Source: Methylophilus methylotrophus DSM 46235 = ATCC 53528 (GTDB lineage: Bacteria > Pseudomonadota > Gammaproteobacteria > Burkholderiales > Methylophilaceae). From it: a stretch of 64,000 nucleotides of DNA. The notes under the pieces are model-generated. The model saw nothing but the letters and a program-made list of their open reading frames with translations. It searched no databases and was not told where the DNA came from. Of the stretch, positions 1 through 64,000 are shown piece by piece (the first letter of the stretch is position 1; each line of letters starts with the position of its first letter). The DNA lies in the NCBI RefSeq assembly GCF_000378225.1, contig NZ_KB905145.1:1-64000 (forward strand). The letters run 5' to 3'. A program made the position numbers and the translations under genes.

Positions 1-19
1 CTCATGGGTTTTCGGGCCC

Positions 20-240
20 CTATCTGCCGCGCCGAGTAGCGCAGTCGGCGTGGGAGGTGTCGGCCAGCGGCTGTCCGAGATCCGCGGTGGCTTGCGCAGT
101 GTGCAAGCCACTAGGGCGAGTTTCGTTGGCCGCCCACGCTGACGAGCAACGCAGGAAACAAGCGGAAGTTAGGGTGCACTTTCTTTTGGTTACTTTATCT
201 TTGGGCAAGCAAAGAAAAGTAACTCGCTGAAAAAGCGAAA
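20..240. repeat. dispersed betaproteobacterial repeat fragment with large hairpin
   Basis: Non-coding sequence downstream of hemW. It includes an imperfect stem-loop at 189-223 (arms GTTACTTTATCTTTG and CAAAGAAAAGTAAC with a one-base bulge and a six-base loop). Read on the minus strand it gives a 77-codon open frame without recognisable domain. From memory, closely similar translated strings turn up repeatedly in Methylophilaceae and other Proteobacteria as spurious proteins, so I call a dispersed repeat rather than a gene. Its left boundary may lie outside the window. Confidence 0.45.
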
Positions 241-273
241 AACAACCTTTCAAACTATTACTACCACTAAAAG

Positions 274-1482
274 TTACGGCAAAAACATCCCCAATAACTC
301 ATTCAAAAACCGCTGCCCTTTCAATGTCGGTGCAATCACCCCACTCCCCTGCACCAACAAACCCTGCGCTTGCGCCTCCTGCAAGGTCGACTGAATGGTC
401 CTTAATGGTAATCCCGTCCGTTGCTGAAACAATCCTGCCTCAACGCCATCCACCAATCGCAACGCATTCATCATAAATTCAAACGCCAGGTCCTCACGCC
501 CGATCTGCCATTCACTGTCTACCACTTGTCCTTGCTGAATAGCTTCAAGATATCGCTTAGGATGCTTATGCCGACTCTGACGGATAATCCTGTCGTGAAA
601 ACTCAGCTTGGAATGCGCACCTGCTCCTATGCCCAGGTAATCGCCAAACGTCCAGTAATTGATGTTATGCTGGCACTGCTGACCTGGCTGGGCAAAAGCT
701 GAGGTTTCGTAATGGTGGTAACCATTCGCAGCGAGTATCTTTTCAATTTCTTCCTGCATCGTTGCGCTGGTATCGTCGTCAGGCAAGCTCGGCGGCGTTC
801 GGTGGAACGGGGTGTTGGGTTCCAGCGTCAGGTGGTAGAACGACAGATGCGCGGGTTTGATCTGGCAGGCGGTTTCAGCATCCTGCAATGCATCCTCCAG
901 ACTTTGCTCTGGCAAGGCATACATCACATCCAGGTTCACTTTTTCAAAGGTATTTAACGCCAGCTCGGCGGCGGCTAGAGCTTGTTCGCGGTCATGGATA
1001 CGGCCCAGGGCTTTCAAATATTGTGGCTGAAAACTTTGTATGCCTAAAGAAACGCGGTTCACACCGGCATCACGGTAACCCTTGAAATTGGCGATATCCA
1101 CTGTGCCAGGGTTGGCTTCCAGAGTGACTTCGGCGCCGTACTCCAGCGGCGTCAACATACGCACATGGCTCAGGATTTTATCAATCGATTCGGCAGAAAA
1201 AATGCTGGGCGTGCCGCCGCCAAAAAACACGCTGCGGATTTTGCGGCCCCACACCAATGGCGTGGCCTGCTCAAGGTCGGCAATCAGCGCATCGACATAA
1301 GCAGCTTCCGGAATTTCTTGCCGCGCTTCGTGGGAGTTGAAATCGCAGTACGGACATTTGCGCACGCACCAGGGAATATGGATATACAGCGAAAGCGGCG
1401 GCGGGTTGGTCAGGCCGCTCAGCGTGACGTCGCCTTGCAAGGGCGCGTCACTTAAACTATTGGCAGGATAAATCGGGATCAT
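274..1482 (-). CDS. hemW: radical SAM haem chaperone HemW
   Basis: A 402-residue protein of the HemW/HemN-like family, a cytoplasmic radical SAM protein thought to insert haem into target proteins rather than to oxidise coproporphyrinogen. The iron-sulphur motif CxxxCxxC is at Cys39, Cys43 and Cys46 (CVRKCPYC), lacking the extra cysteine arrangement of true HemN. A glycine-rich GGGTPS SAM-binding segment follows near residue 90, and the family-typical HNINYW is in the middle. Length matches HemW (about 380-400), although the first 30 residues before the barrel are slightly long, so a later start is possible. In many relatives hemW follows rdgB; here rdgB is about 8 kb away on the same strand. 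Confidence 0.93.
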   Translation of the reverse strand: MIPIYPANSLSDAPLQGDVTLSGLTNPPPLSLYIHIPWCVRKCPYCDFNSHEARQEIPEAAYVDALIADLEQATPLVWGRKIRSVFFGGGTPSIFSAESIDKILSHVRMLTPLEYGAEVTLEANPGTVDIANFKGYRDAGVNRVSLGIQSFQPQYLKALGRIHDREQALAAAELALNTFEKVNLDVMYALPEQSLEDALQDAETACQIKPAHLSFYHLTLEPNTPFHRTPPSLPDDDTSATMQEEIEKILAANGYHHYETSAFAQPGQQCQHNINYWTFGDYLGIGAGAHSKLSFHDRIIRQSRHKHPKRYLEAIQQGQVVDSEWQIGREDLAFEFMMNALRLVDGVEAGLFQQRTGLPLRTIQSTLQEAQAQGLLVQGSGVIAPTLKGQRFLNELLGMFLP

Positions 1483-1519
1483 GCGCGTATTTTAACCTGT
1501 ATCCATCAACCCGCTGGAC

Positions 1520-4033
1520 TTAAACGCTTTGCAACAAGGATCTCGGCGGCTGGTTAAACTGGTTGCGCGCCACCAGCCAGGCCGACAATGGCACCAGCAC
1601 TATCGTTGCCAGCAAAGCCTGCACACTTAACCAGGCGTTGAACTGGTATTCCATGTCCAATACCAGCGTTGCCAGGTAGTAAGCGGCGACATTGGTGAAA
1701 ATATTGGCGACGATACTGGCCAGTATGCCTATGCAGGAGAACTCCACCAGCATGGCCAGTACCACCTGTTTTCTCGAAGCGCCCAGCACCCGCATCAAGG
1801 TGCTTTCGCGCACGCGCTCTTCGCGGGTCGCCATCAGCGCGGCATACAACACGGCAAGGCCAGCCAACAAACTGAATCCGAACACGAACTCGATCGCATA
1901 ACTCATTTTGCTGAGCAAGCTTTGTAGTTGCTCCATCACCGCGGAAACATTGATGATGGTCAGATTGGGGAATTTCCTGACCAGCTGGTTCAGCGCTTCT
2001 TCTTTACCCGCAGGCAGGTGGAAACTGGTGAGGTAGTTGGCGGCATAGTTATCCAGCACTTTCGGCGGCGTTACCGCGAAAAAGTTAACGTGCATGCTGT
2101 TCCACTCCACCTTGCGCAAGCTGGTGATGGTGAGGTCAAGCTGGGTGCCGGCCACATCATAAGTCAGTTTATCGCCCAGCTTTAGATTGAGCGTTTCTGC
2201 CAGACCCTGCTCTAAAGACAATAGCTGTTTGCCGGCATCTTCAGCCTTCCACCACTGCCCTGCTACCAATTCATTATCGGCCTGCATTTGCGCTGCCCAC
2301 GATAAATTGAATTCACGCTCGGCCAGCCGCTTGGCGCGGTCATCTTTGTATTGCTCAATATTCAGGGGCTTGCCGTTCACCGAGATCAGCCTTGCGCGCA
2401 CCATGGGGAAAATATCGGCATGCTGGATAGCATGAGAAGTTAATAATGCATTGATGCCGGGAATCTGGTCAGCCTGGATATTGATGACAAAGCGGTTAGG
2501 CGCATGTGCCGGTAGCGAGGTTTGCCAGTTTTTTAGCAGGTCGTTACGCACAAACGCCAGCAGCAATATCGCCATCAGGCCCATGCTCAAGCCGACCACT
2601 TGGGCGATGGTCAATATCGGGCGGCGTCTTAAGCCCATCAAACCCAGCTTAACAACGCCAAAATTTTGCACACTGAACGATTGCACGACGCGCATCCCGG
2701 CATAAGCCAGAAAACCTGCCACTACTACCAAAGCCACCAATGCAGCGAATACAATCCCGGCCAGCTTGATATCCCCGGCATGCCAGAACACCAATCCTGC
2801 CAATACCAGCAATGCAGGTAGAAACACAATGCCATTGCTGCGCACATTACCTTCCAGATCCTGGCGCAAAATACGTAAGGCTGGCACCGCACGCAAACGC
2901 ATTAGTTGCGGCCACACCACGGTGAGCAAGGTGGCGAATCCGGTCACTAATCCCAACAAAACCGGCATCCAGCCAGGGGCAGGCAAGGTTTCCAGAAACA
3001 GGCGGCCAGCGAGAATCGCCAAGCCATATTGCGCGGCAAAGCCCAGTACACAACCAATCACACTACCCACCAAGGCCAGCAACAAAGTCTGGTAAAGCAG
3101 AATCTGCGTGATCAGTTTCTTGGTTGCGCCAAAACAGCGCATCAAGGCATAGGCATCCAGACTTTTTTGCACATAGGGGATACTCGCCAGCAACATCGCC
3201 ACCATGGCCAGAATCACACCTACCATAGAGGCAATGCCGAGGAATTGTTGCGCTTTGTTCAGCGCATTGCGCATTTCAGGGCGGGCGCTGCGGATATCGT
3301 CTACGCGCTCACCACGAGCCAATTGCGGCTTAAGCCATTCGGCATAACCTTCCATCGCCTGGTTTGCAGCGACGCCATCATTTGTACTCGCCACCAGCAA
3401 CTGGTATTTCACACGGCTACCAAATTGCACCAAACCGGTAGCTTCCACATCAGTACTATTCATCAGCAGCCGTGGCGCGATACTGAACATATCGCCGCCA
3501 CGGGAAGGCTCTTGCAGCAAAAATGCCGCTACCTTGAACTGGCTTTCACCGACGCTCACCTCGTCGCCTATTTTCAATGCGAGTTTTTGCGCAAGTCTCG
3601 GCTCCATCCATACCGTTCCGCGCGCAGGGATATCTACTGAAGATGACTCTTTTGCTGTGGTTGCTGACTGCTTGCTGATGGTCAAATGACCTCTTAATGG
3701 AAAACCAGCTTCCACCGCCTTGATCTCCGCCAGCTCACTACTCTCGCCTTTGAGCACCATGCTGGAAAACTCCAGCGCCTGCGTGGTCTGGTATTGGCGC
3801 TTTCGTGCTTCCGCCAGATAAGCGGCGGGGATAGCATGATCTGAATTCACCACCAGATCCGCCCCCAGCAACACATTGCCCTGGGTTTGCATGCTGGACT
3901 TGATACGGTCAGTAAAAAAACTGACGGAGGTGGTCGCCGTCACCGCCAAAATCAGGGCAAACAGCAATACACGTATTTCACCTGATGACCACAGGCTACG
4001 GCACTGGCGCCAGGCAATGGATAACGCCAGCAT
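1520..4033 (-). CDS. FtsX-family ABC transporter permease (YbbP-like)
   Basis: An 837-residue inner-membrane protein with an N-terminal membrane helix, a large periplasmic domain, and two FtsX-type four-helix blocks (roughly residues 260-460 and 690-830), the architecture of YbbP. The start overlaps the stop of the upstream ATPase gene by one base (TAATG), so the two are translationally coupled. In the family these exporters or mechanotransmission complexes act on lipids or lipoproteins; the substrate of YbbAP is not settled. The partnership with ybbA and divergent tesA is the same as in E. coli, which supports orthology. Confidence 0.88.
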   Translation of the reverse strand: MLALSIAWRQCRSLWSSGEIRVLLFALILAVTATTSVSFFTDRIKSSMQTQGNVLLGADLVVNSDHAIPAAYLAEARKRQYQTTQALEFSSMVLKGESSELAEIKAVEAGFPLRGHLTISKQSATTAKESSSVDIPARGTVWMEPRLAQKLALKIGDEVSVGESQFKVAAFLLQEPSRGGDMFSIAPRLLMNSTDVEATGLVQFGSRVKYQLLVASTNDGVAANQAMEGYAEWLKPQLARGERVDDIRSARPEMRNALNKAQQFLGIASMVGVILAMVAMLLASIPYVQKSLDAYALMRCFGATKKLITQILLYQTLLLALVGSVIGCVLGFAAQYGLAILAGRLFLETLPAPGWMPVLLGLVTGFATLLTVVWPQLMRLRAVPALRILRQDLEGNVRSNGIVFLPALLVLAGLVFWHAGDIKLAGIVFAALVALVVVAGFLAYAGMRVVQSFSVQNFGVVKLGLMGLRRRPILTIAQVVGLSMGLMAILLLAFVRNDLLKNWQTSLPAHAPNRFVINIQADQIPGINALLTSHAIQHADIFPMVRARLISVNGKPLNIEQYKDDRAKRLAEREFNLSWAAQMQADNELVAGQWWKAEDAGKQLLSLEQGLAETLNLKLGDKLTYDVAGTQLDLTITSLRKVEWNSMHVNFFAVTPPKVLDNYAANYLTSFHLPAGKEEALNQLVRKFPNLTIINVSAVMEQLQSLLSKMSYAIEFVFGFSLLAGLAVLYAALMATREERVRESTLMRVLGASRKQVVLAMLVEFSCIGILASIVANIFTNVAAYYLATLVLDMEYQFNAWLSVQALLATIVLVPLSAWLVARNQFNQPPRSLLQSV

Positions 4034-4752
4034 TAATGCACTCCCGAACTATCGGCCACAGGACGTTCATTGAGCACGATTTCCTTCAACTGGCCGTTCT
4101 GCAAATTCAGCACGCGCTGGCAACGCCGCGCCAGGTTCATATCATGTGTGACCAGCACCAGCGTAGTGCCGCTCTGCGCATTTAAATCAAACAACAATTT
4201 AATGATCGCCTCGCCAGTCGCCACATCCAGGTTACCAGTCGGCTCATCGGCAAATAAAATCGAAGGCTTGGCGGCAAATGCCCGGGCGATCGCCACCCGC
4301 TGCTGCTCACCGCCCGATAACTGCTTTGGGTAATGCGTGGCGCGCGAGGCAAGCCCTACACTCTCTAGCGCTGCGATCGCAATCGCCTGTGCATCACGCT
4401 GGCCCGCCAGCTGCATAGGCAGCATTACATTTTCCAAAGCGGTCAGCGAACCCAGCAACTGGAAGGATTGAAACACAAAGCCCATATGCTCGGCACGCAC
4501 AGCCGCACGGCCATCTTCATCCATCTGGCCAATCTCTTGACCGGCAATCACCACTTTTCCACTACTCGCGATATCCAAGCCTGCCAGCAACCCCAACAAG
4601 GTAGATTTACCTGAACCGGAACTCCCAATGATCGCCAGCCTCTCACCCTTGGGTACGGCAAGATTCAAATTGGTCAGAATGGGGATCGTTGTATCATTAC
4701 TCACAACGGATTTACTTAAAGACAGCGCTTCAACAGCATAAGGGCTTTGCAT
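4033..4752 (-). CDS. ybbA: ABC transporter ATP-binding protein YbbA
   Basis: A 239-residue ABC ATPase of the LolD/MacB-type subgroup. Visible motifs are Walker A GSSGSGKST near residue 42, the signature LSGGEQQRVAIARA near 145, Walker B ILFADEP with the D-loop TGNLD, and the switch histidine in VTHD. It pairs with the FtsX-type permease immediately downstream. Its start codon lies two bases from the divergent tesA start, so the promoters of both genes must sit inside the neighbouring coding sequences or the true start lies further in. Confidence 0.92.
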   Translation of the reverse strand: MQSPYAVEALSLSKSVVSNDTTIPILTNLNLAVPKGERLAIIGSSGSGKSTLLGLLAGLDIASSGKVVIAGQEIGQMDEDGRAAVRAEHMGFVFQSFQLLGSLTALENVMLPMQLAGQRDAQAIAIAALESVGLASRATHYPKQLSGGEQQRVAIARAFAAKPSILFADEPTGNLDVATGEAIIKLLFDLNAQSGTTLVLVTHDMNLARRCQRVLNLQNGQLKEIVLNERPVADSSGVH

Positions 4753-4754
4753 TA

Positions 4755-5396
4755 ATGATGTTCCGATTTTTAAAAATATTGATCGTGTTACCTGGTTTAT
4801 TGTTTACTCACTTAGTTATGGCAGATAACGCACCCAAACAAACGATACTGGTATTTGGAGACAGCTTATCCGCCGCCTATGGCATCCCAAAAGAGCAAGG
4901 CTGGGTAAATCTCGTCGCACAACGTTTAAAAGACAACCAATTTCCTTACGAAGTTGCCAACGCCAGTGTCAGCGGTGAAACCACCGCCGGCGGACTCAGC
5001 CGATTACCTGCGGCACTCCAGCAGTTTAAACCCAGTATCGTCGTGATAGAACTAGGCGCAAACGACGGCCTGCGCGGCTTACCGCTGGATGCGATGAAGA
5101 ATAATTTGGAAAAAATGATTCAGGCCAGCAAGCAGATCAAAGCGCAGGTGGTTTTATTAGGCATGTTTATTCCACCGAATTACGGCCCGAAATACACCAA
5201 TGGTTTTAAGGCGGTTTACCTGGATTTGTCAGAAAAATACAAAACGCCGTTTATCCCGTTTTTCCTGGATGGTATTAGTGGGCATAGTGATCTGGTGATT
5301 GAGGATGGGTTGCATCCAAATGTGACTGCACAGCCTAAGATCTTAGAGAATGTTTGGCCTACCTTGAAGCCATTACTGACAGGTTATACAAAATAG
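4755..5396 (+). CDS. tesA: SGNH/GDSL arylesterase or thioesterase TesA
   Basis: A 213-residue periplasmic esterase, counting from the ATG at 4755 (an adjacent ATG at 4758 is equally possible). I prefer these to the in-frame ATG at 4689 because they directly precede a signal peptide (MFRFLKILIVLPGLLFTHLVMA, cleaved before DNAP). The SGNH blocks are complete: FGDSLSAAYG with the nucleophile Ser, the GETTAGG oxyanion Gly, GANDGLRG Asn, and DGLHPN with the catalytic Asp and His. The family hydrolyses acyl-CoA, lysophospholipid and aryl esters. It is divergent from ybbA, as in E. coli. Confidence 0.92.
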   Translation: MMFRFLKILIVLPGLLFTHLVMADNAPKQTILVFGDSLSAAYGIPKEQGWVNLVAQRLKDNQFPYEVANASVSGETTAGGLSRLPAALQQFKPSIVVIELGANDGLRGLPLDAMKNNLEKMIQASKQIKAQVVLLGMFIPPNYGPKYTNGFKAVYLDLSEKYKTPFIPFFLDGISGHSDLVIEDGLHPNVTAQPKILENVWPTLKPLLTGYTK

Positions 5397-5464
5397 TCCA
5401 TTAATGGGTACCTATGCATCACTGGGTCTCCGTTGAATGCCTAAGAATGTCGCTTTCGAAATCG

Positions 5465-6547
5465 CTACTCACTCTCTGCTGCATCCTCTGTGGGTTCAGG
5501 TACAACTAGATCAATCCCTTTTCTGATAGCGCGCAGTTTTGTCAGCACTTGGTCTCCATAAGGCGTGAGCGTCCAGAATGCTCTAGAATCTTTAACACTT
5601 CTTGGCTTCTCACTCTTAGAGATAAGGCCCAATGCTATCAGTTGAATTTTAATAGTCTGAAAATCATGCTCAGAGATTTCAAATGTACTTGAGAGTGCAG
5701 TGTGTCCTTTTAGCGATTTATCTAAGCTCCTTTTTGTTCTTGAACGCTCTCTAACTGTGCGATTAAGTCCAGCTAAAACTTGACTATCTGAAGCTTCATT
5801 AAGCATCAAAGGCCCAATATCATAGAAAATCTCATTCCATGTAATGTTTATTTCGTAATCCCATCCCCAGCTATCTCTATTAGAGTCTCGTGTGTCAAAT
5901 TTGAAATCAATTGAAACAGTATCATTCTCTTGTGCGAGTTGCTCACTACCTTGAGGTCCAGTAAGCCGTGCCTTTTGTAGTTGTGATTGAAGATCCTCAA
6001 TAGTTTTCTTAAGCTTAAGAATCTCAATAGCAGCGACTGAATCTATAGCTTGATTTGCTCTTATCCAACCTGTAGTTGGTGTAGTTTTGATCAAGCGTAC
6101 CAGACTTCGGCTTACAACAGAGCCTAGTTCCGATGGACTAGTCCAAAACTTACACATTTTCTTTTGTACTAAATCACGTAATTCCAGCAGTTTTTTCTTA
6201 CCTTCATCAGTTTGCTCGCAACGAGCAACTGACAGTTGTGCAGGATCCTTGTGAAGAAAACCTATTATTGGCTTACCAATTTCCAGAGCATATCGGTACT
6301 CCATTTCCGTATAACTTAGACCCGACGATCCAATAGATCCATAACGTCCGCCAGAGATAAGAAGATAATAATCACACTCAGAAATTACTTTTTGGATCAA
6401 CGTCCATTGGTCCTCATCAGCAGCCGGGAATAATTCCATACCTGAAGGAATGCAATCAAGCTCAAGTAATGCATGCATTACTTCTTGCCTCTCTTCACGA
6501 AGATCCTCATAGGTTGAACTTACAAAGACTTGATATCGTTTGTCCAA
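5465..6547 (-). CDS. DUF4062 domain protein, putative defence sensor
   Basis: A 360-residue protein. Residues 4 to about 95 match DUF4062: VFVSSTYEDLREER at the start, then MELFPAADEDQW, CDYYLLISGGRYGS and SYTEMEYRYA. DUF4062 is a TIR/SLOG-like Rossmann domain found at the N-terminus of many STAND NTPases and phage-defence proteins. A predicted coiled coil lies at about 170-195 (EILKLKKTIEDLQSQLQ). The C-terminal third (about 215-345) ends in a winged-helix-like segment with TLTPYGDQVL. The gene is visibly AT-richer than recQ and tesA around it. It lies 87 bp downstream of a SLATT gene on the same strand. Function is inferred from domain and partner only. Confidence 0.75.
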   Translation of the reverse strand: MDKRYQVFVSSTYEDLREERQEVMHALLELDCIPSGMELFPAADEDQWTLIQKVISECDYYLLISGGRYGSIGSSGLSYTEMEYRYALEIGKPIIGFLHKDPAQLSVARCEQTDEGKKKLLELRDLVQKKMCKFWTSPSELGSVVSRSLVRLIKTTPTTGWIRANQAIDSVAAIEILKLKKTIEDLQSQLQKARLTGPQGSEQLAQENDTVSIDFKFDTRDSNRDSWGWDYEINITWNEIFYDIGPLMLNEASDSQVLAGLNRTVRERSRTKRSLDKSLKGHTALSSTFEISEHDFQTIKIQLIALGLISKSEKPRSVKDSRAFWTLTPYGDQVLTKLRAIRKGIDLVVPEPTEDAAESE

Positions 6548-6634
6548 AATTTCCCCCTAAGTATTTATTGCTATCTTTGATTCGTTACTATTTTCTCGAT
6601 TTTTTTAGACGTGAACTAATTATTAGTTAATTGA

Positions 6635-7348
6635 TTACTTATCAACCAAAATATCTACACCATTAAAGTATGGAATAATAATTTTTGTCATTCCAATCAT
6701 GTCTGTTATAAAGATAATCTCAAACAAAATCATGATGAGTGGAACTATATAAGCTGAAAAGCGAGAACTGTAAGCGAGAATATAATTCGACATTCTTGGC
6801 AATCCCGTTATGTAGTAATCTCTTGTCATTTCAAGCATTGCCAATCTGTAATCACTGCGAATATGATTTTCAGTATCAGTAACAATATCGGAATATCTTT
6901 CTTGATATTTCGCAAGCTGTGGTTCACCAATTTTGTTATTTGCTTCTCTATCTTTATCTATCTCGCGAATAAGCTCTTTTAATTTATCTCCACACTCAGT
7001 GAGATTTTCTGCTCGCAGCTCATATCTAGCTGTGCCTATTACAACTGAATAAACAAGCACTGCTACAGCAAGAAAAATCACCATCATATTTAAGACACTT
7101 GCTTTAAATGCGAGAGGTATACCTGAGTTTTGCATCAATGGAATAAAAATCAATCCCAAAGATAGTGATGTAGTTGTGAAAAAAGCAAACTTACCTTGAC
7201 TTTGTAATCTGCCAGCAGCGTTATATCGACACTTTGCAGTAGTTCGCATACTCATTTGAAGTTTTTCTGATGCATCTTTTACGGCTCTTTCACGTTCATT
7301 TAACGACAAAAGCCAATACCAACATTGTTTAATCATTTGCTTATCCAT
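6635..7348 (-). CDS. SLATT-domain membrane effector
   Basis: A 237-residue protein with the SLATT layout: an N-terminal helical stretch containing the basic RTTAKCRYNAAGRL segment (residues 35-48), then two close transmembrane helices (about 54-72 and 83-105) and a long cytosolic helical region. A third hydrophobic helix is at about 199-220. SLATT proteins are predicted pore-forming effectors in nucleotide-second-messenger and SLOG-linked conflict systems. It lies between recQ (62 bp upstream) and the DUF4062 gene (downstream), both on the same strand. The AT-rich composition of the pair points to acquisition. The exact SLATT subfamily is not determined. Confidence 0.72.
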   Translation of the reverse strand: MDKQMIKQCWYWLLSLNERERAVKDASEKLQMSMRTTAKCRYNAAGRLQSQGKFAFFTTTSLSLGLIFIPLMQNSGIPLAFKASVLNMMVIFLAVAVLVYSVVIGTARYELRAENLTECGDKLKELIREIDKDREANNKIGEPQLAKYQERYSDIVTDTENHIRSDYRLAMLEMTRDYYITGLPRMSNYILAYSSRFSAYIVPLIMILFEIIFITDMIGMTKIIIPYFNGVDILVDK

Positions 7349-7410
7349 TAATTATTAAATGCTAAATTCAACTAAGCAATTATCTTGTACTGGAATACTA
7401 AATCAAAATT

Positions 7411-9237
7411 TTAAATCATGCTTTCTAACACATCTAAAAACTCATCCCCATATTTCTGCAATTTTGCCTGCCCTATCCCACTGATCTGGCCCATTTCATC
7501 TAAAGTCTGCGGCTTACGATTATGGATTTCCAGCAAGGTACTATCGTGAAAAATCACATACGGTGGTACGCCTTGCTCTCTTGCCAGTTCCAGCCGTTTG
7601 GCTTTCAGCGCTTGCCAGAGTGGATCATCATTCGCCCCTTCAAAGGCTTCTTTGGCGCGGGCGCTGCGTTCGGCTTTACTCATGCGTTTTTCCGGTTCGG
7701 CATCGCGGCGTAGCCAGACTTCTTGTTCGCCTTTTAATACTGGTCTGGCAGCTTCAGTGAGTTTTAGGCCGCCGTAGGCAGCCATGTCTGCTTCCAGTAA
7801 TCCCGCAGCGATGAGTTGGCGATAGACACCGCTCCACTGGTTTTGATTGAGGGTTTTACCTATGCCGAAGGTGCTGACTTTGTCGTGATTAAAGCGCTCG
7901 ACTTGTGCGGTGACTTTGCCGGTGAGTACATCGATTAAATGGCCGACGCCGAATCGTTGGCCGGTGCGGTAGACGCAGGAAAGTGCCATCTGCGCGACCT
8001 GGGTGGCTTGCCAGGTTTCGACCGGATGCAGGCAGTTATCGCACTGCCCGCAGGCGCCGGGATGGCTTTCGCCGAAGTAGCGCAAAATGCTCTGGTGGCG
8101 GCAGGCGGTGGATTCGCAGTAGCCGAGCAAGGCGTCCAGTTTCAGGCGTTCCAGCCGTTTGCGTTCTTCTGAGGCTTCGCCGCTATCGAGCATTTGCCGC
8201 ATGGAGACGACGTCGCCCATGCCGTAGACCATCCAGGCATTGGCTTGCAGGCCATCTCGCCCGGCACGGCCGGTTTCCTGGTAATAGCCTTCCATGCTTT
8301 TTGGCAGATCCAGATGCGCGACAAAGCGCACGTTGGGTTTATCGATGCCCATGCCGAATGCGATGGTTGCCACCATGATGATGCCTTCTTCACGCAGGAA
8401 GCGGCGCTGGTGATGTTCGCGTAATTGCGCGGGCAAACCCGCATGATAGGCTAAGGCAGACCAGCCTTTTTCAGCCAGCCAGGCGGCAGTTTCTTCAACC
8501 TTTTTGCGGGACAGGCAATAGATAATGCCGGCGTCGTTAGGGTGTTCGCGCTCAAGAAATGCCTGCAATTGCTGGCGGGCATTGTTTTTAATGCCGACGT
8601 GGTAGCGGATATTAGGGCGGTCAAAACTGGAGACAAACTGGCGGGCATTTTCCAGGTTTAGCTGGCTGCTGATTTCGGCACGGGTCGGTGCATCTGCAGT
8701 CGCAGTAAGCGCAATACGTGGTACATCGGGAAAGCGGTTGTGCAATATCGTCAGCTGACGATATTCCGGCCGGAAATCATGCCCCCATTGCGAGACACAA
8801 TGCGCTTCATCAATCGCAAACAGGGCCAGGCCGACATGTTGCTGGACTTCATCTAGCAGTGCTAAAAAACTGCCAGCCATCAGGCGCTCGGGCGCTACAT
8901 ACAATAATTTGATTTCGCCACTGACCACCTGGCGCGTGATACGGTTATTGCCTTCTGCACTTAAACTGGAGTTTAAAAAGGCGGCGTTGACACCTAATTG
9001 TTGCAGTGCCTCGACTTGGTCTTGCATCAAGGCAATCAATGGCGAAACGACAATCGCCAGGCCTTCGCGGGCCAATGCGGGAATCTGGTAACACAGAGAT
9101 TTGCCGCCGCCCGTAGGCATCAGCACCAGCGCATCCTGCCCGGCAATCACATGTTCAACGATGGCTTGTTGCTGGTGGCGGAACTGGTTGTAACCAAAGA
9201 CTTCTTGGAGGATTTGTTGTGGTGATGGGCTCGCCAT
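7411..9237 (-). CDS. recQ: ATP-dependent DNA helicase RecQ
   Basis: A 608-residue 3'-5' superfamily 2 helicase of the RecF recombination-repair pathway. All parts of full-length RecQ are visible: a Q-motif region, Walker [12 protein letters not shown], the DEAH box [18 protein letters not shown], motif [12 protein letters not shown], the zinc-binding cysteine cluster (CESTACRH and CGQCDNC), a winged-helix RQC domain, and a C-terminal HRDC domain ending near [14 protein letters not shown]. Length is normal. It lies 13 bp after the small conserved gene upstream, so it probably shares that transcript. Confidence 0.96.
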
Positions 9238-9250
9238 TTAAATAGCAAGC

Positions 9251-9466
9251 CTAGATTTTGTTATATGGATTGATCAGTTGGTCTACGAGTTCGTGTAAGG
9301 CTTTACGCATCTGCTCTTCACTGACTTCCATCAGCAAGCCATCTTCCAGCGCATCTTGTGCAATCTGTTTCAGTTCATCAAAATTTTCGGCCATGACTTT
9401 GACCTTTTCGGTGCAAGAAACCACCGAACCGTCATCGCGTACCCATTTTGGCCATTCGTTACTCAT
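9251..9466 (-). CDS. small conserved betaproteobacterial protein of unknown function
   Basis: A 71-residue soluble acidic protein beginning MSNEWPKWVRDDG. It has a VSCTEKVKVM segment, then a helical acidic part (DELKQIAQDALEDGLLM) and a C-terminal helix ending in NPY. I recall similar small proteins in other Betaproteobacteria next to rdgB or hemW, but no function is known to me. It lies 8 bp after rdgB and 13 bp before recQ in a tightly packed same-strand series, which supports it being translated. Confidence 0.72.
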   Translation of the reverse strand: MSNEWPKWVRDDGSVVSCTEKVKVMAENFDELKQIAQDALEDGLLMEVSEEQMRKALHELVDQLINPYNKI

Positions 9467-9474
9467 CTACTTAT

Positions 9475-10098
9475 TTACTCACTTAATGTTTTCAGTTGTT
9501 GCAGCAATTTGGCCATCGCCTGGCCGCGGTGACTGCGCTGACTTTTAATCTCAAGCGGTAATTCTGCCACGGTTTTGCCTGTCTGCGTATCCAGAAACAG
9601 TGGATCGTAACCAAAGCCTTCGGTGCCGCGGAACTCGCGCAGGATTTCGCCTCGCCACATGCCATCAGCAATGATGGGCTGCGGATCTTGCGGATCGCGC
9701 ACCAGCACGACCACGCTATAGAAATAGGCACGTCTATCGGCCAGACGTTCCATGACCGTCAACAATTTATCGTTATTGCGTTCGTCTTGCGTAAACAGGC
9801 TTTTGGCTGGCTGTGGCCCGGCGTAGCGCGCCGAGATCACGCCGGGTGCACCTTGTAAGGCATCCACGCACAGGCCGGAATCATCGGCCAGCGCAGGTAA
9901 CCCCGTATGCTGGCTGGCATGGCGGGCCTTGGCCAGGGCGTTTTCAATAAACGTGCCATGCGGCTCGGGGCACTCTGGTACATTAAACTCGGATTGCGGC
10001 AGCACCTCGATATTCAAAGGCGCCAGCAAATGTGCAATTTCGCGGATTTTGCCTTTGTTGCCAGAGGCAATGACCAGTTTTTCAAACGGCAAGGCCAT
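9475..10098 (-). CDS. rdgB: RdgB/HAM1 XTP/dITP pyrophosphatase
   Basis: A 207-residue house-cleaning enzyme that hydrolyses XTP, ITP and dITP to monophosphates and so keeps deaminated purines out of DNA and RNA. The family signatures are SGNKGKIREI near the N-terminus, GTFIENALAKARHA, ADDSGLCVDAL with the metal/nucleotide residues, and GFGYDPLF in the second half. The C-terminal SHRGQAM is also typical. Length is normal. It lies 15 bp after rph, matching the rph-rdgB pairing found in many bacteria. Confidence 0.95.
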   Translation of the reverse strand: MALPFEKLVIASGNKGKIREIAHLLAPLNIEVLPQSEFNVPECPEPHGTFIENALAKARHASQHTGLPALADDSGLCVDALQGAPGVISARYAGPQPAKSLFTQDERNNDKLLTVMERLADRRAYFYSVVVLVRDPQDPQPIIADGMWRGEILREFRGTEGFGYDPLFLDTQTGKTVAELPLEIKSQRSHRGQAMAKLLQQLKTLSE

Positions 10099-10113
10099 CT
10101 TACTTCTCCGTGA

Positions 10114-10833
10114 TTATTTTGCCAGCGCCTGTGCTTGTAGCTGGGCCAATTCAGTAATACCTTTGGCAGCGAGGTCCAACATCTGGTGCATGGTTTCGCG
10201 GGCAAAAGGCTCTCCTTCGGCGGTGCCTTGAATCTCCACAAAGCCACCTTTCCCCGTCATCACCACGTTCATGTCGGTATCACAATCTGAGTCTTCGATG
10301 TAATCCAGGTCCAACACTGGCGCGCCTTGATACACACCAACAGAAATAGCAGCGACGGAATCCTTGATTGGGCTTTCAGTCAGCAGGCCTTTATGCAGCA
10401 AGGTAGACACGGCATCGACCATGGCGACATAGGCACCTGTAATGCTGGCGGTGCGCGTGCCGCCATCGGCCTGGATCACGTCACAGTCAAAATGGATGGT
10501 GCGCTCACCCAGTTTTTCGAGGTCGATCACCGCGCGCAGGCTGCGGCCGATAAGGCGCTGGATTTCCTGTGTGCGGCCACTTTGCTTGCCGCGAGCCGCT
10601 TCGCGGTCCATGCGCGAACCGGTTGACCGTGGCAGCATACCGTATTCTGCCGTCACCCAGCCCTGGCCTTTACCCTTTAAAAAACCGGGCACTTTTTCTT
10701 CTACACTGGCCGTGCAGATGACATGAGTATCGCCAAACTTCACCAGCACAGAGCCTTCGGCGTGCTTGGTGTAATGACGGATGATTTCAATGGCGCGCAA
10801 CTGATCGTTGGCGCGCTGGCTAGGTCTGCTCAT
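10114..10833 (-). CDS. rph: ribonuclease PH
   Basis: A 239-residue phosphorolytic 3'-5' exoribonuclease that trims tRNA 3' ends. It opens with the RPS/RANDQLR segment and carries [33 protein letters not shown], the arginine-rich [18 protein letters not shown]-type surface and the [18 protein letters not shown] phosphate/metal region. Unlike the frameshifted rph of E. coli K-12 it is intact to the C-terminus. It follows the PP2C gene by 16 bp and precedes rdgB. Confidence 0.96.
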
Positions 10834-10849
10834 GGTTTAACACTTTCTG

Positions 10850-11767
10850 TTATTTAATATGTTGCTGGGCTCTGCCCAGCGCTTCTTGTATTTCGGCAAT
10901 GGCTTTTTCAATTTCCTCATCGGTGAGGTCCAATCCATACGGGCTGGACGAGGCCGGAATTTCATTCATCATGGTGGTGGTGACATCGACTGGTAAATCC
11001 AGCGTTGAAATCGTTAACGGGCTCACCACACGCTGCCCCCACTGCAAGGCAATGGCGCTCATATTGTCTCCCACCGTGATACTGGCCGCATCGGCATCAT
11101 CCAGCAGGCGGCTCACGCCATCATTAATATCCGCAGCCAGCATATGCTGTGCCATATGGATTTCAGGCACCGTGTTCCATACACCATCAGAGCAAAGCAT
11201 GATGACATCGCCTTCGCGCAGCGGGATAGGCGGGGTCAACTCGACCTTGGGTGGTCGCTCACCACCCAGGCAATTATAAATTTTATTGCGGTGCGGATGA
11301 TGATCTACCTCAGCTGCGGTGATTTTTCCTTCACGCAATAGCGACTGCACCACCGAGTGGTCTTCTGTCTGGTGCTCCACCAGGCCGTTGCGATAGTGAT
11401 AGAGTCGGGAATCACCCACATGGGCGCAAAACAACTTATTGTGCTGGATCAGCGCGACCACGATAGTGGTGCGGGGAGACTCCATCAGGCGTTTTTGCAA
11501 ACGCACATTTTCAATCACTTCATGTGCCTGGACAATCTGCGTGCGTAAAAACTCCGCTGGCTGGGAAATTAATGGTTTGGATTCGCGCTGAAACGCTTCT
11601 ACCATGGTTTTGACTGCGACCTCGGCCGCGACATCACCGTGCTGGTGTCCGCCCATGCCATCAGCCAATACCATGAGGATGGCATGCCTATGGTAAGAAT
11701 AGGCCAGCCTGTCCTGGTTGTAGGGCCGCGGCCCCTGGCGACTCCCCTGTGCAATGGTGAATTTCAT
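10850..11767 (-). CDS. PP2C-family serine/threonine phosphatase
   Basis: A 305-residue cytoplasmic metal-dependent phosphatase. The N-terminal RQGPRPYNQDRLAY, the metal-binding LADGMGGH, the HVGDSRLYHYRNG block and CSDGVWNTV are the standard PP2C motifs. About 60 residues of low-conservation tail follow. The start overlaps the stop of the kinase gene by four bases (ATGA), so the phosphatase is translationally coupled to the kinase and is the obvious antagonist. Substrates cannot be told from the sequence. Confidence 0.93.
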   Translation of the reverse strand: MKFTIAQGSRQGPRPYNQDRLAYSYHRHAILMVLADGMGGHQHGDVAAEVAVKTMVEAFQRESKPLISQPAEFLRTQIVQAHEVIENVRLQKRLMESPRTTIVVALIQHNKLFCAHVGDSRLYHYRNGLVEHQTEDHSVVQSLLREGKITAAEVDHHPHRNKIYNCLGGERPPKVELTPPIPLREGDVIMLCSDGVWNTVPEIHMAQHMLAADINDGVSRLLDDADAASITVGDNMSAIALQWGQRVVSPLTISTLDLPVDVTTTMMNEIPASSSPYGLDLTDEEIEKAIAEIQEALGRAQQHIK

Positions 11768-12765
11768 AGCGGTTTGTTCAGTACCTTGATGATTTTATCG
11801 ACCAGCGATGCCCGTGGATCTGCTGCCACGTGGATGCCGATCATTTTTTTCTGTAGTGAGAACACACTTTGCGGCCGCGACAAATAGTCGAGTTGCATAC
11901 ATTCATCAATGATGGCCAGCAATTTTTCGGAGTATATCTGTTTGCCGAGCTCGATCGCCGGTACCAGTGTATCTTCTTTCAGGCGCTGGTTGGCCGAGAC
12001 AGGAGACGCCCGCTGCAGACAGGCATACATGCTGGCGCCTATGCTGTAAATATCGCTCCATGGGCCCAAATGCTTGCGGTCTATATACTGTTCTGGCGGC
12101 GCAAAGCCCGGTGTGTAGGTCGGCGCCAGCGTCACTTCAGACAACGCCTGGCGCGCCGATCCAAAGTCCAGCAGCATAGGCGAACCATCAAGACGGATAT
12201 AAATGTTGGCCGGTTTGATATCGAGATGCAGTAACTTGCGCGTATGCACTTCGCGCAAGCCATTGAGCAATTCAATAAACATGCGGATGAGAAAGCTCTC
12301 TGGTACCGGCTGCGACAAGGCCATGATGTAGTCTTGCAGCGATTTGCCGCGCTCATATTTCATGACCATGTAAACCGTATTGTTGGCACGGAAGAAGTTT
12401 TTCACGCGGACGATATTCTTGTGCTCGATGTTGGCCAGCGCCAGGCCTTCTTCAAAAAAGCATTTCATGCCATGTTTGTAGGCGGCCTCATTCTTGCCAT
12501 TCGATCGGATATGCGTATGTTCGTCGCGCTCGGCCAGCGTCACTGGCATATATTCCTTGATGGCGACGGTATTTTTTTGCGGATCTTGCGCCAGATAGAC
12601 GAAACTGAACCCGCCCAGACTCAACACCTTGGTAATGGTGTAGTCATGCAGCGCAGTGCCTACCGGCAAGGCAAAATCAAATTTATTAGAGAGCTTCACT
12701 AGCGCTTTAACGTCACCATCATGGCTTTTATTAAGGGAAAGCCCGCATTGTGTGACCTGAATCAC
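11764..12765 (-). CDS. Hanks-type serine/threonine protein kinase
   Basis: A 333-residue protein kinase with no obvious membrane anchor. The glycine-rich loop region LSLGGFSFVYLA is followed by the ATP-binding lysine in VAIKEYMP, the catalytic loop LHLDIKPANI and the magnesium loop LLDFGSAR. APPEQYIDRKHLGPWSDIYSIG is the usual substrate-binding region. The EYMP after the lysine is typical of bacterial kinases found with PP2C partners or in type VI-linked and regulatory loci. It heads a same-strand run kinase-phosphatase-rph-rdgB-small gene-recQ. Confidence 0.93.
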   Translation of the reverse strand: MIQVTQCGLSLNKSHDGDVKALVKLSNKFDFALPVGTALHDYTITKVLSLGGFSFVYLAQDPQKNTVAIKEYMPVTLAERDEHTHIRSNGKNEAAYKHGMKCFFEEGLALANIEHKNIVRVKNFFRANNTVYMVMKYERGKSLQDYIMALSQPVPESFLIRMFIELLNGLREVHTRKLLHLDIKPANIYIRLDGSPMLLDFGSARQALSEVTLAPTYTPGFAPPEQYIDRKHLGPWSDIYSIGASMYACLQRASPVSANQRLKEDTLVPAIELGKQIYSEKLLAIIDECMQLDYLSRPQSVFSLQKKMIGIHVAADPRASLVDKIIKVLNKPL

Positions 12766-12995
12766 GGGTTTTCTTTTATGGGCACTTCTATAAATTCAAC
12801 TTCCGTCGCGATACTGCGTTGCTCATAAAAAACTTCTCCTTACATATCAACTTATATGCAGCGTCCAAATTTTTTACTCACGCCTTGTCTGACTTAGTAA
12901 TTTGAATTTATAAAAGCACCCTTATCTTTTTGCTATTTTCGCATATCGATAGCGCATTTGATACAATCCCCCCGTTTGCTCTCCAGCCCAAGACG

Positions 12996-13892
12996 ATGAA
13001 CATGACAGCCAAAAAATCCGCCAACGATCAACCTATTTTAAGCATGACCGGCTTTGCCGCAGCGGAGTCACGCTTCCCTGGCGGCCTGCTGCTGATTGAG
13101 TTACGCGCGGTGAATCATCGCTACCTCGAACTCAATGTCAAAATTGAGGATAGCTTGCGCCAGTATGAAGCGCACATCCGCGAGCAGTTGCAAAACCGCC
13201 TCGGCCGCGGCAAGGTGGAATGCCGGATTAGCCTCAAAAGCGATAGCGCTGCGACCAACCTGGCATTAAACCCGGCCATGGTGGCGCAAATTTCGCAAAC
13301 GCTTGGCGAATTACAGCAACATTTCCCACAGGCGCAACCTGTTAACCTGGTCGAGGTGTTCAAGCTGCCAGGGGTGTTGCAAAGCGAAGCGGTCGATGCG
13401 GAAACTTTGGCTCAAAGTGTACAGAGTGGTTTGTCACAAGCGATAGACGAACTCATTGCCGCCCGCCAGCGTGAAGGCGAAAAACTCAAGCAAGTACTGC
13501 TGGACCGCCTACAAGGCGTGCGTGAGCAGATCAGCATCGTCAAACCGCTACTGCCAGCGCTGGTGAGCCAGTACCAGGAAAAACTGACCGCCAAATTACG
13601 CGAGGCTATGCAGGCAGATGACGACCGCGTACGCCAGGAAATCGTGCTGTATGCACAACGGATTGATGTTGATGAAGAATTGGCGCGATTGAACTCCCAT
13701 ATTACCGAAATGGACCGCATCCTGACTGCAGGCGGTGCCGTGGGTAAAAAACTTGATTTCCTGATGCAGGAAATGAACCGCGAAGCAAATACACTAGGCT
13801 CAAAATCGGTCGCGATTGAAACCACGCAGGTGTCCATGCAGCTCAAAGTACTGATTGAGCAAATGCGCGAGCAAATCCAGAATATTGAATAA
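12996..13892 (+). CDS. yicC: YicC-family endoribonuclease
   Basis: About 298 residues from the ATG at 12996 (or 292 from the in-frame ATG at 13002). Earlier in-frame codons back to 12930 lie in promoter-like AT-rich sequence and are not needed. The N-terminal YicC domain starts MTGFAAAESRFPGG and ELRAVNHRYLELN. The C-terminal DUF1732 includes QEIVLYAQRIDVDEELARLNSHI and GKKLDFLMQEMNREANTLGSK. YicC proteins are stress-associated RNases. It is divergent from the kinase gene, and the 230-bp gap probably holds both promoters. Confidence 0.92.
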   Translation: MNMTAKKSANDQPILSMTGFAAAESRFPGGLLLIELRAVNHRYLELNVKIEDSLRQYEAHIREQLQNRLGRGKVECRISLKSDSAATNLALNPAMVAQISQTLGELQQHFPQAQPVNLVEVFKLPGVLQSEAVDAETLAQSVQSGLSQAIDELIAARQREGEKLKQVLLDRLQGVREQISIVKPLLPALVSQYQEKLTAKLREAMQADDDRVRQEIVLYAQRIDVDEELARLNSHITEMDRILTAGGAVGKKLDFLMQEMNREANTLGSKSVAIETTQVSMQLKVLIEQMREQIQNIE

Positions 13893-13999
13893 ATCCAACA
13901 CTTCAAAACACTGTGGGGCCTTTACCAACAGTGAATTGGCGCTTTATTGAACGCATAGTGGTATAGTGGACTGAACGGCGTCATAGTAGGCCAAGACTC

Positions 14000-14503
14000 A
14001 TGCATCTTCTACGCTATGCTTTTTTCTCCTTACTGATGCCACTAGCGGCAATGGCTGAAACCACTACCCTGGCGATTCCTGATCAAGGCTGGGCTATCAC
14101 CTTTGATGCCCCGCCACTTCGGCCAGTACGTGAAGCGGATTCCAATGACCACTACATGTATTCGGCCAATAACAATCACTTTGCTATCACATTGTACGTA
14201 GATACGCCCGCTTGCAATGGGGATGACTCTCACGAAGCAGTGCTAAATTGCCTTTGGTTTAAAGCCAGCAAAGATCCGCTGATCAATCAGGCCAGTGTGG
14301 CCAAGAGTTGCAACCAGCAATACTGCAAAATCAGTTACGATGTTGAAAACACCTTCCAAGGTGCGCCTATCAGGCAAACACATATTCACTTGCTGTTTAC
14401 GTATCGTGATAGATGGTCCAATCTTCACGCGGCTGTTTCCAATCCCGCCGACAATGATTTGAAACTGCTCGAGACATTTACGCACTCTTTTAGCTATCAA
14501 TAG
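14000..14503 (+). CDS. putative periplasmic protein of unknown function
   Basis: A 167-residue protein with a clear signal peptide (MHLLRYAFFSLLMPLAAMA, cleavage predicted before ETTT). The mature part looks like a small beta-rich domain and has four cysteines (ACNGDD, LNCLW, KSCNQQYC) that could form two disulphides in the periplasm. I do not recognise a family. It stands alone between yicC and the NtrC/sigma-54 control region on the same strand. Confidence 0.62.
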   Translation: MHLLRYAFFSLLMPLAAMAETTTLAIPDQGWAITFDAPPLRPVREADSNDHYMYSANNNHFAITLYVDTPACNGDDSHEAVLNCLWFKASKDPLINQASVAKSCNQQYCKISYDVENTFQGAPIRQTHIHLLFTYRDRWSNLHAAVSNPADNDLKLLETFTHSFSYQ

Positions 14504-14530
14504 CCTCTTGCGCATTTTTACGCTGAACGT

Positions 14531-14571
14531 TGCACCACAATCGGCATGAATAAGCGCACCTTTATGGTGCA
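14531..14571 (+). promoter_or_regulatory. two NtrC-like enhancer sites
   Basis: The dyad GCACC-TTTAT-GGTGC at 14556-14570 matches the invariant half-sites of the NtrC consensus TGCACCAAAATGGTGCA. A second, weaker site (TGCACCA-CAA-TCGGCAT) lies at 14531-14547, with centres about 24 bp apart on the same DNA face. They sit about 65-105 bp upstream of the sigma-54 promoter, the usual enhancer distance. The dyad could also be read as a weak hairpin after the upstream gene. Confidence 0.6.
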
Positions 14572-14633
14572 TTTTGCCATTTCACGCTCAACAAAATTTA
14601 AATAAACCATTGATTTAAATCACTATTATTAGC

Positions 14634-14649
14634 TGGCACACGGCTTGCT
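14634..14649 (+). promoter_or_regulatory. sigma-54 (RpoN) promoter of the Anbu operon
   Basis: TGGCACACGGCTTGCT matches the sigma-54 consensus TGGCAC-N5-TTGCW exactly. The invariant GG (14635-14636) and GC (14647-14648) have the required ten-base spacing. Transcription would begin near 14660, about 33 bases before the ATP-grasp start codon. Together with the upstream NtrC-like sites it predicts nitrogen-status control. Confidence 0.8.
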
Positions 14650-14692
14650 CTTATTTAATTGATTTTTACAAGCAAGACAAAGGTCCAGCATC

Positions 14693-16186
14693 ATGACGCA
14701 ATCAGCCAAACAGTTTTTTGATGAAATGCAGGGCTATGGGGGCAACGTACGGGCCATTTACCAGGCATACAAGCATTGGTTAAGTGATGTGCCTACGCAA
14801 CAACTGGCCGCCAAGCGTGCCGAAGCTGAAGTTTTGTTCCGCCGTGTCGGGATTACCTTTAACGTGTATGGCGAAGAGGATGGCGCCGAGCGTCTAATTC
14901 CGTTCGATGTCATTCCTCGCATGATTTCTGCCAGTGAATGGGCGCACCTGTCCAAAGGCGCCGTCCAGCGCGTCCGCGCGCTTAATATGTTCCTGCATGA
15001 TATTTACCATGATCAGGAAATCATCAAAGCCGGCATCGTGCCGAACAACATTTTAAGTAATGCGCAATACCGGCCAGAGATGGTGGGTGTGAATGTGCCT
15101 AACCAGGTGTATGCACATGTGGCTGGCATTGACCTGGTCCGCACCAGTGAATCCCAGTTTTATGTGCTCGAAGACAATCTGCGTACACCGTCTGGCGTGT
15201 CTTACATGCTGGAAGACCGCAAGATGATGATGCGGCTGTTCCCTGATTTATTTAAGAAATATCCGATTGCGCCCGTGGAGCATTACCCACATGTGTTGCT
15301 GAATAACCTGCGCTCGGTGGCACAAACCGGTGTCAACGACCCGACCGTCGTGCTGCTTTCACCGGGGGCTTATAACAGCGCCTACTTTGAACATGCCTTC
15401 CTCGCCCAGCAAATGGGCATAGAACTGGTGGAAGGCCAGGATTTGTTTGTCCGTAATAACGCCGTCTACATGCGCACCACGCAAGGCCCGCAAAGGGTCG
15501 ACGTGATTTACCGCCGCATCGACGACGACTTCCTTGACCCTCTGGTGTTCAAGCCCGATTCCCTGTTGGGCGTGCCAGGTCTGCTCTCCGTTTACCGCAA
15601 TGGTGGCGTCACATTGGCTAACGCTGTAGGCACCGGCGTGGCCGATGACAAGGCGACGTATATCTACGTGCCGGAGATGATCAAGTTCTATCTGGGTGAA
15701 TCTCCCATCCTGCAGAACGTGCCTACGTATCAACTCAGCAAGGAAGATGATCTGGCCTATGTGCTGGATCATCTGCCCGAGCTGGTCGTGAAAGAAGTAC
15801 AAGGCTCCGGCGGCTACGGCATGCTGGTTGGCCCGACTGCCAGTAAGCAGGAAATTGAAGAGTTCCGCTTGCGTATTGTTTCCAAACCATCGAACTACAT
15901 TGCACAGCCCACCCTGGCACTTTCCACCTGCCCGACATTGGTCGATCAGGGCATTGCGCCACGCCATGTTGACCTGCGCCCATTTGTACTGTCAGGCAAA
16001 ACCGTCAGTGTGGTACCGGGCGGCCTGTCACGCGTGGCACTTAAGGAAGGCTCCCTCGTCGTCAACTCCTCACAAGGGGGTGGTACCAAAGATACCTGGG
16101 TGCTGGAACGTGATGATGTCTGTGCCGAAACCCTGCAACCACAAATGGCTGCACAACAAATGAATCAAGAGGCCGTCATATGTTAA
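14693..16186 (+). CDS. circularly permuted ATP-grasp type 2 protein (Anbu cluster)
   Basis: A 497-residue CP-ATP-grasp (DUF404/DUF407) protein. Visible family segments are LNMFLHDIYHDQ, LRTPSGVSYMLEDRK, DVIYRRIDDDFLDPL, the ATP-binding VVKEVQGSGGYGMLVG, and a C-terminal QGGGTKDTWVL. Such proteins are predicted peptide ligases that join amino acids or a small peptide to a carrier. It overlaps the alpha-E gene by 7 bp and starts the conserved four-gene set found with Anbu peptidases. Its start is supported by the promoter 33 bases upstream. Confidence 0.93.
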   Translation: MTQSAKQFFDEMQGYGGNVRAIYQAYKHWLSDVPTQQLAAKRAEAEVLFRRVGITFNVYGEEDGAERLIPFDVIPRMISASEWAHLSKGAVQRVRALNMFLHDIYHDQEIIKAGIVPNNILSNAQYRPEMVGVNVPNQVYAHVAGIDLVRTSESQFYVLEDNLRTPSGVSYMLEDRKMMMRLFPDLFKKYPIAPVEHYPHVLLNNLRSVAQTGVNDPTVVLLSPGAYNSAYFEHAFLAQQMGIELVEGQDLFVRNNAVYMRTTQGPQRVDVIYRRIDDDFLDPLVFKPDSLLGVPGLLSVYRNGGVTLANAVGTGVADDKATYIYVPEMIKFYLGESPILQNVPTYQLSKEDDLAYVLDHLPELVVKEVQGSGGYGMLVGPTASKQEIEEFRLRIVSKPSNYIAQPTLALSTCPTLVDQGIAPRHVDLRPFVLSGKTVSVVPGGLSRVALKEGSLVVNSSQGGGTKDTWVLERDDVCAETLQPQMAAQQMNQEAVIC

Positions 16187-17124
16187 GCCGTACCGCAGAC
16201 CACTTATACTGGATGGCACGCTATATTGAGCGCACCGAAAATGTCGCGCGCGTGCTGGATGTCACCTACAACATGTCATTGCTGCCTTCTGACAGTAGCA
16301 ATGAAGAAGAGCTATGGGATACGGTACTAGAAATTGCCGGTATCCGCGATATTTACGACGCGACCTATAAAGAGCTCAACGCGACCAATGTGATCAAGCA
16401 TCTGGTCATGGACAGCAACAACCCATCCAGCATTTACAGCTCCCTGCGTAGCGCACGTGAAAATGCACGGGCCGTGCGCGTCGCCATGACCACCGAAACC
16501 TGGGAGAACATGAACACGTTATGGCTGGAATTCGGCCAGTACATCAAGCAGGACCTGACAAAAACTGGCTTGAGTGAGTTTTGTGAGTGGGTGAAAAGCC
16601 GTTCTCACCTGTTCCGCGGCGTGTGCTTTGGCACCATGTTGCGCGATGAAGCCTTCAGTTTTGTCCGGCTGGGCACGTTTATGGAGCGCGCCGATAATAC
16701 GGCACGCCTGCTGGATGTGAAATATGAATTTTTAATCCCCATGCAGGAAGCCAATGATGGCGCGGTCGATTACTATGAATGGAGCGCCGTGTTACGCTCA
16801 GTCTCGGCCTTCCAGGCTTACCAGAAGGTGTACCGTGATGCGATTGAGCCGATGAAAGTGTCTGAATTGCTGATTTTGCGCGAAGACATGCCGCGCTCAC
16901 TGCATGCTTGTTATGCCGAAATCATGCCGATTTTGCGCCAGGTGGCCGGAAGCCGCCAGACAGAGGCTGAGCGTTTAGCCGGGCAAATGCACGCGAAACT
17001 GCATTATGGCCGCATGCTGGATATCGTCAGGGATGGGGTACACCATTTTCTGGATGACTTTATTCTTGCCAACCGCAGACTGGGTGAAGAAATACAACGT
17101 AATTTTTTAAATGCGACGGCGTGA
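16180..17124 (+). CDS. alpha-E domain protein (Anbu cluster)
   Basis: A 314-residue all-helical protein matching the alpha-E (DUF403) family: LSRTADHLYWMARYIERTENVARVLDV at the start, then the repeated FVRLGTFMERADNTARLLDVKYE. The two ERA/ERT-(D/E)N-(T/V)AR segments hint at an internal duplication. It overlaps the preceding ATP-grasp gene and is its constant genomic partner. The molecular function is unknown; the family is thought to work with the ATP-grasp ligase. Confidence 0.92.
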   Translation: MLSRTADHLYWMARYIERTENVARVLDVTYNMSLLPSDSSNEEELWDTVLEIAGIRDIYDATYKELNATNVIKHLVMDSNNPSSIYSSLRSARENARAVRVAMTTETWENMNTLWLEFGQYIKQDLTKTGLSEFCEWVKSRSHLFRGVCFGTMLRDEAFSFVRLGTFMERADNTARLLDVKYEFLIPMQEANDGAVDYYEWSAVLRSVSAFQAYQKVYRDAIEPMKVSELLILREDMPRSLHACYAEIMPILRQVAGSRQTEAERLAGQMHAKLHYGRMLDIVRDGVHHFLDDFILANRRLGEEIQRNFLNATA

Positions 17125-17227
17125 TGCGAGAAGCGTACACATGATTTCGCCATAGATTGCCATGAGCCCCTCGTGCGCAGACTGTTATAAAACAGCGCTG
17201 CGCTTTTTACTTTAACCAGACCACATC

Positions 17228-18055
17228 ATGCTGCTCAATATTGAACACCAGACCCAGTATGTTTTCAGTGACATGGTGCAATACACCATACAGCAGTTAC
17301 GCCTGACACCGCGCGACGGTTATGGGCAACAGGTCAAGCATTGGCAGATCAAGGTCACTGGACAATTAACGCCGTTTGAAGATGCCTTTGGTAATCTCTC
17401 CCACACCCTGGTCATGGACCAACCCCATGACTCATTGCTGATTACCGTTTCTGGTGCAGTAGAAACTGGGCTGGAGACAGAACAACCTGAACAAGCCCTG
17501 CCACCAGCGATTTACCTGCGGGATACACCCCTGACGCAGGCAGATGCCGCCATGGCCGAATTTGCCAGACCGTTTGCGAATGCACCCTTAACTGACTTGA
17601 TGCACGCTTTGCGTGAGCGCATGCAATACATTAAAGGCGCAACGCAGGTGGATACCCCTGCGTCTGAAGCTTTCCGGCTAGGCAAAGGTGTCTGCCAGGA
17701 CCATGCCCATGCTTTCATCGGCTGCTGCCGTAGCCTGGGGTTACCTGCGCGTTACGTGAGTGGTTATTTGTTTACCGCGGACGGCAGCCTCATGCAAACC
17801 CATGCCTGGGCCGATGTCTGGCAGCAAGAGCAATGGCTATGCCTGGATGTCTCTAATGGCACATTGGTCAACGAAACCCATGTCAGGCTGGCGCATGGAC
17901 TGGATTACCGCAGCGCCAGCCCGGTCACCGGCTCACGCATGGGCGGTGGCATAGAAGGCATGGCCAGTGTGGTCAGCGTGAACCAGCAAGCAAGCCGGGC
18001 CAGCCCGCAAGACCGTGAGCGCTTGCTGCAACAGGCACAAAGTGCACAGCAATAG
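17228..18055 (+). CDS. transglutaminase-like protease family protein (Anbu cluster)
   Basis: A 275-residue cytoplasmic protein with an N-terminal bacterial transglutaminase domain (LRLTPRDGYGQQV) followed by the papain-like core. The catalytic Cys is in GKGVCQDHAH, the His in QTHAWADVW and the Asp in CLDVSNGT. It is the third member of the Anbu gene set. The 103-bp gap before it carries no strong terminator, so it is probably co-transcribed with the genes upstream. Confidence 0.92.
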   Translation: MLLNIEHQTQYVFSDMVQYTIQQLRLTPRDGYGQQVKHWQIKVTGQLTPFEDAFGNLSHTLVMDQPHDSLLITVSGAVETGLETEQPEQALPPAIYLRDTPLTQADAAMAEFARPFANAPLTDLMHALRERMQYIKGATQVDTPASEAFRLGKGVCQDHAHAFIGCCRSLGLPARYVSGYLFTADGSLMQTHAWADVWQQEQWLCLDVSNGTLVNETHVRLAHGLDYRSASPVTGSRMGGGIEGMASVVSVNQQASRASPQDRERLLQQAQSAQQ

Positions 18056-18112
18056 CTGGCGGGTGCGTGCTATGATGACTTTCTGATTTCATTTTTTTAC
18101 CGCTGACTGTTT

Positions 18113-18850
18113 ATGACTTACTGCGTAGGTATTTTGCTGGAACAAGGCCTGGTCCTGGCGTCTGACACCCGCACCAATGCCGGTGTTGACCAGGTAGCCA
18201 TTGCGCCCAAGATGCATGTGTTTGAAGTGCCGGGTGAACGCGTGATCGTGCTGCTCACGGCTGGCAACCTGGCCATTACTCAATCAGTGGTCAACCTGTG
18301 CCGTGAACAACTCAAGTCAGCCGAACCGCATGCGCACCTGCATAATGTGCAGTCACTCTTTGAAGCTGCCAGCGTGGTTGGCGCAGCCATGCGCACTGTG
18401 CACCAGCGCGACGGCAAGGCCCTCAAGGAACACAGCATAGACTTTAGCGCCAGTATCCTGGTGGCGGGGCAAATCAAGGGCGAAAAACCGCGCCTGTTTA
18501 ATGTTTATGCAGCCGGTAACTTTATTGAGGCCACGCCAGACACGCCTTATCTACAAATCGGCGAGACCAAATATGGCAAACCCATCATAGACCGTGTCAT
18601 CAAACATCAAACCAGTGTCACAGATGCGGTAAAATGCGTGCTGATTTCGTTTGACTCTACGATTCGCAGCAATATTTCTGTGGCATTACCGATTGATTTG
18701 ATGATATACCGCACTGACAGTTTAAACGCCGATTGCCGGCACCGCCTGATGGAAGATGACCCTTATTACGCCAGCATCCGCAAGGGCTGGGGTGAAGGGT
18801 TGAAAGCCGTTTTTTCTTCTCTGCCTAACCCGGCATGGAGTGCCTCATGA
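18113..18850 (+). CDS. proteasome-like peptidase Anbu
   Basis: A 245-residue N-terminal-nucleophile hydrolase of the Anbu (ancestral beta subunit) family, related to HslV and proteasome beta subunits but without a known dedicated unfoldase. Removal of Met1 exposes Thr2. Asp18 (SDTR) and Lys33 (IAPK) correspond to the conserved catalytic Asp17 and Lys33 of the proteasome fold. It ends in an ATGA overlap with gmk. The cluster ATP-grasp, alpha-E, transglutaminase, Anbu is well conserved, and its substrate is unknown. Confidence 0.93.
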   Translation: MTYCVGILLEQGLVLASDTRTNAGVDQVAIAPKMHVFEVPGERVIVLLTAGNLAITQSVVNLCREQLKSAEPHAHLHNVQSLFEAASVVGAAMRTVHQRDGKALKEHSIDFSASILVAGQIKGEKPRLFNVYAAGNFIEATPDTPYLQIGETKYGKPIIDRVIKHQTSVTDAVKCVLISFDSTIRSNISVALPIDLMIYRTDSLNADCRHRLMEDDPYYASIRKGWGEGLKAVFSSLPNPAWSAS

Positions 18851-19458
18851 GCCAAGGCCATTTGTTTGTGATCTCTGCTGCCTCTGGCGCAGGCAAAACC
18901 AGCCTGGTGCGTGCCATGCTGGCGCAAGACCCGATCCTTAAACTGTCTGTTTCACACACCACACGGGCACCCCGCCCCGGTGAAGAAGATGGCATTCATT
19001 ACCACTTTGTCTCTGAGCCTGCATTTCTCGACATCCTCGACAATGGCGGTTTTCTTGAAAGCGCGCATGTGCATAGTGCCCGTTATGGCACGGCGCAAAG
19101 TGAGGTTGAAAATGCCCTGGCAGAAGGCCGCGACGTGATCCTCGAAATTGACTGGCAAGGCGCGCAACAGATACGCACCTTGTTCCCACAGGTCACTTCT
19201 ATATTTATCTTGCCACCCTCCATTGAGGCGCTGGCGCACCGCCTGAACAGCCGCGGTCAGGACAGTGATGCCGTCATCGCGCAACGCCTGGCAGCTGCAC
19301 GCGAGGAGATGCGTCACGTGCATGAGTTTGATTATGTTACAATTAATGATAATTTTGACGTGGCTTTGCAGGACCTGATGGCAATTGTGCGTGCCCAGCG
19401 CTTGCAATTAAACCGCCAGGTTGCCTGCCACGCGTCATTGATTCAATCACTCACCTGA
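18847..19458 (+). CDS. gmk: guanylate kinase
   Basis: A 203-residue nucleotide kinase converting GMP to GDP with ATP. I chose the ATG at 18847, which overlaps the Anbu stop (ATGA) and gives the standard MSQGHLFVISAASGAGKTSL N-terminus. The P-loop is SAASGAGKTS, followed by the GMP-binding HTTRAPRPGEEDGIHYHF and the lid-region LNSRGQDSDAVIAQRL. It starts the gmk-rpoZ-spoT-recG series known from other Proteobacteria, and here it is fused transcriptionally to the Anbu operon. Confidence 0.96.
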   Translation: MSQGHLFVISAASGAGKTSLVRAMLAQDPILKLSVSHTTRAPRPGEEDGIHYHFVSEPAFLDILDNGGFLESAHVHSARYGTAQSEVENALAEGRDVILEIDWQGAQQIRTLFPQVTSIFILPPSIEALAHRLNSRGQDSDAVIAQRLAAAREEMRHVHEFDYVTINDNFDVALQDLMAIVRAQRLQLNRQVACHASLIQSLT

Positions 19459-19518
19459 CCAGCGCATCAGCGGGACGCTTAGTCTCAAAAGGTTAGGTTC
19501 AAATTTTAAGAGGTTTAT

Positions 19519-19734
19519 ATGGCACGTATTACTGTCGATGATTGCTTGGACAATATCCCTAACCGTTTTCAATTGACCCTGGTCGCGGCTTACCGTGCAC
19601 GACAGCTGGCTAATGGTTCTGACCCGTTGGTAAGCGGTTACTCACAAAAAGATAAAGCCACCGTGCTTGCCTTGCGCGAAATCGCAGCTGGCAAAATCGG
19701 TGTTGAGCTGCTAGAGAAAAAGGGCCAAGCATAA
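19519..19734 (+). CDS. rpoZ: RNA polymerase omega subunit
   Basis: A 71-residue protein starting [28 protein letters not shown], the canonical omega N-terminus that contacts the beta' subunit. An AGAGGT-like ribosome-binding site lies a few bases before the ATG. It sits between gmk and spoT as in E. coli. Omega helps assemble RNA polymerase and forms part of a ppGpp-binding site, which fits its place upstream of spoT. Confidence 0.96.
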
Positions 19735-19740
19735 GTAGCT

Positions 19741-21957
19741 ATGCCCCACACCCAAGGCGATTCTGCCCATCGCAAGTCCAGGCCTCCCATGGAGGAGGTC
19801 GATTTGCTCCCAGCTGACCGTGAGGACTCTCCCCTTACCCAGCTGATCCGCAAGTATCTCAATGAAGAAGAAGTGCAACTGGTTTGGCAAGCGTACCGCT
19901 ATGCTGACCAGGCGCATGCCGGCCAAACGCGGAAAACCGGCGAACCCTATATCACCCACCCCATTTCCGTAGCCTGCATCCTGGCCAGGATGCACCTGGA
20001 TTTACCCACCCTCTTGGCAGCCTTGCTGCACGATGTGGTGGAAGATACCGAAGTGGACAGTGCCGCCATTACCGAACGCTTTGGCAAACAGGTCGCGGAC
20101 CTGGTCGACGGCCTGACCAAGCTCGACAAGGTAGAGCTGCAAACCGCCACCCAGGCACAGGCTGAAAACTTCCGCAAAATGCTGCTAGCCATGAGCCAGG
20201 ACGTACGCGTGATCCTGGTCAAGCTGGCAGACCGTTTGCACAATATGCAGACCCTGGATGCGATGCGGAGCGAGAAACAAAAGCGCATTGCCCGTGAAAC
20301 ACTGGACATCTACGCGCCGATTGCCAACCGCCTGGGCCTGAACCCGATTTACCATGAGCTGGAAGACCTCAGCTTCAAATATCTCTACCCTAACCGCTAC
20401 CGCGTGATTGACAAGGCCATCCGCACGGCACGCGGCCACCGCAAGGAAGTGGTCAGCAAAATTCAGGAAGCTATCCAGAACCAGCTGACCCAGTACCAGA
20501 TTGAATATGACGTAGAAGGCCGCGAAAAGCACTTGTACAGCATTTACAAGAAAATGTCGGAAAAAGCGATGAAATTATCGCAAATTGGCGACATTTATGG
20601 CTTCAGAGTGATTGTGAAGGATACTGCTGCGTGCTACCTCGCACTTGGTGCCTTGCACGCTTTATATAAACCGATTCCTGGCCGTTTTAAAGACTATATT
20701 GCCATTCCCAAGGCCAACGGCTACCAGTCTTTGCACACAACCCTGTTCGGCCCGTTTGGAACGCCGATTGAAGTACAGATCCGCAGCCAGGAAATGCACA
20801 ATATTGCCGATGCAGGCGTGGCTGCGCACTGGTTATACAAAACCACCGATGCACACCTGACCAAGCTACAGCAGCAAACACATCAATGGTTGCAACGGCT
20901 GGTGGAAATCCAGACCGAAAGTGATGACAGCCACGAATTCCTTGAGAACTTCAAGGTGGACCTGTTTCCCGACGAGGTCTATGTGTTCACGCCCAAAGGC
21001 AATATCATGGCTTTACCGCGGGGCTCAACGGCGGTTGACTTTGCCTATGCCGTGCACTCAGATGTCGGCAATAGCTGTGTCGCGGTTAAAATCAATAACG
21101 AACTGGCGCCTTTGCGTACCGAAATGCGTAATGGCGACCATGTGGAAATCATTACCGCGCCATTGGCCAAACCCAATCCGGCCTGGCTCAATTATGTGGT
21201 CACAGGCAAGGCACGTTCGCATATCCGGCATTACCTGAAAACTGTGAAGGTGGAAGAATCCGCGCAATTGGGCGAGCGCATGCTGAATGTGGCATTACGC
21301 GCCATGCATATCGAACCGGCGGCCCTGACAGACAAGCAATGGCAAAAAGTCATGAATGACTACGGCGTCAAAACACGCCAGGCTATTTTGACCGATATCG
21401 GCCTGGGTAAACGCAACAGCCTGATGGTGGCGCACCAGTTGGTAGCCCATCCGGCGGAGGCGGAAGAAAAATCTGCCAAAGTGCTGGACACCATCACCAT
21501 CCGCGGTTCGGAAGGCATGGCCGTCCAGTTTGCCCAATGCTGCCGACCGATTCCTGGCGATCCTATCCTGGGCTTTATCAATAAAGATAAAGGCCTGGTC
21601 ATTCATACGCATGATTGCCCGGCTATCCGCAAATTCAAGCTGGATCCGGAAAAATGGCTAGATGTGGAATGGGATGCCGATCCGAAGAAACTCTTCAGCG
21701 TCAACTTGCGCGTCACCGTGGTGGACGAGCGCGGCATGCTGGCCAAGATTGCCGCCACCATTTCCAATGCGGATGCCAACATTGATAACGTTAGCGTTGA
21801 AACCAGCGATGGCAGCCAGTACTCCAACGTCAATTTCACCGTGCAGGTGCATAACCGTGTGCACCTGGCAACCCTGATCCGCAACCTGCGCAAGATCCAG
21901 CAAATCGTACGGATCAACCGGGTCAAAGGCAACCAGCTGGAACAGCGCATCCAGTAA
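19741..21957 (+). CDS. spoT: bifunctional (p)ppGpp synthetase/hydrolase SpoT
   Basis: A 738-residue RelA/SpoT homologue. The hydrolase HD motif is intact (LLHDVVEDTEV, His97-Asp98), so (p)ppGpp can be degraded. The synthetase domain has GDIYGFRVIV and the substrate-binding NGYQSLHTT. A TGS domain (VFTPKGNIMALPRGSTAVDFAYA), a conserved-cysteine segment (FAQCCRPIPGD) and a C-terminal ACT domain follow. The first 30 residues are less conserved, so an internal start (for example Met17) is possible. The E. coli gene order includes trmH between spoT and recG, which is absent here. Confidence 0.96.
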   Translation: MPHTQGDSAHRKSRPPMEEVDLLPADREDSPLTQLIRKYLNEEEVQLVWQAYRYADQAHAGQTRKTGEPYITHPISVACILARMHLDLPTLLAALLHDVVEDTEVDSAAITERFGKQVADLVDGLTKLDKVELQTATQAQAENFRKMLLAMSQDVRVILVKLADRLHNMQTLDAMRSEKQKRIARETLDIYAPIANRLGLNPIYHELEDLSFKYLYPNRYRVIDKAIRTARGHRKEVVSKIQEAIQNQLTQYQIEYDVEGREKHLYSIYKKMSEKAMKLSQIGDIYGFRVIVKDTAACYLALGALHALYKPIPGRFKDYIAIPKANGYQSLHTTLFGPFGTPIEVQIRSQEMHNIADAGVAAHWLYKTTDAHLTKLQQQTHQWLQRLVEIQTESDDSHEFLENFKVDLFPDEVYVFTPKGNIMALPRGSTAVDFAYAVHSDVGNSCVAVKINNELAPLRTEMRNGDHVEIITAPLAKPNPAWLNYVVTGKARSHIRHYLKTVKVEESAQLGERMLNVALRAMHIEPAALTDKQWQKVMNDYGVKTRQAILTDIGLGKRNSLMVAHQLVAHPAEAEEKSAKVLDTITIRGSEGMAVQFAQCCRPIPGDPILGFINKDKGLVIHTHDCPAIRKFKLDPEKWLDVEWDADPKKLFSVNLRVTVVDERGMLAKIAATISNADANIDNVSVETSDGSQYSNVNFTVQVHNRVHLATLIRNLRKIQQIVRINRVKGNQLEQRIQ

Positions 21958-21971
21958 CCGTCCCTGCCCGC

Positions 21972-24038
21972 ATGCGTCCCTTGAGCGACATCAAAGGTTT
22001 TACGCCTGCCCTGTGCAGCCAGCTGGATAAACTGGGTATCCGCAGTGTGGAAGCGCTACTACTGCACCTGCCCCTGCGTTACCTCGACGAAACCCGTATC
22101 ACCGCCATCCGCGATTTACGGCTTGGTGAGCAAAGCCAAATTGAAGGCGTGGTGGTGCATAACGAGGTGAGCTACAAGCCGCGCAAAATGCTCAATGTGC
22201 GGGTACAGGACGACACTGGCGTCCTCAACCTGCGTTTCCTGCACTTTTACCCCAGCCAAGTCTCCGCCATGCAAACAGGCCAGCGCCTGCGCGTATTTGG
22301 GGAAGTCCGTCCCGGATTTTTTGGCTATGAAATGGTGCACCCCACCCAGCGCAAAGTGAACGAGGATACCCCCGTCAACAATGCATTGACCCCAGTCTAC
22401 CCAACCACCGCCGGCTTAAGTCAATCCGCCATCCGCAAAGCGGTGAAGCTGGTGTTGCATAGTGAGCACTTGTATGAAACCCTGCCAGACTGGGTATACC
22501 AGGCCATGCAGTTGCCAGATTTTGCCTGCAGCCTGCGGCTATTGCACCAACCTGGTCCAGAGACAGCCCTTAACACACTGGAAGACCGCACGCACCCGGC
22601 CTGGCAGAGACTGGCCTACGATGAACTACTCGCGCAACAGCTCTCCATGCGCCAGCATTATGCGCGACGTAAACAATCGCAGGCGCCCGCCATTCCCGGC
22701 TCACAACACCTGGTCGCCCGCTTGCTTGCCAGCCTGCCGTTCGCCCTGACGGCAGCCCAACAAAATGTTGTCCATGAAATCCAGCAAGACCTGGCACGCC
22801 CCCATCCCATGCAGCGTTTGCTGCAGGGTGACGTCGGTAGCGGAAAAACCATTGTCGCCTGCGTGGCGGCTTTACAGCTGATGGAGCATGGCTGGCAAGT
22901 GGCCATGATGGCTCCCACAGAAATTCTGGCCGAGCAACATTACAAAAAACTATGCAGCTGGTTACAGCCATTGGGGATCACGGTCGCTTGGCTCACCGGT
23001 AGCCAACCTAAAAAAGAACGTGAGCAATCACTCTCACTCATCGCAAATGGTAGCGCCATGCTGGCTGTGGGCACCCACGCCCTGTTCCAGGACGATGTGC
23101 AGTTCAAGCAACTGGGGTTAGCGATTGTCGATGAACAACACCGCTTTGGTGTGGGACAACGCCTGGCACTGCGCAAAAAGGGGACTGGAAAAAAGGACAC
23201 TGTATCAAGTTGGGAACCGCACCAGTTAATGATGTCTGCGACGCCCATTCCGCGCACCTTATCCATGAGTTATTACGCCGACCTCGATGTATCGGTCATT
23301 GACGAATTACCTCCTGGCCGCACACCGGTCATCACCAAACTGGTGGCGGATGACAGACGGGATGAGATATTGCAGCGGGTACATGATGCCTGTGCCCAGG
23401 GCCACCAAGCTTACTGGGTATGCCCGCTGATCGAGGAGTCGGAAGCTCTGCAACTGCAAACCGCCAATGACACCTATGCCTATATGCAACAGGCGTTCCC
23501 GGAATTGCGCGTGGGGCTGGTGCATGGCCGCATGAAGCCCGCCGAGAAGCAGTCCGTGATGCAGGCGTTTGCCGCCAACGAAATTCATTTGCTGGTGGCC
23601 ACCACCGTGATTGAAGTCGGCGTCGATGTACCGAATGCGAGTTTAATGGTCATTGAACATGCCGAACGCATGGGCCTCAGCCAGTTGCACCAGTTACGCG
23701 GGCGGGTCGGCCGCGGCGCGGCCAAGAGTACTTGTATTTTGCTGTACAGCAAACAGCAATGCTCACAGATTGGCCGCCAGCGGCTCAAAGTCATTTTTGA
23801 AAGTAACGACGGTTTCCAAATTGCCCAAGCGGATTTGCATATCCGTGGACCAGGAGAGTTGCTGGGTACCCGCCAGAGCGGGGTGCCCATGCTCAAAATT
23901 GCTGACCTGGAACGCGATGCAGACTTGTTGCAAATCGCCAAAACCAAGGCTGATCAATTACTGCAACGCGACCCTGCGGCGGTAGCTGCCCATTTACAGC
24001 GCTGGCTGAGTCAGGCAGAAGAGTGGGTCAAGGTTTGA
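21972..24038 (+). CDS. recG: ATP-dependent DNA helicase RecG
   Basis: A 688-residue double-strand DNA translocase that remodels stalled forks and Holliday junctions. The N-terminal wedge domain holds an OB fold (about residues 60-150). The helicase core shows Walker A GDVGSGKTIVA, the DEQH box IVDEQHRFGVGQR, MSATPIPRTL, and the motif VI region QLRGRVGRG. The C-terminal domain includes IRGPGELLGTRQSG. It starts 14 bp after spoT on the same strand. Confidence 0.95.
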   Translation: MRPLSDIKGFTPALCSQLDKLGIRSVEALLLHLPLRYLDETRITAIRDLRLGEQSQIEGVVVHNEVSYKPRKMLNVRVQDDTGVLNLRFLHFYPSQVSAMQTGQRLRVFGEVRPGFFGYEMVHPTQRKVNEDTPVNNALTPVYPTTAGLSQSAIRKAVKLVLHSEHLYETLPDWVYQAMQLPDFACSLRLLHQPGPETALNTLEDRTHPAWQRLAYDELLAQQLSMRQHYARRKQSQAPAIPGSQHLVARLLASLPFALTAAQQNVVHEIQQDLARPHPMQRLLQGDVGSGKTIVACVAALQLMEHGWQVAMMAPTEILAEQHYKKLCSWLQPLGITVAWLTGSQPKKEREQSLSLIANGSAMLAVGTHALFQDDVQFKQLGLAIVDEQHRFGVGQRLALRKKGTGKKDTVSSWEPHQLMMSATPIPRTLSMSYYADLDVSVIDELPPGRTPVITKLVADDRRDEILQRVHDACAQGHQAYWVCPLIEESEALQLQTANDTYAYMQQAFPELRVGLVHGRMKPAEKQSVMQAFAANEIHLLVATTVIEVGVDVPNASLMVIEHAERMGLSQLHQLRGRVGRGAAKSTCILLYSKQQCSQIGRQRLKVIFESNDGFQIAQADLHIRGPGELLGTRQSGVPMLKIADLERDADLLQIAKTKADQLLQRDPAAVAAHLQRWLSQAEEWVKV

Positions 24039-24066
24039 ATATTCCATTAACAGGCCCCAAACAGCA

Positions 24067-26046
24067 TCAAGCCTTGCCAGGCAATGCCTGTGTCTGTTGC
24101 AGATGAGAAGGTTTGGACAGGGGTTGCGTGGCGGAGAGCAGGCTGCCTTCAAACGCTGGCAACGGGAGTGGTCGGCTGAACAGATAACCCTGGAAGCAAT
24201 GGCAACCCATGTCTTGCAACAGTGTCACTTGCTGCTGCATTTCCACGCCTTCGGCAATCACGCTGTGTCCAAGATTCTTACCCATATTGATAATGGTCTG
24301 CACAATAAATGCATCGTAGCTGTTATACACAATATCCTTGATAAAGCTGCGGTCTATCTTCAACTCATCCAGCGGCAGGCGTTTCAATACCAACAGCGAA
24401 GATTGGCCGATGCCAAAATCATCCAGCGAAAAACTGATCCCCAGTGCTTTTAAGGCATCAATTTTCTCTATCACCTCATCCAGGTTTTTTACAATCAGGC
24501 TCTCGGTCAATTCCAGGCACAAGCGCCTGGGGTCACAGCCACTGGCCTGCACGGTCTCTGTCACGATCTGCACAAAATCCGGCTGGCTGAACTGGATCGC
24601 ACTGACATTGACCGATAATTGCAATGACGCTGTCGCTGCAGAGTCTGACCAGCACTTGAGTTGCTGACAGGCCTGGGCCAGCACCCATTGCCCAATCGCC
24701 ACAATTTCACCGGTCGCCTCGGCAATCGGGATAAACTGGTCTGGCGGGATCATGCCCAGCGTCGGATGTTGCCAGCGCAATAACAGTTCCGCACCAATGG
24801 GCTGTTGCTGGGCATCCACCTGCACCTGGTAATACAGCAGGAACTGGTTGGCCTGTAAGGCAAATGCCAACTCATTTTCCAACGTTGCCCGCATTTCTAT
24901 GGCCGGATGCGTGGCTTCGTCATACATCTGTATGCTATTCAGGTTATCGGATTTTTTGGCCTGGTACATGGCAATATCAGCGCGCATTAACACGTCAGCC
25001 TGGCTGCAGTGATCGCCCAGGAACAGGCAGATCCCTATACTGGGGGCGGTGCGGTACCTGGTGTTTTGCAACTGAAACGGCTGTGAGAACACCGACATCA
25101 TTTTTGCAGCCGCGGCCTGTGCGGCAGCAGCCGCCTCAGCCTTGTCAGTCGATAACTCATCCAGTACGGCGATAAATTCATCGCCGCCCATACGCGCAAT
25201 GGTATCTTTTTTTCGTAAGCAGTCTTGCAGCCGCATGGCTACCTGCTGCAGTAACTCATCCCCGGCCTGGTGGCCTTTACTGTCATTGAGGCCTTTAAAA
25301 TTATTCAGGTCCAGTGACAACACCGCGCCGTAGCTTTGGTTTCGCGCACAGCGCGCGAAAGCCTGGTTCAGGCGGTCTGCCAGTAGTCGCCGATTGGGTA
25401 AACCGGTCAGGAAATCATAATAAGCCAGCTGGTGGACTTTCTGATTATCCAGGTTGGAAGCAATGCGCAAGGAAATATTTTCGCGCAGGCTCAGCGCAAG
25501 GCTGCGACCAGCCACGGTGACATAAATGACATAGACGATAAACAACACCGCTAGCGCCAGAGACACCGAGTTGCCATGCATAATGAAGCGCGGAATCATG
25601 AACAACACAATACCGCCACTAAACAGGTTACTGGTGAGGGTATCTATCGAATAAATGATAATCGCGGCGCCAGACACGCCCACCAGCGCAAAAATCAGGA
25701 AAGCCTGGTGCGCGGTATCGGTCTCTGGAAACAGCAGAATGCCCGCCAGACCCCAGGCAATGCCGCAAAAGCCGGTGCTGGCGCGAAACCACTGCAACCA
25801 ACGCCCACTATGCAAGGCATGCTGCTGGTCTTTTTCGTATTGGCGGGTCAGAAAGGCGCGCGCACCATAGGCAGTGAGAAAAACACCCGTCCAGACGCCG
25901 AGAATCGTATGATTGATCAACGGTTGCTGTACCAGCAAGAGCGCAACCATGACCACAATGGCGGCCATCAGCGACCTGCGATTGTTTGCGTACAGCATGT
26001 CCACAATTTCTGCGCGCAAAGCGGATGATTCCGCGACCGTGTTCAA
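24067..26046 (-). CDS. membrane GGDEF-EAL c-di-GMP protein
   Basis: A 659-residue protein. About six hydrophobic helices (residues 25-190) form an N-terminal membrane sensor that I cannot assign to a MASE family. The GGDEF domain has an intact ARMGGDEF and a preceding RKKD inhibitory I-site. The EAL domain shows ELLLRW (the E-x-L-x-R pattern in place of EALLR), DDFGIGQSSL for the usual DDFGTGYSSL, and EGVE. Both synthase and phosphodiesterase activities are possible, and the EAL substitutions are mild. It is convergent with recG and 28 bp from it. Confidence 0.88.
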   Translation of the reverse strand: MNTVAESSALRAEIVDMLYANNRRSLMAAIVVMVALLLVQQPLINHTILGVWTGVFLTAYGARAFLTRQYEKDQQHALHSGRWLQWFRASTGFCGIAWGLAGILLFPETDTAHQAFLIFALVGVSGAAIIIYSIDTLTSNLFSGGIVLFMIPRFIMHGNSVSLALAVLFIVYVIYVTVAGRSLALSLRENISLRIASNLDNQKVHQLAYYDFLTGLPNRRLLADRLNQAFARCARNQSYGAVLSLDLNNFKGLNDSKGHQAGDELLQQVAMRLQDCLRKKDTIARMGGDEFIAVLDELSTDKAEAAAAAQAAAAKMMSVFSQPFQLQNTRYRTAPSIGICLFLGDHCSQADVLMRADIAMYQAKKSDNLNSIQMYDEATHPAIEMRATLENELAFALQANQFLLYYQVQVDAQQQPIGAELLLRWQHPTLGMIPPDQFIPIAEATGEIVAIGQWVLAQACQQLKCWSDSAATASLQLSVNVSAIQFSQPDFVQIVTETVQASGCDPRRLCLELTESLIVKNLDEVIEKIDALKALGISFSLDDFGIGQSSLLVLKRLPLDELKIDRSFIKDIVYNSYDAFIVQTIINMGKNLGHSVIAEGVEMQQQVTLLQDMGCHCFQGYLFSRPLPLPAFEGSLLSATQPLSKPSHLQQTQALPGKA

Positions 26047-26201
26047 CGCATCTACCCCCTGCAGTTATTGTCATATGTCAACAACGGGTCATTCAGGCAT
26101 AGACTTTAGTCTATGCGGGTATCATGCGCTCAAACGTAGAAAAAAACACTATTCCTGGCGGCGTTTTTCATCCAAACATCGCAAAAAAACTCTAAGAAAT
26201 G

Positions 26202-26780
26202 TCAGCGGTGCAACCAGTGTCGTACGAGCTTGACGTACCGTGGCATCACCACATACACCATGAGTGCCACCACCACGGCAGTCACAAAAAAGGTATGTGC
26301 CACATGGTTTTGTGGCAGGCCAGCGGCATCCAGTAAAGGCACCACCAGCAATGGCGCCACACTTACCAGCGGAAAAATCGCCGACCAGGTCAGCAGAAAC
26401 TGCTTCCAGCGCACGGGCGGTTTGGTGGACGCAGCATTAGGCTGCATAAACAGGAAGTCCAAGCCACTGCTAACCTGATATTCTTCCTGCCCAGCCAGTA
26501 AGTGGGCCGCTTTGGCAATCAGCGCTTGCCGTTCGGGAGAGTCCAGCCATTGCGTGAGGTGCCGCTCGGTTTCATAGCGAATCATCACCGAGTAGGTATC
26601 GGTATAGCCGGCAATGGGTCGGATAATATGCCAGTCGAGCAGGCCTGCCGATGACCGGCATACCGGGCCGATCTCCTGTAACCAGGTTTCATATTCGGCC
26701 TGCAATGCCGGATTCACATGATGCGTAATCACCACGCTGGCACCTTTTGTTTCCGGGGTTAAAGAGGCATTGTTTGTCAT
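26202..26780 (-). CDS. antibiotic-biosynthesis-monooxygenase (ABM) domain membrane protein
   Basis: A 192-residue protein. Residues 15-110 resemble the dimeric alpha/beta-barrel ABM fold (VVITHHVNPALQAEYETWL, WHIIRPIAGYTDTYSVMIRYET, WLDSPERQALIAKA). After a linker it has two hydrophobic helices (about 128-150 and 160-182) and a short basic C-terminus. Such ABM-plus-two-helix proteins are common and uncharacterised. A role in quinone or antibiotic oxidation is only inferred from the fold. It lies 34 bp after the LysR-type gene on the same strand. Confidence 0.75.
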   Translation of the reverse strand: MTNNASLTPETKGASVVITHHVNPALQAEYETWLQEIGPVCRSSAGLLDWHIIRPIAGYTDTYSVMIRYETERHLTQWLDSPERQALIAKAAHLLAGQEEYQVSSGLDFLFMQPNAASTKPPVRWKQFLLTWSAIFPLVSVAPLLVVPLLDAAGLPQNHVAHTFFVTAVVVALMVYVVMPRYVKLVRHWLHR

Positions 26781-26814
26781 GCAAAGGCTCCTCGCCTGAA
26801 AAAGAATGTGTTTT

Positions 26815-27705
26815 TTAGGAATTTAGTAGAGGCTTTAAACTAGCCACTGCCAGGTCAATAAAACCACGTAATTTGGGTGGCATAAAGCGCTGTTTAGGGT
26901 ACACCAGGTGCACCGCATCTGCCTGCCCACGCCACTCAGGCAATATTCTTTGTAACCCGCCAGTCTGGACACTCGGCTGGCAAATAAAGGTGGGCAATAA
27001 GGCAACCCCCTGCCCGCTTTCGGCCATGGCCCGCACGACGCCTATACTATTGACCAGCGTACGTGCCGCCAAAGGCACGCGGATTGCCGTGGTGCCGCGT
27101 TGCAAATCCCAATGATGACGGCCCATGGGCGTGAACTGCACACATTGATGTTGACCCAGGTCTGTTGGCGACGCAATTGCGCCAGCCTCATGCAGATATT
27201 GCGGACTGGCAAACAATGCCCATTGTATGGTGCCTAGTGATTTGGCAATCAGGCTGGAATCTCGCAGTTCGCCCGTACGTATCGCCACATCCACGCCTTC
27301 TGCCACCAGGTCCACATAACGCTCGGTCAGCATCAGTTCCAGTGACAAAGCCGGATAAGTCAGCTGCGTCTGTGCGACCAGGCCGCCGAGCAAGGCATCA
27401 CCCAAGTCGGCGGGGGCAGTGACTTTTAAAACCCCTTGCGGCTGTTGTCGTGCTTCATCCAGTGCAGCCTCAGCCTCCAGCAAATACCCCAGCCCGGTAG
27501 AGGCATGCTCAAAATACAGCGTCCCTGCCTCGGTCAGGTTGAGCTTGCGCGTGGTCCGTTGCAGCAAGGTCACCCCCAGCCGTTTTTCTAACCGGGCCAC
27601 CCGTGTGCTGATGGTTGAAGTGGGCAACCCTAGTTGCCGGGCTGCAGCGCTAAAGCTGCCCGCCTGTACCACTCTCACAAATACCGCGGCTTCGTTAAAG
27701 TCCAT
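26815..27705 (-). CDS. LysR-family transcriptional regulator
   Basis: A 296-residue regulator. The N-terminal winged helix begins MDFNEAAVFVRVVQAGSFSAAARQLGLPTSTIS, followed by a linker helix and a type 2 periplasmic-binding-like sensor domain (TAPADLGDALL through GQGVALLPTF). The domain organisation is complete. It is divergent from the pirin/YcaC genes, with a 130-bp AT-rich gap, so it is the likely regulator of that operon, the usual arrangement for LysR proteins. The effector is unknown. Confidence 0.92.
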   Translation of the reverse strand: MDFNEAAVFVRVVQAGSFSAAARQLGLPTSTISTRVARLEKRLGVTLLQRTTRKLNLTEAGTLYFEHASTGLGYLLEAEAALDEARQQPQGVLKVTAPADLGDALLGGLVAQTQLTYPALSLELMLTERYVDLVAEGVDVAIRTGELRDSSLIAKSLGTIQWALFASPQYLHEAGAIASPTDLGQHQCVQFTPMGRHHWDLQRGTTAIRVPLAARTLVNSIGVVRAMAESGQGVALLPTFICQPSVQTGGLQRILPEWRGQADAVHLVYPKQRFMPPKLRGFIDLAVASLKPLLNS

Positions 27706-27835
27706 GGCCTATTGTTCATTTAATTGAAAAGTTATTTCACATTTAACCATCTAGTGTATTAAAAGTCATCTATTTATAGTGTGAACCATGCAATCACGAA
27801 ACAACGAATCAACAAATTTTTTGAAAGGAAACACC

Positions 27836-28696
27836 ATGAAAAAACTGTCTTTTATCAAACGTAGCAATGGTAATCACTGGGTGGGTGACGGCTTTCCGGT
27901 ACAGAGCATTTTTTCATACCGTGATATCGCCGAACAGATTTCACCTTTCCTGCTGATGGATTACGCCGGTCCTGCCAGCTTTGAGCCCACCACTCAACGC
28001 CGTGGCGTCGGCCAGCACCCGCACCGTGGATTTGAAACCGTCACCATCGTCTATGACGGTCAGGTTTCCCACCATGACTCCACCAATGCCGGTGGCACCA
28101 TAGGCCCCGGTGAAGTGCAGTGGATGACCGCTGGCAAAGGCATTATCCATGAGGAATACCATGGCGATGACTATGCACGTAGCGGTGGTCGGTTTGAGAT
28201 GATCCAGTTGTGGGTCAACCTGCCGGCCAAGGACAAAATGACGGCACCAGGTTATCAAGGCATCACGCGTGAGCAGATACCAGAGATCGCCTTGCCCGGT
28301 GAAGCAGGCAAGGTACGTGTGATCGCCGGTGAATATGCAGGCCAAAACGGCCCAGCCAACACCTTCAGCCCCATGAATGTGTGGGATGTGCGCCTCAATG
28401 CCGGCACACGCACCACCTTCACCCTGCCGGAAGGCCATACCACCGCCATTTTTGTGCTGCATGGCGCGGTGAAAACCGGTGAGGTGCATACCATACGGCC
28501 TGCCGAGCTGGCCGTGATGCAGCGCGAAGGCAACGAACTGGTATTGCAGGCACAGCAAGACACCGTGTTGCTGCTACTTAACGGTGAACCGCTGAATGAG
28601 CCTGTCGTCGGTCATGGTCCGTTTGTCATGAATAGCTGGGAAGAAATTGACCAGGCCATTAATGACTACAACCAGGGCCGTTTTGCTACCGCTTAA
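27836..28696 (+). CDS. pirin-family protein (YhhW-like)
   Basis: A 286-residue bicupin. I chose the ATG at 27836 (preceded by GAAAGGAAA) over the in-frame ATG at 27788, which lacks a ribosome-binding site. The N-terminal cupin carries the metal-binding HPHRGFETVTIVYDGQVSHHDS and GEVQWMTAGKGIIHEE. The C-terminal cupin is weaker. Relatives such as E. coli YhhW have quercetinase activity, but physiological roles vary. It probably forms an operon with the isochorismatase-like gene and is controlled by the divergent LysR regulator. Confidence 0.9.
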   Translation: MKKLSFIKRSNGNHWVGDGFPVQSIFSYRDIAEQISPFLLMDYAGPASFEPTTQRRGVGQHPHRGFETVTIVYDGQVSHHDSTNAGGTIGPGEVQWMTAGKGIIHEEYHGDDYARSGGRFEMIQLWVNLPAKDKMTAPGYQGITREQIPEIALPGEAGKVRVIAGEYAGQNGPANTFSPMNVWDVRLNAGTRTTFTLPEGHTTAIFVLHGAVKTGEVHTIRPAELAVMQREGNELVLQAQQDTVLLLLNGEPLNEPVVGHGPFVMNSWEEIDQAINDYNQGRFATA

Positions 28697-28725
28697 CTTT
28701 AAAACATTCAACCACTTTTAAAACC

Positions 28726-28777
28726 GGAGACTCAGCCGCCAGTACTTTTAGCATGACCGCTGGCGGCGGTGATCTCC
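28726..28777 (+). repeat. two-part inverted repeat between pirin and YcaC-like genes
   Basis: Nested complementary arms: GGAGA at 28726-28730 pairs with TCTCC at 28773-28777, and GCCGCCAG at 28735-28742 pairs with CTGGCGGC at 28760-28767. No T-run follows, so it is more likely an mRNA processing or stabilising structure than a terminator. Confidence 0.55.
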
Positions 28778-28812
28778 AAACAACGACACTTAATCTTGAG
28801 AGGATATTTATC

Positions 28813-29439
28813 ATGAACAACAAACCTTACGTACGCCTGGACCGTGACAATGCAGTAGTATTGCTGGTAGACCATCAAGCCGGCCTGCTTTCACTGGTAC
28901 GCGATATCGAGCCAGACCGTTTCAAAAACAACGTGCTGGCCCTAGCCGATGCTGCCAAGTTTTTTAACTTGCCTACCATTTTGACCACCAGCTTTGAAAC
29001 CGGCCCTAACGGCCCGCTGATGCCGGAACTTAAAGCCTTGTTCCCTGATGCGCCTTATATCGCCCGCCCCGGCCAGATCAATGCCTGGGATAATGAAGAC
29101 TTTGTCAAAGCCATCAAGGCCACCGGTAAAAAGCAATTGATTATCGCTGGCGTAGTGACTGAGGTCTGCGTCGCTTTCCCTGCACTTGCTGCGATTGAAG
29201 AAGGCTTTGAAGTGTTTGTGGTGACCGATGCCTCAGGCACTTTTAACGAAATCACCCGCGATGCTGCCTGGGACCGTATGTCGTCTGCGGGTGCTCAACT
29301 CATGAGCTGGTTTGGGGTCGCCTGCGAACTGCACCGGGACTGGCGCCGTGATATCGAAGGTTTAGGCACTTTATGCGCCAACCATATTCCTGATTACCGC
29401 AACCTGATGACCGCTTTTAATGCCCTGCAAGCCAAATAG
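28813..29439 (+). CDS. YcaC-like isochorismatase-family hydrolase
   Basis: A 208-residue cysteine hydrolase. The ATG at 28813 is used because GAGAGGAT precedes it; the in-frame ATG at 28753 lies within the intergenic hairpin. The catalytic triad is visible: Asp in LLVDHQAG, Lys in KAIKATGKKQL, and the nucleophile Cys in GVVTEVCVAFPAL. The sequence pattern is that of YcaC, an octameric hydrolase of unknown substrate induced by stress. It follows the pirin gene and likely shares its regulation. Confidence 0.9.
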   Translation: MNNKPYVRLDRDNAVVLLVDHQAGLLSLVRDIEPDRFKNNVLALADAAKFFNLPTILTTSFETGPNGPLMPELKALFPDAPYIARPGQINAWDNEDFVKAIKATGKKQLIIAGVVTEVCVAFPALAAIEEGFEVFVVTDASGTFNEITRDAAWDRMSSAGAQLMSWFGVACELHRDWRRDIEGLGTLCANHIPDYRNLMTAFNALQAK

Positions 29440-29445
29440 CAAAAA

Positions 29446-29503
29446 ACTTGCAATGGCGTGAATCTTTTAACAATACTTTTGTCTAAATGTATCCATTGCA
29501 AGT
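29446..29503 (+). repeat. 11-bp perfect inverted repeat downstream of the YcaC-like gene
   Basis: ACTTGCAATGG (29446-29456) and CCATTGCAAGT (29493-29503) are exact reverse complements separated by 36 bases. It begins seven bases after the stop codon. It may form a long-loop 3' structure, or be a pair of binding half-sites. Confidence 0.5.
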
Positions 29504-29643
29504 ATTTGTTCATAAAGCGTTTCCTACATCACAATAGGATTTCTGCTTATTAAGTATTCAGGCCTATCAGCGTAATCTGCAATTGTCGCGTTTGTAAGTT
29601 CATGTCGAAATATTTTCGAATTGAACTTCACAACAAGACAAAC

Positions 29644-29666
29644 ACGGCAGCCTTAACGGCTGCCGT
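29644..29666 (+). promoter_or_regulatory. leader hairpin before the small basic protein gene
   Basis: A perfect 9-bp stem (ACGGCAGCC / GGCTGCCGT) with a five-base loop, followed by only a short TTTGT. It ends 28 bases before the start codon at 29695 and 14 bases before the GAAGGAG ribosome-binding site. It could be an attenuator or a weak terminator for a transcript from upstream. Confidence 0.5.
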
Positions 29667-29694
29667 TTGTACTCAACTCAGAAGGAGTATGCAA

Positions 29695-29850
29695 ATGCCT
29701 AGAGGATCCAGCCCCAAGCGCGAACACGAATACGACAAACTCAAAACCGAGTTTAAAAAAGAGCACCGCTACCCCGGCCGCGAAGAAGAAGTGGCCGCCC
29801 GCATCGTCAACAAGCAACGCAAAAAGGCCGGCGAAACCAAAGACACTTGA
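29695..29850 (+). CDS. small basic stress-type protein, conserved hypothetical
   Basis: A 51-residue highly charged protein (MPRGSSPKREHEYDKL, then PGREEEVAARIVNKQR). I chose the ATG at 29695 because GAAGGAG lies seven bases before it, while the ATG at 29689 is too close to that site. I recall near-identical small proteins across Proteobacteria annotated loosely as plasmid stabilisation or stress proteins, without proven function. The sequence predicts a helical, probably partly disordered nucleic-acid-associated protein. Confidence 0.72.
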   Translation: MPRGSSPKREHEYDKLKTEFKKEHRYPGREEEVAARIVNKQRKKAGETKDT

Positions 29851-29965
29851 ACGCATAGGCACAACAAACACGTGACCAAATTTTCAATAAATAATTACCC
29901 AGGTTTGCGATCTTAATCATGGCAATAAGTGACCGGCAAACTGGTTCAAACAAGTGGGGGTTGTC

Positions 29966-31075
29966 ATGGAACAGACTAGTCATATCGGAATTTCCCCCCT
30001 CAAATACCAACCGGGGTTTGAGGTGCTGGAAGAGAGCGAAACGCAGAGTCGCGATAACCTGCAATACACCTTACGTAAAATCTCAGAAATCAGTTATGGG
30101 CAGTCAACCTATAGTGCACGTAGCGTGCATGTGAAAAGCCATGGCCTGATTTCCGCCGAAATGGAAATTTACGATAACCTGCCCGCCCCCTTTGCGCAGG
30201 GCATCTTTGCCAAACCTAAAACCTTACCACTGGTCATGCGTTTTTCCACCGTGCCGGGTGATATCCTGCATGACAAAACCTGCACACCACGCAGCCTGGC
30301 CATCAAGGTGCTCGGTGTAGAGGGCGAAAGACTCCCCGGGAGCGAAGAAGCCATCACCCAGGACTTTTTATTTGTGAATGGCGCCAGCTTTATGTCATCC
30401 AGCGTACAAGTGTTCCTTTCCAACCTCAAGCACATCGCTTGCACACCAGATACCAGCACTGAGTTCCGCCACTTTTTATCGCAAATATTCCGCTCCACTG
30501 CCAAATTGATAGACTCCCTGCGGAATGGTCAGCAATTACTGATCAAAAACCTGCACCAAGCCCAGGAGACCAATATCCTCGGTGAAACCTACTTTAGCCA
30601 AGACCCGATCATGTACGGCAATTACATGGCTAAAATTGCTTTTGTCCCCATTGCGCCAGAGCTGATTGCCCTCACCAATAAACCCATAGACCTGTTTGCC
30701 TCAGACGGACTCAGAAAATCGATTGTCGATTTCTTTGTGTCGCGGACTGCCGTCTGGGAAATGCGCGTACAACTATGCACAGATATCCACAAAATGCCGA
30801 TTGAAGACTCCACCGTGATCTGGTCAGAAGACAGTTCGCCTTACGTGCCAGTGGCACGGATAACCGCCAAACCACAAATTGCCTGGAGCCCTTATCGTTC
30901 GCATGTGGTAGATGAAGGCATGCTGTTCTCACCCTGGCATGGCATTACCTCTCACCGCCCACTGGGATCCGTCATGCGGCTCCGGAAAATGAGCTATGAA
31001 ATGGCTAAAAAAATGCGGGCAGAAAAAGAAGATGCTCGCATCTGCGAACCGACTAGTCTGGATGATTTGTGCTGA
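29966..31075 (+). CDS. catalase-family haem protein
   Basis: A 369-residue protein in the short catalase-like group (srpA/y4iL-like), smaller than monofunctional catalases (about 480 or more). Start chosen at 29966 after GTGGGGG. Conserved catalase-fold segments are SARSVHVKSHGLISAEMEIYDNLP (with the likely distal His), PLVMRFSTVPGDI, RSLAIKVLGVEGE, and DFLFVNGASF. Such proteins may have weak catalase, peroxidase or lipid-hydroperoxide activity. The C-terminal region SPWHGITSHRPLGSVMRLRK is also seen in the family. No partner gene is evident. Confidence 0.85.
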   Translation: MEQTSHIGISPLKYQPGFEVLEESETQSRDNLQYTLRKISEISYGQSTYSARSVHVKSHGLISAEMEIYDNLPAPFAQGIFAKPKTLPLVMRFSTVPGDILHDKTCTPRSLAIKVLGVEGERLPGSEEAITQDFLFVNGASFMSSSVQVFLSNLKHIACTPDTSTEFRHFLSQIFRSTAKLIDSLRNGQQLLIKNLHQAQETNILGETYFSQDPIMYGNYMAKIAFVPIAPELIALTNKPIDLFASDGLRKSIVDFFVSRTAVWEMRVQLCTDIHKMPIEDSTVIWSEDSSPYVPVARITAKPQIAWSPYRSHVVDEGMLFSPWHGITSHRPLGSVMRLRKMSYEMAKKMRAEKEDARICEPTSLDDLC

Positions 31076-31091
31076 TTCACCCTGCTGACAC

Positions 31092-31117
31092 AAAGGCTCC
31101 ACATGGAGCCTTTTTTA
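31092..31117 (+). terminator. rho-independent terminator of the catalase-like gene
   Basis: AAGGCTCC-ACAT-GGAGCCTT stem-loop followed by a run of six T's and ATT, starting about 17 bases after the catalase-like stop codon. Confidence 0.85.
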
Positions 31118-31214
31118 TTGGCGTGACAAACATGGTTGAAGAATTGACTTGCGTGGCAACATATTGATATTTAAGAAAAATTAAATATGACCGAAAACAA
31201 TTTAAGGATACAAC

Positions 31215-33353
31215 TTGTGGAAAGATGGGAATAAATCAATATTTAGAATATTCATTCATTTTATGAAAAAAATTAAAAATCAACCTATTGAAAGTGATCA
31301 ATATATCCAGACCCTGATTGATAACTTTCCTTTCATGGTCTGGCTCAAGGATGAGGATAGCCGCATCCTGGTGGCGAATACTGCCTATGCCAACATGGTA
31401 GGGGTCAAATCAAGTGCCGAGCTGATAGGAAAAACCGATTTTGATTTTTTTCCGCCCGATTTAGCCCAGGAATATGTCGATGGCGATCAAAAAGCCATGG
31501 CTAGCACCTCCCCCAGTGCCGTGACTGTGCCCATTAAAAACGCTGATGGTGAGTATTACTGGATAGAGTCTTATAAATCAGCCGTGGTGGTAGATGGCAA
31601 AGTGGTCGGCTCGCTGGGTTACGCCAGGGATGTGACGGAAAATATCCAAAAAGAAAACGAATACAAATCCATCGTAGAAAACTCTTCCAACTGCATTGCC
31701 AAATACAATCGCGACTGTGAGCGTATCTTTCTCAATAAAGCCAATTCCCTGTTCTATGAAGTGGATTCCGCCAGCCTGATCGGCAAATCCCCCTCGCAAT
31801 ATCCTGGTGGGGCCTCTGCCAAAGCGCTGGAAAAAAGTATACGTGAGGTTTTCCAAAGCGGCCAAAACCAGCATGTTGCCTTCCGGCTGACCACCCAACA
31901 TGGCAAGCACAAAATCATGGATACGGTGCTGACGCCCGAATTTAATGCCATCAACGAAGTCATTGCCGTCATCGCCATCGGGCAAGATATGACGCAGTCC
32001 TATGAAAACCTGGACCGCATTCATCACCTGGCTTATTTTGACTCCATCACCCGCCTACCCAACCGCATTTCATTGCTCGAAGTGCTAGATCACTGCATTA
32101 AAAAAACGCAGCGCGCAGCGTCCTCATTTGCATTTCTGATGCTGGACCTGGATGGCTTTAAAGCGGTGAATGATTTGCTCGGCCACGCTGAAGGCGACCT
32201 GCTGCTTTATGAAATGGCCAGGCGGATTGAGCGTTCAGTGAGACCTACCGATACCGTTGCCCGCCTGGGCGGCGACGAATTTGCCATCGTGCTCTCAGAC
32301 GTGCAAGACCCTAAAAATGCCGGGCTGGTTGCAAAAAAAGTGCTTGAGTCCATCAAGCAACCCATCCTGATCCGTGGCACTGAACTATTTATTTCTGCCA
32401 GCATAGGCATCGTGATCTGCCCAGACCATAGCAGCGATGCCAGCGATATTGTGAAGTACTCCGATATCGCCATGTACAAGGCCAAAAAACAAGGTCGAAA
32501 CAACTACCAGTTTTACTCCCCCGACCTCTCGCAAACCACCATAGAACGCATAGACATTGAGCGCTCACTACGCACCGCCCTCCAAAACGATGAGTTTTTG
32601 CTGCACTACCAGCCACAGGTAAATTTAGAGACAGACAAAATTGTCGGCGTAGAAGCGCTGTTAAGGTGGCACCGCAATCACAACGAAATGATTCCCCCCA
32701 ACCGGTTTATCGGCATTGCAGAAGATTCAGGATTCATTATTGAGATCGGTGAGTGGATCATGCAAACCGCATTCAAAGATGCCGTCAGGTGGAACACCGG
32801 CCGCACAGACCCCATTACCGTCGCCATCAACTTATCCAGCCGCCAGTTTATTCATAACAACCTGCTCAACTCCATCCGGCACCTGTTAAAGAAAACCCAT
32901 TGCAACCCGGCCTGGATCACATTAGAAATTACTGAAAGCCTACTCCTGAGCGACAGCGCACATATCCGCAAAACCCTAAAAGCGCTGGATAGCCTGGGCT
33001 TCAGAATCTCGCTAGACGACTTTGGCACCGGCTACTCCGCCCTCAGTTATTTAAACAAATTCCCCGTCAGTGAAATCAAAATTGACCAGTCGTTTGTGCA
33101 AGGCATTGCAGACAACAACGACCACAGGCTGATTGTGCAGGCGATTATTTCCATGGCAAAAAGCCTGGGTAAAGAACTGGTGGCAGAAGGCGTGGAAACT
33201 GCCGCCCAAGCCAAATATTTACAAAGCTACGACTGCAAAGTGGTACAAGGCTATTTTTTTAGTAAACCCAAACCCTTTGATGAAATTGACATGCAAGCCT
33301 CCTGGGGCCTCATGTTCAAGAAACCTATACTACCCACCCGCCTGCTGCGCTGA
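31215..33353 (+). CDS. PAS-PAS-GGDEF-EAL c-di-GMP signalling protein
   Basis: A 712-residue cytoplasmic protein. A TTG start at 31215 has a good AAGGA site six bases upstream; the alternative ATG at 31263 has none, so I prefer TTG. Two PAS domains (about residues 30-150 and 155-270) precede a GGDEF domain with an intact RLGGDEF and an RPTD I-site, and an EAL domain with GVEALLRW, DDFGTGYSALSYL and EGVE, all consistent with activity. The final 24 bp overlap the end of the convergent thioredoxin-like gene. The last 33 codons recur at 34932-35042. Confidence 0.9.
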   Translation: MWKDGNKSIFRIFIHFMKKIKNQPIESDQYIQTLIDNFPFMVWLKDEDSRILVANTAYANMVGVKSSAELIGKTDFDFFPPDLAQEYVDGDQKAMASTSPSAVTVPIKNADGEYYWIESYKSAVVVDGKVVGSLGYARDVTENIQKENEYKSIVENSSNCIAKYNRDCERIFLNKANSLFYEVDSASLIGKSPSQYPGGASAKALEKSIREVFQSGQNQHVAFRLTTQHGKHKIMDTVLTPEFNAINEVIAVIAIGQDMTQSYENLDRIHHLAYFDSITRLPNRISLLEVLDHCIKKTQRAASSFAFLMLDLDGFKAVNDLLGHAEGDLLLYEMARRIERSVRPTDTVARLGGDEFAIVLSDVQDPKNAGLVAKKVLESIKQPILIRGTELFISASIGIVICPDHSSDASDIVKYSDIAMYKAKKQGRNNYQFYSPDLSQTTIERIDIERSLRTALQNDEFLLHYQPQVNLETDKIVGVEALLRWHRNHNEMIPPNRFIGIAEDSGFIIEIGEWIMQTAFKDAVRWNTGRTDPITVAINLSSRQFIHNNLLNSIRHLLKKTHCNPAWITLEITESLLLSDSAHIRKTLKALDSLGFRISLDDFGTGYSALSYLNKFPVSEIKIDQSFVQGIADNNDHRLIVQAIISMAKSLGKELVAEGVETAAQAKYLQSYDCKVVQGYFFSKPKPFDEIDMQASWGLMFKKPILPTRLLR

Positions 33354-33642
33354 AATCAACGCCAACCCCGATTTCAACTCCCCGGCGTCAATCTCCCTCA
33401 CCAAGCGCTTAAGCTCAACACCATCTTTCATCAAAATCAGCGTCGGCCATAACTTCACCTGAAACGACCTGCCCAGCCTGCGGCCTTTGCCATCTTCAAT
33501 TTTAATGTGGCGGATGTTAGGGAAATGACTTAACTCAGAGGTAATCGTGACCTGCGCGGCCTTGCAATAGCCGCACCAACTGGCGCCAAACTCAAGAACG
33601 GTGGCACCTGTGAGAGCATTAATTTCTTCGCGGGTGGGTTCT
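33243..33642. repeat. 400-bp direct repeat, copy A
   Basis: Contains the last 36 codons of the PAS-GGDEF-EAL gene and most of the thioredoxin-like gene. By eye it aligns with copy B (34932-35331) at a constant offset of 1689 bp with about 37 substitutions and no indel, close to 91% identity. The Fic gene lies between the copies. Confidence 0.92.
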
Positions 33643-33653
33643 AATTGTGTCAT
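33330..33653 (-). CDS. thioredoxin-family protein, copy A
   Basis: A 107-residue cytoplasmic thioredoxin-fold protein with active site WCGYC (residues 26-30) in the usual place and the cis-proline segment KLWPTLILMKDG. It is the length of a minimal thioredoxin, but the active site has GY instead of GP, so redox properties probably differ from TrxA. It differs from copy B at about eight residues, mostly conservative. Its end overlaps the convergent GGDEF-EAL gene by 24 bp. Confidence 0.88.
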   Translation of the reverse strand: MTQLEPTREEINALTGATVLEFGASWCGYCKAAQVTITSELSHFPNIRHIKIEDGKGRRLGRSFQVKLWPTLILMKDGVELKRLVREIDAGELKSGLALISAQQAGG

Positions 33654-33694
33654 CGACTAAAATATTGTCCGATCTCAATAGGCGCTCTATCCCG

Positions 33695-34771
33695 CTACTG
33701 ACCCTGTAATATCTGATTCAGCGCTACGTTAATATAATAATTACTACGTCCGATTTTATGCTTTTGTACAAAACCTGCTTCATCCAAAGCATCCATATAC
33801 TTGGTTGCAGTCAATCGAGAAACTTTTAGGTCTTGCTGTACAAACTCAATTTTGGTGTAAGGATGATTAAACAGATTGTTAATCAAGTCCTGGCTATAAA
33901 ACTTAAACTCTGCGCGAATACGGTGTTTATAATCGAACAACGCCGTTTTGATGGCATGAATCGTGGTAATGGTTTGCCCTGCTGTTTGCTCAACCGCCTG
34001 TAACATATAAAGCACCCAATCTTCCCAGGCATCACTATCCCGCACAGCCTGCAGCAAACGATAATAATCTGACTTGGTGCGAACAATATGGCTGCTTAAA
34101 TACAATACTGGCACGTCCAGCAAACCCTCTTTAACCAAATACAACACATTGAGGATTCTCCCCGTCCGACCATTACCATCATAAAAAGGATGGATACTCT
34201 CAAACTGATGATGAATTAACGCCATTTTAATTAATGGATCTAATGGACATATATCTGCATCATTGATGAATTTTTCTAGATCAGTCATCAATCCAATAAT
34301 TTCTGCTGGGTCTTGCGGCGGCATATAAACCACATCGCCCCGCGCATTTTTGAGTGATGTTCCCGGCAACTTGCGAAACCCTGCATTGGTACGCTCTAGC
34401 TCAGCTTGCATTGCCACAATTTGATTACTCGTAATTAAGCCATTTTGAGTAACACTCTCAAAACCTAATCGCAACGCCTGTCTATATCGCAATACCTCTT
34501 TGGCAGCGGGATTTGCCAAAGCCTCTGGTAGCACTGCATCTCTAAACAACTCATCATGTGTGGTGACTATGTTTTCAATTTCAGAGCTATCTTTCGCCTC
34601 TTGCAAACCCAGCGTGTTGATTAAAATACCTTGGTTAGGAATAGAAGCGGCCACGCCTTTCAGCTCCGCCAACTTTCGACTAGTAATGGCAAGCTGCTTA
34701 AGGATTAATGGATGATCAAATCGGCTGAAATCTAATTGGTTTAATGAAGCAAGTAACATCATTTCACGCAT
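33695..34771 (-). CDS. Fic-family adenylyltransferase
   Basis: A 358-residue Fic protein. The active-site motif HPFYDGNGRTGR is intact (HxFx[D/E]GNGRxxR). An N-terminal (S/T)xxxE(G/N) inhibitory motif is present as SSEIEN near residue 64, so this is a class II Fic enzyme whose own helix blocks ATP binding. The C-terminal third looks like a winged helix (EFVQQDLKVSRLTATKYMDALDEAGFV), suggesting DNA binding and perhaps autoregulation. Fic enzymes usually transfer AMP to target proteins. Several in-frame ATGs (34771, 34762, 34759) make the start uncertain. It lies between the two 400-bp repeat copies. Confidence 0.92.
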   Translation of the reverse strand: MREMMLLASLNQLDFSRFDHPLILKQLAITSRKLAELKGVAASIPNQGILINTLGLQEAKDSSEIENIVTTHDELFRDAVLPEALANPAAKEVLRYRQALRLGFESVTQNGLITSNQIVAMQAELERTNAGFRKLPGTSLKNARGDVVYMPPQDPAEIIGLMTDLEKFINDADICPLDPLIKMALIHHQFESIHPFYDGNGRTGRILNVLYLVKEGLLDVPVLYLSSHIVRTKSDYYRLLQAVRDSDAWEDWVLYMLQAVEQTAGQTITTIHAIKTALFDYKHRIRAEFKFYSQDLINNLFNHPYTKIEFVQQDLKVSRLTATKYMDALDEAGFVQKHKIGRSNYYINVALNQILQGQ

Positions 34772-34776
34772 CGCCT

Positions 34777-34870
34777 ATATGTATAGAGATTCTTAATTTT
34801 TTATGCACTTTATCATTGATGTGTATAAAAATCTCAATTTTCTATACATATGAAAGTGGATGTGTATAGA
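34777..34870. promoter_or_regulatory. TGTATA-type operator array upstream of fic
   Basis: TGTATAGA or a one-base variant occurs at 34780-34787, 34822-34829 and 34863-34870, about 41-42 bp apart. An inverted copy, TCTATACA, is at 34841-34848. The outer pair forms a perfect 11-bp inverted repeat (ATATGTATAGA at 34777-34787, TCTATACATAT at 34841-34851). The Fic protein's C-terminal winged helix is a candidate binder. Confidence 0.5.
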
Positions 34871-34901
34871 TTTAAGCAAAGATGCACTATTCAGTTTTAA
34901 T

Positions 34902-34924
34902 CTCGCACCACTGGTGCGAGTTTT
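34902..34924 (+). terminator. hairpin with short T-tract at the repeat junction
   Basis: Perfect palindrome CTCGCACC-ACT-GGTGCGAG followed by TTTT. It lies between the fic control region and the GGDEF-EAL remnant, 8 bases before repeat copy B. It may be a terminator or a junction remnant. Confidence 0.4.
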
Positions 34925-34931
34925 GGCATTT

Positions 34932-35042
34932 GTGCAAGGCTACTTCTATAGTAAACCCAAACCCTTTGATGAAATTGAGATGCAAACCTCATGGGGCCTG
35001 ATGTTCAAGAAGCCAGTGCTACCCACCCGCCTGCTGCGCTGA
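34932..35042 (+). pseudogene. 3' remnant of a GGDEF-EAL gene
   Basis: Encodes the last 36 codons of a protein nearly identical to the end of the PAS-GGDEF-EAL protein at 31215-33353 (SKPKPFDEIEMQTSWGLMFK, then LPTRLLR and a stop). Nothing upstream encodes the remaining EAL domain, so it is a fragment duplicated with the adjacent thioredoxin-like gene. A 60-codon open frame from 34860 includes it but its first 24 codons are unrelated leader sequence. Confidence 0.85.
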
Positions 35043-35331
35043 AATCAACGCTAATCCAGATTTCAACTCCCCCGCGTCAATCTCCCTCACCAAGCGCTTA
35101 AGCTCAACACCATCTTTCATCAAAATCAGCGTCGGCCATAACTTCACCTGAAACGTCCTGCCCAACCTGCGGCCTTTGCCATCTTCAATTTTAATGTGGC
35201 GGATATTGGGGAAATTAGCCAGTTCAGAAGTAATCGTAGGTTGCGCAGCCTTGCAATAGCCGCACCAGCTGGCGCCAAACTCAAGAACGGTGGCGCCGGT
35301 GAGAGCATTTACTTCTTCGCGGGTGGGTTCT
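34932..35331. repeat. 400-bp direct repeat, copy B
   Basis: Counterpart of copy A at 33243-33642, same orientation. Homology begins abruptly after the hairpin at 34902-34924 and ends within the first codons of the thioredoxin-like gene. The divergence is too high for a recent tandem duplication within one genome and suggests import of a relative's allele. Confidence 0.92.
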
Positions 35332-35342
35332 GCGTTTTCCAT
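35019..35342 (-). CDS. thioredoxin-family protein, copy B
   Basis: A 107-residue paralogue of the protein at 33330-33653 with the same WCGYC active site. Differences are mostly at the N-terminus (MENAEPTREEV against MTQLEPTREEI) and near residues 35-42. Both copies are intact, so neither has decayed. It follows the RhuM gene by 31 bp on the same strand, which could be accidental given the rearrangement. Cytoplasmic redox role inferred only from the fold. Confidence 0.88.
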   Translation of the reverse strand: MENAEPTREEVNALTGATVLEFGASWCGYCKAAQPTITSELANFPNIRHIKIEDGKGRRLGRTFQVKLWPTLILMKDGVELKRLVREIDAGELKSGLALISAQQAGG

Positions 35343-35373
35343 TTGATCACTATCGTAGTCGCATCGCTGATGC

Positions 35374-36384
35374 TTAGTTGCCCGTGCGGTTTTTGATTCT
35401 TTTTTCTAAATCACTCAATTCAGCCTCATCTTGCAGATCTGCTGCCTGCGCCTCATCAAGCTTGCGGCGCTCATCATAGCCAGCAAATAACTCACCAACC
35501 CTAGACTCCATACGTGCATGGTTCACAGAGCCAGCACCACTCAGCAGCGGAAAGCCGTTGCTGGTAATAATCTGCCCAACATTCTCCTGCCAAAAAGCCA
35601 TAGTCGTTATTGTTTGGCGCTTGGCGCGTAACTCAGCCGTTTCCAAAAAGATCACCACCAAACGGTTGAGCGTATCAATTTCGTCTTCGGTCAGGTAGTT
35701 TTTCGCCACAACGATATCCTGCTTGCGCACTTGCGAACCTTTCCAGGTCAACAAACCAAAATGGGCATCATCAGGGTTTGCACGGGCAAGAATGATCTCA
35801 GCAGCGGTGTGTTGTGTGACGGCATATAGCAACACATTTTGCACAGTGGCAAAAAACTGCTGCGTGGCTTGGTCCGTTTTATCATAGTCACTGGCTAACG
35901 AAAACAGGTCTCGCACTTTCTGGTAAAAACGCTTTTCCGAGGCACGAATATCCCGGATGCGCTCCAGCATTTCATCAAAATAATCCGGGCGGCCATCAGG
36001 ATTTTTCAGGCGCTCGTCATCCATGACAAAGCCCTTGCGCAAGTACTCTGCCAACACAGTGCTGGCCCAGCGGCGAAACTGCACACCCCTCGGTGAGCGC
36101 ACGCGATAACCTACGGCCAAGATGGCATCGAGATTGTAGAGGGTAACGTGTCGACGCACTTCACGACCACCCTCAATTTGAACTACCGAGGATTCCTCGG
36201 TAGTTGCCTCTAACTGTAACTCGCTATCTTCGTAAATATTCTTTAGATGTAGGCTTATGTTATCTGTGGAAACATTAAATAACTCTGCCATTTGCCGCTG
36301 AGTAAGCCAGACCGTACCCCGATCAGCTCTAAGTTGCACTTGGGCTTGACCGTCTTCACTGGTATAAAGAATTAGCTGCGTCAT
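35374..36384 (-). CDS. RhuM-family protein
   Basis: A 336-residue protein matching the virulence RhuM family. The N-terminal half has a helix-turn-helix-like VWLTQRQMAELFNVSTDNISLHLKNIY and the characteristic YNLDAILAVGYRVRSPRGVQFRRWA. The C-terminal half has GSQVRKQDIVVAKNYLTEDEIDTLNRLV. RhuM proteins were named from a Salmonella pathogenicity island and often accompany restriction and Fic/Doc-type systems; no biochemical activity is established. It is the last gene of the methyltransferase-helicase operon, 30 bp after the DUF5655 gene. Confidence 0.88.
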   Translation of the reverse strand: MTQLILYTSEDGQAQVQLRADRGTVWLTQRQMAELFNVSTDNISLHLKNIYEDSELQLEATTEESSVVQIEGGREVRRHVTLYNLDAILAVGYRVRSPRGVQFRRWASTVLAEYLRKGFVMDDERLKNPDGRPDYFDEMLERIRDIRASEKRFYQKVRDLFSLASDYDKTDQATQQFFATVQNVLLYAVTQHTAAEIILARANPDDAHFGLLTWKGSQVRKQDIVVAKNYLTEDEIDTLNRLVVIFLETAELRAKRQTITTMAFWQENVGQIITSNGFPLLSGAGSVNHARMESRVGELFAGYDERRKLDEAQAADLQDEAELSDLEKRIKNRTGN

Positions 36385-36414
36385 ATTAAACTTTGGGTTA
36401 GAGAATAAGAATAA

Positions 36415-37326
36415 TTACCTCTTGCCCTCATAAGCATCAACAATCAAAGCTTTTGCCTTTTCTAAATCATCAAAGGTGGAAAGACTCAGCTCTAAATCAC
36501 CAGTTCCCCAATGTCCAATTTGGCTTGCATCCCTGGCATTCTCTGGTAGTAATGGGTAAGCCGAAGGATTCAGGTGCAAGAACAATAGCAGTTTGTTTTT
36601 TTGCAAAACCACTGTGGCAAAGTTTTTAATCCGCTTAAATGCTGAATAGAGCTTGAGTTCTTTCTTTTGAATATCATCGCCCAAAGAAAAAATGTACTCC
36701 TCTAAGGATGCCAATAACTGCAGTAATTCCGGTGACAGATCACCCAACCATTCAGCATAGGTTTTATCACCTGTTTTACCTGGTTTTGATTTATCTAAGG
36801 GTTTGACAGATTTTGTAGCGGCAGTAGTTGAATTCACCAATTCAAATAGCAATAAATCACCTTCAAACAAGCGGTAACGAATCAGCTGTATATCACGCTG
36901 CATTTGCTGCACTGCATGCGCATCGTATTTGGTGAAATCTGCTGCGATACAGATCAAGCGGGGTTGTGACCAATCAATAGTATCAGAGACATGCTGACCA
37001 TACTTTTTGAGCACCAACAGTTCAAATTCCGCTTTATGGTCCATTAACCAATCTAGATAAAACAACCCTTGGTTAATTACGTTTTCGCCACTAGAGCGTT
37101 TGTATTCCAAAATTACCGGGCTGCCATTTTCATCAATACCTAAACTATCAATGCGCCCAGCATGAACCTTTCCAGTATAGTATTCGCTCGCAAGAAATCG
37201 AACGCCTAGAATTTGCTCAAGATTGTTTTCAATTAATGTTTGAAGTCGTTTTTCTAAGTCGAATGAAGTGCTCTTTAACTCTACAGCTTTACCAGCTTGC
37301 AATTTATATAAATTAATTTCGCTCAT
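36415..37326 (-). CDS. PD-(D/E)XK-like (NucS/DUF91) and DUF5655 protein
   Basis: A 303-residue protein. Residues 1-180 resemble the NucS-like nuclease fold: LETLIENNLEQILG-type helix (QTLIENNLEQILGVRFL), then GRIDSLGIDENGSPVILEYKR with the candidate catalytic Asp (in RIDS) and E-x-K (LEYKR). The C-terminal 110 residues match DUF5655 (LEEYIFSLGDDIQKKELKLYSAFKRIKNFATVVLQKNKLLLFL). It overlaps the GIY-YIG gene by four bases (ATGA), so it is coupled to the system. It could be the DNA-cutting subunit or an accessory nuclease. Confidence 0.8.
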   Translation of the reverse strand: MSEINLYKLQAGKAVELKSTSFDLEKRLQTLIENNLEQILGVRFLASEYYTGKVHAGRIDSLGIDENGSPVILEYKRSSGENVINQGLFYLDWLMDHKAEFELLVLKKYGQHVSDTIDWSQPRLICIAADFTKYDAHAVQQMQRDIQLIRYRLFEGDLLLFELVNSTTAATKSVKPLDKSKPGKTGDKTYAEWLGDLSPELLQLLASLEEYIFSLGDDIQKKELKLYSAFKRIKNFATVVLQKNKLLLFLHLNPSAYPLLPENARDASQIGHWGTGDLELSLSTFDDLEKAKALIVDAYEGKR

Positions 37327-38543
37327 TTTGATTTCGATCCAAGCTCCAAGGAGTGAAGTTCCAATTTCGCCGTTTCTACGTCATATCTGTAGTTACTTAA
37401 AGTCCCATCTTTTATTTTTTCTACCATTTCATCAATGATAAAAAGTGGTACCAGAAACCATTCTCGAGGGTATATAGGATTCCCGAATCGATCCTTGATG
37501 TGAATTTCTAACCTGGCTGAATTTAAAAAACGATGTATCAAATTTTCCAGCTTAATTCTATTGATGTTATACAACTCATATGTAGCCACAACCTCAACAT
37601 CAGCCATTAAAAAGGTTGGATCTAACTTTGCATTAGCGATACGAGTTGTAATATTGCCCCCAGTTACTCCAATTTTATGCAGTACGCTTGATCGAGAAGC
37701 AATTTCCGGATGATCAGATTTGCTTCTAAGCACATAAATAGTGCCGCTTTCGATGTCATCTTCGTTGGTTATGGAGTCAAATAACGGCCCTGCATTGGGG
37801 TCAGAGACTCTGCGTCCAGCCTCATCTTTGTACAATGCTCTTTGCAGAGAACGTCGCAAAATATTACTTTCAGTTTGGTTATCATAAATAACACGGAGAC
37901 GAGCATCTGCCTCGCCATTCGGTGCTTTAATAGGCTCTCCACTTTCCGCAACATATGCCAACTGTCCATTCAGGATAAAAAACTCTCCCTGATTAATGCT
38001 GGCATCCTCTTTAAAAAGCATAGTTTTACGTACACCGGCCTTAATTTCAGCCTGCACTTGATCAAACAAAGACTTAAAGTGCTCAAAATCTTCACAATAT
38101 GAACGCTGAGCTACTTCTTCTGCAGCTTTTCTTTCAGCACGAGATTTCACATACTTAAGCTGCCTAATGTCATTGGCGGTAGGTTCAGAAACACCAAGTT
38201 CAGCAAGTAACGCATCATCATCTAAAGCATCCAAATCTGTATTAGTGACGTTTGGATTATTAGTAAACAACCCATGTTTGTCCATGCTTTCTAAAAGAGC
38301 TTTGCACTCTGCAGATGCCCGTATTTGATCCAATCTGACAGCATACAGACGTTCAAAAATATCGTTGCTTTCTCCGTGTTGAGGCAATCTTCCATTAATT
38401 TCAACAAACCGCTCAATTTCTTCAAAGCCAGCAATAATCCGCTCTTCACGAGGTGTGTGACTATTTTTCCCCTTAACCTCTACCTCTACACCCAATTCGG
38501 CGAGTAAAGCATCATCTTCATCCGTAAAATCAGACTTAGCCAC
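37323..38543 (-). CDS. GIY-YIG nuclease with repeated N-terminal motif
   Basis: A 406-residue protein. The C-terminal GIY-YIG domain of the T5orf172 type starts at GTIYVLRS and continues with HKIGVTG, an Arg in TTRIANA and a Glu in KLENLIHRF, the residues expected of this nuclease fold. The N-terminal half carries the peptide DDALLAELGV twice (residues 10-19 and 109-118) and an NGRLP segment like that near the helicase C-terminus. It overlaps the helicase gene by 8 bp upstream and the DUF5655 gene by 4 bp downstream. It is the likely cleavage subunit of the operon, by inference. Confidence 0.82.
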   Translation of the reverse strand: MAKSDFTDEDDALLAELGVEVEVKGKNSHTPREERIIAGFEEIERFVEINGRLPQHGESNDIFERLYAVRLDQIRASAECKALLESMDKHGLFTNNPNVTNTDLDALDDDALLAELGVSEPTANDIRQLKYVKSRAERKAAEEVAQRSYCEDFEHFKSLFDQVQAEIKAGVRKTMLFKEDASINQGEFFILNGQLAYVAESGEPIKAPNGEADARLRVIYDNQTESNILRRSLQRALYKDEAGRRVSDPNAGPLFDSITNEDDIESGTIYVLRSKSDHPEIASRSSVLHKIGVTGGNITTRIANAKLDPTFLMADVEVVATYELYNINRIKLENLIHRFLNSARLEIHIKDRFGNPIYPREWFLVPLFIIDEMVEKIKDGTLSNYRYDVETAKLELHSLELGSKSK

Positions 38544-40737
38544 GACCTGCCTCTGCTTTCATTCGCGCGAGGTAAGCCACACCTTCGGCCATTTTCTTTT
38601 CCCAAGGATCAGCAGCGGTAAGTGAAGGCAAACGCCCATGTTCATTTTTAAAAGTAACAGCTCGCCTTGCCAAATCACGCGCCTCTTCAGCTGACATAGT
38701 TAATTTTTTACCGGTAATAATTGCCTGTACCTGTTTCAAACTTTCCTCGGTCATCGCTTTAGATAAAATGGCATACGCCTCACTAAACGGATTAATACGA
38801 TCAATTAAATCAATATCTAAATCCGTTACATCGGTTACATACCTTCTCACCCCTTGAATAAACGCTGTACTACCTAGACGCCCATTTTCAGTGGCATCTG
38901 GATGCTCATTGATGAATTGTTTAGCTTGTTGAGTCATATTCATCGCAGCAATCGCATGTTGGCGAACAGCCTCTTGATCGCCATCATCCAACTCGGGATA
39001 TCTATCACGCACGATTTTACCCATGCGGATTTGTGTTAATTCTTCAGGAATGATTTCATCATCAAACAAACCACGTTCAATGCTGGTTTTGTCTTGAACA
39101 AAAGCTGTAATTACCTCGTTCAAATCTTCCTGACAAATTCGTTTTGCATCTTTGCTTTTTGGTTCAACCAACCCTTTTATCTCAATATGAAACTGGCCTG
39201 TATTTTCATTAAAGCCCACGTTGTTGCCGCCAGGTTGATAACCATTTTCACCATAATCAAAACCTTCCATCGGCGCGGCTTGTGGATTTTTAGGAGTGAA
39301 GTTGAATTTGGGCGTTAATACTTGCTCCATTAGCAAACTTGCAGCAATTGCTTTGAGAGTATCGTTGACTGCGTCGGTTACCTTATCCTGCGAAGCATCT
39401 GGTTCTGCTATTAAGTTGGTAAATCGTGAGTGTGTTTTACCTTTTGCGTCACGTGTTGCACGACCAATAATCTGAATAATTTCAGTCAAGCTTGAACGAT
39501 AACCAATTGTTAATGCATGCTCGCACCATATCCAGTCAAAACCTTCTTTTGCCATACCTAAGGCAATAATCACATCTACATGGTCACGATTGTTCTTCTG
39601 GGTAGGGTCTTTTAATGCTGTAAGCACTTTGGCATGCCTGTCAGGGCCATCATCCACCAAATCCGCTACTTTTAAAGTGCGATTATCCGCGGTCACTACA
39701 ATATCAAATCCTGTTAAAGGGTCTTTGCCTTTCCACTCTCCCATGACACCCAGAATTTCGCTTACTTCTGTAGTTTTCCCTCGCTGGGTACTTTCACGAG
39801 AGTTTACGTTAGGGATATGAATAATCGTCTTAAGTCTTGTGTCCAATACCTCACTAATTTCATCAATATAGGAGCCTGAATAAAAGTAATACCCTAAATC
39901 TAGGGTTTTAAGATACTCATATCCGTTTAACTGCTCATAATAAGTGTAGGTGACTGTTTCAAACTTACCCTCATCCTGTGGAGATAACACCGCTTCGGCA
40001 TCTCCTCGAAAATAAGAGCCCGTCATTGCCACAATATGAACTCTATCTCGCTTAATAAACTCGCCCAGATGCAACCCTAGCTTGTTATCTGGGTTAGCAC
40101 TTACATGGTGAAACTCATCCACAGCAATTAAGCAATCATCAAACAGTTCAACTCCAAATTTATCTACTGCGAATCGAAATGTAGCATGTGTACACACCAG
40201 GGTTTTGTCGTAACTTTCTAAAAATGCCTTTACAGAATTAACCTTGCCACCATCTTCGCCAGGTGAGTTACATAAATTCCATTTTGGTTGTACTACCCAG
40301 TCCCAGTAAAACCCATATTCTGTTAAAGGCTCATTGTTGAAGCTGGCTCCGATAGACTTTTCCGGGACTACAATAATCGCCTTTTTAATGCCTTGATTGT
40401 TTAACTTATCAAGTGCAATAAACATTAACGCTCTGCTCTTACCGGAGGCCGGGGGAGATTTAATCAGTAAATATTGTTCCCCACGTTTTTCGTATGCTCG
40501 CTCCTGCATGACGCGCATACCTAACTCATTGGCTTTAGTGGATTTTCCATTAGATGAATAATTGACTGAAACAGACGGAATTGCCCTGAAAGCATCTTTT
40601 ACTGATGCAACGACATCCTCTCCTGGTTTACCTAGGATAGCTCTTTTAAAAAACTCATCTCCAAGTTCATCGATATCGGACATATCAATTCCACTCATTT
40701 GCCTAATCTCAATTAATCGTTTTTTTGATGTGGGCAT
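38536..40737 (-). CDS. superfamily 2 helicase with BrnA-like N-terminus
   Basis: A 733-residue DEAD/DEAH-type helicase. Walker A is the unusual SPPASGKS (residues 94-101), the DExH box is AVDEFHHV (about 205-212) and motif VI is in IQIIGRATRDAKG. Residues 14-46 (SGIDMSDIDELGDEFFKRA, then ILGKPGE) closely resemble the conserved core of BrnA antitoxins, which read like DIDYSDIPELDDEFFKNA. The gene starts inside the brnT 3' end (29-bp overlap), exactly where brnA normally starts. C-terminal HGRLP motif. It probably supplies DNA translocation to the methyltransferase/nuclease operon. Confidence 0.85.
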   Translation of the reverse strand: MPTSKKRLIEIRQMSGIDMSDIDELGDEFFKRAILGKPGEDVVASVKDAFRAIPSVSVNYSSNGKSTKANELGMRVMQERAYEKRGEQYLLIKSPPASGKSRALMFIALDKLNNQGIKKAIIVVPEKSIGASFNNEPLTEYGFYWDWVVQPKWNLCNSPGEDGGKVNSVKAFLESYDKTLVCTHATFRFAVDKFGVELFDDCLIAVDEFHHVSANPDNKLGLHLGEFIKRDRVHIVAMTGSYFRGDAEAVLSPQDEGKFETVTYTYYEQLNGYEYLKTLDLGYYFYSGSYIDEISEVLDTRLKTIIHIPNVNSRESTQRGKTTEVSEILGVMGEWKGKDPLTGFDIVVTADNRTLKVADLVDDGPDRHAKVLTALKDPTQKNNRDHVDVIIALGMAKEGFDWIWCEHALTIGYRSSLTEIIQIIGRATRDAKGKTHSRFTNLIAEPDASQDKVTDAVNDTLKAIAASLLMEQVLTPKFNFTPKNPQAAPMEGFDYGENGYQPGGNNVGFNENTGQFHIEIKGLVEPKSKDAKRICQEDLNEVITAFVQDKTSIERGLFDDEIIPEELTQIRMGKIVRDRYPELDDGDQEAVRQHAIAAMNMTQQAKQFINEHPDATENGRLGSTAFIQGVRRYVTDVTDLDIDLIDRINPFSEAYAILSKAMTEESLKQVQAIITGKKLTMSAEEARDLARRAVTFKNEHGRLPSLTAADPWEKKMAEGVAYLARMKAEAGRG

Positions 40738-41011
40738 AATATGCTTCTCTTTCTTTTTGACTGGCTTTCCTTACACTAATGACGCGTATATTTCCTTTAC
40801 GCTCTGTCCATACTAAAACTGCAGTACTTTGATCATCTAATGCGCCAATTGTTACAAATCGTCGTTCTTTAATCTCTTGATTATGCTTACTTTCAGCAGT
40901 TAAGGTAAGACCATCAAAAATTCTACAACCTTCTGTAAATCGCAAACCATGTTTAACCAAGTTGGATCTTGCCTTTGTTTTGTCACACTCAAATTTATTT
41001 ACAGATACCAT
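40709..41011 (-). CDS. brnT: BrnT-family RNase toxin
   Basis: A 100-residue protein of the BrnT family, RelE-like ribonuclease toxins normally paired with a downstream brnA antitoxin that also represses the operon. Conserved features are FECDKTKARSNLVKHGLRF, the ERRFVTIG segment, and RVISVRKASQKEREAYY at the C-terminus. Length is typical (about 90-100). No free-standing brnA follows: the next gene is a helicase with a BrnA-like N-terminus. It starts 15 bp after the methyltransferase stop codon, so it is embedded in that operon. Confidence 0.85.
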   Translation of the reverse strand: MVSVNKFECDKTKARSNLVKHGLRFTEGCRIFDGLTLTAESKHNQEIKERRFVTIGALDDQSTAVLVWTERKGNIRVISVRKASQKEREAYYAHIKKTIN

Positions 41012-41026
41012 CTAGATATATCCTTA

Positions 41027-43762
41027 TTATTTTTTCATTTTTGTGTACAGCTCAAAAAGCTTTTCTAGTCGCTCAGTGTCGTTTTTAAAACGGCGGCCGA
41101 TGTAGATGCGTTCTAGCACTTCGTCGTTACGGTCGTGGGCGCGGCGTAGGTTTTCGGGCATGTTGTCGGGGTCGTACAAATCGGCAATGGTGGCGGGGAA
41201 ATGCGCTTCTCTTGCCAGCAGAATATCCTCAGCGCAACGAGTGAGGTCTTGTTTGTTTTTTTCGGTGAGTTTGGGGACGGGGAAGGTGTTCCAGCCCATC
41301 TTATTTGAGTAACTGAATCGTGTTTCTAATTTACCGCATACTGTAGAAATCCAGACAAGATGAAGCCTTGACGCTATTACTGCCAGACAAAATATCGGTG
41401 CGTCGTACATTGCATAAGATAAATTTGTTATGGTCGTCTTGTTATCAAGTAATGCTACCGGCAAATACTCACGACTCTCTGAACTACGAATTGGAACAGC
41501 GATTGAACATTTCTTGCCAATGTTCATTTCACAAAACTGGTGAGGTCTAGCGGCCATAGCAACAGTGCCTTTGCGGGCACTTTGAAGTCTCCACGATTTT
41601 ACACTTTTGACGCGCTCATTAATGCAATCAATCGTCAATGCATCATTAAGATTTTGATCTTCAATCCATATGCAATATCTCTCTAAACCGTTAATTACTT
41701 CATTTGAACCAACGACTTTACGAATAAATTTATCTTTTACTTCATGATTTAACTGCATCGCACTTAACTCTTCAGAAGTGAGAAATAAATAGCCTCCTTC
41801 GTAAGGCTGATTCCCAAGAACCATTTCTGGCAGACCGCTAATTGATTTGGAAACTTTATCTACAATAACATCTTTGGAAGGTACCAAGTAGGCATTGATA
41901 AAATCTACAACCCTGATTTCTTGGTCACTGTAAATAGCTCTCTTACCGTTAATCTCGGCAGATATTCCTACGATAATTACAGTAACTCCAGCATTGTTTG
42001 ATGCTAAATTTGCCCATTTGAATGATGTATGAGCAAAAGATATTTTAAGTCCAAGCCTAAATATCATGTTCCATAAGACAGGTACTTGATTGCCTTGGCA
42101 AATCGAATTAGTTGCCACAAAAGCCGCGCCTGCTTTTGTCCTAAGGCAAAATAAAGCCGCTTTAAGGTACCAACCAGCTACATAGTCCAATACTTTCCAA
42201 CTGTCCGAGTGTTTTTCAAATACAGTTTCTAAATCATTCTTTTGTTCTAAGGATTGATTTTTTGTACCTTTATATGGTGGATTTCCACAAATATAAGTTT
42301 CCCCACCCTCATTCTCAAAATCAATTTCCGCTTGGTCTAGCGACGAACTAAACAAGTCATCAGCAACAAGTTTTACCCCTGTGCCAGTAGGTGGGCAAAT
42401 CGTTAGCCAATCTAGCCTAAGCGCATTTCCGCAAGTAATCCAGTTTTGCGAATCCAGTGGCAGAAAGGCCTGCAAGGCTTCTTTCTGACCTATATAGACG
42501 ACATCGCATTGATACTCAGCAATAATCAATGCCAGCCGAGCGATTTCTGCGGAAAAATCTCTTAGCTCTATGCCTCTAAAATTGGTGAGTGGGATTTCTG
42601 TTTTGAGGTGTAACTCGCCACGGCGTTTGTTAATTTCCGCCTCTATCTCCCGCATTTGTTTGTAGGCAATCACCAAAAAGTTACCACTGCCACAGGCTGG
42701 GTCAAACACGCGGATATGCGCCATGCGTTTGCGCAGGTTGATTAATTTTCTGGGGTTATCGCCTGCGGCTTCTAATTCATTTCTCAGGTCGTCTAAAAAC
42801 AGCGGGTTGAGCACTTTGAGTATATTGGGCACGCTAGTGTAGTGCATGCCGAGTGCGCCGCGTTCTTCGTCATCGGCCACCGCTTGAATCATGCTACCGA
42901 AAATATCGGGGTTGATTTTGGTCCAATCCAAACTGCCGACATGCAGTAAATAGCTACGGGCGATTTTGGTGAATTTGGGTGTTTCGGTGCTATCGCTAAA
43001 CAGGCCACCGTTTACATAAGGAAAAGCATCCGCCCAAGGTCTAAAGTTACTTGTTGCACGCGCATGGATTGGCGTGTTCATGGCTCTAAAAATCTCGCGA
43101 ATCACCCAATCAATATCTGAGGCGTCTTTTGCGCTCATTTGCTCGATGGTGGCGGTGAACAGGTTGTTGCCGTTGAAGATATCAGTGTCTTCTGCAAAAA
43201 AACAAAAGATTAAGCGCGCCATAAAGTGGTTCATGTCATGGCGACGCTCAGCAGTGCTCCAATCGGGATTGTTTTTGAGTAGCTCCACATATAGCCGATT
43301 TAAACGGCTGGTGGCGCGTATATCAAACGAGCTTTCGCGGATTTGCTTGACGGTGGAAATGCCTGCAAGGGCGAGAAAAAACCCAAAATGGTTGGGAAAG
43401 TCGGCATAACGGCAAGCCAATGTTTCACCTGTGGTGAGGTCTTCGGCTTCAAAGTCTGTGCCATCCGTGGCTAAGATAAATTTTGCTTTAAACTTTTCAG
43501 TGGCTGGGCTGATGCGAAGTTTATCCAATGTGGCATTCGTTTCACCACTGCTACATACTGCTATGTGGATATTGTTTCGTTGAAGAACTCCAAATGTTGT
43601 TTCGCCAACAAGATCTGATTTGTTCTCTCCGCCTGTTTTGAGGCGCTTAATAGTAGTTTCTTTATTACCAAACGACTCTAAAAAAGCATATGGGAATTCC
43701 GCTGCATCAAACGGCTGCTCCGCGAGCTTACTAACAGCTTCTTCAATTTCTACTGCGTTCAA
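41027..43762 (-). CDS. N6-adenine DNA methyltransferase (MmeI/YeeA-like), nuclease motif lacking
   Basis: A 911-residue class I SAM-dependent DNA methyltransferase. Motif I is DPACGSGNF (residues 354-362) and motif IV is NPPY (494-497), giving an amino-methylating gamma-type enzyme. A large C-terminal region (about 600-870) is the presumed target recognition domain. The first 130 residues align in order with the MmeI-type nuclease domain, but I see no D-x(n)-ExK: the equivalent strand reads NNIHIAVCSSGE. So cleavage is probably delegated to another subunit. It is the first gene of the operon, with a 125-bp gap before the LysR remnant. Confidence 0.87.
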   Translation of the reverse strand: MNAVEIEEAVSKLAEQPFDAAEFPYAFLESFGNKETTIKRLKTGGENKSDLVGETTFGVLQRNNIHIAVCSSGETNATLDKLRISPATEKFKAKFILATDGTDFEAEDLTTGETLACRYADFPNHFGFFLALAGISTVKQIRESSFDIRATSRLNRLYVELLKNNPDWSTAERRHDMNHFMARLIFCFFAEDTDIFNGNNLFTATIEQMSAKDASDIDWVIREIFRAMNTPIHARATSNFRPWADAFPYVNGGLFSDSTETPKFTKIARSYLLHVGSLDWTKINPDIFGSMIQAVADDEERGALGMHYTSVPNILKVLNPLFLDDLRNELEAAGDNPRKLINLRKRMAHIRVFDPACGSGNFLVIAYKQMREIEAEINKRRGELHLKTEIPLTNFRGIELRDFSAEIARLALIIAEYQCDVVYIGQKEALQAFLPLDSQNWITCGNALRLDWLTICPPTGTGVKLVADDLFSSSLDQAEIDFENEGGETYICGNPPYKGTKNQSLEQKNDLETVFEKHSDSWKVLDYVAGWYLKAALFCLRTKAGAAFVATNSICQGNQVPVLWNMIFRLGLKISFAHTSFKWANLASNNAGVTVIIVGISAEINGKRAIYSDQEIRVVDFINAYLVPSKDVIVDKVSKSISGLPEMVLGNQPYEGGYLFLTSEELSAMQLNHEVKDKFIRKVVGSNEVINGLERYCIWIEDQNLNDALTIDCINERVKSVKSWRLQSARKGTVAMAARPHQFCEMNIGKKCSIAVPIRSSESREYLPVALLDNKTTITNLSYAMYDAPIFCLAVIASRLHLVWISTVCGKLETRFSYSNKMGWNTFPVPKLTEKNKQDLTRCAEDILLAREAHFPATIADLYDPDNMPENLRRAHDRNDEVLERIYIGRRFKNDTERLEKLFELYTKMKK

Positions 43763-43887
43763 GATTATTAATCCGACAAATTTTGTGATATTTATAAAGG
43801 TGTGATTTTATGCGGTATAAGATTTAATAACAAAAAAATTACTCCGAATACATCGCCCTGTATTCATTACTACAAAACATTCATCAC

Positions 43888-44330
43888 TTAACCAGCTTTT
43901 TGCAACAAGCTACATTCCGCAAACAACTCCGCCACCCATTCAATAAACGCCCTTACTTTCGATGATAAATGCCTGTTTTGCGGATACAGCGCATTAATCG
44001 GCAAACTCCCTACCCCATAATCTTCCAGTACTTTTTCTAACTTACCCTCAGTTAAATAGCCTTGCACCATAAACGTAGGCAGTTGGCAGATGCCTATGCC
44101 TGCCAGCGCGGCGGCGACAATGGCGTCACCGTTATTAATGGCGAGTTTGCGTATAGTGGGGATTTCTTGTTCTGCGCCATCTTGCTGAAGGATGAAGTTG
44201 CGCACTTTGCCGGTTTTGGATGAAAAAAGTGTACGGCCTGGTGGCGTTGCAGGTCTTCCGAGAGGTGTGGGGGTGCCGTAGGTTTTAAATAATCTGGCGA
44301 GGCGACGACCAGATTTCACGCATTATTTGT
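43888..44330 (-). pseudogene. truncated and frameshifted LysR-family regulator gene
   Basis: The open part encodes only the C-terminal half of a LysR effector domain (IPTIRKLAINNGDAIVAAALAGIGICQLPTFMV and the typical ending). Just upstream the -1/+1 frame reads LVVASPDYLK, the normal LysR segment before KTYGTP, so a frameshift separates the two. The DNA-binding N-terminus is missing altogether. It marks a deletion or insertion boundary between the accessory operon and the cytochrome gene. Confidence 0.8.
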
Positions 44331-44361
44331 CGGCTGTTTAAACAACCTTAAGCCACTGGGA

Positions 44362-44856
44362 CTATACAGATAAGCCCTTAATTCGGGCAAGGCATCCCCA
44401 GGCTACCAGCTTATCGTCAGCAAAATGAGAGATGAGTTTTTGTCCATCCTTGCCGCCATTACGCTTGGGGTCTTTGAGGACCATGCATAACTCTCTGGGC
44501 GAGAGGTCTATAAACACCATTTTGTTTTCCGGAGGTGGCAGCTGCCAATGCGGTGCACCTGGCGGAGCGTGGTCACCCATCACGGGTGGCGAATTTTTCT
44601 GCTGGTGGCAAGAGGTGCATTCCATGGCGGGCATGCCTATGCCGGCACGGCCACGCTTCACCAGCATGGCATGTGGTTTGCCTTCGTCGAATTGTAATGG
44701 CTGGTCACCGGGGATATGGCAGTTTTGGCAACGGGGGTGCTGCGGCACGGAGCGGATGGGTTCAAACAATTGCTGCGGTTCTGTAGCGAGCGCGAGCCCC
44801 GCCTGCCAACCCACGAGGGCTATCAGCCAATATTTGATTTGCTTGAGATATTTCAT
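44362..44856 (-). CDS. periplasmic dihaem cytochrome c
   Basis: A 164-residue exported protein. I chose the ATG at 44856, which has GGGAG eight bases upstream and begins a clean signal peptide (MKYLKQIKYWLIALVGWQAGLALA). Two CxxCH haem-binding motifs are present, CQNCH and CTSCH, and several Met and His residues could be axial ligands. I recall similar proteins near isoquinoline 1-oxidoreductase or aldehyde oxidoreductase genes, where they accept electrons, but no such gene is in this window. The upstream LysR remnant may be its lost regulator. Confidence 0.82.
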   Translation of the reverse strand: MKYLKQIKYWLIALVGWQAGLALATEPQQLFEPIRSVPQHPRCQNCHIPGDQPLQFDEGKPHAMLVKRGRAGIGMPAMECTSCHQQKNSPPVMGDHAPPGAPHWQLPPPENKMVFIDLSPRELCMVLKDPKRNGGKDGQKLISHFADDKLVAWGCLARIKGLSV

Positions 44857-44931
44857 GCTGTCATCTCCCGGCAATTTAAAAGCGGATACCTTAGTGGGTT
44901 ACCTGCGCTAGATCCCTAGGTGAAGGGCAAA

Positions 44932-45324
44932 TCAGGTAAACGAGAGCTCGCCCCAGATGGAGGTATCTGTGGCGACCACAGGCTCATCAAAGTCATTTTG
45001 GTGAGCGCGGACGATTTCACCTTCTACAGACATTGTTAATTCAAACTTACTGACCCCTGGCAAGGTGCGGAACGGCCCAGAGGGGTCGAATGAGCGGTAA
45101 TTGAGGCTAATGAATGTGGCGGGTGCGATAAACAGATCAAACCGCTGTGCGTAAGCAAAGGCCGTAGAGACATCGCGTTGGGTGAAGCCAAAGGCCAAAG
45201 CGTCACGGCTGACGGTAGACCAATGCTGCTCGGTACACGCCAGGTCTATGGAAAACCTTAATACATCAAAAATCTGATCTGCATATTCATTTGGAGGCAA
45301 CATGGAAGGCAACCTGTGATTCAC
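44932..45324 (-). CDS. conserved hypothetical protein
   Basis: An open frame of 130 codons with a GTG start at 45324, or 123 from the ATG at 45303 (AGG nine bases upstream); the start is unresolved. No signal peptide or membrane helix. The sequence looks like a folded soluble domain (FDVLRFSIDLACTEQHWSTV, FAYAQRFDLFIAPATFISLNY). I do not recognise the family. It lies 57 bp upstream of the cytochrome c gene on the same strand and is divergent from the Kef antiporter. Confidence 0.55.
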   Translation of the reverse strand: MNHRLPSMLPPNEYADQIFDVLRFSIDLACTEQHWSTVSRDALAFGFTQRDVSTAFAYAQRFDLFIAPATFISLNYRSFDPSGPFRTLPGVSKFELTMSVEGEIVRAHQNDFDEPVVATDTSIWGELSFT

Positions 45325-45456
45325 GTTATTGTTGGAGGGTTAATTAAAGCGTTAACGCAGTGTAGGAGGAATTACCCACCTACAACACGGGTAAAACTCT
45401 GATTTTCTTGTCAGATTCATCCGGCAAACGGCTGTTAATCATGGTTACATGCCGCC

Positions 45457-45576
45457 ATGCCAATACTCGACCTGCCCGCAGCGATATGTTACTTTCTGCT
45501 TCAAACAGCTCTGGCTTTAGCCTCAACAAGCCAGACGCCAGAAAACACCTCAGTTCTCATTAAAAGGCATCCATGA
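45457..45576 (+). CDS. possible 39-residue leader peptide before the Kef antiporter
   Basis: An ATG-initiated frame of 39 codons with a hydrophobic centre (MPILDLPAAICYFLLQTALALA) whose TGA overlaps the antiporter ATG (ATGA). No ribosome-binding site precedes it, so translation is doubtful. The overlap is the only positive evidence. The rest of the gap 45325-45572 shows nothing I can name. Confidence 0.2.
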   Translation: MPILDLPAAICYFLLQTALALASTSQTPENTSVLIKRHP

Positions 45577-47339
45577 ATCACTCCGACTTTCTTGTACAGG
45601 CAGCCATCTACCTTGCTTCGGCCATTATTCTGGTACCCATCTTTAAAAAGCTGGGCCTGGGATCGGTGCTGGGTTATTTGATTGCAGGGATCCTGATTGG
45701 CCCTTTTGCGTTAAAACTGATTGCTGACCCTGAACATGTGTTGCACTTTGCCGAGTTTGGCGTGGTGCTGATGCTGTTTCTCATCGGCCTGGAACTGGAG
45801 TCGCAAAAGGTATGGGAGCTACGCAAACTGCTATTTGGCCTGGGTGGCATGCAGGTCACCGTTACAATTGCACTGGTCACCGTCATCGCTCATCTATTGC
45901 ATTTTTCATGGCCTGAAGCGCTGATTATTGGCATGGGGGTCGCCATGTCTTCTACAGCCATTGGCCTGACGGCGCTGATTGAAAAAAAGCTATTACACAC
46001 GCAAGGCGGCCAGGCTGCATTTGCTACCTTGCTGTTCCAGGATTTGTCCGTGATTCCGCTATTTATGGTGCTGGCGTTTATTGCGCCGCATAAAACCGCA
46101 TCCGGATTTGACCTGTGGGCGGTCACGCAGTCTATCGCGGTGATTGCAGCCATTGTGCTGGCGAGCAAAACCGTGTTGCGGCCGATTATGCGCATGGTGG
46201 CACAAACGGGGATGCGTGAAGTGTTTGTCGCTTTTTCGCTATTGCTGGTGATTGGCGTTTCGCTGGCCATGGCCTCCGTAGGTCTTTCGATGGCATTAGG
46301 TACTTTTCTGGCCGGGGTACTGCTGGCCGACTCTGAATACCGCTATGAGCTCAGGCTGGATATTGAGCCGGTGAAAGGCCTGCTGCTGGGCTTGTTCTTT
46401 ATTTCGGTGGGGATGACGGTCGACCTGGCACTGGTAGCCAGCCAACCCATGCTGATTTTTGGCTTTGCGCTACTGATTGTCGCCACCAAGCTAGCGATAC
46501 TCATGGGATTGGGGCAAATGTTTAAATACCCGCTGCGCGACAAACTGTTATTCGGTGCCGCCATTTCTCAGATTGGCGAATTTGCGTTTGTGATTTTTGG
46601 CGTGGCCTTGACGCAGGACTCTATCTCGCGTGAAACCTACAATATCCTCAATGCCATTGTCGCCGTCTCCATGCTGGTCACGCCTATCCTGCTATTACTA
46701 TATGACCGGTTCCTGAATTTACAATGTGGAGAGCGCCCCCAAGACGCGATCCCGGAAAATAACAGTGTCATCATTGCCGGCTTTGGACGCTTTGGGCAAA
46801 TTGTTGGCCGGGTATTAATTGCCAAAGGCATTACGCCCACCCTGATTGATAATGACCCTAACCAGGTCGACTTGACCCGCCAGTTTGGCTGGCGTTGTTA
46901 TTATGGGGATGCCTCCCGGCTGGATATACTCGAAGAAGCCGGGATTGCCGAAGCGAAACTATTGGTGATTGCTGTCAATGATGTCGAGGCCACGTTGGAG
47001 ATGGCTAAACTGGTGAAGGAGCGCTGGCCACAGGTGAAAATTGTGGTGAGGGCAAGGAGCCGAACCGATGCGTTCGATTTACGTGAGCTGGATTTGCAGC
47101 CGATACGTGAAACCTTTTATTCTTCACTTGAAGCTGCCAAACAGTCCTTGATCATCATAGGCGAAACCGCCACAGCGGCTGGCAGGATCATCAAGCAATT
47201 TGAAAAGCATGATATGGAGCAGCTGGAAGCCACCCTGAAAATCAGGCATGACCGCAAAGCGTTATCCAGCCAGATGGAACAAGGACGGCAGGATTTGAAA
47301 ACCTTGCTGGAAATGGAAAGTAACTCTCCGGAGACGTAA
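45573..47339 (+). CDS. Kef-type monovalent cation:proton antiporter (CPA2)
   Basis: A 588-residue inner-membrane protein. About 12 membrane helices (residues 5-380) include LGYLIAGILIGPFAL, FGVVLMLFLIGLELE, and FQDLSVIPL, typical of KefB/KefC/YbaL antiporters. A cytosolic TrkA-N (RCK) domain follows, starting NSVIIAGFGRFGQIVGRVL with GxGxxG and the acidic DNDP. The C-terminal tail is charged and helical. The family exports potassium or sodium in exchange for protons, often gated by glutathione adducts or nucleotides. No KefF/KefG-type partner is adjacent. AAGG lies five bases before the start. Confidence 0.92.
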   Translation: MNHSDFLVQAAIYLASAIILVPIFKKLGLGSVLGYLIAGILIGPFALKLIADPEHVLHFAEFGVVLMLFLIGLELESQKVWELRKLLFGLGGMQVTVTIALVTVIAHLLHFSWPEALIIGMGVAMSSTAIGLTALIEKKLLHTQGGQAAFATLLFQDLSVIPLFMVLAFIAPHKTASGFDLWAVTQSIAVIAAIVLASKTVLRPIMRMVAQTGMREVFVAFSLLLVIGVSLAMASVGLSMALGTFLAGVLLADSEYRYELRLDIEPVKGLLLGLFFISVGMTVDLALVASQPMLIFGFALLIVATKLAILMGLGQMFKYPLRDKLLFGAAISQIGEFAFVIFGVALTQDSISRETYNILNAIVAVSMLVTPILLLLYDRFLNLQCGERPQDAIPENNSVIIAGFGRFGQIVGRVLIAKGITPTLIDNDPNQVDLTRQFGWRCYYGDASRLDILEEAGIAEAKLLVIAVNDVEATLEMAKLVKERWPQVKIVVRARSRTDAFDLRELDLQPIRETFYSSLEAAKQSLIIIGETATAAGRIIKQFEKHDMEQLEATLKIRHDRKALSSQMEQGRQDLKTLLEMESNSPET

Positions 47340-47466
47340 AGATACTCCTACAAATTATCGCGCATTTGCCCTATAAATTTACCCATTTTTTGCCGTTAAT
47401 CTATTCATAAGCGGGCTTGAGGAAATTACCCATGAAAGTCTAAGGGTGAATCATGCTGCAAACGAG

Positions 47467-47486
47467 GTGGCTTCTGCGGAAGCCAC
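47467..47486 (+). repeat. short perfect stem-loop downstream of the Kef antiporter
   Basis: GTGGCTTC-TGCG-GAAGCCAC, an eight-pair stem with a four-base loop, without a T-run. It sits 35 bases before the next start codon and could be a leader structure of that small gene. Confidence 0.5.
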
Positions 47487-47520
47487 GCTTTATGTTAAGA
47501 GACTGACTAAGGCAATATTC

Positions 47521-47751
47521 ATGAAAATAGAATTCAAAAAATCAGAACCGCACGCCAACCTGGATGTTGTCACGATCAATGAAGCCATCGTCGGTGAGTT
47601 TATTACCGACGTGAGTAATCAATCCTTTCTGTTTGTGCCTGCCAAAGGTGACCGCATACTGCTTTCCCGCGTGACTTACGATGAGGCATGCAAACTGTTG
47701 CGTGATGAACTCTCGCAGCTGTATGCGCATCGTTGCGCGATAGCCGCTTAA
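47521..47751 (+). CDS. conserved small protein of unknown function
   Basis: A 76-residue protein starting MKIEFKKSEPHANLDVV. I use the ATG at 47521 because it begins the foldable part; an in-frame ATG at 47446 would add 25 residues read through the leader hairpin. The sequence looks like a small beta-rich domain (GEFITDVSNQSFLFVPAKGDRILLS) with a C-terminal helix. I do not recognise a family. Its last bases overlap the convergent UdgX-like gene by four bases. Confidence 0.55.
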   Translation: MKIEFKKSEPHANLDVVTINEAIVGEFITDVSNQSFLFVPAKGDRILLSRVTYDEACKLLRDELSQLYAHRCAIAA

Positions 47752-49232
47752 CCTTTTTCAAGCGCCAGCTGCGTGGCCGCTTTTGCGGCCAGGGCCAGGT
47801 CTTTCACCAGCTGTTCGTAACGCAACTGTTTTGTTGCCTGATCTCGTATGCTCAAGATCACTGCAGGCTGAATGGTTACTACTAGCTGCCGACCACCCGG
47901 CAGCGGTAATAGCTTGCTACCATGCGCAGCTATCTCCATCCCCTTGCCGTAAAGCGCACGCGCCGCAATCGGACCGAAAGCGACGATCACTGATGGTTGC
48001 ACAATCTCAATCTCGGCCCGCAACCAGGGCAAATAGGTCTGGATATCCCTATCATCAAGCGCTAAAGGGATGCGTCGCCTCCCCTGTAGCTTGAATTTAT
48101 AGTGTTTAAGCAGATTAGTAGCGTAAACATCAGACCGCCCTATTCCTGCCGCATTGAGGGCTTGATCAAGCAATGTGCCAGCCTGGCCGGTAAAGGGCTG
48201 GCCAGCCAGGTCATCTTGCTCTTGCGGTTGTTCGCCTAGCAACAGGACGGTGGCGGGTGCAACCCCCTGGCCCAATACCGCTTGCGTGGCATGCACTGCG
48301 AGCGGAAAGTCTGCTGAGGACAGCATCGTGTCGTTGAGTTCACGCAATGCCTTTATCACCCCTCCTGCGTCTGCAGGCAGTCGTCTGCTCTCCTCTTTCG
48401 CAACATATTTCACGATTTTGCGCTGAGGTTCAGTGGGCTTTGCAACGATCATGCCATGCATGCGTGGCGACGAATCTGCAATCAACTTGGCAATCAGTGG
48501 CGCTTCGGGCAGGTTGCGCCAGTATTTTTTGGGCATTTGCGCCAGCATGGCCGGGACTTTAAGCCGCGCCGGGTTGAAAATGCTACGGTAATAAGACCGC
48601 CATAATTCTTCACCGGCATCCTGGGCCGGTGCATCGGCCTTGCTGGCACCCGTGGTGTAATTCAGCCTGTGGCCATCCCAGTGCATGCAGATTTCCGGCG
48701 TGAGGATGGACCAGCGCATATTGGTAAAACGCCCGGTGAAAAAGGGTGCGGAGGCTTCCACAATATGATGGCTGGGCTCAAACCAGGCAACAAACTCGGA
48801 TTCGCCATTTTCCATCTCAATCTCTCTAAAGCGCACGAATGCCTTCATTTTGTGCAGATCGCGACGGACGGCTTTGACCATGGCTTGCGCCTTTGCCACA
48901 TCAGGATCCACTGACAGCTGTAGCAGTTTAGGTTGCGCTTTCAAACGCCATAGCAGGCGGTAAAGCAAGGCAAAACGCGATGGATCCCTATGCAGGATGA
49001 CCTGGCGGCAAAGCTCGATAAACTCGCGTGGGACTTTGAATTGATGGGTTGGACGTTGATTCACCCGCTGGCTTGGTGCCATCTCATCTTCCGGCAAATC
49101 AAATAAGCCATGTGTTTGCTGTCCGACACGCCACTGGATATGCTCAGGCGCGATCTCTTGCAAAAGTAAGGCGCGGGCGGCATTGCGCCAACCTTCAATA
49201 TCAGTTTCACTGGTCAGGCGGACGGTCTGCAT
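47748..49232 (-). CDS. DUF4130-UdgX-like fusion with degenerate glycosylase site
   Basis: A 494-residue fusion. Residues 1-245 match the TIGR03915/DUF4130 'DNA metabolism' domain (FKVPREFIELCRQVILHRDP, RWSILTPEICMHWDG). Residues 290-485 match the UdgX uracil-DNA glycosylase family: LLLGEQPQEQDDLAGQPFTG and ATNLLKHYKF. Hallmarks are lost: the covalent-adduct His of KRRIH is Pro (GRRRIP, 385-389), the HPS motif reads QPA (455-457), and the cysteines for the iron-sulphur cluster are absent. It lies 32 bp downstream of the radical SAM gene, its usual partner. Confidence 0.82.
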   Translation of the reverse strand: MQTVRLTSETDIEGWRNAARALLLQEIAPEHIQWRVGQQTHGLFDLPEDEMAPSQRVNQRPTHQFKVPREFIELCRQVILHRDPSRFALLYRLLWRLKAQPKLLQLSVDPDVAKAQAMVKAVRRDLHKMKAFVRFREIEMENGESEFVAWFEPSHHIVEASAPFFTGRFTNMRWSILTPEICMHWDGHRLNYTTGASKADAPAQDAGEELWRSYYRSIFNPARLKVPAMLAQMPKKYWRNLPEAPLIAKLIADSSPRMHGMIVAKPTEPQRKIVKYVAKEESRRLPADAGGVIKALRELNDTMLSSADFPLAVHATQAVLGQGVAPATVLLLGEQPQEQDDLAGQPFTGQAGTLLDQALNAAGIGRSDVYATNLLKHYKFKLQGRRRIPLALDDRDIQTYLPWLRAEIEIVQPSVIVAFGPIAARALYGKGMEIAAHGSKLLPLPGGRQLVVTIQPAVILSIRDQATKQLRYEQLVKDLALAAKAATQLALEKG

Positions 49233-49264
49233 AAAAGAATGACACGACTAAGGCGGATGAATGG

Positions 49265-50494
49265 TTAAAACAGGCCAAACTGTTGCACTGGCACAGGCTG
49301 CTGCAGGCGTTGTTTCAGATGGTTATCGTCTAGGCTGCGCCCGGGATGGTAATCGGGCAGCACGACGAACGGTAACACTTTTTTCAGAGACAGTCGCAGG
49401 CGCGTCAGGTCATCATAACGTATGGCGCGTACTTTGCGCGCAGCTAAAATGCGCGCGACGCTGGTGACACCCAGCCCGGGCACCCGCAACAGCATGGCTT
49501 TAGGTGCGCGGTTGAGATCCACCGGAAACTGTTCGCGGTGTTGCAGCGCCCAGGCTGTCTTAGGGTCTACATCCAGGTCCAGCATGCCATCCTCACCGGT
49601 GATGATTTCTTCGGCATCAAAACCGTAAAAGCGCAACAGCCAGTCGGCCTGGTATAAACGGTGCTCGCGCACCAGCGGCGGTGCCTTGAGCGGCAACATT
49701 TTGCTGGCATCGGGAATCGGACTAAAGGCAGAATAATAGACACGACGCAAACGGTAAGCGCCATACAAGTGAGCGCTGGTATCCAGGATAGCTCGGTCAT
49801 CCGTGCTATCCGCCCCGACAATCATCTGCGTGCTCTGGCCGCCAGGAGAAAACCGTGGTGGCCGTTTGCCAGTCAGTGTCTTCTCCTTGCTTTCTTCTAT
49901 CTTGAGTCGTAATTGCCCCATGGAACGGCGGATAGCCTTGCCATCCTTTTCTGGCGCCAGCGTATGCAGACTGGCAATGGTTGGCAGTTCAACATTGATG
50001 CTTAGGCGGTCGGCATAAAGGCCAGCACGTGCCATCAGTTCTGCGCTGGCGTCGGGAATGGTCTTGAGATGAATGTAGCCACGGAAGTCGTGCACTTCTC
50101 GCAGTACGCGTGCCACTTCTACCACCTGCTCCATGGTGTAGTCCGGGTTGCGGATAATGCCTGAACTCAGGAATAGCCCTTCAATGTAATTGCGGCGATA
50201 GAAGCTCAACGTAAGATTGACCACCTCATCCACACTGAACCGCGCACGTGGCACATTGCTACTGACGCGGTTGACGCAATAGATACAGTCATACACGCAG
50301 AAATTAGTCAGCAATATTTTCAGCAGGGAAATACAGCGTCCGTCAGGGGCGTAGCTATGGCATATGCCCATACCCGTGGTAGAACCTATCCCCTTACCAT
50401 TGGCGGAAGTGCGTTTGTCTGTGCCGCTCGATGCGCATGAAGCATCGTATTTTGCGGCATCTGCCAGGATTTCGAGTTTTTGCTTGAGCTCCAT
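49265..50494 (-). CDS. putative DNA modification/repair radical SAM protein
   Basis: A 409-residue protein of the TIGR03916 type. I chose the ATG at 50494 (MELKQKLEILADAAKYDASC), the usual N-terminus; 14 earlier codons lie in the promoter region. The radical SAM cluster motif is CVYDCIYC (CxxxCxxC), with GGQST and other barrel segments following. A helix-hairpin-helix-like C-terminal part (LLRVPGLGVTSVARILAARKVRAI) suggests DNA binding. Such proteins are regularly paired with DUF4130/UdgX genes and are presumed to repair or modify DNA; the reaction is unknown. Confidence 0.87.
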   Translation of the reverse strand: MELKQKLEILADAAKYDASCASSGTDKRTSANGKGIGSTTGMGICHSYAPDGRCISLLKILLTNFCVYDCIYCVNRVSSNVPRARFSVDEVVNLTLSFYRRNYIEGLFLSSGIIRNPDYTMEQVVEVARVLREVHDFRGYIHLKTIPDASAELMARAGLYADRLSINVELPTIASLHTLAPEKDGKAIRRSMGQLRLKIEESKEKTLTGKRPPRFSPGGQSTQMIVGADSTDDRAILDTSAHLYGAYRLRRVYYSAFSPIPDASKMLPLKAPPLVREHRLYQADWLLRFYGFDAEEIITGEDGMLDLDVDPKTAWALQHREQFPVDLNRAPKAMLLRVPGLGVTSVARILAARKVRAIRYDDLTRLRLSLKKVLPFVVLPDYHPGRSLDDNHLKQRLQQPVPVQQFGLF

Positions 50495-50561
50495 GTGAGT
50501 GATCTGAACCAAACAGCTATAAAAAATTAAATTCAAAAAAATAATAGAAATCTTTATATTA

Positions 50562-50599
50562 TTTCTGTTACGATAATAACATTATTTTTGTTACAGAAA
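50562..50599. promoter_or_regulatory. paired palindromic operator before the S24 gene
   Basis: Two 15-bp near-palindromes of the form TTTCTGT-T-ACAGAAA: TTTCTGTTACGATAA at 50562-50576 and TTTTTGTTACAGAAA at 50585-50599, centres 23 bp apart. They share TGTTAC in the same phase and lie between the divergent radical SAM and S24 genes, the second ending five bases before the S24 start codon. They resemble autoregulatory sites of LexA/S24 proteins. Confidence 0.6.
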
Positions 50600-50603
50600 T
50601 AAA

Positions 50604-51224
50604 ATGAGCGAAGAAATAAAAAAAGACCGTATCCGGCAACCTGGTGGCGGGCGCAAATCCGGAACTGGATTGTACAAAGAAGACACTAGCGTGATCCGTG
50701 TGCCTAACAGCCAAAAACCTGTCATTACAAGTTTTCTGGAGGCCTATGCCAAGAAGCAGCGGCTCAGTGAGCTGAAAGACAACCTGGATAGTATCGAAGA
50801 GTTCACGCAGCTATCGGATGATCTGGAAAACCTGAGCTTGCCGCTGTTTGAATCAAAAGTACCAGCCGGCTTGCCCTCCCCCGCTGATGACCATGTTGAG
50901 TCACGCATGGACCCCAATGAATACCTGATCAATAAAGCCGACAAAACTTTTTTTGTCACCATTCAGGGCGAGTCCATGATTGAGGTTGGGCTGATGCCGG
51001 GTGATAAAGCGGTGGTCGAAAAAGACAAGGTGCCTGCCGTTGGCAATATTGTGCTGGCGATGATTGATGGTGAGTTTACTGTCAAAACCCTGGCCAAGCA
51101 AAAAGATGGTATGCCCAAATTGTTGCCCGCCAACTCCTCAGGAAGATATTCGCCCATCCTGATCTCAAAACAAATGCAGTTTGAAATTTGGGGCGTCGTT
51201 ACCGGTTCATTTAGAAAGTTTTAA
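50604..51224 (+). CDS. LexA/UmuD-like S24 self-cleaving protein with RHH-like N-terminus
   Basis: A 206-residue protein. The C-terminal S24 peptidase domain has a likely Ala-Gly self-cleavage site (KVPAGLPSP, about residue 88), the catalytic Ser in IQGESMIEVGLMPGD and the Lys in EFTVKTLA. The N-terminal 50 residues (GRKSGTGLYKEDTSVIRVPNSQKPVITSFL) look like a ribbon-helix-helix DNA-binding unit, unlike the winged helix of LexA. This suggests a damage-sensitive repressor acting on the adjoining operators, although a UmuD-type polymerase subunit is the alternative. It is divergent from the radical SAM/UdgX pair, which it may control. Confidence 0.82.
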   Translation: MSEEIKKDRIRQPGGGRKSGTGLYKEDTSVIRVPNSQKPVITSFLEAYAKKQRLSELKDNLDSIEEFTQLSDDLENLSLPLFESKVPAGLPSPADDHVESRMDPNEYLINKADKTFFVTIQGESMIEVGLMPGDKAVVEKDKVPAVGNIVLAMIDGEFTVKTLAKQKDGMPKLLPANSSGRYSPILISKQMQFEIWGVVTGSFRKF

Positions 51225-51226
51225 TC

Positions 51227-52114
51227 ATGGCACGTCAAAACACACCTTCTACCCACTGGACGGATGGCATTTGCAGGGCAAATGGCATCAATATTCATTA
51301 TCTTAGAACGGGTGGTAATAAACCCACCCTCATTGCCTTGCATGGGCTGGCCGGAAATGGTGCCTGCTGGTCACCAATGGCAAGAGCGCTTGAAGAACAC
51401 TATGACATCATCATGCCAGATGCCCGGGGGCATGGGCTCTCGAGTGCACCCTTACATGGATATACCTACCAGGAGCATGCCAATGATGTCATCGAGCTAA
51501 TTAGAACCCTGGGCATTAAATCCCCCTACCTGCTTGGCCATTCAATGGGAGGCATGACCGCCACGGTGGTCGCCAACCGCTTGGGTAGCGCTGTCAGCGG
51601 TCTCATCCTGGCTGACCCTACCTTTATCAGTCCTGAATGGCAAAATGAGGTTTACAAGCAGGCAGCGGTGGAGCAGCATCGACAAATGTTGAAATCCACC
51701 AAGGAAGTACTGTTTAAAGAAGCTAAAGCCAAACATCGCTATCGTGCCTCAGTGATTATTGAACACCTGATTGAAGCCAGGCTGCAAACCAGTGTGAATG
51801 CCTTTGACGTGCTCATTCCTCCAAATCCCGAATTTGATGAGCTGATTCGAAACATTTATGTCCCGACTTTATTGGTATTAGGTAGCGAAGGGATGGTGTC
51901 TACTGAGACTGCACGCCAGTTGCATGCACTTAACCCTGATCTGGAATACAAAATGATCCCTGATGTTGGGCATGGACTGCCTTATGATGAACCCGCGCGC
52001 CTGGCAATGACTGTGGATGCATTCTTGAAGCGGAAATCTATGGCTCATCAGCGTGAGAGAAGCAGATCAAGTACACGCTCTTCGCCCTATCAAATAACCG
52101 GTCTGAGTGTTTAA
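51227..52114 (+). CDS. alpha/beta hydrolase
   Basis: A 295-residue alpha/beta-hydrolase. The nucleophile elbow is GHSMGG, the oxyanion region is LHGLAGNGACW, the catalytic acid is probably the Asp after the central cap region, and the His is in PDVGHGLPYDEP. It starts two bases after the S24 stop codon, so the two genes are co-transcribed. A hydrolase coupled to an S24 regulator is unusual and its substrate is unknown. The final 25 residues are polar and probably disordered. Confidence 0.88.
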   Translation: MARQNTPSTHWTDGICRANGINIHYLRTGGNKPTLIALHGLAGNGACWSPMARALEEHYDIIMPDARGHGLSSAPLHGYTYQEHANDVIELIRTLGIKSPYLLGHSMGGMTATVVANRLGSAVSGLILADPTFISPEWQNEVYKQAAVEQHRQMLKSTKEVLFKEAKAKHRYRASVIIEHLIEARLQTSVNAFDVLIPPNPEFDELIRNIYVPTLLVLGSEGMVSTETARQLHALNPDLEYKMIPDVGHGLPYDEPARLAMTVDAFLKRKSMAHQRERSRSSTRSSPYQITGLSV

Positions 52115-52142
52115 TAACTACCATCAAGCAAGGGGAAAAAAC

Positions 52143-52607
52143 ATGCAAGCAGAAGAACTGGAGTATGTGGGATTTTGGCCTCGCGTAGGCGCAGCGATCA
52201 TCGATACGATTTTGATTCTGATGATCATAGGGCCACTGCTGACAGCGTTCTATGGCGAGGAATATTGGTCAAACCAAGGGCTGACAGGACCAATGGATGT
52301 GTTGCTCTCCTATCTTTTTCCTGCAGTGGCCACTATTGTGTTTTGGGTGACCAGACAGGCCACACCGGGAAAGATGGCGATATCCGCAAAAGTAGTGGAT
52401 GCAAGCACCGGCCACCCCATGACGACCAGTCAATCTATCGGCAGGTATTTTGCCTATTTTGTTGCAATGCTCCCCCTCATGCTTGGCATCCTCTGGGTGG
52501 CATTTGATAGACGCAAGCAAGGCTGGCATGACAAACTTGCAGGAACCGTGGTCGTAAGGAATAAGAAAAAACATTCGGGCACCCCCGTTGTTTTTGAAAA
52601 CCAGTAA
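52143..52607 (+). CDS. RDD-family membrane protein
   Basis: A 154-residue inner-membrane protein from the ATG at 52143, which has AGGGGAAA before it; the in-frame ATG at 52107 overlaps the hydrolase end and has no such site. The RDD signature is present as YVGFWPRVGAAIIDTILILM, with PGKMAISAKVVD and WHDKLAGTVVV in the C-terminal half. Three or four hydrophobic helices. RDD proteins may act in ion or lipid transport. It is the last gene before a bidirectional terminator shared with gyrB. Confidence 0.88.
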   Translation: MQAEELEYVGFWPRVGAAIIDTILILMIIGPLLTAFYGEEYWSNQGLTGPMDVLLSYLFPAVATIVFWVTRQATPGKMAISAKVVDASTGHPMTTSQSIGRYFAYFVAMLPLMLGILWVAFDRRKQGWHDKLAGTVVVRNKKKHSGTPVVFENQ

Positions 52608-52651
52608 GACCGAGTCATACTTAAGACCAATTCACTTAAGATAAGCGAAAC

Positions 52652-52682
52652 AAAAAAGCCCCGGGTCTCCGGGGCTTTTTAT
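52652..52682. terminator. bidirectional rho-independent terminator (RDD gene and gyrB)
   Basis: A-run, GCCCCGG-GTCT-CCGGGGC, then a T-run. The flanking A and T runs allow termination in both directions between the convergent RDD and gyrB genes. Confidence 0.9.
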
Positions 52683-52705
52683 TTTGAGAACAGACACCTA
52701 CATCA

Positions 52706-55132
<2,427 letters not shown>

Positions 55133-55156
55133 TTAAAAAACATGAATAATCAATGC

Positions 55157-55184
55157 CTTGCATGTTTCACGTGAAACATGCAAG
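55157..55184. promoter_or_regulatory. parS centromere-like site 1
   Basis: Contains the perfect ParB-binding consensus TGTTTCACGTGAAACA at 55163-55178, extended to a 28-bp exact palindrome over the full span. It lies between dnaN and gyrB, about 3.1 kb from the centre of the dnaA-rpmH gap. Confidence 0.93.
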
Positions 55185-55190
55185 CATGCA

Positions 55191-56294
55191 TTATATGCGC
55201 ATTGGCATCACTACGTATTTATAATTGGCATCACTGGCGGCAGTGATGAGGCAGCTACTGTTGGCATCAGCAAACGCAAATTCAATCTGTTCATCACTCA
55301 GATTGTTGAGTACATCAATCAGGTAAGTGACATTGAAACCGATATCCAGTGCCACTTTGCTGTAATCAATTTCCAGTTCTTCTTCCGCTTCTTCCTGCTC
55401 AGTGTTAGTACTGATCAGCTTGAGTAGGCCATTGGTGATAACCATGCGAATACTGCGATATTTTTCGTTGGACAAAATAGAAGCACGTTGCAACGCACTC
55501 AAAATCGCCAAACGATTCACGATAAATGTATTCTGATGTCCGGTAGGAATCACGCGGTTGTAATCCGGGAACTTGCCGTCAATCACTTTGCTGATAAGCT
55601 GGATATCACCAAACTCAAAGCTGACCTGGCCATTCAGCAGATCAATCACCACGGGGCTATCTGATTGCTCATCAAGTAATTTGGTCAATTCCAATACCGT
55701 TTTACGTGGCAGGATCACTTCGGTTTTTTCAAAGTCCTGGTCCAGTGTGGTATTGGTGTAGCTCAAGCGATGTCCGTCAGTGCCTACAACGTGTAACTGG
55801 TTGCCATTCACTTCGAGTAACAGGCCATTCAGGTAGTAACGGATATCCTGTTGTGCCATGGCGAACTCGACTTGTTTGAGCAAGCGCTTGAGTTCCGATT
55901 GACCCAGACTGAAACTGATATTTTGCCCGCTGGCTTTGCTCATCAATGGATAATCTGCTGCTGGCAAAGTTTGCAGGTTAAACCGGCTTTTGCCCGCTTT
56001 GAGTGTGATGCGGTTATCCTGATTATTCATTTCTATGGTCGTACTATCAGGCAATGAGCGGCAGATATCCAGCAATTTCTTGGCTGAAATGGTCGTACTC
56101 AATTCACCTTCTATCCCACCATGAACTTTCAGCGAAATCTGCATTTCCAGATCGGTCGCTGTCAGATGCATTTCCTGTTGTTTGATGTTCACCAACAGAT
56201 TAGAAAGGATAGGCAGTGTGTGTCTGCGTTCTACGATACCAGTCACATTGTTGAGGGGTTTGAGCAAAACCTCACGGTTGATTTTGATTTGCAT
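55191..56294 (-). CDS. dnaN: DNA polymerase III beta sliding clamp
   Basis: A 367-residue protein of the normal clamp length (366 in E. coli). It starts MQIKINREVLLKPLNNVTGIVERRHTLPILSN and contains the three repeated clamp folds, with DGHRLSYT, FPDYNRVIPTGH and the C-terminal hydrophobic pocket ending YKYVVMPMRI that binds polymerase and other clamp clients. It follows dnaA with a 256-bp AT-rich gap that carries DnaA-box-like sequences. Confidence 0.97.
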   Translation of the reverse strand: MQIKINREVLLKPLNNVTGIVERRHTLPILSNLLVNIKQQEMHLTATDLEMQISLKVHGGIEGELSTTISAKKLLDICRSLPDSTTIEMNNQDNRITLKAGKSRFNLQTLPAADYPLMSKASGQNISFSLGQSELKRLLKQVEFAMAQQDIRYYLNGLLLEVNGNQLHVVGTDGHRLSYTNTTLDQDFEKTEVILPRKTVLELTKLLDEQSDSPVVIDLLNGQVSFEFGDIQLISKVIDGKFPDYNRVIPTGHQNTFIVNRLAILSALQRASILSNEKYRSIRMVITNGLLKLISTNTEQEEAEEELEIDYSKVALDIGFNVTYLIDVLNNLSDEQIEFAFADANSSCLITAASDANYKYVVMPMRI

Positions 56295-56363
56295 GGCCTG
56301 ACCTGATTAATAACTTTATTTCAATATATAAAAGATAAGACTAATAGTAATGTGTCACTTTTT

Positions 56364-56526
56364 TGTGGGTAACTCTAAAAATCAATGTTATTCAAACACT
56401 TACAGACAGATTAGCTTGTGTATAAATTGCGGTTTAAACATGCATCTTTTGTGCCCAATATTGTAAACCGAATTTATCTTGTCTATACGCAATATTTAAA
56501 CACACCTCATTCTCAACTTATCCACA
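56364..56526. promoter_or_regulatory. DnaA-box cluster in the dnaA-dnaN gap
   Basis: One perfect DnaA box, TTATCCACA, at 56518-56526; near-boxes TGTGGGTAA at 56364-56372 (one mismatch) and TGTGTATAA at 56417-56425 (one mismatch) in reverse orientation. The surrounding 256 bp are AT-rich. The region may be part of the origin, or a DnaA-controlled dnaN promoter. Confidence 0.55.
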
Positions 56527-56550
56527 GCTTTTCTAGGTAAACCTTTTTCT

Positions 56551-57975
56551 TTAATCACGGATGACTTGCGTCAATAACCCAATATCCCGCGCCAGAGTTT
56601 GATCATTCAATCGTAATTGTTCGATTTCCTCACAGGCATGCATGACCGTGGTGTGATGACGACCACCAAAGGCTTCCCCGATTTCCGGGAAGCTGTGATT
56701 GGTCAGTTCACGGGCCAAAGACATTGCCACCTGGCGTGGTCTGGCGACATTACGTGAACGCTTTTTGCTAAACATATCGCTGACTTTAATCTTGTAATAA
56801 TCGGCGACTGTCTTCTGTATATTTTCGATGGTGATTTGTCGGCCACGCACGGCAATCAGGTCACGCAGGGCATCCTTGGCCAGGTGCACGTCAATGGCAT
56901 GGCCGGTAAAGTTGGCCATGGCAATAATGCGGTTAAGGGCACCTTCCAGCTCACGCACGCTGGAGCGGATCTGTTTAGCAACAAAGAAAGCCACATCTTC
57001 GTGCAGATCAATATTCAGGTTTTCTGCTTTTTTGCGCAGAATCGCGACACGCATTTCCAGTTCGGGAGGTTCTACTGCTACCGTCAAACCCCAGCTGAAG
57101 CGAGTACGCAAGCGCTCGTCCATATCTGCAATTTCCTTTGGATAGGTATCGCAGGTAATGACGATCTGTTTTTTCTCTTCGATCAGCGTGTTAAACGCAT
57201 AGAAAAACTCTTCCTGAGTACGGGTTTTTTTGGCAAAGAACTGGATATCATCAATCAGCAATAAATCCAGTGAGTGATATTGCTGTTTAAACTCATCAAA
57301 TGCCTTGTTTTCGTAAGCCTTTACCACATCAGAAACATAACGTTCAGCATGCAGGTAACGAATATTTGCTTCTGGTTTGATTTTTTTCAGCTCGTTACCA
57401 ATCGCTTGTAACAGATGTGTTTTACCCAAGCCGACACCGCCGTAAATAAACAATGGGTTATATGCCTGGCCGGGATTGCCGGCCACCTGAATGGCAGCTG
57501 CCCGTGCCAGCTGGTTAGCACGGCCTGTGACGTAATTATCAAACAGGAAACTATCGTTGAGACCACTGTTTTTTTCGTTTTTAAGATGTTTGGCGGGCGC
57601 ACGGCTACTGACGGGCTTTTTGTCTATCACACGGCTGCTTGTTTTTTGTGTGGCAGCTGCAGTGATAGCGCTCTCAACAGTTGATTCAGCAAGCGGTTGC
57701 GATTTTGCATGAGTTTGGCCGTTGACAGTCGCAGCCTGCTCGCTGCTATCTACAATCAGCTCGACGATGGCAGAGGGGGATAATTCATTGGCAATGGTGG
57801 CAATACGATTAAAAAATTTGCTCTTGACCCATTGCATGACAAATTTGTTGGGCGCAACAATTTGCACAGCTTCGCCATTAACGCGTGCCTTAAGCGGTTT
57901 AATCCAGGTATTGTATTGTTGTGCAGACAGTTCCTGTTCGAACTTGAGCAAACAATAAGCCCAAAAATTTTCCAT
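56551..57975 (-). CDS. dnaA: chromosomal replication initiator DnaA
   Basis: A 474-residue initiator. Domain I begins MENFWAYCLLKFEQELSAQQYNTWIKPL, and a variable linker (about 85-145) precedes the AAA+ domain with Walker A GGVGLGKTHL, Walker B LLIDDIQFF and sensor RTRFSWGL. The C-terminal helix-turn-helix that reads DnaA boxes contains RPRQVAMSLARELT and GGRHHTTVMHAC. It is divergent from rpmH, as near many proteobacterial origins, and likely autoregulated through the DnaA box at 58140. Confidence 0.97.
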   Translation of the reverse strand: MENFWAYCLLKFEQELSAQQYNTWIKPLKARVNGEAVQIVAPNKFVMQWVKSKFFNRIATIANELSPSAIVELIVDSSEQAATVNGQTHAKSQPLAESTVESAITAAATQKTSSRVIDKKPVSSRAPAKHLKNEKNSGLNDSFLFDNYVTGRANQLARAAAIQVAGNPGQAYNPLFIYGGVGLGKTHLLQAIGNELKKIKPEANIRYLHAERYVSDVVKAYENKAFDEFKQQYHSLDLLLIDDIQFFAKKTRTQEEFFYAFNTLIEEKKQIVITCDTYPKEIADMDERLRTRFSWGLTVAVEPPELEMRVAILRKKAENLNIDLHEDVAFFVAKQIRSSVRELEGALNRIIAMANFTGHAIDVHLAKDALRDLIAVRGRQITIENIQKTVADYYKIKVSDMFSKKRSRNVARPRQVAMSLARELTNHSFPEIGEAFGGRHHTTVMHACEEIEQLRLNDQTLARDIGLLTQVIRD

Positions 57976-58296
57976 TGCTCCAGTGCTTTTTTAAAAAGTC
58001 AGCAATAAACATCCTGCTTCTGTGTTTCAGGTGTTTTGCGTTTATTTAGTTATAATTGCCGGGAAGAGTGGCAGGGAAATGGTCTTGTGGCGAATGTCAC
58101 CATGACCTGATGTAGACATTCTAAACGTTTTAGTCTGAGTTATCCACAGCCATAGACTACAAAAAAATAAAAAAAATCATTGACATAAAGTCTCTACTTG
58201 CTGTTTAATTAAGGGTTTTTGAAATCGGCAAATTTCAGCGGTTAAATCAGCACTGCCGGATTAGAATTTAATTGCCATTTTGGCAGGAGTTTAATA
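57976..58296. other. dnaA-rpmH intergenic region, candidate oriC
   Basis: This 321-bp gap holds no gene. It contains one perfect DnaA box, TTATCCACA, at 58140-58148, followed by a strongly A/T-biased stretch (58158-58180) that could melt easily. A likely rpmH promoter (TTGACA at 58180-58185, TTTAAT at 58204-58209, 18-bp spacing) lies downstream. The two parS sites lie about 3.0 and 3.5 kb to either side, consistent with an origin here or in the dnaA-dnaN gap. A single strong box is few for an origin, so the location is provisional. Confidence 0.55.
58180..58209 (+). promoter_or_regulatory. sigma-70 promoter of rpmH-rnpA
   Basis: A perfect -35 hexamer TTGACA is separated by 18 bases from TTTAAT, a five-of-six... 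match class -10 box (consensus TATAAT). It lies 88 bp before the rpmH start codon, facing rpmH and away from dnaA. Confidence 0.6.
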
Positions 58297-58431
58297 ATGA
58301 AACGTACCTATCAACCATCCAAAACCCGTCGTGCACGTACCCATGGCTTTCTGGTACGCATGAAAACCAAAGGTGGCCGTGCAGTGATTGCTGCCCGCCG
58401 CGCTAAAGGTCGTAAACGTCTGGGTCTGTAA
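58297..58431 (+). CDS. rpmH: 50S ribosomal protein L34
   Basis: A 44-residue basic protein, [18 protein letters not shown] through [11 protein letters not shown], the standard bacterial L34 of the large ribosomal subunit. A GGCAGGAG ribosome-binding site lies six to eight bases before the ATG. It is the first gene of the rpmH-rnpA-yidD-yidC-mnmE series, divergent from dnaA. Confidence 0.98.
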
Positions 58432-58461
58432 TCCCGGCGATGCATTGCTGAAACTCAATGC

Positions 58462-58806
58462 ATGACATTGTATAAGCTAAAAAAAACGGATGAATTTTCA
58501 TCCGTTTTTAGTTTCAGGAAACGGTTTTATGGTGAATGGCTATTCGCCAACATCATGCCTAACCAGCAAAACCATCACCGTTATGGATTGGTGGTATCAA
58601 AAAAAGTGGCCAAACTGGCTGTCAGGCGTAATTATATGAAGCGTGTATTACGTGAATTGTTGCGGACACAAGCGTCTGTCACAGTAAACGGGTATGATGT
58701 CGTTCTTCAGGTACGTAAAGCTTTTCGCCATAATGATTTTCAGGCTGTTCAGCGTGATTTAACATTATTGCTGACCAGGCTGAAAAAAGCCTCACCTGTT
58801 TCCTGA
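58462..58806 (+). CDS. rnpA: ribonuclease P protein component
   Basis: A 114-residue basic protein that binds the catalytic RNase P RNA for tRNA 5' maturation. The RNR signature is present as VARLAVRRNYMKRVLRE in its local form KVAKLAVRRNYMKRVLREL, and the N-terminal KKTDEFSSVFSFRKRFYGEWL matches the family. It follows rpmH by 30 bp and overlaps yidD by one base (TGATG). Confidence 0.94.
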   Translation: MTLYKLKKTDEFSSVFSFRKRFYGEWLFANIMPNQQNHHRYGLVVSKKVAKLAVRRNYMKRVLRELLRTQASVTVNGYDVVLQVRKAFRHNDFQAVQRDLTLLLTRLKKASPVS

Positions 58807-59024
58807 TGTTTCTGATGAAAACGTTACTGATTTTTTTAGTGAAATGTTACCAGTGGGGCTTAAGCCCATGGCTGGGACGGCAGTGTCGTTTTCATCCAAC
58901 TTGTTCACACTATGCTATTGAGGCTTTACAGCGCTATGGCGCCTGGCATGGCAGTTTGTTAGCCTTGCGCCGTATCGGCCGTTGCCATCCATGGCATCCA
59001 GGTGGTGTGGATCCCCTTCCCTGA
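58806..59024 (+). CDS. yidD: membrane protein insertion efficiency factor YidD
   Basis: A 72-residue protein with the YidD pattern: an amphipathic N-terminal segment (LIFLVKCYQWGLSPWLGRQCRF), HPTCSHYAIEALQRYGAWHGSLLALRRIGRCHPWHPGG, and conserved cysteines. It helps the YidC insertase at the inner membrane. The start overlaps the rnpA stop by one base, and yidC follows 19 bp later. Confidence 0.94.
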   Translation: MFLMKTLLIFLVKCYQWGLSPWLGRQCRFHPTCSHYAIEALQRYGAWHGSLLALRRIGRCHPWHPGGVDPLP

Positions 59025-59043
59025 CTTTTAAAAACGAAATCTT

Positions 59044-60648
59044 ATGGATACTCGCCGTTTAATTCTGTTTGTGATCTTTTCATTTTCAATCATGATGCTT
59101 TGGGACGCCTGGCAGCAACAGCAGGCACCAGAACAAGCCACAGTCACACAGAATGAAGCCAACCAGGCTGCGCCTGCAGACAAACCGCAAGAAAATGGTT
59201 TTGCGCTCACCAAAGGAACCCGTATTGCGGTTAAAACAGACCGTTATGCAGCAGTGATTGATACTGTGGGCGGCGATTTGCGCGAATTGTCTTTATTGGA
59301 GCATAAGGCTGATGATAACTCAGGCCCTTATGAACTCATGAGTGATGACCGTGGCGATAAATTATATGTGGCACAAACGGGTCTGAAAGGCGATGGCTTG
59401 CCCACGCACTATGTGAATTTTACTGCCGCTGAAAGCAGTTATAGCTTGCAAGAGGGTCAGGAGTCATTAGATGTGCGCTTGTCTGCGCCTGACACCAATG
59501 GCGTGGCCGTGGACAAAATTTACCGCTTTCACCGTGGTCAGTATGTGATTGATGTCCTGTATGAAATTAAGAACAATAGTGATAAAGCGATTTCGCCTTC
59601 AGTGTATTACCAGATCATTCATGATAATGAGTCTAACCAAGGCTCAAAAATGATGCCGACCTTTACTGGCGGTGCTTATTACACCGAGGCCGATAAATAC
59701 AACAAGATCAAGTTTGACGAAATGGCGAAGAAGGACGTTTCAATCAACGCCAAGGATGGCTGGATTGGCCTGGTGCAGCATTATTTCGTCAGCGCCTGGG
59801 TGCCGCAATCCACAGCCGAACGCAAGTTTTACACTACCAAGTTGAGCGAACATGATTTTTCAATTGGCACTATTTTGCCTGTTGGTGACATTGCCCCTGG
59901 CAGCAGTAAAACAGTCTCTGCCAAGTTATTCAGTGGCCCGCAGGAGCAAGATTCGTTAGAAGCCGCAGCACCTGGCCTGGAATACGTGGTGGATTACGGT
60001 ATCCTCACGGTGATTGCCAAGCCGTTAATGTGGCTGCTGACGCATATTCACGATCTCGTGAAAAACTGGGGCATTGCCATTATCGTCTTGACGATACTGA
60101 TCAAAGCCGCGTTCTTTAAGCTGTCTGCTTCCGGTTATCGTAATATGGCACATTTGCGTGAAATTGCTCCCCGCATGCAAGCGCTGAAAGACAAATTTGG
60201 CGATGACAAGCAAAAACTGCAACAAGCCATGATGGAGATGTATCGTACTGAGAAAATCAATCCTATGGGTGGCTGCCTGCCTATCCTGGTGCAGATTCCG
60301 GTATTTATTTCCTTGTATTGGGTGTTGCTGGGTTCGGTAGAGTTGCGTCATGCCCCTTTCTTTGGCTGGATTCAGGATTTGTCTGCGACGGATCCGTATT
60401 TTGTGTTACCTATCCTGATGGGTGCCACCATGATTATCCAAACCTATTTGAATCCACCACCGACAGACCCGATTCAGGCCAAAGTCATGAAAATCATGCC
60501 TGTCCTGTTTAGTGTCTTCTTCTTCTTCTTCCCCGCCGGTCTTGTTCTGTACTGGCTGGTGAACAATGTTCTTTCCATTTGGCAGCAATGGGCGATCAAC
60601 CGTATGATTCATGCGGAAGCATTGGCCAAAAAAGGAAATGGCAAGTAA
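59044..60648 (+). CDS. yidC: membrane protein insertase YidC
   Basis: A 534-residue inner-membrane insertase. An N-terminal membrane helix ([18 protein letters not shown]) is followed by the large periplasmic beta-sandwich domain of Gram-negative YidC (about 60-330) and a conserved five-helix core with the hydrophilic-groove Arg region ([21 protein letters not shown]) and [21 protein letters not shown]. It ends with a basic tail that may contact ribosomes. Its last 11 bases overlap the mnmE start. Confidence 0.96.
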
Positions 60649-61999
60649 TCAACCAGTCGTGTTCAATACAGACACCATTGCCGCCGTTGCCACCGCGCCT
60701 GGCGCGGGTGGCATTGGTGTAGTCCGTGTGTCTGGCCCCCTGTCGGTAGAGATTGCCAAACATATACTAGGCCACTGCCCTCCTCCACGCCATGCAGCTT
60801 ATCTGCCTTTTTTTCAGGCAGATGGCGCACTGATAGATCGCGGTATTGCCCTCTATTTTCCAAACCCGCATTCTTATACTGGTGAAGATGTCCTTGAGCT
60901 GCAGGCCCATGGCGGGACTGCGCTTATGCAAATATTGCTGGCGCGGTGCATTGAGTGCGGCGCACGGCATGCTCAGGCCGGTGAATTCACGCAGCGCGCA
61001 TACTTAAATGACAAGCTTGATCTGGCACAAGCTGAAGCAGTAGCCGACCTCATTAATGCAGCCACGATAGAAGCTGCCCGTAGCGCAGTGCGCTCACTGT
61101 CGGGCGAGTTTTCTCAGGCGATTCAACGCTTGTTGCAGCAATTAATCGATTTACGCATGTATGTAGAGGCTTGCCTGGATTTTCCTGAAGAGGAAATTGA
61201 TTTTATTACTCAAGGTCGGGTACTGGAAAAGCTCCAAGCCAACCAGGCTGCTTTGCGTATCATTTTCGAGCAAGCCAAACAGGGATCACTATTACGTGAA
61301 GGCATCAATGTGGTTCTCATTGGCCAGCCTAATGTAGGTAAGTCCAGCCTGCTCAATGCGCTTTCTGGTGAAGAGGTGGCGATCGTAACGCCAATCGCAG
61401 GAACGACACGCGATACGATCAAGAGTGTGATCCAGATTGAAGGCGTGCCTTTACATATCATTGATACGGCTGGTTTACGTGACACGGATGATGCTGTAGA
61501 ACAAGTGGGCATTGCCCGCACTTGGAAAGCCATAGAAACAGCCCATGTGGCTTTGTTATTGGTGGATAGCCAGCACGGTATCGGTCCGCTTGAAACGACT
61601 ATTCTGCAAAAACTCCCTGACCAGGTTAAGAAAATATGGGTCCATAACAAAATTGATGTTTCACGTGAAACATCCCGGGTAGATCTCATCGAAAATAACC
61701 AACACGTATTTTTATCTGCCAAAACAGGGGATGGTATTGGCCACCTAAAAAAAACGCTTCTGGAAATTGTTGGTTATCAGCTTGGAGGTGAAGGTGTGTT
61801 TATGGCGCGAGCACGTCATTTACAAGCGCTGACCGACGTAGAACAGCATCTGGAGTTGGCATTGCATCAAATGCATGCCGCTGAACTCGTCGCCGAAGAA
61901 TTGCGTTGCGCACAGGAGGCCCTCGGAAGTATCACAGGAGAATTCACCCCGGATGATTTACTGGGTGAAATATTTAGCCGTTTTTGTATTGGCAAATAG
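60638..61999 (+). CDS. mnmE: tRNA modification GTPase MnmE
   Basis: A 453-residue GTPase that with MnmG installs cmnm5U or nm5U at tRNA wobble positions. I chose the ATG at 60638, which has AAAGGAA before it, overlaps yidC and gives the usual N-terminus; an earlier in-frame ATG at 60611 lies within yidC. The folate-binding N-terminal domain, Walker [13 protein letters not shown], switch [20 protein letters not shown] and the C-terminal FCIGK are all present. A perfect parS palindrome is embedded in the G-domain codons for DVSRETSR. Confidence 0.96.
61655..61674. promoter_or_regulatory. parS centromere-like site 2, inside mnmE
   Basis: The 16-bp consensus TGTTTCACGTGAAACA at 61657-61672, extended by two bases on each side to an exact 20-bp palindrome. 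It is in coding sequence for Val-Ser-Arg-Glu-Thr of the MnmE G-domain loop. It and site 1 are about equidistant from the dnaA-rpmH gap. Confidence 0.93.
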
Positions 62000-62007
62000 A
62001 CAATAAA

Positions 62008-62033
62008 GAAAACCCGCTAGCGGGGTTTTTTTC
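62008..62033 (+). terminator. rho-independent terminator of mnmE
   Basis: AAAACCCGCTAGCGGGGTTTTTTT: a self-complementary stem flanked by A- and T-runs, eight bases after the mnmE stop. It overlaps the end of the convergent cytochrome b gene, which uses the stem for its last codons (KKPR). Confidence 0.85.
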
Positions 62034-62601
62034 TGGGAAAGGGTGTGTTTCGTTGGTCAAATCGCTCATCAATGCTACAAACGCGTTTGCAGCCGGTAAT
62101 CATGGCCCAAATCAGATTGTCATGATTAATGATGCTTTCAAAAATCACGCCCAATACATGCACAACGACCACCCCTAGCCAGGTCCAGGTCACATAATGA
62201 TGCAATACTTTACTCATCTCATCATCAATAAATCCCCAGCCGCTGTTGTACACAATACAGCCAGAACCTACAGCGACAATGCCCAGGCCCAGCATGGCAT
62301 AAATGGCGATCGAACCGGTTGGGTTGTGGCCTATGTAGTGTCTGGCGGTGCCTTTTAAGAGTTTAAATAAGTGTTTGACTGCCCAGACCGGGTTCAGCGG
62401 AAAGCTGCGGAAACTTGCGTAACCGGTGGCAACTAGACCCCAAATAATACGGGCGACGATGAGTGTGCCTGCCACATAGCCAGCATATGCGTGGTGTAGT
62501 CTATCCCACATGGAGGCGTGAGTATAAAAAGCATATCCAAACGCCACCACCAGGGACCAATGAAAGATCCGTATGAACGGATCCCAGACATAACGTAACA
62601 T
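62017..62601 (-). CDS. cytochrome b561-type membrane subunit
   Basis: A 194-residue inner-membrane protein with four hydrophobic helices and histidines in the positions expected for two b haems (FHWSLVV, LHHAYAGY, VLHHYVTWTW, VVVHVLG). It matches the bacterial cytochrome b561 (Ni-hydrogenase-type) domain that passes quinol electrons to periplasmic cytochromes. It begins three bases after the cytochrome c'' stop, so the pair is one operon. The c-type partner is the likely electron acceptor. Its last codons are the mnmE terminator. Confidence 0.88.
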   Translation of the reverse strand: MLRYVWDPFIRIFHWSLVVAFGYAFYTHASMWDRLHHAYAGYVAGTLIVARIIWGLVATGYASFRSFPLNPVWAVKHLFKLLKGTARHYIGHNPTGSIAIYAMLGLGIVAVGSGCIVYNSGWGFIDDEMSKVLHHYVTWTWLGVVVVHVLGVIFESIINHDNLIWAMITGCKRVCSIDERFDQRNTPFPRKKPR

Positions 62602-62604
62602 CTA

Positions 62605-63039
62605 TTATTTGGTAGGCTTGGTTTCTGTCAACAAATAAGCAATGAAGTTAGCTTTTTCTGAAGGTGAGCAATCTGCACCCAGAATATCATTACAGTGTTT
62701 GGTGAATTCGTCTTCTACTTTGTCGATATCTGTGAAGCGTTTGGTATTGACGCGTGGTGCCAGTGGTGGGATTTCTTTGCCGGTAACAATGTTTTTACCT
62801 ACATTAGCCGGGTTATTGGTGTGACAAGATGCACACGCCGCTTCTTTGCCGCTTGGTGTTTTGAATTTGCGGTTGAAGAAAATTTTGCCATCAGTAATTG
62901 AAGGCGCTTCATACATTGGATTGGCGGAGTGAGCGATATTGGTATATTTGTACACCAACTTTTCAGCGTTAGTCACGTCAGCCAATGCATGAGCAGAAAA
63001 TAAGACCCCGAATACGGCAATGATTGTTTTGATTTTCAT
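62605..63039 (-). CDS. cytochrome c'' (SHP-family mono-haem cytochrome)
   Basis: A 144-residue exported cytochrome with signal peptide MKIKTIIAVFGVLFSAHALA; the mature protein would be 124 residues. Mature Cys49, Cys52 and His53 form CASCH. His95 (FTKHC) and the Cys96-Cys104 pair match what I recall of M. methylotrophus cytochrome c'', in which His95 leaves the iron on reduction. It belongs to the DUF1924/SHP family, proposed to bind oxygen or nitric oxide. Related SHP operons in other genera also include a dihaem c (DHC) and a cytochrome b; here only the b partner is adjacent. Confidence 0.9.
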   Translation of the reverse strand: MKIKTIIAVFGVLFSAHALADVTNAEKLVYKYTNIAHSANPMYEAPSITDGKIFFNRKFKTPSGKEAACASCHTNNPANVGKNIVTGKEIPPLAPRVNTKRFTDIDKVEDEFTKHCNDILGADCSPSEKANFIAYLLTETKPTK

Positions 63040-63244
63040 GGTAAAGCTCCTTGGTTGTTTTGAAAATATTCTATTGTTTTTATGTTAAGTAAATATGGCC
63101 TGCTTGTTATTGATTTGTATTAAACGGTAAACACATTGTATTAAATCACAGAATAGATGTAACAAATCAGTGAATTAAATGACCATTTGATTAGTTTACG
63201 CTAAAATCATAAATCTTTTTAAATCAAACAGTTCAAGATTCTTT

Positions 63245-64000
63245 ATGATGGACTTTCCTGATCGTTTCGATGTCATTGTGGTGGGTGGCGGCCATGCAGG
63301 CACTGAGGCCGCACTGGCGGCTGCTCGCATGGGTCAAAAAACCCTGCTGCTCAGCCATAACATTGAAACGCTGGGGCAAATGTCCTGTAATCCTTCTATT
63401 GGCGGGATCGGCAAGGGGCATTTGGTAAAGGAGGTGGATGCGCTTGGTGGCGCCATGGCAGCGGCTACAGATGAAGGTGGTATCCAATTCCGTATCTTGA
63501 ACTCCAGTAAAGGCCCGGCTGTGCGTGCGACCCGCGCACAGGCTGACCGTATCCTTTACAAAGCGGCTATCCGCCACCGACTCGAAAACCAACCTAATTT
63601 ATGGCTGTTCCAGCAGGCAGTCGACGATATTATCCTTGAGGGCGATAGAGCTGCTGGGGTGGTTACCCAAATTGGGCTGCGCTTTTATGCTAAATCTGTG
63701 GTGTTGACAGCGGGCACGTTCCTTGGCGGGTTGGTACATGTTGGATTGCAAAATTACAGCGCGGGACGCGCCGGAGATCCGCCAGCAATCTCACTGGCTG
63801 CGCGCTTGCGTGAAATTGGTCTCCCGGCTGGTCGCCTCAAAACGGGTACGCCGCCACGTATTGATGGACGCTCAATTGATTACAGTGTGATGACTGAGCA
63901 GCCTGGTGATACGCCGGTGCCAGTATTTTCGTTTTTGGGTCATGTAGCCCAGCATCCACAACAGTTGCCTTGTTGGATCACTCACACCAATCAGCAAACG
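63245..64000 (+). CDS. mnmG: tRNA uridine modification enzyme MnmG (5' part)
   Basis: The first 252 codons of the FAD-dependent partner of MnmE, open to the window edge. An ATG at 63245 is followed by one at 63248, giving [29 protein letters not shown] with the FAD-binding [30 protein letters not shown] and [13 protein letters not shown] are also family motifs. No normal end can be seen, so it is partial only because the window stops. mnmG usually precedes rsmG and parAB; it is separated from mnmE here by the cytochrome pair. Confidence 0.96.

Follow-up and report, generated by a model that had tools for sequence, protein, structure and literature searches.

An eroded UdgX domain fused to a conserved DUF4130 domain in Methylophilus methylotrophus

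The fusion gene and its neighborhood

The window, i.e. the whole stretch of 64,000 nucleotides of Methylophilus methylotrophus DNA analyzed here, encodes a protein in which an N-terminal DUF4130 domain is followed by a linker and a C-terminal domain of the UdgX family (Table 1). In comparisons with the NCBIfam profiles this protein scored 226.8 bits against TIGR03915/DUF4130 (cut-off 112.25) and 191.1 bits against TIGR03914, the "UdgX family" profile, which is barely above the cut-off of 189.95; the Pfam profiles agree, recovering DUF4130 and the UDG superfamily. The product of the gene upstream of it matches the radical SAM profile TIGR03916 with 584.4 bits (cut-off 343.5), which bears out the DNA-repair radical SAM neighbor named in a preliminary description of this DNA; that gene more likely starts at an internal ATG near position 50494. 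A search of the entire genome (G000, 2.86 Mb) returned one match at E 0.001. One intact frame, together with a dN/dS below 1 (see below), rules out a pseudogene or frameshift affecting the gene as a whole. We also set aside an anti-phage system, as neither the fusion protein nor the radical SAM protein has a PADLOC match at E 0.01, and LexA-type CTGT-N8-ACAG boxes gave no signal in the window, with 18 one-mismatch matches against 20.4 expected.

Table 1. Positions in the window of the fusion gene, its domains and motifs, and the adjacent radical SAM gene
Feature	Position	Strand	Basis or residue states
DUF4130-UdgX fusion gene, 494 aa	47748..49232	minus	single open frame, translation, family profiles
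DUF4130 / TIGR03915 domain, residues 7-244	48501..49214	minus	26/26 near-invariant positions kept
UdgX / TIGR03914 region and linker, residues 246-481	47790..48497	minus	29/40 near-invariant positions kept, counted over 289-481
Cluster CxxC position, S306 and F309	48306..48317	minus	alignment of UdgX-type domains
Motif A GEQPQEQDD, residues 333-341	48210..48236	minus	E52, Q53, D59 equivalents kept; G55Q, D56E, E58D
R-loop RRRIP, residues 385-389	48066..48080	minus	R107 kept; cross-linking H109 replaced by Pro
Third cluster cysteine position, Y400	48033..48035	minus	alignment of UdgX-type domains
Motif B QPAVILS, residues 455-461	47850..47870	minus	H178Q, S180A, R184S
Radical SAM gene TIGR03916, upstream of the fusion gene	49265..50536	minus	family profile

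An AlphaFold2 model of the full protein has a mean pLDDT of 92.3 and a pTM of 0.58, the latter leaving the relative placement of the domains unsure. In this predicted model the UdgX half adopts the UDG superfamily fold and superimposes on the structures of Mycobacterium smegmatis UdgX (MsmUdgX) with target-normalized TM scores of 0.83-0.92 and Z of 27-28. Residues 317-484 of this half also match, with Z 16.1, a UDG-like domain within a family-A DNA polymerase from a phage (9qhs, whose title mentions a modified template), a case of a UdgX-like fold built into another DNA enzyme. The DUF4130 domain modeled alone has a pLDDT of 89.9 and no Foldseek match at E 0.001 among solved structures. A second structural comparison of its residues 1-204 gave matches mostly to DHH-type phosphoesterases (RecJ, PAP phosphatase and NrnA) with Z up to 7.3, a hint too weak for a DHH-type fold to be assigned.

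Residues retained and replaced in the UdgX half

Residues of the UdgX half are numbered after MsmUdgX. According to the available portions of two studies of that enzyme, H109, activated by E52, forms the covalent bond, the uracil is held by N91 and H178, R184 and others contact the DNA, and D59 and R107 stabilize the fold (PMC10359453; PMC10776899). A comparison of equivalent positions in the window protein showed that: 1) Motif A has the GEQP form, and Q53 in it, along with R107 in the R-loop (RRRIP), marks the protein as one of the UdgX lineage. Family-4 UDGs (UdgA, TIGR00758), which share the superfamily fold, differ in these two features, and their profile scores 90.3 bits, below its cut-off of 125.3; the accessible text of PMC10359453 gives GE(A/G)PG and a 4Fe-4S cluster as characteristic of that family. 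2) The equivalent of the cross-linking H109 is Pro389. 3) Motif B, HPS(S/A)(L/V)(L/V)R in UdgX, reads QPAVILS. 4) The cysteines of the 4Fe-4S cluster are replaced by S306, F309 and Y400. 5) E52, Q53, D59, F65, N91, K94 and R107 all remain, as do P54 and H95, so the preliminary description, while correct about GRRRIP, QPA and the cysteines, overstated the case in holding that all catalytic hallmarks had been lost.

Eleven of the 40 positions of the UdgX half that are near-invariant among fused proteins are changed, namely G55Q, D56E, E58D, P68Q, A92L, V93L, F96Y, H109P, H178Q, R184S and a proline three residues past H109 (L392). S180A falls on a less strict position, with alanine in 12 of 108 UdgX-type domains including that of the window. 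The fold core GEQPQEQDDLAGQPFTG, described earlier as kept, itself carries three of the changes at near-invariant positions (G55Q, D56E and E58D), with P68Q just after it. Among ten DNA-backbone contacts named in MsmUdgX, P68, H178, S180 and R184 are changed and A69 is kept. The window protein resembles MsmUdgX (TIGR03914) in its fold, in the R-loop insertion with R107, in motif A and in most residues of the uracil pocket, and differs from it in lacking the cluster cysteines, in H109P, H178Q, G55Q and R184S, and in being fused to DUF4130.

We placed these states in a census of 108 UdgX-type domains (75 fused to DUF4130 and 33 unfused), which is not a random sample and to which a contig-level genome search contributed 4 loci. 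Identical repeats of sequences already included (six in a rerun) were left out, as were L059, L148 and L157, which a motif/frame filter removed for a GEAPG in two and a broken frame in one; all three belong to the UdgX lineage and keep the R-loop histidine and HPS. In L059 and L148 this full set stands beside GEAPG, the form that motif A takes in family 4, i.e. a natural Q53A. Of the 108 domains, 103 were scored as having His-109 and 104 as having His-178, and for each of the three cluster columns cysteine was seen in 95. The 103 include L056, a misaligned row with a broken frame; two rows of the census, L078 and L080, are partial. Hence, the changes in the window protein are not ordinary variation.

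H109 is absent only from L001 (the window), L002, L003, L039 and L077, and among the 75 fused sequences only from three Methylophilus proteins and L039. Unlike the window protein, which otherwise has the domain order, the neighboring TIGR03916 gene and all the near-invariant DUF4130 positions of the other DUF4130-UdgX fusions, L039 has also lost DUF4130 positions (14 of 26); a more normal copy, L052, lies on another contig of its genome. L077 (G927) and L039 (G540), in which H109 is replaced by Gln and Pro respectively, are also the only domains with a histidine at N91, possibly a shifted histidine or a chance occurrence; a search of 67 genomes of its family (E 1e-28) for an L077-type N91H clade found one other relative, with N91 and H109. 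In another fused protein, L159, from a genome (G799) with four TIGR03914 matches, the UdgX domain has Y91 and N59, and the DUF4130 half departs strongly (13 of 26).

All three cysteines are missing in 12 domains of the census, four of them from the Methylophilaceae and eight from elsewhere in the phylum (L132, L135, L138, L141, L147, L150, L151 and L152), in which the third cysteine is Tyr or Thr. The eight share this loss with the window protein but, unlike it, keep R107, H109, H178 and R184 in otherwise complete motifs, and lie on separate branches. As these eight sequences with H109 and HPS lack them, the cysteines are not a reliable criterion for UdgX, and cluster loss need not accompany loss of the catalytic motifs. 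The cluster-less rows sit at three places of the UdgX tree; we do not claim several independent losses, as the AU test does not exclude a single origin (p 0.208). Titles and abstract openings of the open-licence papers listed contained neither a pseudo-UdgX nor a cluster-less UdgX, which may still be in print.

Relatives in the Methylophilaceae and the order of the losses

A search of 187 genomes of the family recovered the full fusion in three genomes of the same genus: that of the window, G067 (91% identical) and G068, strain Leaf416 (66% over the main stretch). In 17 of the 22 same-genus genomes there was no match at E 0.001, and in G077 the match is only to a family-4-type UDG with GEAPG. 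A fourth UdgX domain, not fused to DUF4130, is found in Novimethylophilus kurashikiensis (G177). These four domains, all without the cysteines, group together with support in a quick tree (SH-aLRT 99*), and within the group the R-loop and motif B change stepwise: Novimethylophilus has SARLH and HPS, Leaf416 GTRRVR and HPS, G067 GRRRIP and HPA, and the window GRRRIP and QPA. At positions 109 and 178 this gives living intermediates, from His109 in Novimethylophilus to Arg in Leaf416 and Pro in two species, with H178Q added last. Because the motif states differ stepwise across this set, the losses are nested, the cysteines having gone first, followed by H109, then by G55, P68, S180 and R184, and finally by H178. 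Among the four domains this last change, H178Q, occurs only in that of the window; the G067 ortholog has His (CAT versus CAG), so that the difference consists of one base of one assembly. The losses do fall in one clade, but were staged and not fixed as a package.

Another genome of the genus, G079 (430 contigs, 94% complete), encodes DUF4130 alone. Eight further loci from two other genera of the family (L005-L012) likewise encode DUF4130 without UdgX. In G067, Leaf416 and G079 the gene lies at the same place, with the radical SAM gene on one side and homologs of the 47446 ORF and a KefB-like gene on the other. The G079 ORF stops after the linker, with about 50 bases between its stop and that of the next gene, and downstream of it no tblastn match to UdgX better than E 0.2 was found past the linker. 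The DUF4130 tree places G079 within Methylophilus (84) and has the 12 Methylophilaceae rows together on the same side of a branch (94); both values are unstarred. As the linker is shared and fusions are prevalent, we infer that the UdgX domain was lost rather than gained. The UdgX domain is dispensable, since the same locus in a genome of the same genus is without it. A radical SAM gene is present in the flank of 76 of 89 DUF4130 loci (flanks mostly of 1.2-1.5 kb; one duplicate locus), all 12 of the Methylophilaceae included. At L005:766-2376 the C-terminal part of a radical SAM protein and DUF4130, without UdgX, occupy one uninterrupted frame, possibly a direct radical SAM-DUF4130 fusion.

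Constraint, expected chemistry and a possible role

All three Methylophilus proteins keep every one of the 26 near-invariant DUF4130 positions, whereas of the 40 UdgX positions the window protein keeps 29, that of G067 30 and that of Leaf416 36. The window protein's departures (0 of 26 and 11 of 40) compare with means of 0.56 (largest 16) for DUF4130 and 0.31 (largest 5) for UdgX in the 71 other fused proteins, from which the near-invariant positions were themselves picked as conserved. The ratio of uncorrected UdgX to DUF4130 distances is 2.00 between the window and Leaf416, against a median of 0.85 (5-95% 0.61-1.18) in 43 non-independent pairs with a DUF4130 divergence of 0.2-0.3; between the window and G067 it is 1.49, which alone is not unusual beside 13 close pairs with a divergence under 0.1 (median 0.83, 5-95% 0.56-2.16). 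Nei-Gojobori estimates of dN/dS between the window and G067 are 0.252 for the UdgX part (bootstrap 0.14-0.43), 0.164 for DUF4130 and 0.069 for the radical SAM gene, silent sites being saturated in the comparison against Leaf416. For the UdgX part, 5 amino-acid changes and 11 silent codon changes could be assigned to the window branch, and a further 14 could not be assigned. A relative divergence of about twofold combined with a dN/dS well under 1 shows that the UdgX half is under relaxed yet remaining constraint. The same figures bear on neutral decay, by which this half would be functionless and drifting towards deletion. Such decay would agree with the twofold divergence, with near-invariant positions being changed in UdgX and none in DUF4130, and with the absence of UdgX in place in G079 and in the eight related loci, but we consider it unlikely in view of the dN/dS, the balance of changes on the window branch, the lack of any stop or frameshift in three species and the retention of the D59-R107 pair and other core residues.

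The MsmUdgX mutants described in the available parts of the literature provide a guide to the expected activity. Alanine mutants of D59, F65, N91, K94 or R107 are inactive, and H178A is folded and inactive (PMC10776899), whereas H109A, S, G, Q, C and K do not cross-link and gain ordinary uracil excision, the lysine mutant hardly any (PMC10359453). Hence, the premise that each loss amounts to catalytic death fails for two of them: for H109, as these mutants show that its loss is not necessarily fatal to catalysis, and for the cysteines, as cluster-less homologs retain the other motifs. Further, the title of structure 6l6s describes MsmUdgX H109E as cross-linked to DNA, so that a residue other than histidine at 109 is no proof of lost cross-linking. 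By analogy with the mutants, cross-linking by the three Methylophilus proteins, with Pro or Arg at 109, is unlikely; uracil excision would be possible for the G067 protein, by inference poor for that of Leaf416 (Arg109, cf. the nearly inactive H109K), and improbable for the window protein. This genome also encodes a standard UNG as well as a deoxyinosine glycosylase, and the repair of uracil therefore does not have to rely on the fusion protein.

The gain of conventional activity by the H109A/S/G/C/Q mutants in the accessible text (PMC10359453) raises the alternative of a working uracil glycosylase with turnover, in which the loss of H109 turned cross-linking into hydrolysis. E52, F65, N91, K94 and R107 would be in place for it, and H178 is kept in G067 and Leaf416; for the window protein, with H178Q where the reported H178A mutant is inactive, and for Leaf416, with Arg109 where H109K is nearly inactive, it fits poorly, and as a general account we regard it as quite improbable.

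We consider it somewhat probable that the domain is a folded pseudo-UdgX, dead for cross-linking and probably for excision, under relaxed selection and dispensable, which is tethered to an intact DUF4130/radical-SAM pair. On this pseudo-UdgX reading, a conserved DUF4130 repair module, presumably the partner of the neighboring radical SAM protein, would carry at its C-terminus a domain that retains the predicted fold, the uracil-pocket residues (E52, F65, N91 and K94) and the fold-stabilizing D59-R107 pair. Cross-linking to DNA should have gone with H109P, and uracil excision most likely with H178Q on top of G55Q, P68Q and R184S. The losses came stepwise, the cluster cysteines going before H109, H109 before residues of motifs A and B, and H178 last, in this species alone, and the domain would at most help the pair to sit on DNA or to stay stable. 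Against it, Gln178 and Pro109 might behave unlike the mutants characterized in the available parts of the papers, the G067 and Leaf416 orthologs with H178 could still excise uracil, and a dN/dS well under 1 indicates that the domain still does something.

The preliminary description had offered a non-catalytic scaffold or a uracil/lesion sensor. A scaffold is compatible with the data, agreeing with the predicted fold, the dN/dS of 0.25 and the conserved DUF4130 and radical SAM partners, whereas the sensor is weakened. A dedicated sensor, binding uracil or lesions without cutting and recruiting the DUF4130/radical SAM pair, would draw on the kept pocket residues, on purifying selection and on the frequency of the radical SAM neighbor; we hold it to be very unlikely, as residues that contact DNA (P68, S180, H178 and R184) are among those changed, the losses are staged with no fixed set, relatives that retain DUF4130 and radical SAM lack the domain, and the UdgX half has diverged at about double the rate of the DUF4130 half. 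More broadly, it is conceivable, if rather doubtful, that in the pseudo-UdgX a suicide glycosylase has become a uracil-pocket or DNA-docking module that no longer catalyzes and that serves a DUF4130/radical-SAM repair enzyme, with staged intermediates in living relatives.

What the comparisons reveal is a real, unusual and clade-restricted erosion of a UdgX domain beside an untouched partner domain. This natural series, in which UdgX chemistry is lost with DUF4130 untouched, suggests that DUF4130 and radical SAM are the essential core and cross-linking is optional. The case also draws a line, in UdgX, between losing the cluster and losing catalysis.

An inverted repeat (50556-50605), its 24-base arms 83% complementary, lies between the radical SAM gene and a divergent S24/UmuD-like gene (50604-51224, plus strand). 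This stretch is absent upstream of the radical SAM gene in Leaf416 (L053) and G079 (L163) and present there in G067 (L162), where the S24 gene is also found; it is a possible candidate for an operator of the S24 protein.
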